DNA of 49,118 bases from Eubacteriales bacterium (GTDB taxonomy: Bacteria > Bacillota > Clostridia > Oscillospirales > Oscillospiraceae). Shown piece after piece: positions 1 through 49,118 of this stretch. Under the pieces are notes generated by a model. That model was not told the origin of the DNA, made no database searches, and saw only the letters and a program-made list of their open reading frames with translations. Position numbers and translations under genes: made by a program. The stretch spans positions 1-49,118 of the forward strand of contig JAUNJE010000011.1 in the NCBI GenBank assembly GCA_030533415.1, read 5' to 3'. Positions within the stretch are counted from its first letter, which is position 1. The number at the start of each line of letters is the position of its first letter.

Positions 1-210
1 GACACCGGCTCCCCCGAGGTTCAGGTCGCCATCCTGACCGCCCGTATCAACGAGCTGACCGAGCACCTGCGTGTGCACAAGCACGACAACCACTCCCGCC
101 GTGGCCTGCTGATGATGGTTGGTAAGCGCCGCAACCTGCTGGACTATCTGGCCCGCAAGGACATCAACCGTTACCGTGCTCTGATCGCCAAGCTGGGTAT
201 CCGTAAGTAA
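1..210 (+). CDS. rpsO: 30S ribosomal protein S15, 5'-truncated by window edge
   Basis: The first 69 codons visible, in frame 1, are the C-terminal three quarters of ribosomal protein S15, a primary 16S rRNA-binding protein of the 30S subunit platform. Visible family hallmarks are the [16 protein letters not shown] stretch, the [12 protein letters not shown] segment and the ending [12 protein letters not shown]. The full protein is normally about 88-89 residues, so roughly 20 N-terminal residues lie outside the window. It is followed by a strong intrinsic terminator and then by pnp, the classic rpsO-pnp order. Codon use is strongly biased, as expected for a highly expressed gene. Confidence 0.97.
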
Positions 211-220
211 TACTTTGAAA

Positions 221-248
221 GGGCGACGGATACCGTCGCCCCTTTCTT
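221..248 (+). terminator. Intrinsic terminator after rpsO
   Basis: A 9-bp perfect stem (GGGCGACGG / CCGTCGCCC, loop ATA) is followed by CTTTCTT. It lies 10 bases after the rpsO stop codon and would separate or attenuate transcription between rpsO and pnp. Confidence 0.85.
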
Positions 249-250
249 AT

Positions 251-354
251 ACCGGCATTCCAGGAAAACGGATGTCCACAGGATGCCGGTGCAGAATTCA
301 TCCTTTCTCGGGAGCAGATTTAGCAGTTGAAAGGGCTGCCGCAATGCCGGCATT
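251..354 (+). promoter_or_regulatory. Structured leader of pnp
   Basis: The untranslated stretch before pnp contains a stem-loop (ACCGGCATTCC at 251-261 with GGATGCCGGT at 281-290, one bulge) and a 12-base palindrome AATGCCGGCATT at 343-354. In other bacteria, RNase III cleavage of a pnp leader stem-loop followed by PNPase binding autoregulates pnp. These structures are in the right place for a comparable role, but that is inference. Confidence 0.4.
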
Positions 355-410
355 CGTTTCAAGTGCTAAACCTCCCGAAGTATAAACCGTTACAGGAGGT
401 AAAAACACAA

Positions 411-2534
411 ATGATTACTCGCAAGCAGTACCCCAACCATCACGTTTATGAGATGGAAATCGGCGGCCGCCCCTTCACCGTGGAAACTGGTAAGGTGGCT
501 GAGCTGGCCAACGCCGAGTGCATCTGCCGTTACGGCGATACCGTCGTGCTGGTCACCTGCACCTGCAACCCCATTCCCAAAGCCGGTATCGACTATTTCC
601 CCTTGACCATTGAGTTTGAGGAGAGAATGTATTCCGTCGGCCGCATTCCCGGCTCCTTCAACCGCCGGGAGGGCAAGCCCTCCGAGCGGGGCATCCTGAA
701 CAGCCGCATCATTGACCGCCCCATGCGTCCCCTCTTCGACGAGGAGCTGCGCAATGACACCGTGGTCACCTGCACCGTGCTGGCCAACGACTATGATAAC
801 CCTGTGGAGATCGTAGCCTCCCTGGGCGCTTCCATTGCCATCGCTTCCAGCGACGTCCCCTGGAATGGTCCCGTGGCCACCACCAATGTTGCCCATCTGA
901 ACGGCAAGTATATCATCAACCCCACCGCCGACGAGCGGGAGGCCTGTGACTGCTTCGTCTGCATTTCCTCCACCTTCGAGAAGGTGGTCATGATTGAGAC
1001 CGAGGCCAACGAGGCGCCTGAAAATATCGTCTACGAGTGCATCCGCGTGGCCCATGAAGCCAATATGGAAATCGTCAAGTTCATCAACGGCATTGTGGCC
1101 GAAATCGGCAAGCCCAAGTTCACCTTCGAGAAGGCCGCCGTCAACCATGAGCTGCTGGACGACCTGATGGCCTATGGCCTGGACCAGATTGAAAACGCTC
1201 TGGACACTCCCGACAAGAATGTCCGGGAGGAGCGCCTGACTGCCGCCCGGCTGGACTTCCAGGAGAAGTTCGGTGAAAAGTACGAGGACTTTGAGACCCA
1301 CATTGAGGTCTGCCTGTACAAGATGCAGAAGAAGGTTGTCAAGAAATGGCTGCTGCAGGGCAAGCGTGTGGACGGCCGCGGCATGGATGAGATTCGTCCT
1401 CTGGATGCCGAGGTCGGCGTTCTGCCCAGAGTCCACGGCTCCGGCCTGTTCTCCCGTGGCCAGACCCAGGTGCTGTCCATCTGCACCCTGAACACCCTGT
1501 CCGCCGCCCAGAAGCTGGACACCATCTATCCCGAAGAGACCAAGCGCTATATTCACCATTACAACTTCCCCTCCTTCTCCACCGGTGAAGCCCGTGCCGC
1601 CCGTTCCACCTCCCGCCGGGAGATTGGCCACGGTGCTCTGGCGGAAAAGGCCCTGCTGCCTGTGATTCCCTCCGTTGAGGAGTTCCCCTATGCCATCCGT
1701 GTGGTTTCCGAGGTTCTGTCCTCCAACGGCTCCACCTCTCAAGGCTCCATCTGCGGCTCTACCCTGGCGCTGATGGACGCCGGTGTGCCCATCAAGCGGC
1801 CCGTGGCCGGCATTTCCTGCGGTCTGATCTCCGACCAGGAGACCGGTGAATGGAGAACCTTCACTGACATTCAGGGCGTTGAGGACTTCCATGGTGAGAT
1901 GGACTTCAAGGTGGCCGGTACCACCGAGGGCATCACCGCCATCCAGATGGACCTGAAGAACAAGGGCCTGACCATGGAGATCATCGCCGACGCTCTGGAG
2001 CGCTGCCGCAAGGCCCGGCTGGAGATTTTGTCCGAGGTCATTCTGAAGGCCATCCCCGCTCCCCGTGCGGAGGTTTCCGAATTTGCCCCCAAGATGATCT
2101 CCATGAAGATCCCTGTGGACAAGATCCGGGAGGTCATCGGCTCCGGCGGCAAGACCATTCAGAAGATCTGCGCCGACACCGGCGCCAAGGTGGACATTGA
2201 GGATGACGGTTCCGTGTTCATCTCCGCCGTGGACTCCGCCGCCGCTTACGCCGCCAAGAAGATGGTGGACGATATCTGCTTCGTTCCCGAGGTGGGCAAG
2301 CTGTATTACGGCAAGGTCGTCCGCATCCTGCCCATCGGCGCTTTCGTGGAAATTGCCCCCGGCCATGACGGCATGGTGCATATCTCCAAGCTGGAGAACC
2401 GCCGGGTGGAAAAGGTGGAAGACGTGCTGAACCTGGGCGATATGACCTGGGTCAAGTTCATGGGCTTCGACGAAAAGGGCCGCGCCAACTTCAGCCGCAA
2501 GGATGCCCTGAAGGAAATGGCTAACAACGGCTAA
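411..2534 (+). CDS. pnp: Polyribonucleotide nucleotidyltransferase (PNPase)
   Basis: PNPase is a trimeric 3'-to-5' phosphorolytic exoribonuclease that releases nucleoside diphosphates and takes part in mRNA turnover. The 707-aa product has the family order: first RNase PH domain (about 1-230), helical linker, second RNase PH domain (about 310-550) with FSRGQTQ and the active-site-rich STSRREIGHGALAEKAL segment, then KH (IREVIGSGGKTIQKI) and a C-terminal S1 domain (YYGKVVRILPIGAFVEIAPG). The frame is open upstream to 327, but the ATG at 411 is preferred: AGGAGG lies at 394-399 and the protein then begins like other PNPases, at the usual length. It is the downstream partner of rpsO. Confidence 0.97.
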   Translation: MITRKQYPNHHVYEMEIGGRPFTVETGKVAELANAECICRYGDTVVLVTCTCNPIPKAGIDYFPLTIEFEERMYSVGRIPGSFNRREGKPSERGILNSRIIDRPMRPLFDEELRNDTVVTCTVLANDYDNPVEIVASLGASIAIASSDVPWNGPVATTNVAHLNGKYIINPTADEREACDCFVCISSTFEKVVMIETEANEAPENIVYECIRVAHEANMEIVKFINGIVAEIGKPKFTFEKAAVNHELLDDLMAYGLDQIENALDTPDKNVREERLTAARLDFQEKFGEKYEDFETHIEVCLYKMQKKVVKKWLLQGKRVDGRGMDEIRPLDAEVGVLPRVHGSGLFSRGQTQVLSICTLNTLSAAQKLDTIYPEETKRYIHHYNFPSFSTGEARAARSTSRREIGHGALAEKALLPVIPSVEEFPYAIRVVSEVLSSNGSTSQGSICGSTLALMDAGVPIKRPVAGISCGLISDQETGEWRTFTDIQGVEDFHGEMDFKVAGTTEGITAIQMDLKNKGLTMEIIADALERCRKARLEILSEVILKAIPAPRAEVSEFAPKMISMKIPVDKIREVIGSGGKTIQKICADTGAKVDIEDDGSVFISAVDSAAAYAAKKMVDDICFVPEVGKLYYGKVVRILPIGAFVEIAPGHDGMVHISKLENRRVEKVEDVLNLGDMTWVKFMGFDEKGRANFSRKDALKEMANNG

Positions 2535-2592
2535 TACCTTAGAGTTTCAAATCGCCCGCTGTCAAAATGTACGGTGCTCGTAAAACAGTTAT

Positions 2593-2622
2593 TCGGCACA
2601 GCGAAATCAATCGCTGTGCCGA
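2593..2622 (+). terminator. Stem-loop downstream of pnp
   Basis: An 11-bp perfect inverted repeat (TCGGCACAGCG / CGCTGTGCCGA, 8-base loop) lies about 60 bases after the pnp stop. The T-rich tail is weak (TCGTTGTATTT), so it may be a terminator or an mRNA-stabilising structure. Confidence 0.5.
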
Positions 2623-2652
2623 TCGTTGTATTTACAGGGTGCTTATGATAAG

Positions 2653-3189
2653 ATGTATACAGAACAACAAATCGAAGTTTGCGAGAATATGAAAATGGAG
2701 TATAGAAAACTATCCGTGAATGAAGCGGAACAATTTTGGAGTTTGATGAATCAATTGGATTATGAAACAAAGTATATGCTATACGAACCGGGCGAGAGGA
2801 CAAATAATCTTTCTGGAATTGAGTCTTTAATACGAGATTCCTTAGAAGGACAAGACTTCCTTCTCGTTGCCGAAACAGATAATAAACTTATAGGATACAT
2901 ATCGGCACAAAAAGGCAGATTAAATCGTATCGCTCATTCTGCATATATAGTTGTTGGTATTTTAACGGATTATCGTGGCAAAGGAATTGGAACAGAGTTT
3001 TTTAAAAGATTGAATGTTTGGGCTGAAGAAAATAAAGTTGTTCGCTTAGAATTAACTGTAATTTGTGAGAATGAAACTGCAAAACACCTGTACACAAATA
3101 GTGGCTTCGAGATAGAGGGGATAAAACGAAAATCGGTTTGTGTAGATGGAAAGTATTTGGATGAATACTATATGGCAAGGGTAAGATAA
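2653..3189 (+). CDS. GNAT-family N-acetyltransferase
   Basis: Predicted acetyl-CoA-dependent acetyltransferase of unknown substrate. The product has the GNAT fold order: an N-terminal helix region, the LLVAETDNKLIGYISAQ strands, then motif A (VVGILTDYRGKGIGTEFFKRL) holding the R-G-x-G-I-G acetyl-CoA pyrophosphate loop, and a C-terminal LYTNSGFEIEGIKRKS motif B typical of RimI/spermidine-type acetyltransferases. The start is uncertain: the frame opens at TTG 2626, with ATGs at 2653, 2689 and 2695. Homologues usually begin MEYRKLS, which would be 2695. No convincing Shine-Dalgarno separates them. The gene is far more AT-rich than pnp and guaB on either side, which suggests acquisition by transfer. 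Confidence 0.85.
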   Translation: MYTEQQIEVCENMKMEYRKLSVNEAEQFWSLMNQLDYETKYMLYEPGERTNNLSGIESLIRDSLEGQDFLLVAETDNKLIGYISAQKGRLNRIAHSAYIVVGILTDYRGKGIGTEFFKRLNVWAEENKVVRLELTVICENETAKHLYTNSGFEIEGIKRKSVCVDGKYLDEYYMARVR

Positions 3190-3300
3190 ATTCCAATTAT
3201 AGGAGCGATAAATTCCAGTTTAGCAACTTGATTTAAGGGCGCACTTCTATACACGTTCGGTGTATCGTGCGGTGTGCGATCTTGCGCCGCCCCAAAGCCG

Positions 3301-3437
3301 CCCTTGTGTAAAGGCAGGTGGCACGGCGAAGCCGTGATGGAGGGATTGTCGTCGCCGGCAAGGGAACAATCCCTCAGTCAGCCTAACGGCTGACAGCTCA
3401 GCGCAAGGCACTCCCTTCGGTCGCCTTTACACAAGGG
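3301..3437. repeat. MITE-like structured intergenic repeat
   Basis: The ends form a 15-bp perfect inverted repeat (CCCTTGTGTAAAGGC at 3301-3315, GCCTTTACACAAGGG at 3423-3437). Nested inside are a CACGGC-GAA-GCCGTG hairpin (3322-3336), an AGGGATTGT / ACAATCCCT pair (3341-3349, 3366-3374) and a GTCAGCC / GGCTGAC hairpin (about 3377-3393). No coding potential was seen. I recall closely similar interspersed elements with CCCTTGTGTAAAGG ends in gut Clostridia genomes, so this is probably a non-autonomous repeat present in many copies. Copy number cannot be judged from one window. Confidence 0.75.
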
Positions 3438-3467
3438 AGCCTTTCCGGAATCGAAACCCGTGATAAA

Positions 3468-3546
3468 AATCCGACCTATGATCAAACCATAGGTCGGATT
3501 TACTGTTTTACGGACACCCGTCTAAGCAGCGGGCGTCTTTTTTGTG
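3468..3546 (+). terminator. Two consecutive stem-loops, second terminator-like
   Basis: The first is a perfect 13-bp stem (3468-3480 with 3488-3500, loop ATCAAAC). The second (GACACCCG at 3513-3520 with CGGGCGTC at 3530-3537, one mismatch) runs into TTTTTTTG and looks like an intrinsic terminator for rightward transcription from the GNAT gene or beyond. Apart from these hairpins and the repeat at 3301-3437, the 485 bases between the GNAT gene and guaB hold no recognisable gene. Confidence 0.6.
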
Positions 3547-3584
3547 TATTCCTTAAAGCATTCTGCAAATTTCATACTGTTCCT

Positions 3585-3640
3585 TTATAAAAACAAAAAG
3601 AGACCTTATGCAGCACGTTTATGTGTGCCGCATAAGGTCT
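3585..3640 (-). terminator. Intrinsic terminator of guaB
   Basis: An 11-bp stem (AGACCTTATGC at 3601-3611, GCATAAGGTCT at 3630-3640) with further inner pairing. Read on the minus strand it is followed by CTTTTTGTTTTT, ending transcription from guaB. Confidence 0.85.
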
Positions 3641-3674
3641 AAATTTCTTATTTTGTAATTTCCCAAAAACAATA

Positions 3675-5180
3675 TTACTTGATATTGGAGGTAGAGCGCA
3701 ATGTGACGTCATGGGCGCCGCCTTCGACGATGGAGACAGAGGACACCAGTGTCAGCTTGGCGTTCTTTTGCAGGTCGGGGATGGTGGTCACGCCGACATT
3801 GCACATGGTGGACTTGACCTTGTACAGGGAAGCCTCCACGTTGTCATGCAGGGGGCCGGCATAGGTGACATAGGAATCCACGCCCTCCTCAAAATTGAGC
3901 TTTGCGGAGCCGCCCAGGTCATAGCGCTGCCAGTTTCGGGCACGGTTGGAGCCTTCACCCCAGTATTCCTTCATATACGCGCCGTTAATCATAACCTTGT
4001 TGGTGGGGGATTCGTCAAAGCGGGCAAAGTAACGGCCCAGCATCAGGAAATCCGCGCCCATGGCCAAAGCCAGGGTCATGTGGTAATCGTGGACGATTCC
4101 GCCGTCGGAGCAGATAGGCACATAGATGCCGGTTTCCTTGAAATACTCGTCCCGGGCAGCGGCCACCTCGATCAGAGCAGTCGCCTGGCCCCGGCCAATG
4201 CCTTTGGTTTCCCGGGTAATGCAGATGGAACCGCCGCCGATGCCCACCTTTACAAAATCCGCGCCAGCCTTAGCCAGGAAGCGGAATCCTTCCCTGTCCA
4301 CCACATTGCCGGCGCCGATCTTCACGGTGTCGCCGTAGTTGTCCCGCACCCATTTCAGAGTCTTTTCCTGCCAGCAGGTATAGCCTTCGGAGGAATCGAT
4401 TACCAAAACGTCCGCTCCGGCCTCCAGCAGGGCGGGAATCCGGGTGGCGTAGTCCCGGGTATTGATTCCGGCGCCTACCAGATAGCGCTTCTTGCTGTCC
4501 AGCAGCTCCAGGGGGTTGTCCTTATGGGAGGAATAGTCCTTGCGGAAAACGAAGTACATCAGACGGTCCTCTTCATCCACTACCGGCAGGCTGTTGAGTT
4601 TATGCTCCCAAATGATGTCATTGGCCTGCTTCAGCGTGGTATCCTTAGGGGCGGTCACCAGTTTGGCCCGGGGAGTCATAAAATCGGCGACCTTATCGGA
4701 AGGATCCATCCGGGAGATACGGTAGTCACGGCTGGTGACGATGCCCAGCAGCTTTCCGTTGGCGGTGCCGTCCTCGGTGATGGCAACGGTGGAGAAGCCG
4801 TTCTTCTCCTTCAGAGCCAGCACATCGGCCAAAGTGGCATCCGGGGTCAGGTTGGAAGCGGAGGTGACAAAGCCTGCCTTATAGCCCTTGACCCTGGCAA
4901 CCATGGCGGCCTGGCTTTCGATGGTCTGAGAACCAAAAATAAAGCTGATGCCGCCCTCCTTGGCCAAGGCAATGGCAAGGGTATCATTGGAAACGGACTG
5001 CATGACCGCAGAGGTCAGAGGCACATTCAAAGAAACCGCCGGTTCTTCCATACCCTTACGGTACTTGACGAGAGGGGTTTTCAGGCTGACACGGTCCGGG
5101 ATACATTCTTCCGACGTATAGCCGGGAATCAAAAGATATTCGCTGAAGGTATGACTGGGCTCCGGATAATAATACGCCAT
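3675..5180 (-). CDS. guaB: Inosine-5'-monophosphate dehydrogenase, Tritrichomonas-like subtype
   Basis: Oxidises IMP to XMP with NAD+, the committed step of GMP synthesis. The 501-aa protein has the catalytic TIM barrel split by a CBS-domain pair (about residues 105-225). The catalytic loop is [19 protein letters not shown] with nucleophile Cys320, and the mobile flap carries NWQRYDLGG with the Arg419-Tyr420 base pair. Most bacterial enzymes have GIGPGSICTTR instead. From memory, this loop, the flap and the tail [13 protein letters not shown] match the enzyme of the protozoan Tritrichomonas foetus (Cys319, Arg418), with numbering offset by one. The ATG at 5180 is preceded by AGGAGG. The gene lies 51 bases downstream of yitT and may be co-transcribed, or use the AT-rich TATAAT-like spacer as a promoter. 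Confidence 0.95.
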
Positions 5181-5231
5181 TGGTTTTTCCTCCTGTATTT
5201 ATAATATATATTATTTTCTCTTAATCCGCTC

Positions 5232-6152
5232 CTATAGCGTTTTTCCGTCGCCCGCATCCAGCACTTCCTTGATTTCTTTTCCATCGCTGCTCAAATTTTT
5301 GAAATTGCCTAAGATTTGACTAACGGGATCCACGATGGCAAAGGTATGGGGATAGCGGTGAACGATCCTATTGACATAGGCTGCCTGGGTTTTATTCACT
5401 ACGCACAGCAGAACACTGGTTTCCCGGCCGCTGTACATGCCCTTTGCGGGGATCAGCGTGGCGCTGTGGTGCAGTTTCTCGATCAGTTCCTTGGAAATTT
5501 CCTCCGGATAATCCGTAATGATTTCAAAGGAAATTGCTTCCCGGCCGCTCTTCATCAAGCGCTCTCCCACATTGCTGCACATAAAGCTGTAAAGGATGCA
5601 CAATATTACAGGCTCCATCTGATAGCCGTAGACAAAGTAGCTCGCTATGGCGATCACGGAATTAATCATAAAATTCATGCCGAAGAAGGGCTTGTTGGGA
5701 TTGCGCGTATGAATGATGGCGGAAATAAAATCTGTACCGCCGGTATAGGCGCTGGCCTTTACCAGTATGGAATAGACATATCCCTGGATGATACCGGCTA
5801 CCAAAGGACCGAGAATTTTACTGGTGCCGTTTTCCGTCATATAGATAAATGGAGACAGATCTATCCGGTCCAGAATCAGCAGTCCCAAAGAAAATACGAT
5901 CACATACACCATGCTGCGCAGCGCCACGGGCTTACTTACCTCGATAAAACACCACAGAGCCAAAGGCACATTGATCAGCAGGCTTAAGTATCCCACACTA
6001 ACGCCGCTTACATATTGGATCATAGTGCAGACACCATTGACACCTGAAGGAGCAAACTGGTTGGGAAACACAAACAGTTCATAATTGACCGCCGCGATCA
6101 GAGCAACAAAGACAATGACAAAATAAGTCCAAACCTTTTTTGCAGTATGCAT
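5232..6152 (-). CDS. YitT-family membrane protein (DUF161/DUF2179)
   Basis: 306-aa polytopic inner-membrane protein. The N-terminal half has five or six hydrophobic segments (about 8-28, 45-72, 78-97, 112-135, 157-195) with the family motif SAYTGGTDFISAIIH. The C-terminal ~80 residues form a soluble DUF2179 domain (ISFEIITDYPEEISKELI, GMYSGRETSVLLCVV). YitT proteins are widespread in Firmicutes and their transport or sensing function is not established. The ATG at 6152 follows CAGGAG. The gene is the first of a minus-strand pair with guaB and has its own well-formed promoter. Confidence 0.9.
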   Translation of the reverse strand: MHTAKKVWTYFVIVFVALIAAVNYELFVFPNQFAPSGVNGVCTMIQYVSGVSVGYLSLLINVPLALWCFIEVSKPVALRSMVYVIVFSLGLLILDRIDLSPFIYMTENGTSKILGPLVAGIIQGYVYSILVKASAYTGGTDFISAIIHTRNPNKPFFGMNFMINSVIAIASYFVYGYQMEPVILCILYSFMCSNVGERLMKSGREAISFEIITDYPEEISKELIEKLHHSATLIPAKGMYSGRETSVLLCVVNKTQAAYVNRIVHRYPHTFAIVDPVSQILGNFKNLSSDGKEIKEVLDAGDGKTL

Positions 6153-6204
6153 ATTCCATCTCCTGAAAAGGAAAAAATTGAAACACCCTGTTTCTTAATA
6201 GTAG

Positions 6205-6233
6205 ATTCTAACATAGGTTTTTCCGGGGGTCAA
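6205..6233 (-). promoter_or_regulatory. Sigma-A-type promoter for yitT-guaB
   Basis: On the minus strand, TTGACC and TAGAAT are separated by exactly 17 bases, about 50 bases upstream of the yitT start. Confidence 0.7.
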
Positions 6234-6420
6234 GCCACAAAGTGACAAATTTTTGGACCCACTCCGGCAAGTATCAAAACAAACTGCCTTTTCCGTCTCT
6301 GACCGCCTTCCCCCCCAACTTTCAAAAATGCGTTTTCCGGGAAGAAAAGCCCTCCCTTTCCCATACAGAAAAAAATTTTGAGATTCCTTCTAAAATTATT
6401 TTAATATCACCAAAAACCGC

Positions 6421-6449
6421 TTGTCTTTTATAGTAAAATGTGATAAAAT
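6421..6449 (+). promoter_or_regulatory. Probable dnaA promoter
   Basis: TTGTCT and TAAAAT are separated by 17 bases, 82 bases before the dnaA ATG. The rest of the 378-base yitT-dnaA gap is AT-rich with several A- and T-runs. I found no consensus DnaA box (TTATCCACA) or gene in it. The rpmH-rnpA genes that often lie upstream of dnaA in Firmicutes are absent here. Confidence 0.6.
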
Positions 6450-6530
6450 TTACGGTGAAAAATTATGTCCAAAATTCCCTTCTCTGCATATCTTTTGGGC
6501 TTTTTAGAAAGACAGGAAAGGAGCCAAAAT

Positions 6531-7844
6531 ATGTATTCATCCGCCTATGTCTGGGCCAAGGTTCTGAGTTATTTGGAGGAACGGCTGAGCGCCGTCACCG
6601 TTTCAGCCTGGTTCGACGACGCAGAAGTGGTGGAGCTGAACGAAAACAATCTGATTCTTTATTCTCCATCGGATTTCCGCCGGGAGATCATCCGCCGGCG
6701 CTGTACAGATTACGTTCAGGATGCCCTAAAGGAGATTTTTAATTCCGATGCCAAGCTGCTGGTCTTTGGAGACGAGGAGCTGAACGCCCGGAAAACCAGA
6801 GGAAAATCCCCTACGACCATGGATTTCAATCCCCAGTTTACCTTTGACAATTTCGTGGTCGGCCCGTCCAACCGCTTTGCCCATTCCGCAGCTATCGCGG
6901 TCAGCAAGACCCCCGGGCAGGTTTACAATCCCTTGTTTATCTACGGCCCTCCCGGCGTTGGAAAAACCCACCTGCTGTACGCCATTGCCAACGGTATCCG
7001 TAAGGAAAAGCCCAATGCCAACATCGTCTATATCAAGGGCGATCAATTTACCAATGAATTGATTGATGCCATCAAAAACGGCAAAAACATTGAGTTCCGC
7101 TCCAAATACCGGGAAGCAGACCTGTTTCTGGTGGATGATATTCAATTTATCGCCGGCAAGGAATCCACCCAGGAGGAATTTTTCCATACCTTCAATAAAC
7201 TCTACGAAGAGCACAAGCAGATCGTCCTGACATCCGACCGGAAGCCTGACGATATGCTCACTTTGGAGGAGCGTCTGCGCAGCCGTTTCCTGTGGGGCCT
7301 GATCGCGGACATCAATCCGCCTGATTACGAGACCCGTATGGCCATCATCAAGAACAAGGCCAAACAGCTGGGGCTGAACCTGGATGACGAGGTCTGCAAT
7401 TATATTGCCATCAACATTACAAACAATGTCCGTCAAATTGAAGGCACAGTAAAGAAAATCCTGGCTTACCGGGACTTAAACAATATGCCCCTGGACCTGC
7501 CAAACATTTCCCGTGCCATTGACGACATGTTCAAGAGCGAAGGCAATGCCCTGCCCACCCCCAGCCTGATCATCAGCCAGGTCTGCAAGTTCTACAATGT
7601 GGACGAAGCGGTCCTGCGGGGCACTCAGAAAAACAAGGGCACCGCGGAAGCCAGGCAGGCGGCCATGTACCTGATCCGAAAACTGACAAACCTGTCCCTG
7701 CCGGACATCGGCAAAGAATTTGCTAGGGACCATTCGACAGTATTGTACGCCATCCGCAAGGTCGAAGTCGCCCTGAAAAACGGCGATACCAACATGCAGA
7801 ACAACATCCGCGACATCACCGCCAACATCAATTCCTGCCTTTAA
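6531..7844 (+). CDS. dnaA: Chromosomal replication initiator protein DnaA
   Basis: AAA+ ATPase that binds DnaA boxes at oriC and opens the origin. The 437-aa product has domain I (1-75) for self-interaction and helicase loading, a short linker (about 80-98), AAA+ domain III with Walker A GPPGVGKT (139-146) and Walker B LFLVDDIQF (Asp202-203), and DNA-binding domain IV ending in the signature RDHSTVLYAIRKVE. The frame is open upstream to 6465, but the ATG at 6531 has GGAAAGGAG just before it and gives the usual N-terminus. It heads the origin cluster on the plus strand, with the DnaA-box region directly downstream. Confidence 0.98.
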   Translation: MYSSAYVWAKVLSYLEERLSAVTVSAWFDDAEVVELNENNLILYSPSDFRREIIRRRCTDYVQDALKEIFNSDAKLLVFGDEELNARKTRGKSPTTMDFNPQFTFDNFVVGPSNRFAHSAAIAVSKTPGQVYNPLFIYGPPGVGKTHLLYAIANGIRKEKPNANIVYIKGDQFTNELIDAIKNGKNIEFRSKYREADLFLVDDIQFIAGKESTQEEFFHTFNKLYEEHKQIVLTSDRKPDDMLTLEERLRSRFLWGLIADINPPDYETRMAIIKNKAKQLGLNLDDEVCNYIAINITNNVRQIEGTVKKILAYRDLNNMPLDLPNISRAIDDMFKSEGNALPTPSLIISQVCKFYNVDEAVLRGTQKNKGTAEARQAAMYLIRKLTNLSLPDIGKEFARDHSTVLYAIRKVEVALKNGDTNMQNNIRDITANINSCL

Positions 7845-8136
7845 GAAAAGCATAAAAAACCATGCTCTTCACATTTCTTTTTTCGCCGCAAAATTTATCC
7901 ACATCCCCTGTTGATTGTGGAAAAAAATTTGTGGAAAAACCGTCTTACAAAATGACGGTCCGGGGCTGTGTGGAAAACTTCTAAAATCTCCACATTGGCC
8001 TGTGGAAAAAAATTTGTTGCGGCTCTAAGAAAAAATGGACTTTTCCACATAAGTTTGTACTACTGCTGTTACAACTACCTAAACCTATTTATAGATATAT
8101 ATATCTATTATAATTTATCAAGAAAGGAACCTGACT
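7845..8136. other. Probable oriC: DnaA-box cluster and AT-rich unwinding region
   Basis: The 292-base dnaA-dnaN gap holds one perfect box TTATCCACA (7895-7903) and near-consensus boxes TGTGGAAAA at 7916-7924, 7930-7938, 7969-7977 and 8001-8009, plus TTTTCCACA at 8041-8049 and a partial TCTCCACA at 7987-7994. It ends in a run of A/T with repeated TATA steps (about 8085-8120), a good candidate for the DNA unwinding element. It also includes the dnaN Shine-Dalgarno (AAGAAAGGAA). Confidence 0.85.
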
Positions 8137-9246
8137 ATGCGTTTTACCTGTGAAAAAAGCATGCTGGTAACAGGCCTAAATATTGCGGGCCGTACCGTGG
8201 CTCAGAAGAGCAGCCTATCCGTTATCGAGGGCATCCTCTGTAAAGCCGGTCACGGCCTGAGCCTGACAGGCTATAATATGGAAACCGCCATTACCTACGA
8301 AATTGAAGCTGAAGTATCCGATCCCGGCGAATGTATCCTGCCGTCCAAGCTGTTTGGAGATATCATCCGCCGTCTGCCCGAAGGTCCCGTCACCGTGGTG
8401 GTGGACGACGGTTTCAAAGTCTCCATTCGGGCTGGATTTGCTTCCTTTACTATTTCCGCGGAATCTGCCGAGGATTATCCCGAGCTTCCCGATGTCAACG
8501 CAGGCCGGGCCATCCACATCCCTCAGAACCGTTTGAAGGAGCTGATTTCCGGCACCATTTTTGCCGTGTCCGAAAACCAGGGAAGGCCCATCCACACCGG
8601 TGTGAAATTTGAGGTCACCAATACCTCCATTACCGCCATCGCCGTGGACGGTTTCCGCCTGGCGCGCCGTACCTACCACCCTGAGGAAAGCACGGAACGG
8701 GAGCTGAGCTTTGTAGTTCCTGCCGCGGGACTGAAAGAGGTGGAGAAAATCGTAGCCGATACGGAGGAAAGCGCCTCCTTTACCCTCGGCCCCAAGCACA
8801 TCCTGTTCCAAATGGGCAGCGCCACACTGGTGTGCCGCCTGCTGGAAGGAGAATTCCTGGATTGGCGGAAGGTGGTTCCCACCAACTGCCCGGTGAAGCT
8901 GGTGGCCAATGTCTCCGACCTGGCTTCTTCTGTAGAGCGTGTGGGCCTGATCGTTTCTGAAAAGTACAAAAGCCCCGTGCGCTGCGTGTTCAGCAATCAG
9001 GAGCTTTTGATGCGCACCAATACCACCATCGGTGCCGCCGAGGACCGCTGCTCCTTTGCCGGTGACGGCAAGGAGCTGGAAATCGGCTTCAATGTCCGCT
9101 ATCTGGCCGATGCCCTGCGGGTCATTCCCAGCCAGGAGGTTACCTTGGAGCTGACGAACGGATTAAGCCCCATCGTGCTGACTCCGGTGGAGGAAAAATA
9201 CGACTTTGCCTATATGGTGCTGCCTGTGCGCATCAAAAACGGCTGA
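8137..9246 (+). CDS. dnaN: DNA polymerase III beta subunit (sliding clamp)
   Basis: Homodimeric ring that tethers the replicative polymerase and other clamp-binding proteins to DNA. The 369-aa product matches the three-domain clamp in length. It begins MRFTCEKSMLVTGLNIAGRT, has a conserved RLARRTYH central region and ends in the hydrophobic VLPVRI tail that lies in the partner-binding pocket region of bacterial clamps (TYVVMPMRL in E. coli). It follows the oriC gap and is followed after 78 bases by yaaA. The spacer includes a palindrome (GTGGAAATTCCAC) and outer GGAGCG/CGCTCC arms that could form a modest attenuating hairpin. Confidence 0.97.
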   Translation: MRFTCEKSMLVTGLNIAGRTVAQKSSLSVIEGILCKAGHGLSLTGYNMETAITYEIEAEVSDPGECILPSKLFGDIIRRLPEGPVTVVVDDGFKVSIRAGFASFTISAESAEDYPELPDVNAGRAIHIPQNRLKELISGTIFAVSENQGRPIHTGVKFEVTNTSITAIAVDGFRLARRTYHPEESTERELSFVVPAAGLKEVEKIVADTEESASFTLGPKHILFQMGSATLVCRLLEGEFLDWRKVVPTNCPVKLVANVSDLASSVERVGLIVSEKYKSPVRCVFSNQELLMRTNTTIGAAEDRCSFAGDGKELEIGFNVRYLADALRVIPSQEVTLELTNGLSPIVLTPVEEKYDFAYMVLPVRIKNG

Positions 9247-9324
9247 TAATCATTTCGGAGCGTTGGGAGTGGAAATTCCACTGTCCAAGTTCCATGCTGA
9301 AAATACGCTCCAAAGGAGAAAGGT

Positions 9325-9570
9325 ATGAAAGTAGTCGTAAAAAGGAAGGAAAATCCTGTTTCCGTATCCATTGACACGGAATATATCAAGCTGCAGGACG
9401 CCATGAAGCTGGCCAATGCCGTTTATTCCGGCGGCGAGGCAAAGGTTTTGATCCAGGAAGGACAGGTGACGGTCAACGGGGAAGCGTGCACCATGCGGGG
9501 AAAAAAGCTGTATCCCGGCGACAGGTTTGGCTTTCAGAACCAGACCTACCTGATTACTGCCCGTTCATGA
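9325..9570 (+). CDS. yaaA: S4-domain RNA-binding protein YaaA/RlbA
   Basis: 81-aa protein with a single S4 RNA-binding domain: IKLQDAMKLANAVYSGGEAK, then VLIQEGQVTVNGE and the lysine-rich KKLYPGD. It belongs to the small family encoded between dnaN and recF in most Firmicutes. A role in ribosome assembly has been proposed for the B. subtilis protein, but the function is not firmly settled. The ATG at 9325 has AAAGGAGAAAGG upstream. Its TGA overlaps the recF ATG in an ATGA junction, implying translational coupling. Confidence 0.93.
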   Translation: MKVVVKRKENPVSVSIDTEYIKLQDAMKLANAVYSGGEAKVLIQEGQVTVNGEACTMRGKKLYPGDRFGFQNQTYLITARS

Positions 9571-10667
9571 ATCTGCAAGCACTGAGCCTGCGGTCCTTCC
9601 GGAATTACGGGGAAGCGGAGCTGAAATTTGATCCCGGCGTGAACCTGGTCGTGGGAGACAACGCTCAGGGAAAAACCAATTTGCTGGAAGCCGTCTCCTA
9701 TCTTGGCTGCGGCAAAAGCTTCCGTGCCCAGAGGGTCAGCGAAATGGTCCGCTTCGGCGCGGATTTTGCGGAGATACAGGGGACGGTTTTCTCCCAGGAG
9801 CGGGAGCAGACCCTTCGCTTTTTGCTGTTCAGCGGCTCCCGGCCGCGGCAGATATTCCGCAATGGGGTAAGAAAAAAATCCGCGGAGGAAATCGCGGGGG
9901 TTTTGCCAACGGTTCTGTTCTGCCCAGAGGATCTGATGGTTCTGAAAACCGGCGCGGCGCAGCGGCGGCGGTTCGGGGACTCTGCGTTATGTCAACTCCG
10001 CCCCAATTATGACGCCGCGCTTACGGAGTATAACCGGATTTTGGAGCAGAAAAACCGGATATTGAAGGATCATTTTGAAAATCCCGCTGTACTGGAGATT
10101 TTGCCGGAGTACAATACCCGCCTGTGCCAGGTGGGCGCGCTGCTGATCTCCTACCGGGCCAGGTTCTATGAAGGAATGGGAAAGGCGGCCGCAAGGTTTC
10201 ATGGACAGTTTTCCGGGGGCGCGGAGGATTTCCGGCTGGAATATAAAACTGTTTCCACCGTAAAAGATCCCTTTGCCCCGGTGAATCTGCTGACCCAGCA
10301 GTTAATGGAGCATTTGGACCGCCATTACCGGGCGGAGCTGGAAACCGCCCAATGCCTGACAGGCCCCCACAAGGACGATTTTACCGTTTCCCTGTCGGGT
10401 GTTGACTTGAAAATCTACGGTTCCCAAGGCCAGACCCGCACGGCAGCCATCAGCCTGAAGCTTGCCCAAAGGGAGCTGATGGGCCGGGAATGGGGAGAAG
10501 AACCGGTACTGCTTCTGGACGATGTTTTGTCCGAGCTTGACCCCGGCCGGCAGGACTTTGTTTTGAATCAAATCGCGTCCGGGCAGGTTTTTATCACCTG
10601 CTGTGAGCCGGGACGGTTTACGAAATTGGGAAAGACCATTGAAATTCATAAAGGAAGCGTTGTTTAA
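9567..10667 (+). CDS. recF: DNA replication and repair protein RecF
   Basis: SMC-like ATPase that works with RecO and RecR to load RecA at gaps and stalled forks. The 366-aa product has Walker A GDNAQGKTN (about 30-38), the ABC-type signature region YGSQGQTRTAAISLKLAQ, and Walker B LLLDDVLSELDPGRQ about 50 residues from the end. An in-frame upstream extension to 9486 exists but lies wholly inside yaaA. The ATG at 9567 that overlaps the yaaA stop gives the normal N-terminus MNLQALSLRSFRNY. Confidence 0.96.
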   Translation: MNLQALSLRSFRNYGEAELKFDPGVNLVVGDNAQGKTNLLEAVSYLGCGKSFRAQRVSEMVRFGADFAEIQGTVFSQEREQTLRFLLFSGSRPRQIFRNGVRKKSAEEIAGVLPTVLFCPEDLMVLKTGAAQRRRFGDSALCQLRPNYDAALTEYNRILEQKNRILKDHFENPAVLEILPEYNTRLCQVGALLISYRARFYEGMGKAAARFHGQFSGGAEDFRLEYKTVSTVKDPFAPVNLLTQQLMEHLDRHYRAELETAQCLTGPHKDDFTVSLSGVDLKIYGSQGQTRTAAISLKLAQRELMGREWGEEPVLLLDDVLSELDPGRQDFVLNQIASGQVFITCCEPGRFTKLGKTIEIHKGSVV

Positions 10668-10672
10668 TTGAG

Positions 10673-10780
10673 AATTGAAAATGGAAAATTGAAAATTTTA
10701 ATGGGATTTTTCATTTTCGGATTTGTAGATTTATAGGGAATACGGAGAGTTTTATAATTTTCAGCTTTTCGTTTTCAATT
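10673..10780. repeat. Inverted AT-rich repeat between recF and gyrB
   Basis: A 25-base AT-rich block at 10673-10697 (built on AATTGAAAATG) recurs in inverted orientation at 10756-10780 with about 4 differences, enclosing ~58 bases. Transcribed, it folds into a long weak hairpin between the two genes. Similar AATTGAAAA-type intergenic palindromes are common in clostridial genomes. Its right arm ends at the gyrB Shine-Dalgarno, so folding could affect gyrB translation. Confidence 0.55.
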
Positions 10781-10791
10781 TGGAGGATACT

Positions 10792-12723
10792 ATGTCTGAT
10801 GAAACAAAAGTAACACAGGAGTACGGCGCGGAGCAGATTCAGGTTTTGGAGGGCCTGGAAGCCGTTCGCAAGCGGCCCGGTATGTATATCGGTTCCACCT
10901 CCTCTTCCGGACTGCACCACCTGGTTTATGAGATCGTAGACAATGCCATTGATGAAGCCCTTGCCGGTTACTGTAAGCATATCACCGTGACCATCAATCC
11001 CGGCGATTCCATCACCGTTACCGATGATGGGCGGGGCATTCCCGTGGATATCCAGCCCCAAACGGGACGGCCCGCGCTGGAGGTCGTTTATACGGTGCTC
11101 CATGCCGGCGGCAAATTCGGCGGCGGCGGTTATAAGGTTTCCGGCGGCCTTCATGGCGTTGGCGCGTCTGTCGTCAATGCCCTGAGCGAGTGGCTGCGGG
11201 TGCGGGTGCACAAAAACGGCAGCATTTACGAGATGAAGTTTGCCCGGGGCCATATCACCCAGGAAATGAAAATCGTTGGAAAAACCGATAAGACGGGGAC
11301 CGAGGTCACCTTTCAGCCGGATCCGGAGATGTTCGATACCCTGGTCTATGACTATGAGATTCTCCACGAGCGCATGCGGGAGGAGGCTTTCCTGAACGCG
11401 GGACTTGCCATCACCATCACCGATGACCGGGACGACGAAAATCAGGTCACCGAAACCATGTGCTATGAGGGCGGCATCCGGGAATTTGTGGTATGGTGCA
11501 ACCGCAACAAAACGGCTTTGCACCAGGATGTCATATATATGAGCGGCAGTAAGGGCGACGCTTCCGCCGAAGTGGCTGTCCAGTATAACGACGGTTACAA
11601 CGAATTTATGATGTCCTTTGCCAACGACGTCCGCACCCCTGAAGGCGGTATGCACGAAACCGGGTTCAAGACTGCCCTGACCAGAGTGCTTAATGCCTAC
11701 GGCATGAAAAACGGGATTATCAAAGGTGAGGATAAGGTTTCCGGAGAGGACTGCCGGGAAGGCATCACCGCCATTATTTCCGTCAAGCTGACGGACGCCC
11801 AGTTCGAGGGCCAGACCAAGGCCAAGCTGGGAAATGCCTATATCCGCACGCTGGTGGATCAGATTGTCAACGACCAGTTGGCGACCTATTTTGAGGAGCA
11901 TCCCCAGACCGCAAAGGCCATTCTGGAAAAGGCCATGATGGCTAACCGTGCCCGGGAAGCCGCCCGGAAGGCCCGGGAATCCATCCGCCGGAAAACCGGT
12001 CTGGAGTCCGGCCAGATGCCCGACAAGCTTCAGGACTGCAACGAACGGGATCCCAGCCTCTGCGAAATCTATATCGTCGAGGGAGACTCCGCGGCAGGCT
12101 CCGCCATTCAGGGCCGGGATTCCCGGTTCCAGGCGATTCTTGCCATGTGGGGAAAAATGCTGAACGTGGAAAAGGCCCGTGCCGATAAAATCTATGGCAA
12201 CGACAAGCTGTATCCCCTGATCGTGGCCCTGGGTGCCGGCATTGGCGATGAATTTGATATTGAAAAACTGCGCTACCACAAGGTCGTCATCATGTCCGAT
12301 GCCGATGTGGACGGCGCCCATATCCGCACGCTGCTGCTGACCTTCTTCTTCCGTTATATGCGGCCTTTGATCGAACACGGCTATGTTTACTCTGCCGTAC
12401 CGCCGCTTTACAAGCTGACCCGGGGCAGAACCGTGAAGGTCGCCTACTCCGACGAGCAGCGCGATCAGGTCTCCGCCCAGATGCGCGCCGACAATCCCAA
12501 TGCCAAGGTGGATATCTCCCGGTTTAAGGGCCTTGGTGAAATGGACCCCCACGAATTGTGGGAGACCACCATGGACCCGGAGAAGCGCACCCTGCGCCGC
12601 ATCACCCTGGAGGATGCCCGCCGGGCCGACGCCATTTTCACCGTCCTTATGGGCGAGCAGGTGGAGCCGAGAAAGGATTGGATCGAGCGGAACGCCAAAT
12701 ATGCCATCAATATTGATATTTAG
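10792..12723 (+). CDS. gyrB: DNA gyrase subunit B
   Basis: ATPase subunit of gyrase, which introduces negative supercoils. The 643-aa product has the GHKL ATPase domain ([41 protein letters not shown], and the ATP-lid [19 protein letters not shown]), the transducer domain, and the TOPRIM domain with [12 protein letters not shown] and [16 protein letters not shown]. The C-terminal tail has RFKGLGEM and ends just after it, which fits the short Gram-positive GyrB. The ATG at 10792 follows GGAGG; the in-frame TTG at 10780 would sit on the Shine-Dalgarno and is rejected. gyrA follows after 119 bases. Confidence 0.97.
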
Positions 12724-12842
12724 TGGAGGATTCCATTACAGGAGGACCAAGATTCCTCCCGCAAAATAAGCGCTCCGTTATGGAAGCCGGAGGGGAGAAA
12801 ACTGGAACCTCCCCTACTTTGGATGAAAGTGGAGGTGCTATA

Positions 12843-15338
12843 ATGGCACATAACCGCAGTTATAAACCTGAGGACATCCGTTTCCCCGACCAGGTGATCA
12901 CCGAGAGCAACCTGGTGGACGAAATGGAAAAGTCCTACATTGAATACGCTATGTCCGTCATTGTGGGCCGTGCCCTGCCGGATGTCCGGGATGGCTTAAA
13001 GCCCGTTCACCGGCGTATTCTGTACACCATGTATGAAAGCGGCCTGACCTCGGACAAGCCCTTTAAGAAATCCGCTACCTGTGTCGGTGACGTGCTGGGT
13101 AAATACCATCCCCATGGCGACGCATCCGTTTACGATGCCATGGTCAGACTTGCCCAGGACTTTTCCATGCGTTACATGCTGGTAGACGGTCACGGTAACT
13201 TTGGCTCCGTGGATGGCGACCCCCCGGCAGCCTACCGGTATACCGAAGCCAGGCTCAGCAAAATTTCCGCGGAAATGATCCGGGACATTGACAAGGAGAC
13301 TGTGGACTGGGACCCCAACTTCGACGAGACCCGGAAAGAACCCCGGGTCCTCCCCTCCCGGTTCCCCAATCTGCTGGTGAACGGTTCCTCCGGCATCGCC
13401 GTCGGCATGGCCACCAACATTCCGCCCCACAATCTGGTGGAGGTGATCAATGCCTGCGTCTGTGTGCTGGATGACCCGGAGGCCACATTGGCAGATTTGA
13501 TGGAGCATATTTCCGGTCCCGACTTTCCTACCGGCGGTATCATCATGGGCCACAGCGGCATCCGTGCCGCCTATGCCACCGGCCGCGGCAAGGTGGTTGT
13601 TCGTGCCCGTACCGAGTTTGAGGAATTCGGCAAGGACAGAATGCGCATCGTGGTGACGGAGCTTCCCTATCAGGTCAACAAGCGCCAATTGATCAAAAAC
13701 ATTGCCGACCAGGTAAAAGACAAGCGTCTGGACGGAATTTCCGACCTTCGGGACGAAACGGACCGCAACGGTATGCGTATGGTCATCGAGCTGAAAAAGG
13801 ATGCCAATCCCCAGGTGGTGCTGAACAACCTGTTCAAGCAGACCGCCTTGCAGAGCAGCTTCGGCATTATCATGCTGGCGCTGGTGGATGACCAGAAGCA
13901 GCCGAAAATCCTGTCTCTGCGGCAGATCATTGATGAATACCTGAAGCATCAGGAAGAAGTTCTGACCCGGCGCACCCGGTATGACCTGAAAAAGGCCCAG
14001 GAGCGGGCACACCTGCTGGAAGGATTGCTGATTGCCCAGGACAACATCGACGAGGTCATCCATATCATCCGCTCTGCCTATGACGATGCCAAGGTAAAAT
14101 TGATGGAGCGCTTTGCGCTGGACGATATTCAGGCGCAGGCCATTTTGGATATGCAGCTTAAGCGGCTGCAGGGCCTTGACCGGGAAAAGCTCCAGGGCGA
14201 ATATGACGACCTGCAGGAAAAAATCAAATATTATCTGGAACTGCTGGCGGACGAAGGCAAGCTGAAAGCCGTTCTCCGGGAAGAGCTGATTGAGATCCGG
14301 GATAAATTCGGGGATAAGCGCAAGACCGAGATTCAGGAGATCGAGGATGAAATTGACATTGAGGACCTGATCGAGGAGGAGACCTGTGCCTTTACCCTGT
14401 CCAATGAGGGGTATATCAAGCGGATGCCCGTGGATACCTACCGCACCCAGAGCCGGGGCGGACGGGGCGTAAATGCCCAGAATCTGAAGGAAGAGGACTA
14501 TGTCAAATCTTTGACCATCGCCTCCACCCACGACCATATGCTGTTCTTTACGGACCTGGGACGGGTGCATCACCGGAAGGGCTACCAGATTCCCGAGGGC
14601 GGACGTACAGCCCGTGGAACCGCTATTGTCAACGTACTGCCTTTGGAACCCGGGGAAAGCGTTACCGCCGTGGTTACCACCCGGGAGTTTGACGAGAATG
14701 AATACCTGATGATGGCAACCCGGAAGGGTACCGTAAAGCGGATTCCCTTCCTTTCCCTGAAAACCAACCGCAAGAGCGGCATAAGGGCCATTACATTGGA
14801 CGATGATGACCATCTGATCAATGTGATCCGTACCAATGGAAATGACAATATTTTGCTGGCCACCGCATTGGGCTATGCCATTTGCTTCAATGAAAATGAT
14901 GTGCGGCCCATGGGACGTGACGCGGCCGGTGTTCGCGGAATTATGTTAACTGAAAATGACTTTGTGGTAGGCGCGGAGAAGGCCGAGACAGGCAAAACCC
15001 TGCTGACCGTTACCGTCAACGGCTACGGAAAGCGTACGGAACTGACCGAATACCTGCGGACCGGCCCGGATGGAGAAAGACAAGCCCAGAACCGGGGCGG
15101 TAAGGGTTTGAAAAATTACAACATCACCCAAAAAACCGGCAACGTGGCCGGCTGCCGTGTGGTGGGCGAAAATGATGATGTGATGCTGATCGAAAACGGC
15201 GGCGTTATCATTCGGATTCCTGCCTCCTCCATCAATGTCTACAAGCGGGATGTGCAGGGCGTCATCGTCATGCGCATCGAAGAAGGGAACCAGGTGGTTT
15301 CTCTGGAACGGGTGGAGAAGATCGAGGAGCAGGAATGA
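12843..15338 (+). CDS. gyrA: DNA gyrase subunit A
   Basis: Breakage-reunion subunit of gyrase. The 831-aa protein has the winged-helix/tower region with [14 protein letters not shown] and catalytic Tyr133 in [10 protein letters not shown], a coiled-coil arm, and a C-terminal beta-pinwheel. A GyrA-box-type motif QSRGGRG and a later blade repeat QNRGGKG are visible. The residue matching E. coli Ser83 is Ala94 and the Asp87 equivalent is Asp98. The ATG at 12843 is chosen because GGAGG lies 7 bases upstream. The frame extends upstream to 12723, but those 40 residues are low-complexity and unlike GyrA. The stop overlaps rnhA (ATGA). Confidence 0.97.
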
Positions 15339-15784
15339 AAACCGTGACCTTATACACCGACGGTGCCTGTTCCGGCAACCCCGGTCCCGGCGGCTGGGGC
15401 GCCATCCTGGAATATAATGGCCATGAACGGGAGCTTTCCGGCGGGGAAGCCAGCACCACCAACAACCGGATGGAGCTGACAGCCGTCATCCGGGGCCTGG
15501 AAGCCCTGAAAGAGCCTTGCGTGGTGGAATTGTATTCCGACAGCAAATATGTCATAGACGCCCTGGAAAAGGGCTGGGCCTGGGGCTGGAAGAAACGGGG
15601 CTGGGTCAAGTCCGACAAAAAGCCCGCTTTGAATCCTGACCTTTGGGAAGTTCTGCTGGCATTGTCGCAAAAGCACGAGCTGCACTGCCATTGGGTCAAA
15701 GGCCATGCGGAAAATCCAAAAAACAACCGCTGTGATGAATTGGCGGTCAGCGAGTGGAAAAAGCTGAAATCGCCGGAAAACTAA
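15335..15784 (+). CDS. rnhA: Ribonuclease HI
   Basis: Degrades the RNA strand of RNA-DNA hybrids (R-loops, primers). The 149-aa product keeps the active-site set Asp9 (LYTDGAC), Glu47 (NNRMELTA), Asp69 (YSDSKYV) and Asp134 (NRCDELA), with His124 in KGHAEN and the basic handle [13 protein letters not shown]. Length and motif order match E. coli RNase HI. The ATG overlaps the gyrA stop by four bases, so it is probably translationally coupled to gyrA. That pairing with gyrase is functionally sensible, because both limit R-loop formation. Confidence 0.95.
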
Positions 15785-15788
15785 CAAT

Positions 15789-15810
15789 GGGGAGGGCATT
15801 GACCCTCCCC
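15789..15810 (+). promoter_or_regulatory. Small GC-rich hairpin between rnhA and remB
   Basis: A perfect 8-bp stem (GGGGAGGG / CCCTCCCC, loop CATTGA) begins 5 bases after the rnhA stop and ends just before the remB ribosome-binding site. It has no T-run, so it is more likely an mRNA-processing or attenuating structure than a terminator. Confidence 0.5.
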
Positions 15811-15822
15811 AAGGGGTAATTT

Positions 15823-16065
15823 ATGTATTTGTCAATCGGAAATGACATGGCGGTTCGGGACAAAAGCATTATTGGGATTTTTGATCTGGACAATACCACC
15901 ACATCCAAGCGCACCCGGGCTTTTTTAAGCAGAGCAGAAAAAGAAGGAGAGGTTGTCCCCTGCGATGATCTGCCAAAGTCCTTCATTCTGACTTCCGAAT
16001 ATGGGTTTACCAAGGTCCGTCTGACGGCGCTGAGTGCGGCAACGTTGGAAAAACGCCTTAAATAA
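15823..16065 (+). CDS. remB: RemB/YaaB-type regulator (DUF370)
   Basis: 80-aa DUF370 protein starting MYLSIGNDMAVRDKSIIGIF, with the DLDNTT and SFILTSEYGFTKVRL segments typical of the family. In B. subtilis, yaaB/remB lies between recF and gyrB and is linked to extracellular-matrix gene control together with the DNA-binding paralogue RemA. Here it has moved to the far side of gyrA-rnhA. The direct function of RemB is not well established. It is the last gene of the rightward origin operon. Confidence 0.85.
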   Translation: MYLSIGNDMAVRDKSIIGIFDLDNTTTSKRTRAFLSRAEKEGEVVPCDDLPKSFILTSEYGFTKVRLTALSAATLEKRLK

Positions 16066-16074
16066 CAGGATAAA

Positions 16075-16118
16075 TGACCGCTGCTCCCGGCTGTGCCAGG
16101 GAGCAACGGTCATTTTTT
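16075..16118 (+). terminator. Intrinsic terminator closing the gyrB-gyrA-rnhA-remB unit
   Basis: A long stem (TGACCGCTGCTCCC with GGGAGCAACGGTCA, one internal mismatch) is followed by TTTTTTG, 10 bases after the remB stop. Confidence 0.9.
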
Positions 16119-16177
16119 GTATAGTTTGTTTACATAATCTTACAAAATAAAATCTGAAGATGTTAACATAATTTGAG

Positions 16178-16207
16178 TTATCCACATTTTCCACAGGTTT
16201 TTCCACA
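16178..16207. other. Second DnaA-box cluster
   Basis: Three boxes in the same orientation lie within 30 bases: perfect TTATCCACA at 16178-16186, then TTTTCCACA at 16187-16195 and TTTTCCACA at 16199-16207. They sit between convergent transcription units in an AT-rich gap with no gene. Possible roles are a secondary DnaA-binding or titration site, or part of a split origin. Confidence 0.7.
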
Positions 16208-16257
16208 GGCTTCTCTCAAAAAACTGTTGAAAAATCAGGGTTCAAAGGGAATACACC

Positions 16258-16296
16258 AAAAAAATTCCACAGCCTTACATAAGACTGTGGAATTTT
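16258..16296 (-). terminator. Intrinsic terminator of the thioesterase gene
   Basis: A perfect 12-bp stem (AAAATTCCACAG at 16261-16272, CTGTGGAATTTT at 16285-16296). On the minus strand it ends in TTTTTTTGG, downstream of the thioesterase stop. The stem arms also resemble DnaA half-boxes, which may be coincidence. Confidence 0.8.
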
Positions 16297-16318
16297 CCAT
16301 AATTAACATAACACATTA

Positions 16319-17053
16319 TCAATCAAATATCAGCCTGGCGGAGAAAATACGGGCATCCTTTTCCTCCTCTTTCCGGTGGGCGTCCACTTGCAGGCAGTTG
16401 TCGTCCAGAAAGTCCCACTGCACATCCAGGCACTGACCTTCCCGGGCCTCGCTGAGATAGCAAACGGTAAATTCCTTTACGCTGTGCTTGGCGTGGAAAA
16501 GGCTGGGAAGGAGGTCGTCGATCCAATCTAAGTACCGGGTGTTGTTCATATGACCGTTGCGGTCAAGGTCGGTAAAGCATACGGTACGCTCCTGTCTGCT
16601 GCCAAGGGGCTTCGCAATCAGCCCGGCAGGACTGGGCAGTTCATTGCCCCGAAGGGTACCAACGATGGAAATACCGCTTTTGCCCGGGAGAATCATGTTA
16701 CGGGTGTCCAGATCCATCAAAACCCACAGGCTGATGGAGCGGAAAAGCTCATTGCCCTGGGCGTCATAGGCCACCATGGAGCGTGGATATGCCACCCGGG
16801 TGGTAGGCATGGGCCAGGTTTCGATATGAATGGTTTCACCCCGCATAGGAAGCCGGGTGACCTGCACCTTGTGCCGGGTCACCGCCCAGAACAGCCGCCG
16901 CTTTGCCAGGGTGTCGTAGTCCAGGGCCAATTCATTGCAGTGCATTCCAGCGATTTCCTGGGCAAAGAACAGGATCACGGAGGGCTTCAGCCGTCCATAA
17001 CGGTCCACGCAGATATCCGTGATTTCAAAATCCTTTTGAAAAATGGGTTCCAT
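16319..17053 (-). CDS. Acyl-ACP thioesterase (FatA/TE-type, double hotdog)
   Basis: Predicted to release free fatty acids from acyl carrier protein. The 244-aa protein has two hotdog-fold halves. The first starts FQKDFEITDICVDRYGRLKP and contains LFWAVTRHKVQV. The second carries the catalytic-type motif RNGHMNNTRYLDW with His168 and Asn170/171. Length and motif arrangement match bacterial homologues of plant FatA/FatB. Substrate chain length cannot be read from sequence. It is followed by its own terminator and lies 63 bases downstream of the HtrA-type protease gene on the same strand. Confidence 0.88.
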   Translation of the reverse strand: MEPIFQKDFEITDICVDRYGRLKPSVILFFAQEIAGMHCNELALDYDTLAKRRLFWAVTRHKVQVTRLPMRGETIHIETWPMPTTRVAYPRSMVAYDAQGNELFRSISLWVLMDLDTRNMILPGKSGISIVGTLRGNELPSPAGLIAKPLGSRQERTVCFTDLDRNGHMNNTRYLDWIDDLLPSLFHAKHSVKEFTVCYLSEAREGQCLDVQWDFLDDNCLQVDAHRKEEEKDARIFSARLIFD

Positions 17054-17116
17054 AGTTAAAGACCTCGATCAATATAATATGGTTGTACGCGCGCCGGAAA
17101 ATGGCGTGTGGTAATT

Positions 17117-18370
17117 TTATCCTTTGTCTTCCGTCAGGGTCAGCGTTATCTGATACTGCTGTCCCCCGCGGTAGATCACAGCTTCCAGCGTATCCCCTAC
17201 CTGAAAGTTATAAAGAGCCGTATTCATTTCATCCATGGTGGTGATGCGTGTGCCGCCGATGCTGATGAGAATATCCCCCTTTGTAATGCCCTTGTCAAAG
17301 GCGTCACTGCCTCGCTCCACCTGGGTGATATACAATCCGGCAGGAAGGCGGTAGTAGTGCTGGTAAAAAATGGACAAAGATTCCCCAGTGATTCCCAGCG
17401 TTGGCCGTCCGGAGACATAGCCCTGGGTGATGAGCTGGTCCACAATTTCCTTCACAGTGGAGCTGGGAATGGCGAAGCCGATTCCTTCCACACCGGCGGC
17501 GTTGGTGAAAGCGCCGATTTTCATAGTATTGATGCCAATGACCTGGCCGTAGCAATTGATCAGAGGGCCGCCGGAATTACCGGCATTCAAGGCGGCATTG
17601 GTCTGAATCAGGGTCATGGTGTGGCCGTCTACGTCCACATCCCGGTTGATGGCGGAGACAATGCCGTCGGTATAGGTCCCCCGGAATTCCACGCCAAGAG
17701 GGTCGCCAATGGCTACTACCGTGTCCCCCACCCGCAGACTGGAGGAGGAGCCGAATTGGGCAGGCTTGAGGCTGTCCGCTTCAATATACAAAACCGCCAA
17801 ATCAGAAATTTCATCCCTTCCGATAAGGTCGGCGGGGAATACCCGGCCATCGGTAAGCTGGACGGAAATGGTAACAGAACCCTCCACCACATGGGCGTTG
17901 GTAACGATGTATCCGGCGTCAGAGAAAATCACGCCGGTACCGCTGGAAATACTGCCGGACATGGTGCAGGTGATGGACACCACAGAATCAATGTTCTGGG
18001 TATAGATATCCTGTAGGGACAAGCCGCCCTCGGTTGGGATATTGTCAAGCCCTATAGGGGTCTGCTGCAGATCCAGGGAAGCGCTCCGGTTTTCGGGGGT
18101 GACCGTCTCTTCAATGACCATGGGGTCGGTTTGAACAGGCACGGTTTCCGCAGTGGTGAAGGAGATGGGCAGTTCGTTATCCTCCTGTGTCCGCAGTTTA
18201 TGGAACAGCTTTACGTTCAGGATACCCAGCACAGTGATGATGCCGCATAGAAAAATAATTAAGATCAGAAGCAGAGCCAGAAGGCCTCCCCGGCTTTTCG
18301 GTGGGTCAGTCGGGCCGGTACCGTAGACGCTGTCGTCCCAGTCCGTATGATTGTGCTTGCGTTCATTCAT
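17117..18370 (-). CDS. HtrA/DegP-type membrane-anchored serine protease
   Basis: Envelope quality-control protease. The 417-aa product begins with a charged, proline-containing cytoplasmic tail (1-28), a single membrane anchor (about 29-52), a variable acidic linker, then the trypsin-like domain with catalytic triad His160 (VTNAHVV), Asp190 (ISDLAVL) and Ser266 (NAGNSGGPL), and one C-terminal PDZ domain (about 325-410, GLYITQVERGSDAFDKGI). This is the HtrA/YyxA topology of Gram-positives. It lies 99 bases downstream of a two-component system on the same strand, which suggests regulation by, or stress-response linkage to, that system. Confidence 0.93.
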   Translation of the reverse strand: MNERKHNHTDWDDSVYGTGPTDPPKSRGGLLALLLILIIFLCGIITVLGILNVKLFHKLRTQEDNELPISFTTAETVPVQTDPMVIEETVTPENRSASLDLQQTPIGLDNIPTEGGLSLQDIYTQNIDSVVSITCTMSGSISSGTGVIFSDAGYIVTNAHVVEGSVTISVQLTDGRVFPADLIGRDEISDLAVLYIEADSLKPAQFGSSSSLRVGDTVVAIGDPLGVEFRGTYTDGIVSAINRDVDVDGHTMTLIQTNAALNAGNSGGPLINCYGQVIGINTMKIGAFTNAAGVEGIGFAIPSSTVKEIVDQLITQGYVSGRPTLGITGESLSIFYQHYYRLPAGLYITQVERGSDAFDKGITKGDILISIGGTRITTMDEMNTALYNFQVGDTLEAVIYRGGQQYQITLTLTEDKG

Positions 18371-18469
18371 AGAGATAACCTCACAGAATCGGAATTTTGA
18401 AATGTGAAATAGGAAAGCGGCGTTACGGCATCCGTTTGCCGGAGGCTTGGGATGCGGTCAACGCCAAAT

Positions 18470-19894
18470 TCAATTCACCAAAGGCATGGTAAAAGTAAAT
18501 TCCGTTTTTCCGTCTTTGCTGCTGACAGAAATGTTTTCGCCGTGGCTGCATACAATGGTCTTGACGATGTACAGGCCCAGGCCCCAGCCGTCCCGGTTCT
18601 GGGAGCGGGATTTGTCCAGCTTGTGGAACCGGTCGAACACCAGCGGCAGCTCCTCCGGGGGGATGGTATCGCCGTCGTTGCTGATGGAAATATAGGCCTT
18701 GCTGCCGCCCTCCCGGATTTTTAGGCCGATGGTGCCGTTTTCGGGGCAGAACTTGACAGCATTGTCAATGAGATTGTAGATCACCTGGGTGATATAGTCC
18801 TGGTTGGCCATGGTGTAAACCGGATGCTCCGGCATATCCACCTGCACATTCAGCCCCTTATCATTGATTTTCTTTTCAAAGGTGATCAGTACCTGCCCGG
18901 CGCATTCCTCCAGGTCAAAGTGCATTTTCTTCTCTTCCGGGATGCCCTCCTCCTTTTGCAGCTGGGAGATGTCAAGCATACTGCGCACCAGCCGGCTTAA
19001 GCGTTTGGTCTCGTCGGAGACGATCCGAAGATAATAATTTTGGCGTTCGGGAGGAATGGTACCGTCCAGAATGCCGTCTACATAACCGGAAATGGTGGTC
19101 ATGGGGGTTTTCAGTTCATGGGATACGTTGGCTACAAATTCCTGCCGTTTGTATTCGCTCTTTTGCAGGGAACAGGCCATGTTATTAAAGGCTACGGCCA
19201 ATTCCTCTACTTCCTCGGAGTAATCGTCCTCCACCTTGACACGGGCCTCCAAATTGCCGTGGCCAAAGGCTGTAGCGGCTTTGGCCATATCCCGCAGAGG
19301 ACGGCTTTCCCGCCGGGCAAAGGCGGTGACCGCCAGCACGGACACCAGGACCACAAAAACAGCCGCGGTCAGAAAAATATTCGATATCTTGTTCAAAATC
19401 TGACTGGTTCCGCTGGTGGAGGTGGAGACGATCACGATGCCTGTGGTCTGCGTATTGTTGACAATGGGTGTGGACACGATATAGCGCTGATCTTTGTATA
19501 AGCCTTTGATGACACCTGTGGCAGTATCCCCGCCATTGCGGAGGATTTGTTTCATATAGTCCTGGTTCAGCTGCATTCCCTGATGATTGCATCCGGACCG
19601 GGCATGAGAGCACAGGATCACATAGCCTTCACTGTCGCAAATGACCGCGTCTGTATCGGTGACTTGGGAAATCACATCCAGATTCAGGAGAAATTCCCGG
19701 CTGTTTAGATTGCCTTCTACGGAATATGAGGCCGCCAGATTGGCAATGATGCTGGCATCCTGCTGCAGCCCGGATACGGTGGTGTCCGTCAGGTAATCCT
19801 TTACCTGCATTTGAAAGGAAGCACCCAAAACTGTCAGCGCAACCAGTAATATGGCGGCAGCCGTGAAGAAATTACGGCCGAAGGAGGTTTTCAT
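18470..19894 (-). CDS. Sensor histidine kinase of a two-component system
   Basis: 474-aa membrane sensor kinase. Transmembrane helices at about 7-29 and 172-193 flank an extracytoplasmic sensor domain of ~140 residues with Cys86, Cys95 and Cys102. Then come a HAMP domain (about 193-245), a HisKA phosphoacceptor site VANVSHELKTP (His259) and an HATPase domain (NLIDNAVKF, ISNDGDTIPPEELPLVFDRF, GWGLGLYIVK). It starts two bases after the stop of the response-regulator gene, so the pair is co-translated. The signal is not identifiable. Proximity to the HtrA-type protease and divergent uppP suggests cell-envelope sensing. Confidence 0.93.
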   Translation of the reverse strand: MKTSFGRNFFTAAAILLVALTVLGASFQMQVKDYLTDTTVSGLQQDASIIANLAASYSVEGNLNSREFLLNLDVISQVTDTDAVICDSEGYVILCSHARSGCNHQGMQLNQDYMKQILRNGGDTATGVIKGLYKDQRYIVSTPIVNNTQTTGIVIVSTSTSGTSQILNKISNIFLTAAVFVVLVSVLAVTAFARRESRPLRDMAKAATAFGHGNLEARVKVEDDYSEEVEELAVAFNNMACSLQKSEYKRQEFVANVSHELKTPMTTISGYVDGILDGTIPPERQNYYLRIVSDETKRLSRLVRSMLDISQLQKEEGIPEEKKMHFDLEECAGQVLITFEKKINDKGLNVQVDMPEHPVYTMANQDYITQVIYNLIDNAVKFCPENGTIGLKIREGGSKAYISISNDGDTIPPEELPLVFDRFHKLDKSRSQNRDGWGLGLYIVKTIVCSHGENISVSSKDGKTEFTFTMPLVN

Positions 19895-19896
19895 GC

Positions 19897-20583
19897 TTAC
19901 AGCACCTCAAATTTATAACCCACACCCCAGACGGTTTTCAGGCTCCACTTGTCGCTGACGCCCTCCAGCTTTTCCCGCAGGCGCTTGACATGAACATCCA
20001 CCGTGCGGGAGTCGCCAAAGTAATCAAATCCCCAGACCTCATCCAGCAGCTGGTTGCGGGTATAGACCCGGTTGGGAGAGGAGGCCAGGTAGTAAAGCAG
20101 CTCCATCTCTTTGGGAGGCGTATCCACCTTTTTGCCGTTTACCGTCAGTTCAAAGGCATCCATGTCAATGACCAGCTTATCAAAGACCAGACGGCGGGCC
20201 TTCTTCTCGGCGGTGACGCCGGAGGTGCGGCGCAGCACGGCCTCGATCCTTGCCAGAACCTCTTTCATTTCAAAGGGCTTGGTTATATAGTCGTCGGCGC
20301 CGGATTTCAGGCCGGTGACCTTGTCGTCAGTCTCCCCTTTGGCGGTGAGCATGATGATTGGAGTCTGTGCCTCGGCGCGGATGGCCTTGCACACGCTCCA
20401 GCCGTCCATCACGGGCATCATGACGTCCAGCAGCACCAGATCGGGCTTGATGGCCCGAAACTTGGAAAGCCCCTGGCCGCCGTCTCCGGCAACGGTGACG
20501 GCATAGCCTTCCTTTTCCAGATACATTTGCAGCAATTCCGCAATGTTGTGGTCGTCCTCCACAATCAAAACAGACACGGCCAT
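19897..20583 (-). CDS. OmpR/PhoB-family response regulator
   Basis: 228-aa regulator with a receiver domain (acidic pocket Glu9-Asp10-Asp11, phosphoacceptor Asp53 in LLDVMMP, switch Thr in MLTAKGE, Lys in ITKPFEMKEV) and a C-terminal winged helix (LLYYLASSPNRVYTRNQLLDEVWG, then SRTVDVHVKRLREKL). It is the first gene of a minus-strand operon with its cognate histidine kinase and possibly the HtrA-type protease and thioesterase. The region upstream is shared with the divergent uppP gene. Confidence 0.95.
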   Translation of the reverse strand: MAVSVLIVEDDHNIAELLQMYLEKEGYAVTVAGDGGQGLSKFRAIKPDLVLLDVMMPVMDGWSVCKAIRAEAQTPIIMLTAKGETDDKVTGLKSGADDYITKPFEMKEVLARIEAVLRRTSGVTAEKKARRLVFDKLVIDMDAFELTVNGKKVDTPPKEMELLYYLASSPNRVYTRNQLLDEVWGFDYFGDSRTVDVHVKRLREKLEGVSDKWSLKTVWGVGYKFEVL

Positions 20584-20624
20584 AATGAGATCCTCTCCTT
20601 TGCGTTTTCTTTTCCTTTTTGACT

Positions 20625-20630
20625 ATTATA
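20625..20630 (-). promoter_or_regulatory. Candidate -10 element for the two-component operon
   Basis: A perfect TATAAT on the minus strand lies about 40 bases upstream of the response-regulator start, next to a small GCGCAAAATGCGC palindrome. No good -35 is present at the usual spacing, so this promoter may need an activator, for example autoregulation by the response regulator. Confidence 0.4.
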
Positions 20631-20702
20631 GCGCAAAATGCGCAATTGGAGTGAACAATTTGTAAAGAGTTGCCCCCCAATTTGTGAACGGACAAGTTGC
20701 TC

Positions 20703-20731
20703 TTGCAAATACGCCGGTTTCAGAGTATGAT
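20703..20731 (+). promoter_or_regulatory. Sigma-A-type promoter for uppP
   Basis: TTGCAA and TATGAT are separated by 17 bases, 37 bases before the uppP ATG. Confidence 0.75.
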
Positions 20732-20768
20732 AGATAGGAAAGCCGGAAAAATATGAAAGGAAAATGAT

Positions 20769-21593
20769 ATGATTGAATTATTGAAAGCCATTCTCTTCGG
20801 CATTGTGGAGGGCGTCACAGAGTGGCTGCCCATTTCCTCCACGGGCCATTTGATCCTTCTGAACGAGTTCATCACCCTGAATGTCTCGGACGAATTTCAA
20901 AGCATGTTTGACGTGGTCATTCAGTTGGGCGCGATCCTGGCGGTCATCGTCCTGTTTTTCTACAAGCTGAATCCCTTTGCCCCGGAAAAATCCCCGGAGG
21001 CAAAGAAGCACACCTGGCAGCTTTGGTTCAAGGTGGTGGTCTCCATTATCCCCTCCGGAATCGTGGGCATTCTTTTTGACGATTGGATGGATGAACACCT
21101 GCACAACGGCATTGTGGTGGCCATTGCCCTGATCGTCTACGGCGTGGCCTTTATCCTGGTGGAGCGGATGAACGCTGGAAAAAAGCCCCGGGTGAAGGAT
21201 GTTCATGAGATCAGCTGCCGGACCGCTCTTCTCATCGGCGTGTTTCAGTGCCTGAGCCTGGTGCCCGGCACCTCCCGGTCCGGCTCCACCATCCTGGGTG
21301 CCATTGTGCTGGGAGTGGGCCGCAGCGCCGGCGCGGAATTCTCCTTCTTTATGGCCATTCCTACCATGCTGGGTGCTTCTGCCATTAAGGGACTGAAATT
21401 CCTTGCCAGCGGTGTCAGCATCACCGGGACGGAGATCGGCGTGCTGATTGTGGGCTGTGTTGTGTCCTTTGTGGTGAGCATGGTCGTTATCCGGGCATTG
21501 ATGGAGTATGTGCGCAGGCATTCCTTCTCCGCTTTTGGCGTCTACCGCATCGTGCTGGGCGCGGTGGTGCTGGCCTATTTTGCAATGCAATAA
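20769..21593 (+). CDS. uppP: Undecaprenyl-diphosphatase (BacA/UppP)
   Basis: Integral membrane phosphatase that recycles undecaprenyl pyrophosphate to the monophosphate carrier for peptidoglycan precursors; extra copies give bacitracin tolerance. The 274-aa product has the two family signatures: EGVTEWLPISSTGHLIL near the N-terminus, with the catalytic glutamates, and VPGTSRSGSTILGA in the middle. About eight hydrophobic segments are visible. It is divergent from the two-component operon and followed after 16 bases by the aldose epimerase gene. The ATG at 20769 follows GAAAGGAAAA. Confidence 0.96.
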   Translation: MIELLKAILFGIVEGVTEWLPISSTGHLILLNEFITLNVSDEFQSMFDVVIQLGAILAVIVLFFYKLNPFAPEKSPEAKKHTWQLWFKVVVSIIPSGIVGILFDDWMDEHLHNGIVVAIALIVYGVAFILVERMNAGKKPRVKDVHEISCRTALLIGVFQCLSLVPGTSRSGSTILGAIVLGVGRSAGAEFSFFMAIPTMLGASAIKGLKFLASGVSITGTEIGVLIVGCVVSFVVSMVVIRALMEYVRRHSFSAFGVYRIVLGAVVLAYFAMQ

Positions 21594-21609
21594 AAAATGG
21601 AGGTTCATT

Positions 21610-22488
21610 ATGGAATATACCATCGAAAATGAGTACTTAAAACTCACAGTCACCACCTGGGGCGCCCAGGTCAAAAGCGTTGTCCGCAAGTGCGACGGTG
21701 TGGAGCACATCTGGCAGGCGGAAAAATCCGTCTGGGGCTATCACGCGCCTATCCTGTTCCCCCACACCGGAAAAGTTGTGGACGGCCTTATTGAGGCCAA
21801 GGGAAAAAACTATGAATCCGGCCAGCACGGTTTTGCCCGGCTGATGGAACATGATTTTGTGGATCAGACGGAGGATACCATTGTTCTGGAGCTGTGCTCC
21901 GGCCCGGAAACCTTGGAGAAATTCCCCTATGAATTCCGCCTGGTGTCCACCTTCACCCTGGAAAACGACACCCTGCACCACACCCTGACGGTGGAAAACC
22001 TGGACGGGGAAAAGCTGCCCTTCGGCATCGGCTACCATCCCGCCTTCACCGTCCCCTTTGACGATAAGCACGCGGCCACCGACTATGAGCTGCGCTTTTC
22101 CGATGTGGAATCCCCAATTTGTATCAACAATCTGCCCTATGGATTGATGCACGGGGATATCTACCACCTGCCCGCCAATATCACCGCCATTGCCGTGGAT
22201 GAAAAGCTGTTCGCCAATGACAGTCACTGCATGGTGAATCTGAGATCCTCCACCCTGGGCCTGTACGAAAAGGGCACCGGCCGGGGTGTGGTGTGCAATA
22301 TCGCGGAATTCCCCTATACCCTGATTTGGAGCAAGCCCGGTATGCCGAAGTTTGTGTGCATCGAGCCGTGGCACAGCCTGCCCAGCCCCGAGGGCAGCTC
22401 CATCAAATGGGAGGAAAAGCCCGCCGCCGCTATTCTGAACCCCGGCGAGGCCTGGAGCTGTACGTTAAGTACCTCCTTTGTCCGGTAA
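21610..22488 (+). CDS. Aldose 1-epimerase-like protein, LacX type
   Basis: 292-aa galactose-mutarotase-fold protein, predicted to interconvert alpha and beta anomers of a hexose or phosphosugar. Family features are the opening IENEYLKLTVTTWGAQVKSV, the HIWQAEKSVWGYHAPILFP segment, GQHGFARLMEHDF, and GIGYHPAFTVPF holding the active-site histidine. The pattern matches the LacX/YeaD-like branch rather than classical GalM, and the substrate is unknown. The frame is open upstream inside uppP; the ATG at 21610, preceded by GGAGG, is the sensible start. It is likely co-transcribed with uppP. Confidence 0.88.
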   Translation: MEYTIENEYLKLTVTTWGAQVKSVVRKCDGVEHIWQAEKSVWGYHAPILFPHTGKVVDGLIEAKGKNYESGQHGFARLMEHDFVDQTEDTIVLELCSGPETLEKFPYEFRLVSTFTLENDTLHHTLTVENLDGEKLPFGIGYHPAFTVPFDDKHAATDYELRFSDVESPICINNLPYGLMHGDIYHLPANITAIAVDEKLFANDSHCMVNLRSSTLGLYEKGTGRGVVCNIAEFPYTLIWSKPGMPKFVCIEPWHSLPSPEGSSIKWEEKPAAAILNPGEAWSCTLSTSFVR

Positions 22489-22787
22489 TATTGTGGTAAC
22501 AATCCGCTGCCTGCATCTGCTCCAATGTGGCATTTCATTCCAAAACACCACTCGTTTCCCTTTCATCATATGCCCAGTCTGGATCATAACAAGAGAAACA
22601 GCTTATTCAGACCGTTTTGCTTCCGGAAGATGCCGGAAAGGCATTTAAGGAGGAATACGGGAGTTTATCCTCTGTAAATGCGCCTGCAAAAAGCTTTTGA
22701 CATGGTAAAATCCAGCGAAGTCCAAAACATTTGATAGACGAAATCCATGAATTTGATTAAGATGGCGTGGAAAGGAGGCAGGACAGG
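22489..22787. other. Gene-free stretch with a possible coding remnant
   Basis: The 299 bases between the epimerase gene and the XRE gene contain no convincing gene or strong terminator hairpin. A short open stretch near 22610-22700 reads LPEDAGKAFKEEYGSLSS in one frame and could be a fragment of a lost gene, but it has no clear start and I do not recognise it. Confidence 0.3.
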
Positions 22788-23366
22788 ATGGAACTGGGAA
22801 AGCAGATTAAGAAATATCGGGGGGAGCTTGGCCTCTCTCAGGAGGTGCTGGCGGAAAAGGTGTATGTTTCCAGACAGACCATATCCAATTGGGAGAATGA
22901 CAAAAACTACCCGGATATCAATAGTCTGCTCCGCCTGAGTGAAGTCTTTCAGGTCTCCATCGACATTCTGATCAAAGGAGATGTGGAAACAATGAAAGAA
23001 CAAATCAAAGGGGAGGACAGGCATCGGTTTGAAGTGGACAGTAATATTTTTGCGGTATTATTCTTCGCAGCGCTTCTGACACCGGTCCCGCTGATGCATT
23101 ATCTGGACAAGGTTGGTATCGGCATATGGGCCGTGCTGGCCGGTGCGGCATTCTGGTATGCCGGCAAGGTCGAAAAGCACAAAAAGGCATTTGACATTCA
23201 GACCTACAAGGAGATCGTCGCCTTCATGGAAGGAAAAGGGCTGGATGATATCGCAAAGGCGAGGGAAGAGGGAAAGCGGCCCTACCAGAAGTTTTTTCTG
23301 GCGCTGCTTTCGGCTTTCATCACCTTGGTTATTTCGGTTCTGATGCTGTGGATTTTTAAGGCGTAA
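22788..23366 (+). CDS. XRE-family regulator with C-terminal membrane domain
   Basis: 192-aa protein. Residues 1-60 are a Cro/C1-type helix-turn-helix (IKKYRGELGLSQEVLAEKVY, VSRQTISNWENDKNYPDI), and the remainder has three hydrophobic segments (about 89-106, 111-124 and 165-190). Such membrane-tethered XRE proteins are common in Firmicutes and probably sense envelope or metabolic cues. No target is known. The ATG at 22788 is preferred because AAAGGAGG lies just upstream. It is followed 14 bases later by a disrupted small membrane-protein gene that may once have been its operon partner. Confidence 0.85.
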   Translation: MELGKQIKKYRGELGLSQEVLAEKVYVSRQTISNWENDKNYPDINSLLRLSEVFQVSIDILIKGDVETMKEQIKGEDRHRFEVDSNIFAVLFFAALLTPVPLMHYLDKVGIGIWAVLAGAAFWYAGKVEKHKKAFDIQTYKEIVAFMEGKGLDDIAKAREEGKRPYQKFFLALLSAFITLVISVLMLWIFKA

Positions 23367-23379
23367 AGGGGGGCATTTC

Positions 23380-23654
23380 ATGATGGAAAAGCAAAATGCG
23401 TCAAAGGTATTTCAGGGAATAACACTAACATGCTTACCCCTGCTTTGGATGGGATATTTCTACGCGCTGTACATCGGAAACCAGCGGAATGCATCCAGCT
23501 ACACCTGATATTGGCATTCAGCTTGATGAATGCGGACGCTCTGTTTGGAGGGAAAAAGATACAGCCAGGGCTGTTCCGCATTTTGGCGAAAATCAACGGG
23601 GTATTATTTGTTGTTTGGGCGGTGCTCACTGTCGTTCAACTGCTGCTACAGTAG
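23380..23654 (+). pseudogene. Small membrane protein gene, apparently frameshifted
   Basis: From ATG 23380 (after AAGGGGGG) a 42-residue frame runs to a stop at 23508 and contains one hydrophobic segment (LTCLPLLWMGYFYALYIG). A second frame, open across the stop and ending at 23654, continues with two more hydrophobic segments (LHLILAFSLMNADALF and VLFVVWAVLTVVQLLL). Joined by a single frameshift near 23490-23505 they would give a ~90-residue three-helix membrane protein. It may instead be two short genes or a sequencing error. No family is recognised. Confidence 0.4.
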
Positions 23655-23716
23655 CCCAATAAGCAACTTGCACCGAATTTTTTCGGAAAAAATTATGATT
23701 TGTGCAAATTTTACAG

Positions 23717-23745
23717 TTTACAACCTAGCCTCCATATAGTATAAT
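23717..23745 (+). promoter_or_regulatory. Strong promoter for gap
   Basis: TTTACA and a perfect TATAAT are separated by 17 bases, 80 bases before the gap ATG. The strength fits a highly expressed glycolytic gene. Confidence 0.85.
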
Positions 23746-23825
23746 AAATCCGTACGGAGATATCGAATACCGTATATTTTAAGTCTAATATACTGCAAAG
23801 CAGTAATTAAAATGGAGGAATCACC

Positions 23826-24842
23826 ATGTCTGTTAAAGTTGCAATCAATGGTTTTGGCCGTATCGGCCGTCTGGCTTTCCGTCAGATGTTCGGTGCTGAG
23901 GGCTTCGAAGTCGTCGCGATCAACGACCTGACTTCCCCCAAGATGCTGGCTCACCTGCTGAAGTACGACTCCACTCAGGGCAACTACGCTGCTCAGGGTC
24001 ATGTCGTTGAGGCCGGCGAGGACAACATCGTTGTCGACGGCAAGAAGATCACCATCTATGCCAAGGCCAATGCCGCCGAGCTGCCCTGGGGCGAGCTGGG
24101 TGTGGACGTTGTCCTGGAGTGCACCGGTTTCTATACTTCCAAGGCTAAGGCCCAGGCGCACATCGACGCCGGCGCCAAGAAGGTCGTTATCTCCGCTCCT
24201 GCCGGCAATGACCTGCCCACCATCGTTTACAACGTCAACCATGAGACCCTGACCAAGGACGACCACATCATCTCCGCCGCTTCCTGCACCACCAACTGCC
24301 TGGCTCCCATGGCCAAGGCTCTGAACGACGGCTGGAAGATCCAGTCCGGCATTATGTGCACCATCCACGCTTACACCGGCGACCAGATGATCCTGGACGG
24401 CCCCCAGCGTAAGGGCGACCTGCGCCGCTCCCGTGCCGGCGCCGTGAACATCGTTCCCAACTCCACCGGCGCTGCCAAGGCCATCGGCCTGGTCATCCCC
24501 GAGCTGAACGGCAAGCTGATCGGCGCTGCTCAGCGTGTTCCCACCCCCACCGGCTCCACCACCATCCTGAACGCTGTGTGCGCTAAGTCCGTCACCAAGG
24601 ACGAGATCAACGCTGCCATGAAGGCTGCCGCTACCGAGTCCTTCGGCTACAACGAGGACGAGATCGTCTCCTCCGACATCATCGGCATGCGCTTCGGCTC
24701 CCTGTTCGATGCCACCCAGACCATGGTCATCAACCTGGGCAACGGCACCAGCCAGGTACAGGTCGTTTCCTGGTACGACAACGAGAACTCCTATGTTTCT
24801 CAGATGGTCCGCACCATCAAGCACTTCTCCACCCTGCTGTAA
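23826..24842 (+). CDS. gap: Glyceraldehyde-3-phosphate dehydrogenase, type I
   Basis: Converts glyceraldehyde 3-phosphate, NAD+ and phosphate to 1,3-bisphosphoglycerate in glycolysis. The 338-aa product shows the NAD-binding start [16 protein letters not shown], catalytic Cys154 in [14 protein letters not shown], His181 in TIHAYTGDQ, and the signature [27 protein letters not shown]. Asp34 in AINDLT points to NAD+ preference. Codon use is the most strongly biased in the window, consistent with high expression. It is a single-gene unit with its own promoter and terminator. Confidence 0.97.
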
Positions 24843-24863
24843 TTAACAGGAAAATGCAAAGGG

Positions 24864-24895
24864 AGACCGCCGTCCTTCGGGACGGCGGTCTTTTA
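24864..24895 (+). terminator. Intrinsic terminator of gap
   Basis: A 12-bp perfect stem (AGACCGCCGTCC / GGACGGCGGTCT) with a stable TTCG tetraloop runs into TTTTATA. It lies at the end of the convergent membrane-protein gene on the other strand and may serve both. Confidence 0.93.
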
Positions 24896-25438
24896 TATGG
24901 GGTCGGTTTCCAGTGCGATTGACAGGCTCAGCAGTCCCGCCATAATGTACAGGACACTGATCTCCGGCATCCAGTCCCACACCGGGACCGGAGGCTCGGC
25001 AAAGAAATATTTCCGGGTATCCTCAACAAAAATGTGATAGATAAGCGGAAGGCCAAAAAGGGGATACAGCAGCTTTTTCGTGGGCAGAAAGCCCAGCAGC
25101 GTCGTGGAGAACAGCACCAGCACCGCCAAATACAGGATGGTGCAGAGAACCTGGTGGATGGGTGTAAAGGTAAACGCCTTTGTGAGGAAAAAGGCAACCC
25201 CCAGGACCAGTGCTGCCAACACACCGGGCTTTGCCCACTTTCCCTGTTTGGCCAGCCCTGCCAGGAAGGCGCAGGCAGCTAGCACCGGAAGCAGCAGCTG
25301 CACCCATAGGGTAAACGCGTCCATTCTCCGGGGCAGATAATAGGCAAGACGCAGCAGGGCCGCAGTCCCCATCAGTACACAGGATAAAACCACTCCAGGA
25401 TGGCGGCGGGGAATGGTGACACGCAGTATCGGTTTCAT
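24893..25438 (-). CDS. Uncharacterised polytopic membrane protein
   Basis: 181-aa protein with about five hydrophobic segments (near 14-31, 44-62, 69-86, 96-118 and 160-175) and no motif I recognise. The frame is open upstream to 25549, but ATG 25438 follows AGGAGGGG and is taken as the start. It stands alone, convergent with gap and divergent from the LacI-family gene. The function is unknown; the short charged loops and lack of catalytic motifs argue against an enzyme. Confidence 0.7.
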   Translation of the reverse strand: MKPILRVTIPRRHPGVVLSCVLMGTAALLRLAYYLPRRMDAFTLWVQLLLPVLAACAFLAGLAKQGKWAKPGVLAALVLGVAFFLTKAFTFTPIHQVLCTILYLAVLVLFSTTLLGFLPTKKLLYPLFGLPLIYHIFVEDTRKYFFAEPPVPVWDWMPEISVLYIMAGLLSLSIALETDPI

Positions 25439-25697
25439 AGAACCCCTCCTTTTCCCCATTATACTCTCTTTTCCGCTCCGGTGCAACATCCAAATATGCT
25501 TTGGCCAGGTACTGGAAATTCCTGCAAAAGCCGCCGCTCCAATAAGCAAAGCATGTGAAAGCGGGTAGGTATGCGGCCCAATGAAAACTTGTGGATGAGG
25601 ACTTGCAAAAACGGATGATATAGAATATAATATGATTGTAGGAGGACTTGCCTTTCCTTATACTGATATTTATAAAGACGCAGAAGGGGGTATTGGT

Positions 25698-26705
25698 ATG
25701 ACGATCAAGGATCTGGCGGAGAAAACGGGTTACAGTGTGGGCACCGTTTCCCGGGTACTCAATAATCTGCCCCATGTCAGCCCACAGGCACGGGAAACCA
25801 TCCTCCGGGCCGCGGAAGAATCCGGTTTTCGGCTCAATGTAAACGCCAAGCAGCTCAAGCAGCAGCATGGTACCTCCGTACTGGTGATCTGCAAAGGAAA
25901 AAGCAACGAACTGTTTGACAGCCTGCTGGAGGCCATCCAGGCCCGGACCGCCCAATCTCCCTATCCACTGATCGTGGATTATGTGGACGAAAACGAAAAC
26001 GAGGTTCGCCGGGCTGTTCAGCTATGTCTGGAAAAAAAGCCCCTGGGCATTCTGTTCCTCGGGGGAAGCCAGGAAAATTTCCTGTCGGATTTTCACCGGA
26101 TTTCGCTGCCCTGTGTGTTGGTCACCAGCTCCGCCAGGGAGCTGCCCTTTCCAAACCTGTCCAGCGTCACCTCCGACGATACGCTGGCCGCCGGTCTGGC
26201 AATCCGGCACCTGGTAAGTCTGGGCCATGAGAAATTCGCAGTGATCGGCGGTCCCCGGCAGCTTTCCGACGCCACCCGCCTGCGCTACCGGGGCTGTCTG
26301 GAAGCCTTTCGGGACCACGGCATCGCCTTCGATGAAGCACTGGACTACGAGACTGCCCGTTTTTCCTGTTTGGGAGGCTACAACGCCGCCCAGGCCCTGC
26401 TGGCACGGGGACGGGATTTTACGGCGCTGTTTGCCATGTCCGATGTAATGGCCATCGGGGCCATCCGTGCCCTGCAGGACGCCGGGAAACGGGTCCCGGA
26501 GGATGTGTCGGTAATGGGCCTGGACGGTTTGACAATCGGTGAATACACCATCCCCCGCCTGGCAACGGTTGCCCAGGCCGTGCAGGAACTGGCGGAAAAG
26601 AGCCTGGAGCTGCTGCGCCGGGGCATCGAAACCGGGAGCACCGCCCGGCACGAAATTGTTCCGGTTACCTTGCAGTGGAAGGAAAGCGCCCGGAAGATAC
26701 GATAA
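25698..26705 (+). CDS. LacI-family transcriptional regulator
   Basis: 335-aa repressor-type protein. Residues 1-50 are the LacI helix-turn-helix and hinge (MTIKDLAEKTGYSVGTVSRV, then LNNLPHVSPQARETI), followed by a periplasmic-binding-protein-like effector domain ending with the family segment VPEDVSVMGLDGLTIGEYTIP. The ligand is probably a sugar or sugar derivative, but it cannot be named. The ATG at 25698 with AAGGGGG upstream is chosen over an upstream in-frame start at 25632. It is convergent with fbp. Carbon-flux genes gap and fbp are both nearby, but regulation of either is not shown. Confidence 0.92.
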   Translation: MTIKDLAEKTGYSVGTVSRVLNNLPHVSPQARETILRAAEESGFRLNVNAKQLKQQHGTSVLVICKGKSNELFDSLLEAIQARTAQSPYPLIVDYVDENENEVRRAVQLCLEKKPLGILFLGGSQENFLSDFHRISLPCVLVTSSARELPFPNLSSVTSDDTLAAGLAIRHLVSLGHEKFAVIGGPRQLSDATRLRYRGCLEAFRDHGIAFDEALDYETARFSCLGGYNAAQALLARGRDFTALFAMSDVMAIGAIRALQDAGKRVPEDVSVMGLDGLTIGEYTIPRLATVAQAVQELAEKSLELLRRGIETGSTARHEIVPVTLQWKESARKIR

Positions 26706-26708
26706 CCA

Positions 26709-26740
26709 AACAGCGGCGGCTTTGTGCCGCCGCTGTTTTT
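26709..26740 (+). terminator. Intrinsic terminator of the LacI-family gene
   Basis: A 12-bp perfect stem (AACAGCGGCGGC / GCCGCCGCTGTT, loop TTTGT) followed by TTT, directly after the stop codon and just before the convergent fbp end. Confidence 0.85.
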
Positions 26741-26768
26741 ACAGGGTCATGATGCGCAAATCCCAACG

Positions 26769-28760
26769 TCAGGACTTGTGGTCCTCCGTCACCGCGCCGG
26801 TTCTGTAGGCCTCCAGCAGCAGCATCAGATCGTCCACCCGGGTTTGCAGCTCGATTCCCTCGTCGGTCTGGCTGATGCGCATGCGGGTCTCCAGCTTTTC
26901 GAAAACCTCGGATTCGTTGCGGATATCGTCATTTTTGTGAATGGCGTTCCACTTCCCGGCAAAGGGCTGGTGGGAGACGATGCGGTAGTGCCGGGAATTG
27001 TAGATCAGGGTGTAGCCCGCAATGCCGGAGGTGGGCTGGTAGGCCTTGCTGAAGCCGCCGTCAATGACGATCAGCTTGCCGCCGCCTTTAATGGGGCTTT
27101 CGCCCTTTTTGGCTTTGACGGGAACGTGGCCGTTGATGATGTGGCAATGCTGCCCTTCCAGGCCGAATTCCTTCAGCAGCATATCGCAGACCGCCGGGTC
27201 ATGGTAGAAGGTGTAGTACGCATTTTTCGGCTCCGCCCAGGTGCTTTCATCGGCAATGAAGCGGCGCTCGAAGGTGGTCATCCGGTCCCGGCCGTAAATG
27301 GGGCTGTTGCGCCCGGTCCAGAGCCACCACAAAAAGTCCATGCCAAACTGCCGTTCCTCGCTTCCCCGCTTGTCATAGTAGGCCTTCCGGGCGGTCTGCT
27401 CGGCGTAGTCCAGAAATTCCCGGCCGGAGCGCTCCCTGCCGCCGATGGTGAAGCTCAGCAGGCTGCCGTCCGGGCGCATGGGGATGCAGCCATGGAACAG
27501 CAGGTTGCCGTTGTAGACCTTGTAGAGGCTTCCCTTGGAGTACAGGAAGCGGATGTGCCTTTGCAGCTTCTCGGAATTGCAGAAGGAATCCGTCAGCTGG
27601 TTGATCACATGGCTTTCTTCCTCCGTCAGCTCATAGGGGTTGCCGGGATCCACTGTGGGGAAGTCACAGTCCAGCATGTCATAAACCTTACCGTCAATGG
27701 TGACGGTCTTGGTCTCGTAGTTGATCTTGTCCAGCAGCAGCCGGTCAGACATCCCGAATTCCGGGTGTCGCAGCAGCTTCTGGCCCTCCAGCTTGAACAG
27801 GATAATGGTGACGGCCTTGTACATCCGGGCGGAGAGCAGCTTGTCCTTTTCCGTGTACTGGCCGGCGTCGGAGCCGGTCAGCTTGACCTGGAACTGATCC
27901 GTTGCGCAGTCCTTATAAACCTCGTTGGCGAAAATGGACAGGGGCCGCAGGGAGATGCCGTAGCCCGTCTCAATGACGTCCAGATTGTTATAGCGGATGG
28001 AGTTTGAAAGCACGGTGGCCACCAGCGTCCGGGATCCGGAGGCGGCACCCATCCACAGCACATCATGGTTGCCCCACTGGATATCCACGCTGTGGGCGCT
28101 CATCAGAGAGTCCATGACGATATCCGCCCGGGGGCCCCGGTCGAAAATATCGCCCACAATGTGCAGATGGTCCACCACCAGCGCCTTGATCAGGCTGCAG
28201 ATGGCCTTGATCACGTCGGCGGCCTGGCCGATCTGGATGATGGTGCTGATGATGTTTTCATATTGGTCCCGCCGGGAGCCGCCCTCCTCCGCCAGGTGGA
28301 TCAGCTCGTCCAGAATCTGCTCGTAATCCGGGTTCATATAGGAACGCACCTTCCGCCGGGTGTGCTTGGTGGAGACGAAGCGGCACATATCCACCAGCCG
28401 GTGGATGGTCAGGCGGTACCACTCCTCCAGATCCTCTGTCTCGCTGGCCGCCAGCGCCAGCTTGGAGCCGGGATAATAGATTAACGTAGCCAGGTCATTG
28501 CGGTCCCGCTGGGTCATGGTGTTGCCGAAAAGCTCCTCCAGCTTCTCCTTGACCTCTCCGGAGCCGGAGTTCAGAATGTGCAGGAATGCCTCATGCTCAC
28601 CGTGGATGTCGGACATAAAGTGTTCCGTGGTTTTTGGCAGATTCAAAACCGCCTGCAGGCGGATGATTTCCGTTCCCGCCGCCTGGACAGTGGGATATTG
28701 TTTGCTCAGCAGGCGCAGATAGTGCAGCTGCTCAGGGGTGAAGGCACGTTTTGTCCCCAT
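26769..28760 (-). CDS. fbp: Fructose-1,6-bisphosphatase, class III
   Basis: Gluconeogenic phosphatase converting fructose 1,6-bisphosphate to fructose 6-phosphate. The 663-aa length and metallophosphoesterase-type motifs are those of the Firmicutes-specific class III enzyme: MSDIHGEHEAF near residue 50, HIVGDIFDRGPRADIV, and IQWGNHDVLWMGA, which supply the metal ligands, plus a later INGHVPVKAKKGESP. The frame extends upstream to 28880, but ATG 28760 with GGAAAGGG upstream gives the usual N-terminus MGTKRAFTPEQLHYLR. It is transcribed alone toward the LacI-family gene. Confidence 0.95.
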   Translation of the reverse strand: MGTKRAFTPEQLHYLRLLSKQYPTVQAAGTEIIRLQAVLNLPKTTEHFMSDIHGEHEAFLHILNSGSGEVKEKLEELFGNTMTQRDRNDLATLIYYPGSKLALAASETEDLEEWYRLTIHRLVDMCRFVSTKHTRRKVRSYMNPDYEQILDELIHLAEEGGSRRDQYENIISTIIQIGQAADVIKAICSLIKALVVDHLHIVGDIFDRGPRADIVMDSLMSAHSVDIQWGNHDVLWMGAASGSRTLVATVLSNSIRYNNLDVIETGYGISLRPLSIFANEVYKDCATDQFQVKLTGSDAGQYTEKDKLLSARMYKAVTIILFKLEGQKLLRHPEFGMSDRLLLDKINYETKTVTIDGKVYDMLDCDFPTVDPGNPYELTEEESHVINQLTDSFCNSEKLQRHIRFLYSKGSLYKVYNGNLLFHGCIPMRPDGSLLSFTIGGRERSGREFLDYAEQTARKAYYDKRGSEERQFGMDFLWWLWTGRNSPIYGRDRMTTFERRFIADESTWAEPKNAYYTFYHDPAVCDMLLKEFGLEGQHCHIINGHVPVKAKKGESPIKGGGKLIVIDGGFSKAYQPTSGIAGYTLIYNSRHYRIVSHQPFAGKWNAIHKNDDIRNESEVFEKLETRMRISQTDEGIELQTRVDDLMLLLEAYRTGAVTEDHKS

Positions 28761-28829
28761 ATAAATCAGCCCTTTCCATGAATTACATGTATTATAACGC
28801 ATTTTGTTCAACACAACAAGGGGTATTTG

Positions 28830-28869
28830 TAAAAAGAAGAAAACCGTCCCGTGGGTCACCACGGGACGG
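28830..28869 (-). terminator. Intrinsic terminator upstream of fbp
   Basis: An 11-bp perfect stem (CCGTCCCGTGG at 28844-28854, CCACGGGACGG at 28859-28869) followed on the minus strand by TTTTCTTCTTTTT. It probably ends transcription from the SpoIIM-type cassette before fbp. Confidence 0.75.
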
Positions 28870-28906
28870 AGGCGATTCATATATCCAAAGCGTTGGTATA
28901 GGACAC

Positions 28907-28934
28907 AGAAGTACCAAGGGGTAGCAGCGCTTTT
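28907..28934. repeat. Hairpin repeat, left copy flanking the SpoIIM cassette
   Basis: A 28-base block beginning AGAAGTACCAAGGGGT that recurs at 30417-30444 with 2 mismatches. Just downstream GCTGCC pairs back to GGCAGC-like bases to form a hairpin. The 294 bases between fbp and the SpoIIM-type gene hold this repeat and a terminator but no gene. Confidence 0.65.
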
Positions 28935-29054
28935 GGCTGCCTATCTGCAAAACCGGGCGGGGCTGTGGGCGGCGGGCGTAGCCCGTTCATCTTGACCGTT
29001 GACTGGCTCGGCTGGGTTTGCTAACTAATTAGAAAATGCATAAGTCAATCATTT

Positions 29055-29642
29055 TTATAATAGCATAGTTCCAATTTGTGGGGTGATATAGGCTTCAATA
29101 AGTGCGGCCAAAAGCATAAGTGGAACAATAAAACAGCTGTACAATATTATTGTATATTTTGCGAGTTGTTTTCCTTTATAAACCTTGTTCTTCCGAAACC
29201 AGTATGTCCCGATATAAAGCCCTATGGAAACGCAAAGGCAGATCGCGGATAATTCAAATATGCCGTGTGGAAGCACACTGGCCAACAGGCTTTTCCATAC
29301 CGGAATTGAATTTTCTACCTGCGAATATACAAGCGCAGCCCCCAAACTTTTAGTTAATATTATGGTCACAAGAATAGATAGAGGTGCGATAAAACCGAAT
29401 AGCAAATAGAAAGTTCCTGCCTTAATGTTATTTAAGAATAGTGCAATAAAAGAAATCCTGTTGTTTGAGGTTATAAGGTTAGTCGTAGCGGCCTTAAAAG
29501 ATTGCATTTCTTCGATTGCGGCCGTAGGATTTTTCTCATAATAGCAGGAAAAGGCGAATGTAAGCAATATTATTGCTCCGAGCGTCAATAAAAATAGTTT
29601 TAAGATGTGTTTACTAAAAAATTTTGTTGTTTCACCAAACAT
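29055..29642 (-). CDS. SpoIIM-family (stage II sporulation protein M-like) membrane protein
   Basis: 195-aa protein with about five hydrophobic segments and the family motif LPHGIFELSAICLCVSIGL. SpoIIM proper is part of the engulfment machinery, but many SpoIIM/DUF95 proteins are outside the sporulation locus and of unknown role. Here it is the last gene of a three-gene minus-strand operon with an XRE regulator and a small membrane protein, which suggests a transport or stress cassette rather than the sporulation protein. ATG 29642 follows GAAGG. The cassette is clearly more AT-rich than its surroundings. Confidence 0.8.
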   Translation of the reverse strand: MFGETTKFFSKHILKLFLLTLGAIILLTFAFSCYYEKNPTAAIEEMQSFKAATTNLITSNNRISFIALFLNNIKAGTFYLLFGFIAPLSILVTIILTKSLGAALVYSQVENSIPVWKSLLASVLPHGIFELSAICLCVSIGLYIGTYWFRKNKVYKGKQLAKYTIILYSCFIVPLMLLAALIEAYITPQIGTMLL

Positions 29643-29656
29643 ACTTATGCCTTCTT

Positions 29657-29854
29657 TCAGTCTGTAAATTCAAATAGCTCCTCTACTGTCGTATGAAAAA
29701 CTTTTGCAATATCCATTGCCATTTTTAGTGATGGATTATATCGCCCATTTTCTAAATGGACGATTGTTTCTCTACGGACGCCAATCAAAGCGGCCAACTC
29801 GCTTTGTTTCATTTTTTCTTTTTCCCGATATTCTTTAATCTTTGTTTTTAGCAT
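29657..29854 (-). CDS. Small XRE-family repressor (YozG-like)
   Basis: 65-aa single-domain helix-turn-helix protein: KIKEYREKEKMKQSELAAL, GVRRETIVHLENGRYNPSL, ending FHTTVEELFEFTD. Such short Cro-like regulators usually autoregulate a linked membrane-protein gene. It lies 2 bases after the stop of the upstream membrane protein gene and 14 bases before the SpoIIM-type gene. A promoter-embedded inverted repeat upstream of the operon (30252-30293) is its most likely operator. Confidence 0.88.
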   Translation of the reverse strand: MLKTKIKEYREKEKMKQSELAALIGVRRETIVHLENGRYNPSLKMAMDIAKVFHTTVEELFEFTD

Positions 29855-29856
29855 TG

Positions 29857-30240
29857 TTATTCCATCCCATTTTTATCAATCCAGTAAAAGACAACGGCTC
29901 GAATTAGCACTAAAATAAAAATACCGCCAGTTAAGAGATAACCAGTTAAATAGGCCGAAGTGCCGTCCAAAATCAAAAATGGAAAGATGATAATTCCCAT
30001 AAGGACAAGAGCAGCCTTAAAGCAGATGGCATCTGCAATTTGTAGAGTCTTTTTCGCATACTCGTCCATGACATCAGAATTTCTTTTTAGCCAACTTACA
30101 ACGGCAAAAAGAATAATTGCAATCCATACCGGCGCATTTGAATTTAACTTATAAATCACCATCAGATGGTAGTATGCGGGAATACAAAAGGCAACAATGG
30201 CTTGAACAAACATAAGTGTTCTTAGACTAATTTTTTTCAT
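29857..30240 (-). CDS. Small four-helix membrane protein in XRE-controlled operon
   Basis: 127-aa protein with hydrophobic segments near 10-28, 35-52, 72-90 and 97-117 and the linker SWLKRNSDVMDEYAKKTLQIAD. No catalytic motif is seen. This arrangement (small membrane protein followed by a YozG-like repressor) is common in Firmicutes, and its role is unknown. ATG 30240 is chosen for its CGGAGG; an upstream ATG at 30267 would lie inside the operator region. It is the first gene of the cassette. Confidence 0.75.
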   Translation of the reverse strand: MKKISLRTLMFVQAIVAFCIPAYYHLMVIYKLNSNAPVWIAIILFAVVSWLKRNSDVMDEYAKKTLQIADAICFKAALVLMGIIIFPFLILDGTSAYLTGYLLTGGIFILVLIRAVVFYWIDKNGME

Positions 30241-30251
30241 AGAAACCTCCG

Positions 30252-30311
30252 AGTGATATATTTGCAACTTTGCTGTGTTATGAATATATCACTTCTCGCC
30301 GCCTGTGTCAA
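30252..30311 (-). promoter_or_regulatory. Promoter with embedded operator for the SpoIIM cassette
   Basis: On the minus strand a perfect TTGACA and TATATT are separated by 17 bases (30283-30311). A perfect 11-bp inverted repeat (AGTGATATATT at 30252-30262, AATATATCACT at 30283-30293) covers the -10 box and a site 20 bases downstream. That is a good candidate operator for the cassette's own XRE repressor. Confidence 0.8.
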
Positions 30312-30416
30312 TGGGTTGTGTGAAATATTTTTAACTTACCGATTTGGAATAGTGGGCTGCTGTCTATCAAATTCTTGTGTGTTACTTTATGACACATGAG
30401 CATTTGCACAGGGCAA

Positions 30417-30444
30417 AGAAGTACCAAGGGGTGGCAGCGTTTTT
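30417..30444. repeat. Hairpin repeat, right copy flanking the SpoIIM cassette
   Basis: Second copy of the block at 28907-28934 (26 of 28 identical). Here the adjoining bases make a clean hairpin GGGGTGGCAGCG / CGCTGTCACCCC (30430-30457), which on the minus strand sits downstream of the XRE/zinc-ribbon gene and may stop or stabilise its transcript. The remainder of 30312-30535 shows no gene. Confidence 0.65.
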
Positions 30445-30535
30445 CGCTGTCACCCCTTGACTGGTGGGCCGCAAAACCGCACGGAACCGCAGGGCCCGGT
30501 TGGTTTTTCTATAAACTGGCTTTGCTCAAACAAAA

Positions 30536-30979
30536 TTATTTCCAGTGTTTTAACTGTGAAAGGTACGCATCAAACTGAATCCGCCTGGTTCCTTCATCTG
30601 CATTGTTGGGATTTGGCATATTTTTAACCAGATAATTCAGCAGAGATTCTTTGGACTGATAAGCAAACCTGCCATCCGTATAGCACCATTTGCAATAATC
30701 CTCATTATAGCTTCCATCCGGTTCTCTGCTCATCCAGCCATCTTCATTCAATGGCATTCCGCAGCATTGACAGACAAGCTGTCGCGGAGAACCCAGAAGC
30801 GTATTGATGGATACGTCAAAAAATTGGGATAACAGTTTTAAGGTGTCTGTATTTGGCTGTGTTTCCCCTGTTTCCCATCGGCTGACCGCCTGCCTGGTGA
30901 CCAGCAGCCGCTCTGCCAGCTGCTCCTGTGTAAGATTATTTTTCTCACGCAAAGTCTTGAGAATATCCCGTGTTTCCAT
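30536..30979 (-). CDS. XRE regulator fused to a zinc-ribbon domain
   Basis: 147-aa protein. Residues 1-65 are a helix-turn-helix (LREKNNLTQEQLAERLLVTR, QAVSRWETGETQPNTDTLK). Residues 68-140 are a putative zinc-ribbon domain (PF12674 type) with CQCCGMPL and YCKWCY as the two metal-binding knuckles, followed by FAYQSKESLLNYLVKNM and a conserved aromatic tail. This fusion is widespread in Clostridia but uncharacterised; it may sense a metal or small molecule. ATG 30979 follows AGGAGGGG. It stands alone, downstream of the RND transporter on the same strand. Confidence 0.85.
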   Translation of the reverse strand: METRDILKTLREKNNLTQEQLAERLLVTRQAVSRWETGETQPNTDTLKLLSQFFDVSINTLLGSPRQLVCQCCGMPLNEDGWMSREPDGSYNEDYCKWCYTDGRFAYQSKESLLNYLVKNMPNPNNADEGTRRIQFDAYLSQLKHWK

Positions 30980-31107
30980 GTCCGCCCCTCCTAAAATAGG
31001 TTTTCACCCATTATAGCGCCAAAACGGGCTTTTAGCAAGCAACCCGCTGTTGCTGCGAAATAGCGGGGCTGTCAAATTCCTGCACGATACCTTATCGCAC
31101 TACAGTA

Positions 31108-34100
31108 TTAAATGTCCAGCAGCTTCAGGTCTTCCTCCCGCACATTGCGCAGCTCCTTCTTGTTGAGCATGTCGTAGATGCAGGGAACGACAAACAGGGT
31201 CATCAAAGTGGCATAGATCAGGCCGCCGATGCACACCACGGCAATGGGCTGCATCAGCGCTGTTCCCGCGCTCTTGCGGACAGCCATGTCGATCAGGCCC
31301 AGCACGGTGGTGATGGTGGTCATCAAAATGGGCCGCATTCTGGTAACGCCCGCCTCCACAATGGCGGCACGGCGCTCCATGCCGTCCAGACGGAGCTGGT
31401 TGATGTAGTCCACCAGCACGATGCCGTTGTTGACGATGATGCCGGTGAGCATGATAAAGCCGATCAGGGAAATGACGCTGACCTCCATGCCGCACAGCAG
31501 CAGGGCCAGGAATCCGCCGGTAAAGGCCAGAGGGATGGTAAACATAACAATGAAGGGGGATTTCAGGCTCTGGAACTGGGCCACCATAACCAGGTATACC
31601 AGCAGCACACCCAGGGCCAGCATCAGCACAAGCTGCTCCACGGCCTCCATGATGGATTCGTTCTCGCCGGTGAAAGCGTAGGTGACACCCTCGCCCAGAT
31701 TCACGCTGCGGATAGCCTCCTGGGCCTGGGTGGTCAGCAGCGTGACATTATAGCCTTCCTCCACCTGAGCCGTGACGGAGAGGTAGCGCCGCTGGTTCAG
31801 ACGGTTGATGGAGGTCAGGCTGGAGGTTTCCCGCACCAGGGCAAAGGAACGCAGCGGCACCTCGGTAACGGTACCGTCCTTGCCGGTGACCTCAAAGACG
31901 TAATTGCGAAGATCATCCACATCCAATACGGCCCCCTTGGGCTTTTCGATAATGACCTCCGTAGAGATGCCATCCAGCACCAGGGACGCCGCTGTGGTAT
32001 CGGCCTTCAGCCCGGCGGCCAGCTCCATGTAGACCTGTGCCACAGTCAGGCCGTTTTTCATGGCGGCGTTGCGGTCAATGGCCACATGCAGGGCGGGCAC
32101 CGCGTCCTCCAGGCCGTCGGAGACTTCCCCAACGCCCTCGATTCCCGCCAGAGTCTCCGCGGCCTTTCTAGCGGCGGATTGCAGGGTATCCATATCATCG
32201 GCATAGATGTTCATGGAGACGCCGCTTCCGGTGAGCATGCTCATATCCATCATGGCGGAGGAGGCGGTTACGGTGCAGTCCATATCCGCGCAGGCTTCCT
32301 CAATCTGCCTACCTACGGCAGCGCCGCTGGCGTTTTGATCCGACAGGTTGATATAAACGGAAACGTCATAGCTGGCTTGCCCCGCGCCCAAAAGGGAGGA
32401 GCTTCCCGTGCCCATCATGGCACCCACGGTTTCGATGCCCTCTATGGAGGAGATCCTATCCAGCACCTCATCTGCCAGGGCGCTGGCCTGCGCCATGTCA
32501 GTCTCCTCCGGCATGGTGATGGAAACACTGACTGTGGACATATCCATCTCCGGCATAAAGATGAAGCCCCGGGCCAGGCTGGCCATGGCGGTGACGGCCA
32601 GCAGCGCGGCGGCGGCAATCAGCACGACCGCTTTGTGCCCCAGCGCCCACTGCACCGCCTTCCGATACAGGGGCAGCAGCCGCTTTTCCAGCACTCCCGC
32701 CTTGATGGGCCGCTCCTTGCGCAGCATTCCCGAGGCCATGGCGGGAACCAGCGTCAAAGAGACGATCAGGCTGGCCAGCAGCGCAAAGGACATGGTCAGC
32801 GCCAGGTCGGTGAACAGCTGGCGGGTGATGCCCTCCACAAAGACGATGGGCAGGAATACGCACACCGTGGTCAGGGTGGAGGCGGTGACAGCACCGGCCA
32901 CCTGTCCCGCGCCGGATACCGCCGCCTGGATGACGTTGGCGCCCTTGGCCCGGAGACGGTAGATATTCTCGATGACCACCACGGAGTTATCCACCAGCAT
33001 ACCCACCGCCACGGCCAGGCCGGACAGGGAGATCATATTGATGGTGACCCCGGAGAAGTACATCAGCACAATGGCAAAAATGACACTGATGGGAATGGAG
33101 CACAGGGTGATAAAGGTGGGCCGCAGGTCCTTCAGGAACAGGAACAGCACCAGAATCGCAAACACCGCGCCCAAAAGCAGGCTGTTGAGAATGGATTCTA
33201 CAATAATGTAAATGTAGTCGCCCTGGTTCATCAGGGATACGAATTTCAGCCCGGGATATTCCTGCTCCAGCTGCCGGAAACGGTCAGCGATGTTGTTGGT
33301 GGTTTCGGCGGTGGCGTAGGTGCTCTGCTTTTCAAAGCTCAGCATGACACCATCCTGGCCATTGAGCTTGGCGTAGGTTTCGTCCCGGTTATCTGTGACC
33401 ATGACCACGGCCACATCCTTCAGGTAAATAGGATCGATACCGTCGATGCCAAGGTCAAACAGCAGCAGATTTTCCAGGGTTTTCAGATCGGTGATTTCGT
33501 CGCCCACGGAAACCATGTAGCTGATGCCATCCTGCTCCACATAGCCAGCGGGCATGGCAAAGTTCTGGGCCGTGAGGATTTGCATCACCATTTCCATGGT
33601 GATGATCTCGTTCAGGTCCGCCTGCTTCAGGGCGCTTTCCCGGCTGTCCTCAATGGTGTCCAGGCCGGACTCGATTTGGCTCAGGCCTTGGGAAATGGTG
33701 GCGCTGCCCACAGCCAATTGCGCCGCGGCGGAACTGATCTGCAGCATTCCGGCGGTTTTCTGCTGGTTCAGCAGGTCCTCCGCATCCTCCATGGTGATCA
33801 AACCGTTTTCCAGTTCCTCCATGGCGGTTTCCAGCTGGTCAATGCCCGCGTTCACCTGGTCCAGCTGGGCCTTTATTTCCGCCACCGTTTCCCCAAGGGA
33901 ATCCAGGCTCATGCCCTGACTGGCCAGAAGGGCATCCACTTCGTCCTCCGCGCGGTATGCCAAATCCAACGCCGCCGCAGCAGCCTGAATTTGGGCATCC
34001 AGGATAAGCGCGTTCGCCTCTGCCTCTCCCAGCTGTATTTCCAGAGCCGCCGCGTCCTCATCGCTCAGTCCCCCTTGTTCCAGCATTGCTTTCATATTGG

Positions 34101-35055
34101 CAATTTCCTGATTCAGCACAGACTGCTGATCTTCCAGATCGTTCAGCTCCGCCTCCGCCTGGGCCCTTGCCGCATATGCGCTATTTACCTGATTATTCAG
34201 TTCATTCAGCGCAGTGTAAGTAATTTCCAGCTGCTGCTTGCCGCTTCTGGCCTGGTCCAGCTGCTCTTGCAGCTGATTCTGCATGGCAACCAGCTCTGCT
34301 TTTTTCTCCTTGAGCTGTGCCTCGCCTTCAATCAGGGCGTTGGCACCGGCGGTAAGCTGAGATTGGGCACTCTGAATCTGCTTCTGGGAATCCTCCAGCT
34401 CTTCCTTTTTCTCGTTCAGCTCGGCGGCAGCGTCGTCCAGTTCTCCGTTGATGGCGTCGGCAATGCGCGCATTCAGCGCGTCAATGAGCGCCTGGTCCAG
34501 CACCACATGCAGCTCCTGCTCGATCATGCCGGTCGCGGTGATCCGGGCCACGCCGGGGATGCCCTCCAGCTGATTCATCAGCGTGTCGTTCAGAAAATCC
34601 GTCAGCTCCATGGTATCCATCCCGTCCATGGACAGGGCGGCAACCTCAACGGGCAGCATGGAAGGGTTGATTTTCAGCACATAGGGAGTACCCACCATAT
34701 CGTCCCATCCGGCGGACAGGGAGGTGATTTCCTGTTGAATGTCCACACCCACGGTGTCCATGTTGATGGAGTCCTCAAACTCCAATATGACCATGCTGAC
34801 ATTTTCGGCGGAGGTGGACGTCACCTCCTTGATATGTTCCAGGGTGGACATGGCCTGCTCCATGGGCTTGGTGATCTCCGCCTCTACCTTTTCCGGGCTG
34901 GCACCGGGATAGGTGGTCATGATCATGACATAGGGGAAGTCCATGTTGGGAATCAGGTCCGGGGTCATCTTGAAATAAGCCACTACACCCAACACCAGAA
35001 TGGCAACCACCGCGACAAAAACCGTCAGCGGTTTTTTCACTGAGAATTTGGACAT
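31108..35055 (-). CDS. RND-family efflux transporter with large coiled-coil insert
   Basis: 1315-aa proton-driven transporter of the AcrB/SwrC superfamily. The usual duplicated plan is visible: TM1 (about 10-28), first porter region, TM2-6 with the proton-relay segment GMLVDNSVVVIENIYR (Asp689), a linker, TM7 (about 815-835), second porter region, and the C-terminal TM bundle. Typical RND proteins are ~1030 residues. The excess is a 275-residue insert (about 205-480) inside the first porter region, made of long heptad-rich coiled-coil helices full of E, K, Q, A and L. No membrane-fusion protein or outer-membrane partner gene is adjacent, as expected for a monoderm. The substrate is unknown. 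Confidence 0.9.
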   Translation of the reverse strand: MSKFSVKKPLTVFVAVVAILVLGVVAYFKMTPDLIPNMDFPYVMIMTTYPGASPEKVEAEITKPMEQAMSTLEHIKEVTSTSAENVSMVILEFEDSINMDTVGVDIQQEITSLSAGWDDMVGTPYVLKINPSMLPVEVAALSMDGMDTMELTDFLNDTLMNQLEGIPGVARITATGMIEQELHVVLDQALIDALNARIADAINGELDDAAAELNEKKEELEDSQKQIQSAQSQLTAGANALIEGEAQLKEKKAELVAMQNQLQEQLDQARSGKQQLEITYTALNELNNQVNSAYAARAQAEAELNDLEDQQSVLNQEIANMKAMLEQGGLSDEDAAALEIQLGEAEANALILDAQIQAAAAALDLAYRAEDEVDALLASQGMSLDSLGETVAEIKAQLDQVNAGIDQLETAMEELENGLITMEDAEDLLNQQKTAGMLQISSAAAQLAVGSATISQGLSQIESGLDTIEDSRESALKQADLNEIITMEMVMQILTAQNFAMPAGYVEQDGISYMVSVGDEITDLKTLENLLLFDLGIDGIDPIYLKDVAVVMVTDNRDETYAKLNGQDGVMLSFEKQSTYATAETTNNIADRFRQLEQEYPGLKFVSLMNQGDYIYIIVESILNSLLLGAVFAILVLFLFLKDLRPTFITLCSIPISVIFAIVLMYFSGVTINMISLSGLAVAVGMLVDNSVVVIENIYRLRAKGANVIQAAVSGAGQVAGAVTASTLTTVCVFLPIVFVEGITRQLFTDLALTMSFALLASLIVSLTLVPAMASGMLRKERPIKAGVLEKRLLPLYRKAVQWALGHKAVVLIAAAALLAVTAMASLARGFIFMPEMDMSTVSVSITMPEETDMAQASALADEVLDRISSIEGIETVGAMMGTGSSSLLGAGQASYDVSVYINLSDQNASGAAVGRQIEEACADMDCTVTASSAMMDMSMLTGSGVSMNIYADDMDTLQSAARKAAETLAGIEGVGEVSDGLEDAVPALHVAIDRNAAMKNGLTVAQVYMELAAGLKADTTAASLVLDGISTEVIIEKPKGAVLDVDDLRNYVFEVTGKDGTVTEVPLRSFALVRETSSLTSINRLNQRRYLSVTAQVEEGYNVTLLTTQAQEAIRSVNLGEGVTYAFTGENESIMEAVEQLVLMLALGVLLVYLVMVAQFQSLKSPFIVMFTIPLAFTGGFLALLLCGMEVSVISLIGFIMLTGIIVNNGIVLVDYINQLRLDGMERRAAIVEAGVTRMRPILMTTITTVLGLIDMAVRKSAGTALMQPIAVVCIGGLIYATLMTLFVVPCIYDMLNKKELRNVREEDLKLLDI

Positions 35056-35098
35056 ATTGCGCTCCTCACTGCCGGAAAAACGGCGCTTATTGGGTATA

Positions 35099-35127
35099 AG
35101 TCTAGCATTTCAGCCCTATTTTATCAA
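35099..35127 (-). promoter_or_regulatory. Candidate promoter for the RND transporter
   Basis: On the minus strand TTGATA and TAGACT are separated by 17 bases, about 45 bases upstream of the RND gene start. Confidence 0.5.
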
Positions 35128-35169
35128 CAAGGAATGTGTAAATATTTTGTAACAAAACCCGGGCCTGTT

Positions 35170-35607
35170 TCACAGGCTTTCATAAAATTTCCGCAGGTTC
35201 TCCAGGTCCGCCTGATCCGGGTGTCCCTTTGCGATGCCGCCGATGAGCTTGAAGGGGCCAAAGGTATCAAAGCCAAGACAGCCAAATTCTCCCGCGATAC
35301 CGGCCTTGTGGACGGAAACGGCCTGGGCAATGGCTTTGGTGTAGCTTGCGCTTTTCGAACCGCAGGTGTATAGGAAGAACACCGGCTTGCCGTTGGGCAG
35401 ATTCTTTTCCGCGAAGTCCAGGACGGTTTTGTGGAATTTGGAATAATAGATGCCGGAAGCGAAGCCCACCATATCATAGCCGGTCAGGTCCGCGGTGGAA
35501 ACCCGGGCCGCGTCAATGGCGGTGATATCATACTCCGCGCTCAGGGTGTCGATCAGCTTTTTGGTGTTGCCATGGTGGGCGGAATAATAGACGATTGCAG
35601 TTTTCAT
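35170..35607 (-). CDS. Flavodoxin-family protein
   Basis: 145-aa single-domain flavodoxin-like fold. The N-terminal YYSAHHGNTKKLIDTL is the FMN phosphate loop, and TGYDMVGFASGIYYSKFH and LYTCGSKSASYTKAIAQ lie in the positions of the flavin-ring loops. It is likely a low-potential electron carrier or quinone-type reductase; the partner is unknown. ATG 35607 follows AAGGAGAA. It is transcribed in the same direction as the RND gene, which has its own promoter downstream. Confidence 0.85.
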   Translation of the reverse strand: MKTAIVYYSAHHGNTKKLIDTLSAEYDITAIDAARVSTADLTGYDMVGFASGIYYSKFHKTVLDFAEKNLPNGKPVFFLYTCGSKSASYTKAIAQAVSVHKAGIAGEFGCLGFDTFGPFKLIGGIAKGHPDQADLENLRKFYESL

Positions 35608-35665
35608 AAAAATTCTCCTTGCATTTTATAAGGAAATGGGAATATGCACACAAAACGGTTTGTCC

Positions 35666-35712
35666 CGCGAAAGAGAAAGAGCTGCCGGACAGGCAACTCT
35701 TCCTCTTTCGCG
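35666..35712 (-). terminator. Long stem-loop after the dCMP deaminase gene
   Basis: CGCGAAAGAG (35666-35675) pairs with CTCTTTCGCG (35703-35712), with further inner pairing (AAGAGCTGCC with GGCAACTCTT, one mismatch). It starts at the deaminase stop codon. No T-run follows on the minus strand, so termination is likely but not certain. Confidence 0.55.
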
Positions 35713-36204
35713 TTACCGTTCCTCCTCCGGGATAAAGTCCAGGGTGATGGATTTGATTTTTGTGCGCAGCTGGGTGTACTTCACCCCTGCGGAATCCATC
35801 ATGCGCTTGGAGGCCAGGGTGGACATGGCATCGGCATATTTGTCGGACAGGTAGTAAACCTCCTTCACGCCGCTTTGAATGATGGCCTTGGCGCACTCGT
35901 TGCAGGGGAACAGGGCCACATACAGCTTGCTGCCCCGCAGGTCCCGGCCGTTGGCGTTGAGAACGGCGTTCAGCTCCGCGTGGACCACATAAGGATATTT
36001 GGTCTCCTCTCCCACCCGGGACCAGGGGTATTCGTCGTCAGAGCAGCCCTTGGGCATGCCGTTATAGCCGGTGGAAATGATGATATTGTCCTGGGATACG
36101 ATGCAGGCCCCCACTTGGGTATTGGGGTCCTTGCTGCGCCGGGCCGCCAGCATGGCGATCCCCATGAAATACTCGTCCCAGCTGATGTAGTTTGTACGTT
36201 TCAT
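35713..36204 (-). CDS. comEB: Deoxycytidylate deaminase (ComEB-like)
   Basis: Zinc-dependent enzyme that deaminates dCMP to dUMP, feeding thymidylate synthesis. The 163-aa product has the cytidine-deaminase-fold signature: zinc ligand His75 and proton shuttle Glu77 in VVHAELNAVLNA, and Cys101/Cys104 in LFPCNECAKAI. The opening WDEYFMGIAMLAARRSKDPN and the KGCSDDEYPW loop fit dCMP deaminases. ATG 36204 follows AAAGGAGG; the upstream in-frame extension is rejected. In B. subtilis comEB lies in the competence operon; here it stands alone next to dnaJ. Confidence 0.92.
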   Translation of the reverse strand: MKRTNYISWDEYFMGIAMLAARRSKDPNTQVGACIVSQDNIIISTGYNGMPKGCSDDEYPWSRVGEETKYPYVVHAELNAVLNANGRDLRGSKLYVALFPCNECAKAIIQSGVKEVYYLSDKYADAMSTLASKRMMDSAGVKYTQLRTKIKSITLDFIPEEER

Positions 36205-36237
36205 TGCGTTTGTTCCTCCTTTGCCGCATTTTTCCTC

Positions 36238-36266
36238 ATTATACACAAAAAGCAGGACGGCCACAA
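36238..36266 (-). promoter_or_regulatory. Promoter for comEB
   Basis: On the minus strand TTGTGG and a perfect TATAAT are separated by 17 bases. The -35 lies in the loop of the dnaJ terminator hairpin, so the two signals overlap. Confidence 0.65.
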
Positions 36267-36285
36267 GTACCGTCCTGCTTTTTTT
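36247..36285 (-). terminator. Intrinsic terminator of the heat-shock operon (after dnaJ)
   Basis: A 14-bp stem (AAAAAGCAGGACGG at 36247-36260, CCGTCCTGCTTTTT at 36270-36283), five bases after the dnaJ stop, with T-runs on both strands. Confidence 0.9.
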
Positions 36286-36289
36286 GACT

Positions 36290-37544
<1,255 letters not shown>

Positions 37545-37574
37545 CGAAAAAGGGGCGGCTTGCGGCCGCCCCTT
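37545..37574 (-). terminator. Terminator/attenuator after dnaK
   Basis: A GC-rich stem (GGGGCGGC / GCCGCCCC) followed on the minus strand by TTTTTCG, 13 bases after the dnaK stop. It would reduce dnaJ expression relative to dnaK. Confidence 0.8.
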
Positions 37575-37586
37575 GTGTGGGGTCAA

Positions 37587-39413
<1,827 letters not shown>

Positions 39414-39493
39414 CTATATAAAAGTTAAATTGTTTATGAAATACATGGGCGGTTGAACCGCCAAGGCTTCTCCTCAAGCAGAAGGCCGCAAAC

Positions 39494-40027
39494 TCAATTT
39501 GCCACCTGAACCATGGCAAACCGGACGATCTTCTCCCCCAGCTTAAAGCCCTTCTGGAACACTTGGGAAACGGTGCTCTCCTCGTGCTCCTCGCTGTCGA
39601 TGTGCATCACCGCGTTATGCAGGTTGGGGTCAAAGGCATCGCCCACCTCGCCGAAAATCTCCACGCCCAGGCTGTTTAAGATCTTCACCAGCTCGTTCAT
39701 GGTCATTTCCACGCCCTTTTTGTAGGCGGCGTCTTCGCATGCCTGGTTCAGCGCCCGTTCCAGATTGTCATAGATGGGGAGCATCTTTGCTACAGCGTCG
39801 GCCTTGCCGTTGCCATAGGACTGCTCTTTCTCCTTTACGGTGCGCTTGCGGAAATTATCAAATTCCGCCGCCACCCGAAGGTGGGCGTCCCGCTCCGCGT
39901 TGTATTTTTCCTCCCAGGGGTTGACTTCAGGAGTCTCAGAAGCTTCGGCTGCTTCCTCCTGCGTTTCCGGGGCTACGTCTGTCTCCTCGATGGGGGTCTC
40001 GTTCTGTTCTTTTTCCTTCTTTGCCAC
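39494..40027 (-). CDS. grpE: Nucleotide exchange factor GrpE
   Basis: Releases ADP from DnaK. The 177-aa product has an acidic disordered N-terminus, the long dimerising coiled coil (WEEKYNAERDAHLRVAAEFD) and the beta-wing head with FDPNLHNAVMH and VSQVFQKGFKLGEKIVRFAMVQV, a complete GrpE C-terminus. The start is a choice: a frame from ATG 40075 exists with no Shine-Dalgarno, whereas GTG 40027 has a perfect AGGAGG 11 bases upstream and is preferred. It follows hrcA by ~70 bases in the heat-shock operon. Confidence 0.93.
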   Translation of the reverse strand: MAKKEKEQNETPIEETDVAPETQEEAAEASETPEVNPWEEKYNAERDAHLRVAAEFDNFRKRTVKEKEQSYGNGKADAVAKMLPIYDNLERALNQACEDAAYKKGVEMTMNELVKILNSLGVEIFGEVGDAFDPNLHNAVMHIDSEEHEESTVSQVFQKGFKLGEKIVRFAMVQVAN

Positions 40028-40099
40028 GTTTTGCTGACCTCCTGTCACTTGTGGGGCGGGGTGCTCCTCCGCCATATATGGATTTCGTACTGCCGTACG

Positions 40100-41170
40100 C
40101 TATTCGTGCGGTTCTTCGCTGACCGCTTCGGGTAGCTGCGGATTCTCCGGCTTGGCAAACATCTTCGACAGGCTTTCTGCGAAGTAGCTCAACCGGGCCG
40201 TCACCTTGGCGTAGTCCATCCGGGTGGGGCCGACCACGCCGATCATGCCCTGAAGTCCGTCACCGATGTCGAACTTTGTCACTACCACGGAAGTGTCCTT
40301 CAGTTCGTCCGCTATATTTTCGGGTCCGACGATGACTTTCGTGCCGTTGGCGTTCTGCATAACGGCAGGCAGGTTGCTTAACGCATCCTCGTCAATAGAA
40401 GCCATGACCCGCTGGGCTTTGTCCACATCCCGGTATTCGGGAAGCGTCAGCAGCCGGGACTGGCCAAAAACGGCCATATTGGTGGAAGCCTGGTTTTTCA
40501 GGGTCTCCTGGGTGAAGTCCAGGATCACAGGCACCAAGGAAGCGGCGGCACCGGCGGAGCGCATCACCTTATCCATCAGCTCGGCGGTGAAGCCCTCCAG
40601 GGGTAGCTCCGTCATGGCGGCATTGAGCACCGCACTGAGAAGCTTCAAATCGGTCTCCGTCACATCCAGGGGAAGCTTGATGACCTTGTTGACCACCTGG
40701 TCATTGGGGAGCATCAGCACCAGAATGAAGCTGCCCTGCCCGGCCTGGAGCAGCTCAAAGCGCTTGACACAGGCATCGCCGGAGCGGGAAGCCGCGGAGA
40801 TGGCAGGAAGGTTCGTGGCCTGGGAAACCAGCTTTGCCACTTTTTCCACCATTTTGTCCACCCGCTGCATCTTTTCCTCAATGGCGGTGTTGATGGACTT
40901 GGTCTCGTCGATAGAAAGCCGGTAATCCATCATCAGCTCATCGACATACAGCCGGTAGCCTGCGGCGGAGGGAATGCGGCCCGCACTGGTGTGGGGCTGT
41001 TCCAAATACCCAAGGGCGGTCAGGTCCGCCATTTCGTTTCGAATGGTTGCGGAGGAATATTTCATGTCGGGAAGCTCGGTGATGGCTTTGGAGCCAACCG
41101 GTTCCGCTGTGCGGATGTACAGGTCAACGACACTGCGCAGGACCTTCTTTTTCCGCTCGGTCAGTTCCAT
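40100..41170 (-). CDS. hrcA: Heat-inducible transcription repressor HrcA
   Basis: Represses class I heat-shock genes by binding the CIRCE operator; GroEL aids its folding. The 356-aa product has an N-terminal winged helix (LTERKKKVLRSVVDLYIRTA, SSATIRNEMADLTALGYLEQ, PHTSAGRIPSAAGYRLYVDE), a dimerisation/GAF-like core, and the C-terminal IGVVGPTRMDYAKVTARLSY motif. It is the first gene of the operon and lies directly behind a consensus CIRCE and a strong promoter, so it is autoregulated. ATG 41170 follows AAAGGAGGG. Confidence 0.97.
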   Translation of the reverse strand: MELTERKKKVLRSVVDLYIRTAEPVGSKAITELPDMKYSSATIRNEMADLTALGYLEQPHTSAGRIPSAAGYRLYVDELMMDYRLSIDETKSINTAIEEKMQRVDKMVEKVAKLVSQATNLPAISAASRSGDACVKRFELLQAGQGSFILVLMLPNDQVVNKVIKLPLDVTETDLKLLSAVLNAAMTELPLEGFTAELMDKVMRSAGAAASLVPVILDFTQETLKNQASTNMAVFGQSRLLTLPEYRDVDKAQRVMASIDEDALSNLPAVMQNANGTKVIVGPENIADELKDTSVVVTKFDIGDGLQGMIGVVGPTRMDYAKVTARLSYFAESLSKMFAKPENPQLPEAVSEEPHE

Positions 41171-41188
41171 GAAATCCCTCCTTTCGGT

Positions 41189-41248
41189 TTAGCACTCCTT
41201 TTCTTTGAGTGCTAAGCACACTATACCAGAGAGTGCTAAAAAAGTCAA
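41189..41248 (-). promoter_or_regulatory. CIRCE operator and promoter of hrcA-grpE-dnaK-dnaJ
   Basis: A perfect CIRCE lies at 41189-41215: TTAGCACTC, nine bases, GAGTGCTAA. Upstream on the minus strand is a promoter TTGACT - 17 bases - TATAGT (41220-41248). A third CIRCE half-site, GAGTGCTAA (41231-41239), sits between the -35 and -10 boxes. Confidence 0.97.
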
Positions 41249-41371
41249 TGGGTGCTTTTTGAATTATTTTTGAACTTTTTGCGGAATGTTATTCACATAT
41301 CCGCAGGGCGGGCAAAAGGCGGTTCATAACGTGGCCCTTCCGGCCCCATGGAAAAAACACAAACGAAAAAT

Positions 41372-41423
41372 GTCCCGCCAGGCGCATCCTGTACGCTTTC
41401 ATACAGGGCGCGTCTGGCAGGAC
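41372..41423 (-). terminator. Strong intrinsic terminator between spoVT 3' end and hrcA
   Basis: A stem of about 20 bp (GTCCCGCCAG...CCTGTA pairing with TACAGG...CTGGCAGGAC, a few mismatches) followed on the minus strand by ATTTTTCG. It would end transcription coming from the spoVT/recombinase gene before the heat-shock operon. Confidence 0.8.
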
Positions 41424-41493
41424 GTTTCCTGCTCTGATACTGTTTCTCTATAAAAATGTTTCTTTTTTATAAAGAAAACACCGCCTGACGGCG

Positions 41494-41539
41494 TTGCCGT
41501 TTTCGTGATTTTTGAGATAAGAAATCACGAAAACGCGGC
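41494..41539. other. Perfect-stem hairpin in the recombinase-hrcA gap
   Basis: TTTTCGTGATTT (41500-41511) pairs with AAATCACGAAAA (41522-41533), extended by TTGCCG/CGGCAA. Beside it lie the terminator at 41372-41423 and the inverted-repeat element at 41567-41727. No gene is recognised in the 556-base gap. Confidence 0.6.
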
Positions 41540-41566
41540 AAGGAGCCTATTCCGGCCCCGCTTTTC

Positions 41567-41727
41567 AGGAAGCTCTGAACAATTTGACATCGGCTGGGCG
41601 GCGGAGCTTTTCCCCACCGGTGCAGGATGAAAAACGGGAAATCCATACAGTGTTCCCCGTTTTCCATACCTTCCGGCGAGCCAAAATCTCCCGCTGCCGG
41701 CCTTCGGCTCATGATTCAGAGCTTCCT
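41567..41727. repeat. 161-base element with 13-bp perfect terminal inverted repeats
   Basis: Ends are AGGAAGCTCTGAA (41567-41579) and TTCAGAGCTTCCT (41715-41727). The interior has no convincing gene. Its right end touches the stop codon of the spoVT-derived reading frame. The size and ends resemble a MITE; no clear target-site duplication was seen. Confidence 0.55.
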
Positions 41728-42179
41728 TAACTTTCCATCTGCTTTCCAAGGAACCCGGCAGCGGTTTTGGCCAATCCCTGATCCGCCTCCTGCAGCGGGC
41801 TGGCGCCTTCGCTCAGCAGCAGCATCACACAGCCCATCAGGTCCCCCTGGGAAAGGATCGGCGCGGCGGCGCCCAGCTGGTATTTTTCCTCTCCGTCCGC
41901 GGCAAAGATTGGCGTATCGCCGCTTTTGTAGAGATAATTTTTCCGCTGCTCCATCAGCTTCTCCAGCTCGGGAGAATTGGGTTTGTCCATCAGTTCCCGC
42001 TTGGGAATACCGTGCAGGGCGATGATGCTGTCCCGGTCGGCCACAGCCGCGATATGCCCGGTAGCGGACCCGATGGACTCACACATCTGCGCCGCAAACT
42101 CCTGCAAATCCCCCATAGGGGAATACTTGCGGAAGATAACACCCCCGTCTTTCTCAGTATAAATCTCCAACGGGTCGCC
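41727..42179 (-). pseudogene. spoVT: 3' part of spoVT separated from its start by the element
   Basis: These 150 codons plus stop correspond to SpoVT from about residue 31 of the 178-residue B. subtilis protein: the end of the AbrB-like DNA-binding domain (GDPLEI, then GVIFRKYSP) and the complete GAF sensor domain. The missing part is the first ~30 residues, the start of the AbrB swapped-hairpin DNA-binding domain; I find no such sequence elsewhere in the window. SpoVT regulates late forespore genes and spore germination properties. This copy cannot make normal SpoVT while the element is present, although excision could restore it. Confidence 0.85.
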
Positions 42180-43880
42180 GTCACTGATAACATGGACATC
42201 GTAGACCTTGTCCAGATGGTTTTTTGCAGACTGAACAAGGGTGACTGGCATATCTTCGATGCCCTTCTTAAAATTTACCGCTTCCTCCCTGGCCTCCGCC
42301 TGAAGCAGTGCGTCCACATCCGCCTGGAGCTGAATTTCCAAATGATCCTCATAAACCCGAATCCGTTCAATCATCAGCTCCAGATCGTTCCGTTCCAGAT
42401 GCTCTTTGTTTAGAATATCCTGGAACACATCCAGTGCCGTTTTGGCCGCCCGGTTGACCCGGAGAATGGTGTTGCGCTTGTCGGAAAGCATTTCGATCTG
42501 ATGATTCAGCCCCTCAATTTTCTTTTGCAGGTCGGCTTCCAGCTCGTCGTAGGTTTCTTCCAGCAATTCCTCCTGGTCTGGGTGCTTCATAATGTCCCGG
42601 ATTCGCTGGCGCTTGGTGGCTTTCAGCTCAGCCTGTAAGTCCTCCAATACATCCGCCAGGCGGTCGGCGGACTGTTCGGTCTCCGCCACGTTTTCCTTCT
42701 CCCTGGCGAGGTCTTCATTGAGCTGACGGATCATGGCAGCGGAATTATCCATCACCTTTTTGACGTAGAGCTTCATCAGCTCGTCCAGTTTGTCCACCCG
42801 AATGTGGTGGCTGGTGCAGCCATCCAGTCCCCGGCGGTGGTAGGTGCCGCAAGTGTAGGCGGGCTGCAAATCCCTCCGGCTCATAGCGAACATGGGGCTG
42901 CCGCAGTCGCCGCAGAACAGGAAGCCGGAATACACGTTGTCGTACTTCTTTATCCCCCGGTAATTGGACCGGGTGCGTTTTTCCCGGAGGGCCCGGGTGA
43001 TGGCGAAGGTGCGGTAGTCGATGATCGCCTGGTGGTGATTTTCGATGACGATGTGCTCCCCGTCGTCCCGGCGCACATCCCGGCCATTGATTTTTGACCG
43101 CGTATATTTCCCCTGCCGCAAAGTACCGATGTAAAAGTCATTGTCCAGGATTCCCTGCACCGTGACAATGGCCCAGGCGGCCTTGACCTCCCGCTTGCTT
43201 TCGCTGCCCTCCGCCTGCTTGCGGAGCTGCTCGGACATCCGGGGGGTGGGAATGCCCTCTTTCGTCAGGTGATTGGCGATCCGCTTGTAGCCCCATCCGG
43301 CGTTGTTGTACAGGTCAAAGATTTTCCGCACGATCTCCGCTTCCGTAGGGACGATCTCAAATTCCTGACGCTTGTTTACGATGTAACCGTAGGGGGCGGC
43401 GCAGATCCACTTTCCATCCGCCTGCCTTCGTTTGATGACGTTCTTCACCTTTTTGCTGGTATCCGTCACCGGCATCTCATTGATAAGGAACTGGAACTGG
43501 ATTTTCAGCCAGTCGTCATCGTTGGGAAAGTCGATGCCATCCCCGATGGAAATGATCCGCACCCCCGCGTCCCGCAGGTCTTCCAGCTCCACCAGTCCCC
43601 GGGAGTTGCGCCGGGAGAACCGGGAGAAGTCCTTGACAATCAGAATGTCAAACTTGTGTCCCATCAGTCCCCGGCGCATGGCCTGATACCCTTCCCGCTG
43701 TTCAAAGGTATAACCGGAGCGGTCCCGGTCCTCGTAAAATGTCAGGCTGCTGTCCGGGAATTTGCTCTTTACGAAATCCGCGATGATGGCCTTCTGGTTC
43801 TCAATGGATACGTTGTCCCGGTCCAGCTCATCATCCACGGAGATTCGGCAGTAGCCTGCAATATCAAAACGCTCTATCAA
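41727..43880 (-). CDS. Large serine recombinase fused in frame to the C-terminal part of SpoVT
   Basis: 717-aa product. Residues 1-150 are the resolvase catalytic domain (AGYCRISVDDE, nucleophile Ser14; GYTFEQREGYQAMRRGL; IVKDFSRFSRRNSRGL). Next come the recombinase DNA-binding domain (APYGYIVNKR, GWGYKRIANHLTKEGIPTPR), a zinc ribbon (CGDCGSPMF, YTCGTYHRRGLDGC) and a long coiled coil (about 385-475). Residues 568-717 are unrelated to recombinases. They start GDPLEIYTEKDGGVIFRKYS and end TAAGFLGKQMES, matching the SpoVT C-terminal GAF region almost end to end. The start is TTG 43880 with AAGGAGG upstream. The fusion implies that the element integrated inside spoVT, codon for codon in frame. 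The recombinase would catalyse insertion and excision of the element. Confidence 0.92.
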   Translation of the reverse strand: MIERFDIAGYCRISVDDELDRDNVSIENQKAIIADFVKSKFPDSSLTFYEDRDRSGYTFEQREGYQAMRRGLMGHKFDILIVKDFSRFSRRNSRGLVELEDLRDAGVRIISIGDGIDFPNDDDWLKIQFQFLINEMPVTDTSKKVKNVIKRRQADGKWICAAPYGYIVNKRQEFEIVPTEAEIVRKIFDLYNNAGWGYKRIANHLTKEGIPTPRMSEQLRKQAEGSESKREVKAAWAIVTVQGILDNDFYIGTLRQGKYTRSKINGRDVRRDDGEHIVIENHHQAIIDYRTFAITRALREKRTRSNYRGIKKYDNVYSGFLFCGDCGSPMFAMSRRDLQPAYTCGTYHRRGLDGCTSHHIRVDKLDELMKLYVKKVMDNSAAMIRQLNEDLAREKENVAETEQSADRLADVLEDLQAELKATKRQRIRDIMKHPDQEELLEETYDELEADLQKKIEGLNHQIEMLSDKRNTILRVNRAAKTALDVFQDILNKEHLERNDLELMIERIRVYEDHLEIQLQADVDALLQAEAREEAVNFKKGIEDMPVTLVQSAKNHLDKVYDVHVISDGDPLEIYTEKDGGVIFRKYSPMGDLQEFAAQMCESIGSATGHIAAVADRDSIIALHGIPKRELMDKPNSPELEKLMEQRKNYLYKSGDTPIFAADGEEKYQLGAAAPILSQGDLMGCVMLLLSEGASPLQEADQGLAKTAAGFLGKQMES
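42162..42179. other. Probable attachment-site core (left junction) of the element
   Basis: These 18 bases encode GDPLEI on the minus strand, where recombinase-like sequence (HVISD) switches to SpoVT sequence. Large serine recombinases cut at a 2-bp core within such a short shared sequence. The exact core dinucleotide cannot be fixed without the right junction. Confidence 0.6.
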
Positions 43881-43947
43881 TGTATACCGCCTCCTTATTT
43901 CTTTTTGTAGATAACATTGTACAACATTTCACAGGAAATAGCTAGTG

Positions 43948-44223
43948 CTAAAATGTCATTTCCATTCCTTTTTCCATAGAAAGATTTTCTTTCTCCCTCT
44001 GCACCGCAAGCTCCTGAATGCGCTTGCGGTTGTAGAGCAGTAGGTCGCTGGTCTGGCGGTAGAGGTCCTGCTTCCCGGACTGGAACACAGCAACCAGATA
44101 TCCCCGGCGTTTGTAGTCCAGGTACATGGGTTCCAGTTGTTTGCGAACCGCTTCGCTGTCCCGCTCCTGCCTGGTCAGCCATACCTCTACTTGTTTTTTG
44201 TCATCCGAAACATGAATTTCCAG
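43948..44223 (-). CDS. Small conserved-looking element protein, apparent CTG start
   Basis: An open frame of 91 codons lies upstream of the recombinase: LEIHVSDDKKQVEVWLTRQE, then continuing to MYLDYKRRGYLVAVFQSGKQ and DLLLYNRKRIQELAVQREKE. The composition and helical pattern look like a genuine protein. No ATG, GTG or TTG is available near its beginning: a TGA lies in frame just upstream and the AAGGAGG site is followed nine bases later by CTG (44221-44223). I therefore assign a CTG start. I recall similar short proteins next to recombinase and mob genes in clostridial elements. The function is unknown. Confidence 0.7.
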   Translation of the reverse strand: MEIHVSDDKKQVEVWLTRQERDSEAVRKQLEPMYLDYKRRGYLVAVFQSGKQDLYRQTSDLLLYNRKRIQELAVQREKENLSMEKGMEMTF

Positions 44224-44291
44224 CTGCTGTCTCCTCCTTTTTCATACGATTCTTGTTATTATTTCCAATTTATGGGGGCCTATGCAACGGA

Positions 44292-45728
44292 TTATCCCAT
44301 CCGCAGGCTCTCCCTTTGTTTCTGCTCCGCTATGAATTCGTTGTACTCCTCCTGCTCCAACGCTTCCCGTTCCTCACGCTTCAGCGCCATGATAGCACCG
44401 GTAGTCAGGCCGATTACCGCTCCCAGATTGGATGCCGCCTGCTGGGCTTCCTGCTGCCGTCTGCGTTCCTCCGGGTCGTCGGATTCGGCGTCTGCTACCC
44501 TGCCAAGTGCAGCAGCACCCCGCAGGCCAAGGCTGACAGCACCGCCGAAAGGGTGGAGGTCAATGCCACCCGTTTCAAGATCCGCTTCTCCAAACGCTGG
44601 GCGGTATCCTCCATAACCTTGAGATTTTCGGATAGCAGTTTGGACGTATCGGAGGAAAATTTCTCTCTCTCGCTCCCATCCTGTTGGAGCATTCGGTCGA
44701 TTTTCTTTAGTGCCTCCTGCTTCTCTGCCAGCAGAATCTGCCGCTGCTGCGCGTGCATCTGCTCCAGCTCCTGCCGGGTTGTCAGCAGGGAAATCATCTG
44801 ATAAAGCGTAGGCTGGAACTCGACTGCCTGCTCCAGCAGCTTCATCCAGCTTTCCAGCCACGCTTTGGGCACCGCATACACGATTGGTTGGTACGGTGTT
44901 TCCTGGATTCCTTCCATCGCCTGAGCATTGCTCTGGATCAGGTTTTCCAAGAAGGTGTTGCTGTCGGACTGTGAATTCATTCTCCAAATTCTCCTTTAAG
45001 TATTTTTCATCGTGCAGCTTATTGCACCGGCATTTCATTCCGTTTGGGCAGGTGAAGGTGATGTATTTCCGGTCATCCGTCCAGGAAACTTGGTAGCCCG
45101 CCCGGTTCATCAGCTTGATAAAATCCTCCCTGCCCGCGCTTTTCTCCATGGCCTTGTTGATGGTGAACATTAGCCGGAACTTCCAGCTCTGCCCCTTCTG
45201 GGCCGCCCGGTATTCCCTGGCGGACAGCTTCTGTCCGCCCTTGCGGTAAGGGGGCAGAATATTCAGGCCGTGGGCCATACAGACCTCATCACTCAGCGCC
45301 CGGAGCTGCCGCAAGGTATTGGGATCCTGCCGCAGCTTTTTCCCTGTTTCATAGCTGACGGAGTTGATAATGAAGTGGGAATGGGGATGAGCAGTATTAC
45401 AATGAGTGGTCACCAGCACCTCATAACCGGGCCATGCCTTTTCCGCAAATTCCAGTGCAATCTGGTGGGCCTGCTGGTATGTAAGGTTTTCTTTTGGGGA
45501 AAAGGACTGGACATACTGGTAGAAATGGATGCCGTCCAGCTTGTGATATGCTCCCTTGGTTGCCATAAATTCCGTGGCAGCGTTCAGTCCATCGCAGTGG
45601 ATTCCGCTGACAAACCGCTGCCCTGTTACTGGGTCAACAGTCTTATCCTCCCGCTGGCAGTAGGCGATCACGGCACGCATAGCGCCCACACTCTGGCAGT
45701 GTTCCTTGATGTAAGTTACCGTCGCCAT
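44292..45728 (-). CDS. mobA: MobA-type relaxase (MOB_P family)
   Basis: Nicks oriT and pilots the strand during conjugative mobilization. In the 478-aa product the N-terminal ~245 residues are the relaxase domain: candidate catalytic Tyr23 in VIAYCQRED, and the metal-binding three-histidine motif His114/116/118 in AHPHSHFIINSVSYETGKK. The middle (about 250-360) is low-complexity Ala/Gly-rich, and the C-terminus (AASNLGAVIGLTTGAIMALK) is Ala-rich with charged coils. Residues ~250-411 are encoded by DNA that also encodes a second protein in another frame. The start codon overlaps the end of mobC by 13 bases, with GGGAGG inside mobC, so the two are translationally coupled. Confidence 0.9.
   Translation of the reverse strand: MATVTYIKEHCQSVGAMRAVIAYCQREDKTVDPVTGQRFVSGIHCDGLNAATEFMATKGAYHKLDGIHFYQYVQSFSPKENLTYQQAHQIALEFAEKAWPGYEVLVTTHCNTAHPHSHFIINSVSYETGKKLRQDPNTLRQLRALSDEVCMAHGLNILPPYRKGGQKLSAREYRAAQKGQSWKFRLMFTINKAMEKSAGREDFIKLMNRAGYQVSWTDDRKYITFTCPNGMKCRCNKLHDEKYLKENLENEFTVRQQHLLGKPDPEQCSGDGRNPGNTVPTNRVCGAQSVAGKLDEAAGAGSRVPAYALSDDFPADNPAGAGADARAAAADSAGREAGGTKENRPNAPTGWEREREIFLRYVQTAIRKSQGYGGYRPAFGEADLETGGIDLHPFGGAVSLGLRGAAALGRVADAESDDPEERRRQQEAQQAASNLGAVIGLTTGAIMALKREEREALEQEEYNEFIAEQKQRESLRMG
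44495..44980 (-). CDS. MobB-like protein nested inside mobA in another frame
   Basis: 161-aa open frame wholly inside the relaxase gene. It starts at ATG 44980 and has its own strong Shine-Dalgarno (AAAGGAG, with a second GGAGA closer). The product begins MNSQSDSNTFLENLIQSNAQ, has a helical coiled-coil region rich in Q, E, K and L (about 60-135), and ends in a hydrophobic tail (LTSTLSAVLSALACGVLLHL) that looks like a C-terminal membrane anchor. Its composition is more protein-like than the Ala/Gly-rich relaxase frame opposite. Its position and architecture recall MobB of RSF1010/R1162, which is likewise nested in mobA, membrane-associated, and assists transfer. Assignment is by arrangement rather than sequence identity. 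Confidence 0.75.
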   Translation of the reverse strand: MNSQSDSNTFLENLIQSNAQAMEGIQETPYQPIVYAVPKAWLESWMKLLEQAVEFQPTLYQMISLLTTRQELEQMHAQQRQILLAEKQEALKKIDRMLQQDGSEREKFSSDTSKLLSENLKVMEDTAQRLEKRILKRVALTSTLSAVLSALACGVLLHLAG

Positions 45729-46042
45729 GGATTTCCTCCCATGTGGACAAGTGCCTCATAAATTCTTCTCTGTCCATCAATGACCTCGCTGAAATTGTAG
45801 GATTTGAATACGCCCATATTGATCTTTGTGGTGATCTGGTTCAGGTTCGTCCCGATGCGTTTCAACTCTGTTACGATGGGTTTCAAATCCTCCGGGACAT
45901 AGATTTTTGCGTTGAGGGCGCAGGTTACCAGGTAATCCGTCAGGGACATTTCCGCCTTTTGCGCTTGCTCTAAAATGGATTCCTTTTCCTTCTCCGTGAC
46001 CCGGATAGTCAGGGTCACATTCCGCTTCCGGTTTTCTGTCAT
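45716..46042 (-). CDS. mobC: MobC-type relaxosome accessory protein
   Basis: 108-aa protein with a ribbon-helix-helix-like N-terminus (RNVTLTIRVTEKEKESILEQ, AQKAEMSLTDYLVTCAL) and the MobC-family segment ELKRIGTNLNQITTKINMG. MobC proteins bind and locally unwind oriT to help the relaxase nick. Its 3' end overlaps the relaxase start. The oriT of such systems normally lies just upstream, where an inverted-repeat-rich stretch is seen. Confidence 0.92.
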   Translation of the reverse strand: MTENRKRNVTLTIRVTEKEKESILEQAQKAEMSLTDYLVTCALNAKIYVPEDLKPIVTELKRIGTNLNQITTKINMGVFKSYNFSEVIDGQRRIYEALVHMGGNPWRR

Positions 46043-46173
46043 TCAATTCCTCCGTTTCATACTTTGTAAGTGGGTTCGGGCTTCCGCCCGGTTCTCCCCT
46101 CTGGGGCTGGGGAAGTGTCCGGCGGACAGCCGGACGCTCTGCTTGCCTCCTCCTAAAGGAGGAGCAACCCCCG
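46043..46173. other. Candidate oriT region upstream of mobC
   Basis: Within 130 bases lie three hairpins: CGGGC-TTCC-GCCCG, GTCCGGC with GCCGGAC, and a strong TCCTCCT-AA-AGGAGGA stem (about 46147-46164). An inverted-repeat cluster directly upstream of mobC-mobA is where the nick site is expected. The nick site itself cannot be identified by eye, and some of these hairpins may be terminators of the 53-aa gene. Confidence 0.4.
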
Positions 46174-46335
46174 CTACCGCCGTCTCTCAAATCTTTTGCA
46201 CTCGAGGATGACCGCACGGTAGCTCTGTTTGCAATCATGGGTGCAGCGCAGACACTTCTTGTTGTGGGCAACTCTGCCGGATTCCGTTAGAAAAAGCGAC
46301 AGCTCCCGCTTTCTGCGCTTGCTCATTCGTGGCAT
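46174..46335 (-). CDS. 53-aa Cys-rich small protein
   Basis: A short open frame with a good Shine-Dalgarno (AAGGAGGAG) before ATG 46335. The product begins MPRMSKRRKRELSLFLTESG, continues through CLRCTHDCKQSY and ends LECKRFERRR. Four cysteines (two CxxC-like pairs plus a nearby His) suggest zinc binding, and the strongly basic ends suggest nucleic-acid contact. I recall comparable small basic Cys proteins near mobilization genes in clostridial conjugative elements. The function is unknown. Confidence 0.75.
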   Translation of the reverse strand: MPRMSKRRKRELSLFLTESGRVAHNKKCLRCTHDCKQSYRAVILECKRFERRR

Positions 46336-46537
46336 TAGCTCCTCCTTTTTGGTTGTGGTGTCTCACGGGGCGTTTTTGGGAAATATCCCCCCGAAAAAGC
46401 CCCCTATCCGGCGGGAATGGAATTCCTGCCGTGTCCTTTTACCTTGACTTCTCAAATTGCTCTCACGGGGCGATTTTTTCTGAAAACCATCCACATCGGT
46501 TTTCACAGTGCCGCAAGGAACGCAAGGGACGCAAAAT
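46336..46537. other. Gene-free spacer with direct repeats
   Basis: The bases CTCACGGGGCG followed by a T-run occur twice (about 46369-46385 and 46460-46476), and GGCGGGAAT pairs with ATTCCTGCC (about 46411-46431). These may be regulatory or origin-like iterons for the neighbouring RepA-like gene. No gene is seen. Confidence 0.35.
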
Positions 46538-47554
46538 TTAGGGGCCCGTTTTTTGCGTCACTTGCGGCACTTCCGTCACTGGCGGGATGTATTGAACATC
46601 CACCAGCCGCTGGCCGTTGCTTCGGTGACTGTGAAAGGACACCCCCTGTTCCAGCAGTTGGGCTTTCCACACGTTCATCAGCTGTTTCAGCCGCTTGGGT
46701 TCCACCCGCTTGCCAGTGTGGGAGGCAAACGCTTCCGCCAGTTCTGTGTTACCGCCAGAGAAGGATTTCTTCGTTTTCATGAACCCCAGGAAAGCGCCCA
46801 TCTCCTTTGGCATCCCAACCTCCTGTCCGCTCTCCGAAACCAGCTCCCACACATAATCCTCTTTGGAGAAGTGCAGTTCCAGAACACGGTCTTCAATGTC
46901 CCGCCCGGTACATTTCATCAGCGCCGCGCTCTGTGTGCGTTCCTTCTTTTCCAGGATGAAGATTGCGTCCGCCGCACCGGAGATTCCCGTGGTTCCGGAG
47001 AGCCGGTTGACGGGATCCCGGTCGTCCAGCTTTCTCAGATGGTGAACCAGCAGGATGGTGATATGCAGCTTGTCCGCGAGCTGCTTGATCTTTCGCATCT
47101 CCTGATAGTCACCGCCATAGCTGGGGTCTCCGCTGCTGGCGCGAACCATCTGGAAGGTATCGATCACAACCAGCACCGTATCCGGACGCTCCCGGAGGAA
47201 GAACCGAATCTGCTCTTCCAACGTATCTGCCAGTGTTCCGGCGGCGTTGGCAAAGCACATATCCTTTGGTATGTCGTCGGTCATAAAGGACAGGCGCTTT
47301 TGCACCCGCTCATAGGTATCCTCCAGGCACAGGTACAGCGTTGTCCCCTTCCGGGTGTGCCGGTTCCATACTGGCTCCCCCTTCGCGACCCGCAGGCACC
47401 AGTCCAGCATCAGCCAGGACTTCCCCACCTTCGGTGCGCCACCCAAAATACACAGTCCCTGGGGCAGCAGAGCGTCGATACAGAATTCACGGGGTGCACA
47501 CACCATGTCCATCAGCGTTTCTCCATCCAGATAGCATAATTTGATTTCCTTCAT
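46538..47554 (-). CDS. RepA-like RecA-fold ATPase/helicase
   Basis: 338-aa protein with a RecA/KaiC-type core (AAA_25 style): Walker A LGGAPKVGKSWLML (about 37-50), Walker B VLVVIDTFQMVR, then ITILLVHHLRKLDD and a GTTGISGAADAIFILEK segment as in hexameric replicative helicases of the RSF1010 RepA type. The C-terminal ~90 residues are a winged-helix-like tail (GGNTELAEAFASHTGKRVEP). ATG 47554 with GGAGGG upstream is preferred to the upstream frame start at 47596. In the element it may unwind DNA during replication of the excised circle. Confidence 0.85.
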   Translation of the reverse strand: MKEIKLCYLDGETLMDMVCAPREFCIDALLPQGLCILGGAPKVGKSWLMLDWCLRVAKGEPVWNRHTRKGTTLYLCLEDTYERVQKRLSFMTDDIPKDMCFANAAGTLADTLEEQIRFFLRERPDTVLVVIDTFQMVRASSGDPSYGGDYQEMRKIKQLADKLHITILLVHHLRKLDDRDPVNRLSGTTGISGAADAIFILEKKERTQSAALMKCTGRDIEDRVLELHFSKEDYVWELVSESGQEVGMPKEMGAFLGFMKTKKSFSGGNTELAEAFASHTGKRVEPKRLKQLMNVWKAQLLEQGVSFHSHRSNGQRLVDVQYIPPVTEVPQVTQKTGP

Positions 47555-47675
47555 AACTTTTTCTCCCTCCTCGACGGTTCTCAACAGGATCACCATCTCC
47601 CTTTGTGATACACTTTACCAAGGATTCCCATAAAAATACATCAGTAAGTGATCTTACAAAAAATGGGAAAGTTTG

Positions 47676-48680
47676 ATGACAGACAAGGATGGCAATATGA
47701 ATATGAGAAACGATGGTTTGTATGTTTCTCTGCTCCCGGACGGAACAATAAAAAAGCACCTCATCACAGACTGTGAAGAGGTGCCGCTGGAGGATACAAC
47801 AATTGCAGAAGAGTTGATCCGCCTGTCTGAGCAGGATCATATTGATCTATATAAAGCCATCAAGGAGATGTGGGCAATTGCTGGAATGATTGAAGAGGGA
47901 AACTATTCGGATAGCATATTTACCATTGAAATGGAGCTATTTCTGCACAAGCTTAGAAGAGAACACCTGGTTCGATATGCCCTGTTGATGACGCAGTTTG
48001 GAGAAAAGCCAAACGACAGACCATTTTATATTCCTACTGCAAAAGAATCCGCACTTTCCATTGTGGAGAATTTCAGCCAGGCCATGTCAGCAGACGTTAC
48101 AGTCGGTAGAGTCTTGTCGGCACTAAGCAGTAATCAACCTATTGACCTAGAGGGCGAACATTTCATGCTTCGCAAAACTAAGGCTATAGCGTACTTTACA
48201 TTCGATGGTTCTATTTCTACAGAATATCAGTTTCGTACTGAAGATCACTACTATATTTTTCTCTTGCAGAACTTCCTGTGCTCAGAACCCAGAGTTGCCT
48301 GCTGCCAATACTGCGGAAGATACTTCATTCCCAAGTCAAGGAGAAAAACGTTGTACTGCGACCGCGTCATTCGGGACGGGAAGACCTGTAAGCAGATTGC
48401 GCCGCATCTGAACCGAAAGGAGCGTGCCGCTGCCGACAAAGTGGTATCCGAATTCAACCGGGTAAAGGATATGCTGGTTCACCGGCTGGAACGGGCGCAG
48501 TACGATAAGAAGTCCTCCCCCATTGACTTAACCCGGGAGGAATACTACCGCTGGCTGGATGTCGCCACTGCTGCCCGTGAACGCTACCTGTCAGGAGAAC
48601 TGTCCGAGGAGGAGGCGTGGAAGATCATCCACGTGCCGACCATTCAAGAGCAGCAGAGCGGACTTGTAACAGCAACATGA
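47676..48680 (+). CDS. DUF6076-like protein with Cys-rich motif
   Basis: 334-aa protein of unknown function, divergent from the RepA-like gene. The N-terminal two thirds have no motif I recognise. Near residues 210-245 there is a zinc-finger-like pattern, CCQYCGRYFIPKSRRKTLYC followed by GKTCKQIAPHLNRKE. The C-terminus is helical and acidic (LSGELSEEEAWKIIH). From memory this matches DUF6076-type proteins that accompany clostridial integrative elements. The start is uncertain: ATG 47676 has a weak GGGAAAG upstream, and ATG 47697 is a plausible alternative. The N-terminal half is more AT-rich than the C-terminal half. Confidence 0.75.
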   Translation: MTDKDGNMNMRNDGLYVSLLPDGTIKKHLITDCEEVPLEDTTIAEELIRLSEQDHIDLYKAIKEMWAIAGMIEEGNYSDSIFTIEMELFLHKLRREHLVRYALLMTQFGEKPNDRPFYIPTAKESALSIVENFSQAMSADVTVGRVLSALSSNQPIDLEGEHFMLRKTKAIAYFTFDGSISTEYQFRTEDHYYIFLLQNFLCSEPRVACCQYCGRYFIPKSRRKTLYCDRVIRDGKTCKQIAPHLNRKERAAADKVVSEFNRVKDMLVHRLERAQYDKKSSPIDLTREEYYRWLDVATAARERYLSGELSEEEAWKIIHVPTIQEQQSGLVTAT

Positions 48681-48741
48681 CATGCGCCAGAGACTTTGCA
48701 GATGTGCAGTAACTCTCCCATTCAATTTTAACGCAAAAAGG

Positions 48742-48786
48742 CACATCGGCTAACCCCTTTTTCGGGCCAGCCGATGTGTTTTTTTC
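48742..48786 (+). terminator. Intrinsic terminator, probably bidirectional
   Basis: A 10-bp perfect stem (CACATCGGCT / AGCCGATGTG) followed by TTTTTTT on the plus strand and CCTTTTTG on the minus strand, about 60 bases after the DUF6076-like gene. Confidence 0.9.
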
Positions 48787-48870
48787 GTTGGCGCTTTTTG
48801 CAACGCGCCCATGAAACGCTGCGGCTTTCATCCTGCCAGGGATAAAAATTGCAGCGTTTTCTTGGGTATT

Positions 48871-49118
48871 CTATTTTTTTGATTTGCGCTTTTTTCCGTA
48901 AATGAGCGCTGCCAATCCGGCAAGGGCAATGAGCATCAGCGCCTGCCAGAACAGCACGTTGTCGCCTGTCCCTGGGATGCCGCCCTGATTTCCACTGCCC
49001 GGTACGCCGGCCGCATTCTCGATTACCGCCGTGCCGTCGTCCTTCAGGTTCAGCGTCAGATCTATGCCTTTATCGCCCCGCTTGACGGTTATCGCATATA
49101 TGCCGTTGTCTGATAGCG
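48871..49118 (-). CDS. C-terminal end of a sortase-anchored surface protein, truncated by window edge
   Basis: The last 81 codons of a minus-strand gene. They encode the end of a secreted domain (DNGIYAITVKRGDKGIDLTL), a Gly/Pro-rich spacer with an LPXTG-like sorting motif IPGTGD, a hydrophobic segment (VLFWQALMLIALAGLAALIY) and the basic tail GKKRKSKK. This is the classical cell-wall sorting signal order. The motif deviates from LPXTG by Ile in place of Leu. The rest of the gene lies beyond the window. An inverted repeat (AAACGCTGC 48814-48822, GCAGCGTTT 48851-48859) downstream may help terminate it. Confidence 0.8.
   Translation of the reverse strand, partial: LSDNGIYAITVKRGDKGIDLTLNLKDDGTAVIENAAGVPGSGNQGGIPGTGDNVLFWQALMLIALAGLAALIYGKKRKSKK

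Follow-up and report, generated by a model that had tools for sequence, protein, structure and literature searches.

The window, a stretch of 49,118 nucleotides that corresponds to positions 1 to 49118 of contig C80 in a draft genome of 2.72 Mb (88% complete), contains a single open frame in which a large serine recombinase is fused to the C-terminal part of the sporulation regulator SpoVT (Table 1). The frame begins with a TTG codon at position 43880, with the sequence AAGGAGG just ahead of it. Pfam places a Resolvase domain at residues 7-158 of the protein (1.7e-18), a Recombinase domain at residues 178-302 (1.2e-22), a zinc ribbon at residues 317-368, and SpoVT_C at residues 591-716 (2.8e-39). 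Positions 27-180 of the NCBIfam model TIGR02851 (spore_V_T) align with residues 565-716 at 139.5 bits, which falls under the cut-off of 235.9 bits for the full-length family, as expected for a partial SpoVT, and the SpoVT structure PDB 2w1t matches the same residues (E 5e-24). The two parts meet at residues 568-570 (GDP). An initial annotation had described the SpoVT match as 150 residues running from GDPLEI to the natural C terminus; the join at GDP is as it stated, and 147 residues follow to the natural end of SpoVT. With Resolvase, recombinase, and zinc-ribbon domains and a coiled coil, the protein has the composition of a large serine recombinase. It does not have the composition of a SpoVT regulator, which pairs an N-terminal AbrB DNA-binding half with a GAF half, as only TIGR02851 positions 27-180 are present.

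An AlphaFold2 model of the fusion (mean pLDDT 76, pTM 0.45) was built from 50 aligned fusions, namely 49 of the 65 complete ORFs and the window protein. In the model, the recombinase core extends to approximately residue 527 and is followed by a disordered linker, with pLDDT below 50 for residues 539-568. Residues 571-590 are weakly predicted (pLDDT 55-62) and the GAF-like part, residues 591-710, is predicted with a pLDDT of 84-91. Foldseek matched the body of the model to the integrases of SPbeta, phiC31, and Bxb1, and its tail to 2w1r with a TMt of 0.88.

Among the neighboring genes, the small protein encoded just upstream of the recombinase scores above the cut-off of no Pfam or NCBIfam family. 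Of 66 distinct loci whose upstream sequence spans 1 kb or more, 44 have a homologue (49 of 71 when the repeats of one genome are counted), and the small protein is the obvious candidate for a directionality factor. On the other side of the fusion, hrcA had been put forward in the initial annotation as a guide to the surroundings of spoVT in relatives. This guide failed, with no hrcA match in the flanks fetched around the spoVT of relatives (mostly 1.5-8 kb), and few spoVT neighbors are common to different species at all.

Table 1. Features of the fused gene, its attachment site, and the neighboring genes in the window.
Feature	Position	Strand	Basis or remark
Fused ORF, large serine recombinase and SpoVT C-terminal part	41727..43880	-	717 aa, one open frame
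Element-encoded recombinase part: catalytic, recombinase, zinc-ribbon, and coiled-coil domains, disordered linker	42177..43880	-	Pfam; AlphaFold2; Foldseek
spoVT 3' part from the host, downstream of the GDP codons, with GAF-like domain	41727..42174	-	SpoVT_C 2.8e-39; model; breakpoints
attR: P-arm TGTCCATGTTATCAGTGACGGCGACCC ending in core common to attP and attB	42172..42198	-	Pattern match, 0 mismatches
Putative crossover dinucleotide GA, center of attP inverted repeat	42175..42176	-	Arm complementarity and breakpoints
Small protein of ~84 aa, unnamed, just upstream of recombinase	43972..44223	-	Candidate directionality factor, from position and size alone
MobA/VirD2-like relaxase	44292..45728	-	PF03432 1.1e-34
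NikA/MobC-like relaxosome protein	45716..46042	-	PF21983 8e-22
AAA_25 ATPase	46538..47596	-	PF13481 3e-24
DUF6076 protein, within element	47673..48680	+	PF19553 1.1e-10
hrcA, host flank at attR side	40100..41170	-	No match in fetched spoVT flanks of relatives

Distribution and host origin of the SpoVT tail

A search of 136 genomes of the genus with the window protein (E up to 1e-90, at most eight candidates scored per genome), in which the att arm was not used, found all 22 recombinases with a visible C terminus fused to SpoVT. It yielded three additional N-terminal fragments and no unfused full-length recombinase. A pattern describing the recombinase-side arm of the att site picks the same 22 genomes, with the reversed pattern, used as a control, giving no match in the 136 genomes. 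In the wider databases the arm pattern occurs in at least 118 GTDB loci and in three IMG/VR loci. Past the arm, the frame continues as SpoVT in 117 of the 118 GTDB loci among the matches listed, L184 being the exception, and in all three IMG/VR loci. By their NCBI names, 115 of the 118 listed GTDB loci are from Clostridia, with 60 from Oscillospiraceae, 8 from Lachnospiraceae, and 20 from Ruminococcus. The junction follows GDP in all fused loci examined from the GTDB, IMG/VR, and genus sets, and the 20 fusions fetched besides that of the window are likewise all joined there. The residues after GDP are LEI in 119 of the 120 fused tails and LEV in the remaining one, and all of the 110 tails whose stop codon is included in the sequence are 144-155 aa long. 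These counts (117/118 GTDB loci among the matches listed, 22/22 in the genus) rule out chance or an assembly chimera as the source of the fusion. When TIGR02851 was searched against 149 relatives, 141 had a match; most of the matches listed were full length, and a subset covered only positions 27-180, within a frame of about 720 aa. Plasmid records held no close relative of the recombinase (264 records, all below 60% identity), and the phage record MT836658.1 matched residues 4-716 at 48%, with the tail present and the junction outside the arm pattern.

Recombinase bodies and tails have separate histories. They were compared across the 97 loci in which the body spans 200 aa or more and the tail 130 aa or more (4656 pairs). 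Body identity is 90% or higher in 53 pairs, and in 21 of these the tails are below 70%; tail identity is 90% or higher in 37 pairs, 9 of which have bodies below 60%. A tree of 155 tails was made from 118 of 129 unique fused loci, leaving out short or N-containing tails, and 37 intact spoVT genes; L027, with the motif GDALEI, was dropped from the tail set. Fused and intact tails interleave in this tree with 18 label changes, compared with a mean of 33.4 and a minimum of 28 for shuffled labels. Therefore, fused tails cluster somewhat, and all that can be read from the 18 changes is that the fusion has many origins.

Attachment sites, N-terminal halves, and the empty site

Comparison of individual loci locates the crossover. 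L098 and L122 match exactly as far as GGCGATCC and are divergent beyond it, while L067 and L206 are divergent before GACCCG and nearly identical after it. As these breaks run in opposite directions, the crossover falls within GACC. The attP inverted repeat is centered on GA, where 16 of 21 positions are complementary, compared with 11 for the next best center (129 left and 21 right arms; the left-arm consensus comes mostly from loci picked by that arm and is biased, and the right-arm consensus is free of such selection). At approximately 50 bp, with an imperfect inverted repeat and a central dinucleotide, this attP has the form found with large serine recombinases. L184 contains the one natural attP-like site among the loci listed, a nearly perfect palindrome of this kind that consists of a 15-codon remnant inverted relative to spoVT. 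The arms of the att site encode VNVIS and TTLT, and therefore attP lies inside the recombinase reading frame.

The N-terminal half of SpoVT, which the initial annotation had expected elsewhere in the same genome, is indeed present. A perfect copy (MKATGIVRR...IREGDP) closes contig C25, the last 55 bp of which are the start of contig C79, where the frame runs on as SQTTWNPWERFCFAMLDLSKRN... in element sequence. A second, degenerate copy, DDLGRIVIPKEIRRTLRIREGGP followed by SQKPEKEF, occupies positions 62400-62456 of C80, the window's own contig, ~20 kb from the fusion and on the same strand. The left end of the window's element is either the canonical junction between the N-terminal half and an element tail (N-tail junction) on C79 or the degenerate one on C80; a link between C79 and C80 was sought by contig overlap and none was obtained. 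At the junction, the 55 bp common to C25 and C79 form a branch point of the assembly graph, a pattern that fits excision and a strain mixture alike. In relatives, 22 orphan SpoVT N-terminal pieces run into related element tails (some partial or degenerate, with L003 ending at the junction), and TTLT is found at the att arm in 8 of 21 element tails that follow such pieces. The N-tail junction was not found in 5 of the 22 fused genomes of the genus (hand count from the matches listed, on draft contigs). Both junctions are present in the isolates Anaerotignum lactatifermentans DSM 14214 and Ruminococcus flavefaciens 007c, and in the latter they lie on one contig, about 54 kb apart.

An empty site is provided by the genome G058, in which an intact spoVT locus aligns to both flanks of the element in G020 with a 12-bp overlap at the core. 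Identity on the attR side is 95.5% over the flank and 93.4% over the spoVT part, and on the attL side it is 90.6%. The G020 element is 30,055 bp long, and seven further elements with both ends on one contig measure ~6.8-28.5 kb. With a sporulation gene split and an empty allele in a relative, the element in this respect resembles the sporulation gene-intervening elements. The central proposal of the initial annotation, that integration occurs in frame inside spoVT and gives the recombinase the SpoVT C terminus, is supported by the 22 of 22 fusions in the genus, by the independent histories of bodies and tails, and by the relative with the empty site. The initial annotation had named, as the alternative, a tail intrinsic to this recombinase family regardless of insertion site. 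An ancient domain, captured once, would account for the tail in 117 of the 118 listed GTDB loci, but it has virtually no chance of being correct and is ruled out by the breakpoints and the tail tree: body and tail identities are independent, tails follow hosts, fused and intact tails interleave, and a relative has an empty spoVT site.

At the level of sequence, these comparisons establish the fusion, a single junction codon triplet, the attP inverted repeat, the host origin of the tail, and the empty site, and with them site-specific in-frame integration with reciprocal tail exchange. To judge from the genomes, the element inserts at one exact spot in spoVT of spore-forming gut bacteria. All recombination activity of the element we infer from the same comparisons.

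Tail exchange, sporulation, and recombinase-free cassettes

It is very probable that an integrative element with attP in its own recombinase gene swaps 3' ends with the spoVT of its host. In the proposed mechanism, attP would lie in the codons of the disordered linker that follows the catalytic core, and translation of the circle's recombinase gene would continue through attP into a native tail of ~25 residues. The recombinase would join attP to the matching ...GDP codons of the host spoVT in a crossover that preserves both frames, so that it gains the second half of SpoVT including the GAF-like domain and loses its ~25-aa tail, with spoVT cut to 33 codons plus the native tail of the recombinase. 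Because attP lies inside the recombinase ORF, integration would swap the 3' ends, and the tail is that of the current host's spoVT. Thus the SpoVT tail described as captured in the initial annotation is present, but it is not permanent, being exchanged at integration for a conserved native tail. The native-tailed protein would carry out integration, because it is the only form that a circle can encode. The SpoVT-tailed form would be the only one made while the element is integrated, so self-excision would have to use it, probably together with a directionality factor, and excision would restore spoVT.

Beyond the att arm, native tails have a pN/pS of 0.335 in one set (12 tails, 65 pairs, with saturation at synonymous sites) and 0.607 in another (16 tails, 119 pairs), and their identity of 0.60 and 0.53 drops to 0.42 and 0.28 over the 60 bp that follow the stop. 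These values suggest that the native tail is a genuine peptide subject to protein-level selection, as expected for a recombinase C terminus. The GTDB, IMG/VR, and phage records searched yielded no complete circle encoding a recombinase with its full native tail; the phage record MT839487.1 breaks off within the left att arm and lacks a terminal repeat of at least 11 bases.

SpoVT acts in the forespore. The sporulation protein SpoIVA is found in 115 of 121 genomes of the genus, in 35 of 35 good ones, in all 17 fused genomes of the genus from the TIGR02851 survey (G047 in part only), and in 3 of 3 isolates. A second full-length SpoVT was found in none of the 21 fused genomes of that survey (17 from the genus and 4 from other families). 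A GYATA-type motif with an AAYAMTA-type box, a pair that we take to be sigG-like, lies upstream of 30 of 44 N-tail pieces and 24 of 44 intact N-terminal pieces, as counted with a loose pattern that has no chance baseline. The suggestions in the initial annotation that spoVT is off while the element is integrated, that excision restores it, that the GAF domain tunes the recombinase, and that the element is a developmental switch are consistent with these data.

The tail exchange may follow from plain site choice, with the GDP codons serving as a conserved target for an ordinary mobilizable integrative element and the swapped tail having no effect. We consider this possible, while leaning slightly against it. 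The GDP codons are conserved among the spoVT sequences seen, with the exception of L027 (GDA), the element carries mobilization genes, and in the AlphaFold2 model the tail appears to leave the recombinase core intact. However, conservation of the native tail extends past the att arm, which implies that the C terminus is of consequence in one state or more. Alternatively, the element may be a developmental switch like skin that leaves during sporulation and rebuilds spoVT, which we entertain just as tentatively. The retention of SpoIVA is in its favor, as is the lack of any other full-length SpoVT among the fused genomes surveyed; recombinase-free cassettes at the spoVT site could supply a replacement N-terminal half, and there are precedents at sigK, gerE, and yabG (accessible parts of PMC5595907 and PMC10747680). 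The control of the known cases differs, though, with the serine recombinase constitutive in SPbeta and C. difficile skin and sporulation-specific in others according to the accessible text (PMC5595907), and so the timing here is not predicted by them.

A less likely explanation is that the tail swap acts as a built-in direction switch, in which the native-tailed protein would only integrate and the SpoVT-tailed protein would be locked or excisive. The gene structure gives each direction of recombination its own form of the protein, the native tail is a conserved and selected peptide, and in the model the tail is attached at the disordered linker after the core. Fused tails also have a low nearest-neighbor dN/dS, with a median of 0.071 (20 values) compared with 0.181 for intact spoVT (15 values) in the genus, which speaks against decay but also fits recent insertion; over all loci, the value is 0.134 (75 values, 90th percentile 0.66) compared with 0.188 (19 values). 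As the separate candidate directionality factor is present in 44 of 66 distinct loci, the tail need not act, and to our knowledge the SpoVT part has no RDF activity. By analogy, an engineered fusion of phiC31 integrase with its RDF is described, in the accessible part of the source, as turning 75-80% of LR back to PB (PMC6511857).

The spoVT site is also occupied by units that lack the recombinase. N-tail junctions coexist with a full-length spoVT, in some cases on separate contigs, in at least 18 genomes of the genus (hand count), and in 17 of them the full length was confirmed. In G070, five N-tail junctions precede an intact spoVT within about 8 kb, with mostly one or two small ORFs between junctions. 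These cassettes end in spoVT codons 1-33 and are stacked upstream of the intact gene. No recombinase of this family was found in seven cassette loci or in the set of cassette loci that includes G070, as determined with a search that matches 20 of 20 fused loci and the autonomous element L294. A sigG-like promoter on every cassette was rejected, as the motif is found in 30 of the 44 N-tail stretches and four in the G070 array are without it. In 16 pairs, a unit that lies upstream of an intact spoVT in one genome lies upstream of an N-tail junction in the other. Three of these share long units, G058/G020 (89.4% over 903 bp), G111/G070 (91.6% over 657 bp, with G111 of another family), and G070/G182 (85.5% over 571 bp, the common DNA stopping at the GDP codons), and the other 13 share at most 103 bp. 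In the G070 array, the three N-terminal halves that can be compared have 83-87 of 99 bases in common and are therefore not fresh duplicates.

Ordinary reactions alone could move such cassettes. An element would insert beside a cassette, leave via the outer attL carrying the cassette, insert elsewhere together with it, and then leave alone via the inner attL. Homologous recombination in the N-terminal half also appears likely as a route, because the similarity of G111 and G070 drops within that half. A more far-reaching and rather improbable reading is that spoVT is the insertion platform of an undescribed cassette system. A serine recombinase that rewrites its own C terminus at each insertion would ferry cassettes in and out, and the cassettes, many with a sigG-like motif in front, would end in the first 33 codons of spoVT so that the gene is whole again once the recombinase leaves. 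The borrowed tail would make the integrated enzyme excision-competent or silent, coupled to sporulation. If this platform reading were true, the direction of the recombinase would be written by its own last reaction.

Relation to known systems

The known intervening elements (skin in sigK, gin in gerE, yin in yabG, and SPbeta in spsM) likewise combine a large serine recombinase with a split sporulation gene, and in the accessible descriptions their excision rebuilds the target gene; spsM is given as the target of SPbeta in the available part of PMC4191935. According to the accessible part of PMC10747680, the recombinase in these elements is a separate gene, with spoIVCA and the yin recombinase lying downstream of the 5' half of the target. 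In contrast, the spoVT element has its attP within the recombinase gene, and the recombinase acquires its C terminus from the 3' half of the target. The parts of PMC5595907 and PMC10747680 that were available do not mention spoVT, and no paper on an integrative element with a serine recombinase in spoVT was found among titles and abstracts of the open-licence literature. The element puts spoVT forward as a candidate gene for rearrangement in gut Clostridia. The arrays resemble integrons in that small gene cassettes are stacked at one site, with no recombinase of the spoVT-element family inside them. Unlike in integrons, the units end in target-gene codons 1-33 and the recombinase of the site is a serine enzyme. 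No paper on serine recombinase cassette arrays was found in the open-licence literature, and the arrays would be a gene-moving route undescribed in what was found there.

A change of C terminus through an attP within an ORF is also known from the integration-dependent immunity of mycobacteriophage BPs, where, according to the accessible text (PMC4557955), integration alters the C terminus of the product. In BPs the repressor is truncated, whereas in the spoVT element the recombinase itself gains a host domain. Domains have likewise been fused to large serine integrases in engineered integrase-RDF fusions (accessible part of PMC6511857; PDB 9dxd and 9teh, by their entry names). Those fusions are engineered, whereas the spoVT case is natural, and it offers a natural test of how the C terminus sets the direction of a large serine integrase; the question has direct application in genome engineering. 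The archaeal suicidal integrases (SSV1, pTN3, pT26-2), which a 2021 review terms exclusively archaeal in its accessible part (PMC8371274), likewise have the target within the integrase gene, the ends of which are separated by integration. The spoVT recombinase shares the recombination site in its own gene but is not an incomplete tyrosine recombinase: the archaeal enzymes are tyrosine recombinases left split, while this bacterial serine enzyme keeps a complete core and changes only its tail. The spoVT recombinase is a bacterial serine counterpart of the suicidal integrases, an enzyme that is not broken by integration but re-tailed by the domain of a host developmental regulator.

Contig breaks and an attP-like site

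In the genome that holds the window, contigs C25 (at the end of locus L003) and C79 (at the start of L022) break exactly at the attL core, the junction of spoVT codons 1-33 with element DNA, and overlap by 55 bp. This pattern points to two alternative sequences at the attL core in the sample. In locus L184, an attP-like palindrome accompanies a recombinase end and a native tail, in an orientation that is inverted relative to the adjoining intact spoVT.

A MITE-like repeat directly adjoins the spoVT stop codon in the window. Its ends are inverted (GGAAGCTCTGAA and TTCAGAGCTTCC), and three further copies (75-81%) occur elsewhere in the same genome.

Element cargo and recombinase fragments

The 6.8-kb element of a related genome, G187, seems to encode an ATPase resembling the one in the C80 cargo. 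Two of the three extra recombinase fragments each contain two in-frame TAG codons.

Coordinates of element cargo, recombinase fragments, the palindrome and the repeat
Feature	Location	Description
Element cargo	C80 beyond the window, L020 8890-19663	1642-aa beta-helix repeat protein
Element cargo	C80 beyond the window, L020 8890-19663	GHKL kinase
Element cargo	C80 beyond the window, L020 8890-19663	AAA_14/DUF4143 ATPase
Extra N-terminal fragment	G076:C57:21421-21960	spoVT-fused recombinase family
Extra N-terminal fragment	G084:C49:1891-2430	spoVT-fused recombinase family
Extra N-terminal fragment	G084:C53:2207-3034	spoVT-fused recombinase family
Palindrome	L184 1076-1200	attP-like
Repeat	window 41568-41735	MITE-like

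Cassettes at the spoVT site

Larger cassettes also occupy the spoVT site (L084, L079, L081, L085 and L022). Judged by sequence, their ORFs look like sugar-acid catabolism genes and like genes for a CocE-type hydrolase, for sialidase-like proteins and for a kinase/ligase pair; the L022 cassette encodes a carboxylesterase (Pfam). Small gene cassettes are arrayed upstream of intact spoVT in L275 (G070:C13:3500-15500), L276, L277 and L080, and every cassette in these arrays ends in spoVT codons 1-33. In their arrangement as arrays of small gene cassettes, these loci resemble integrons.
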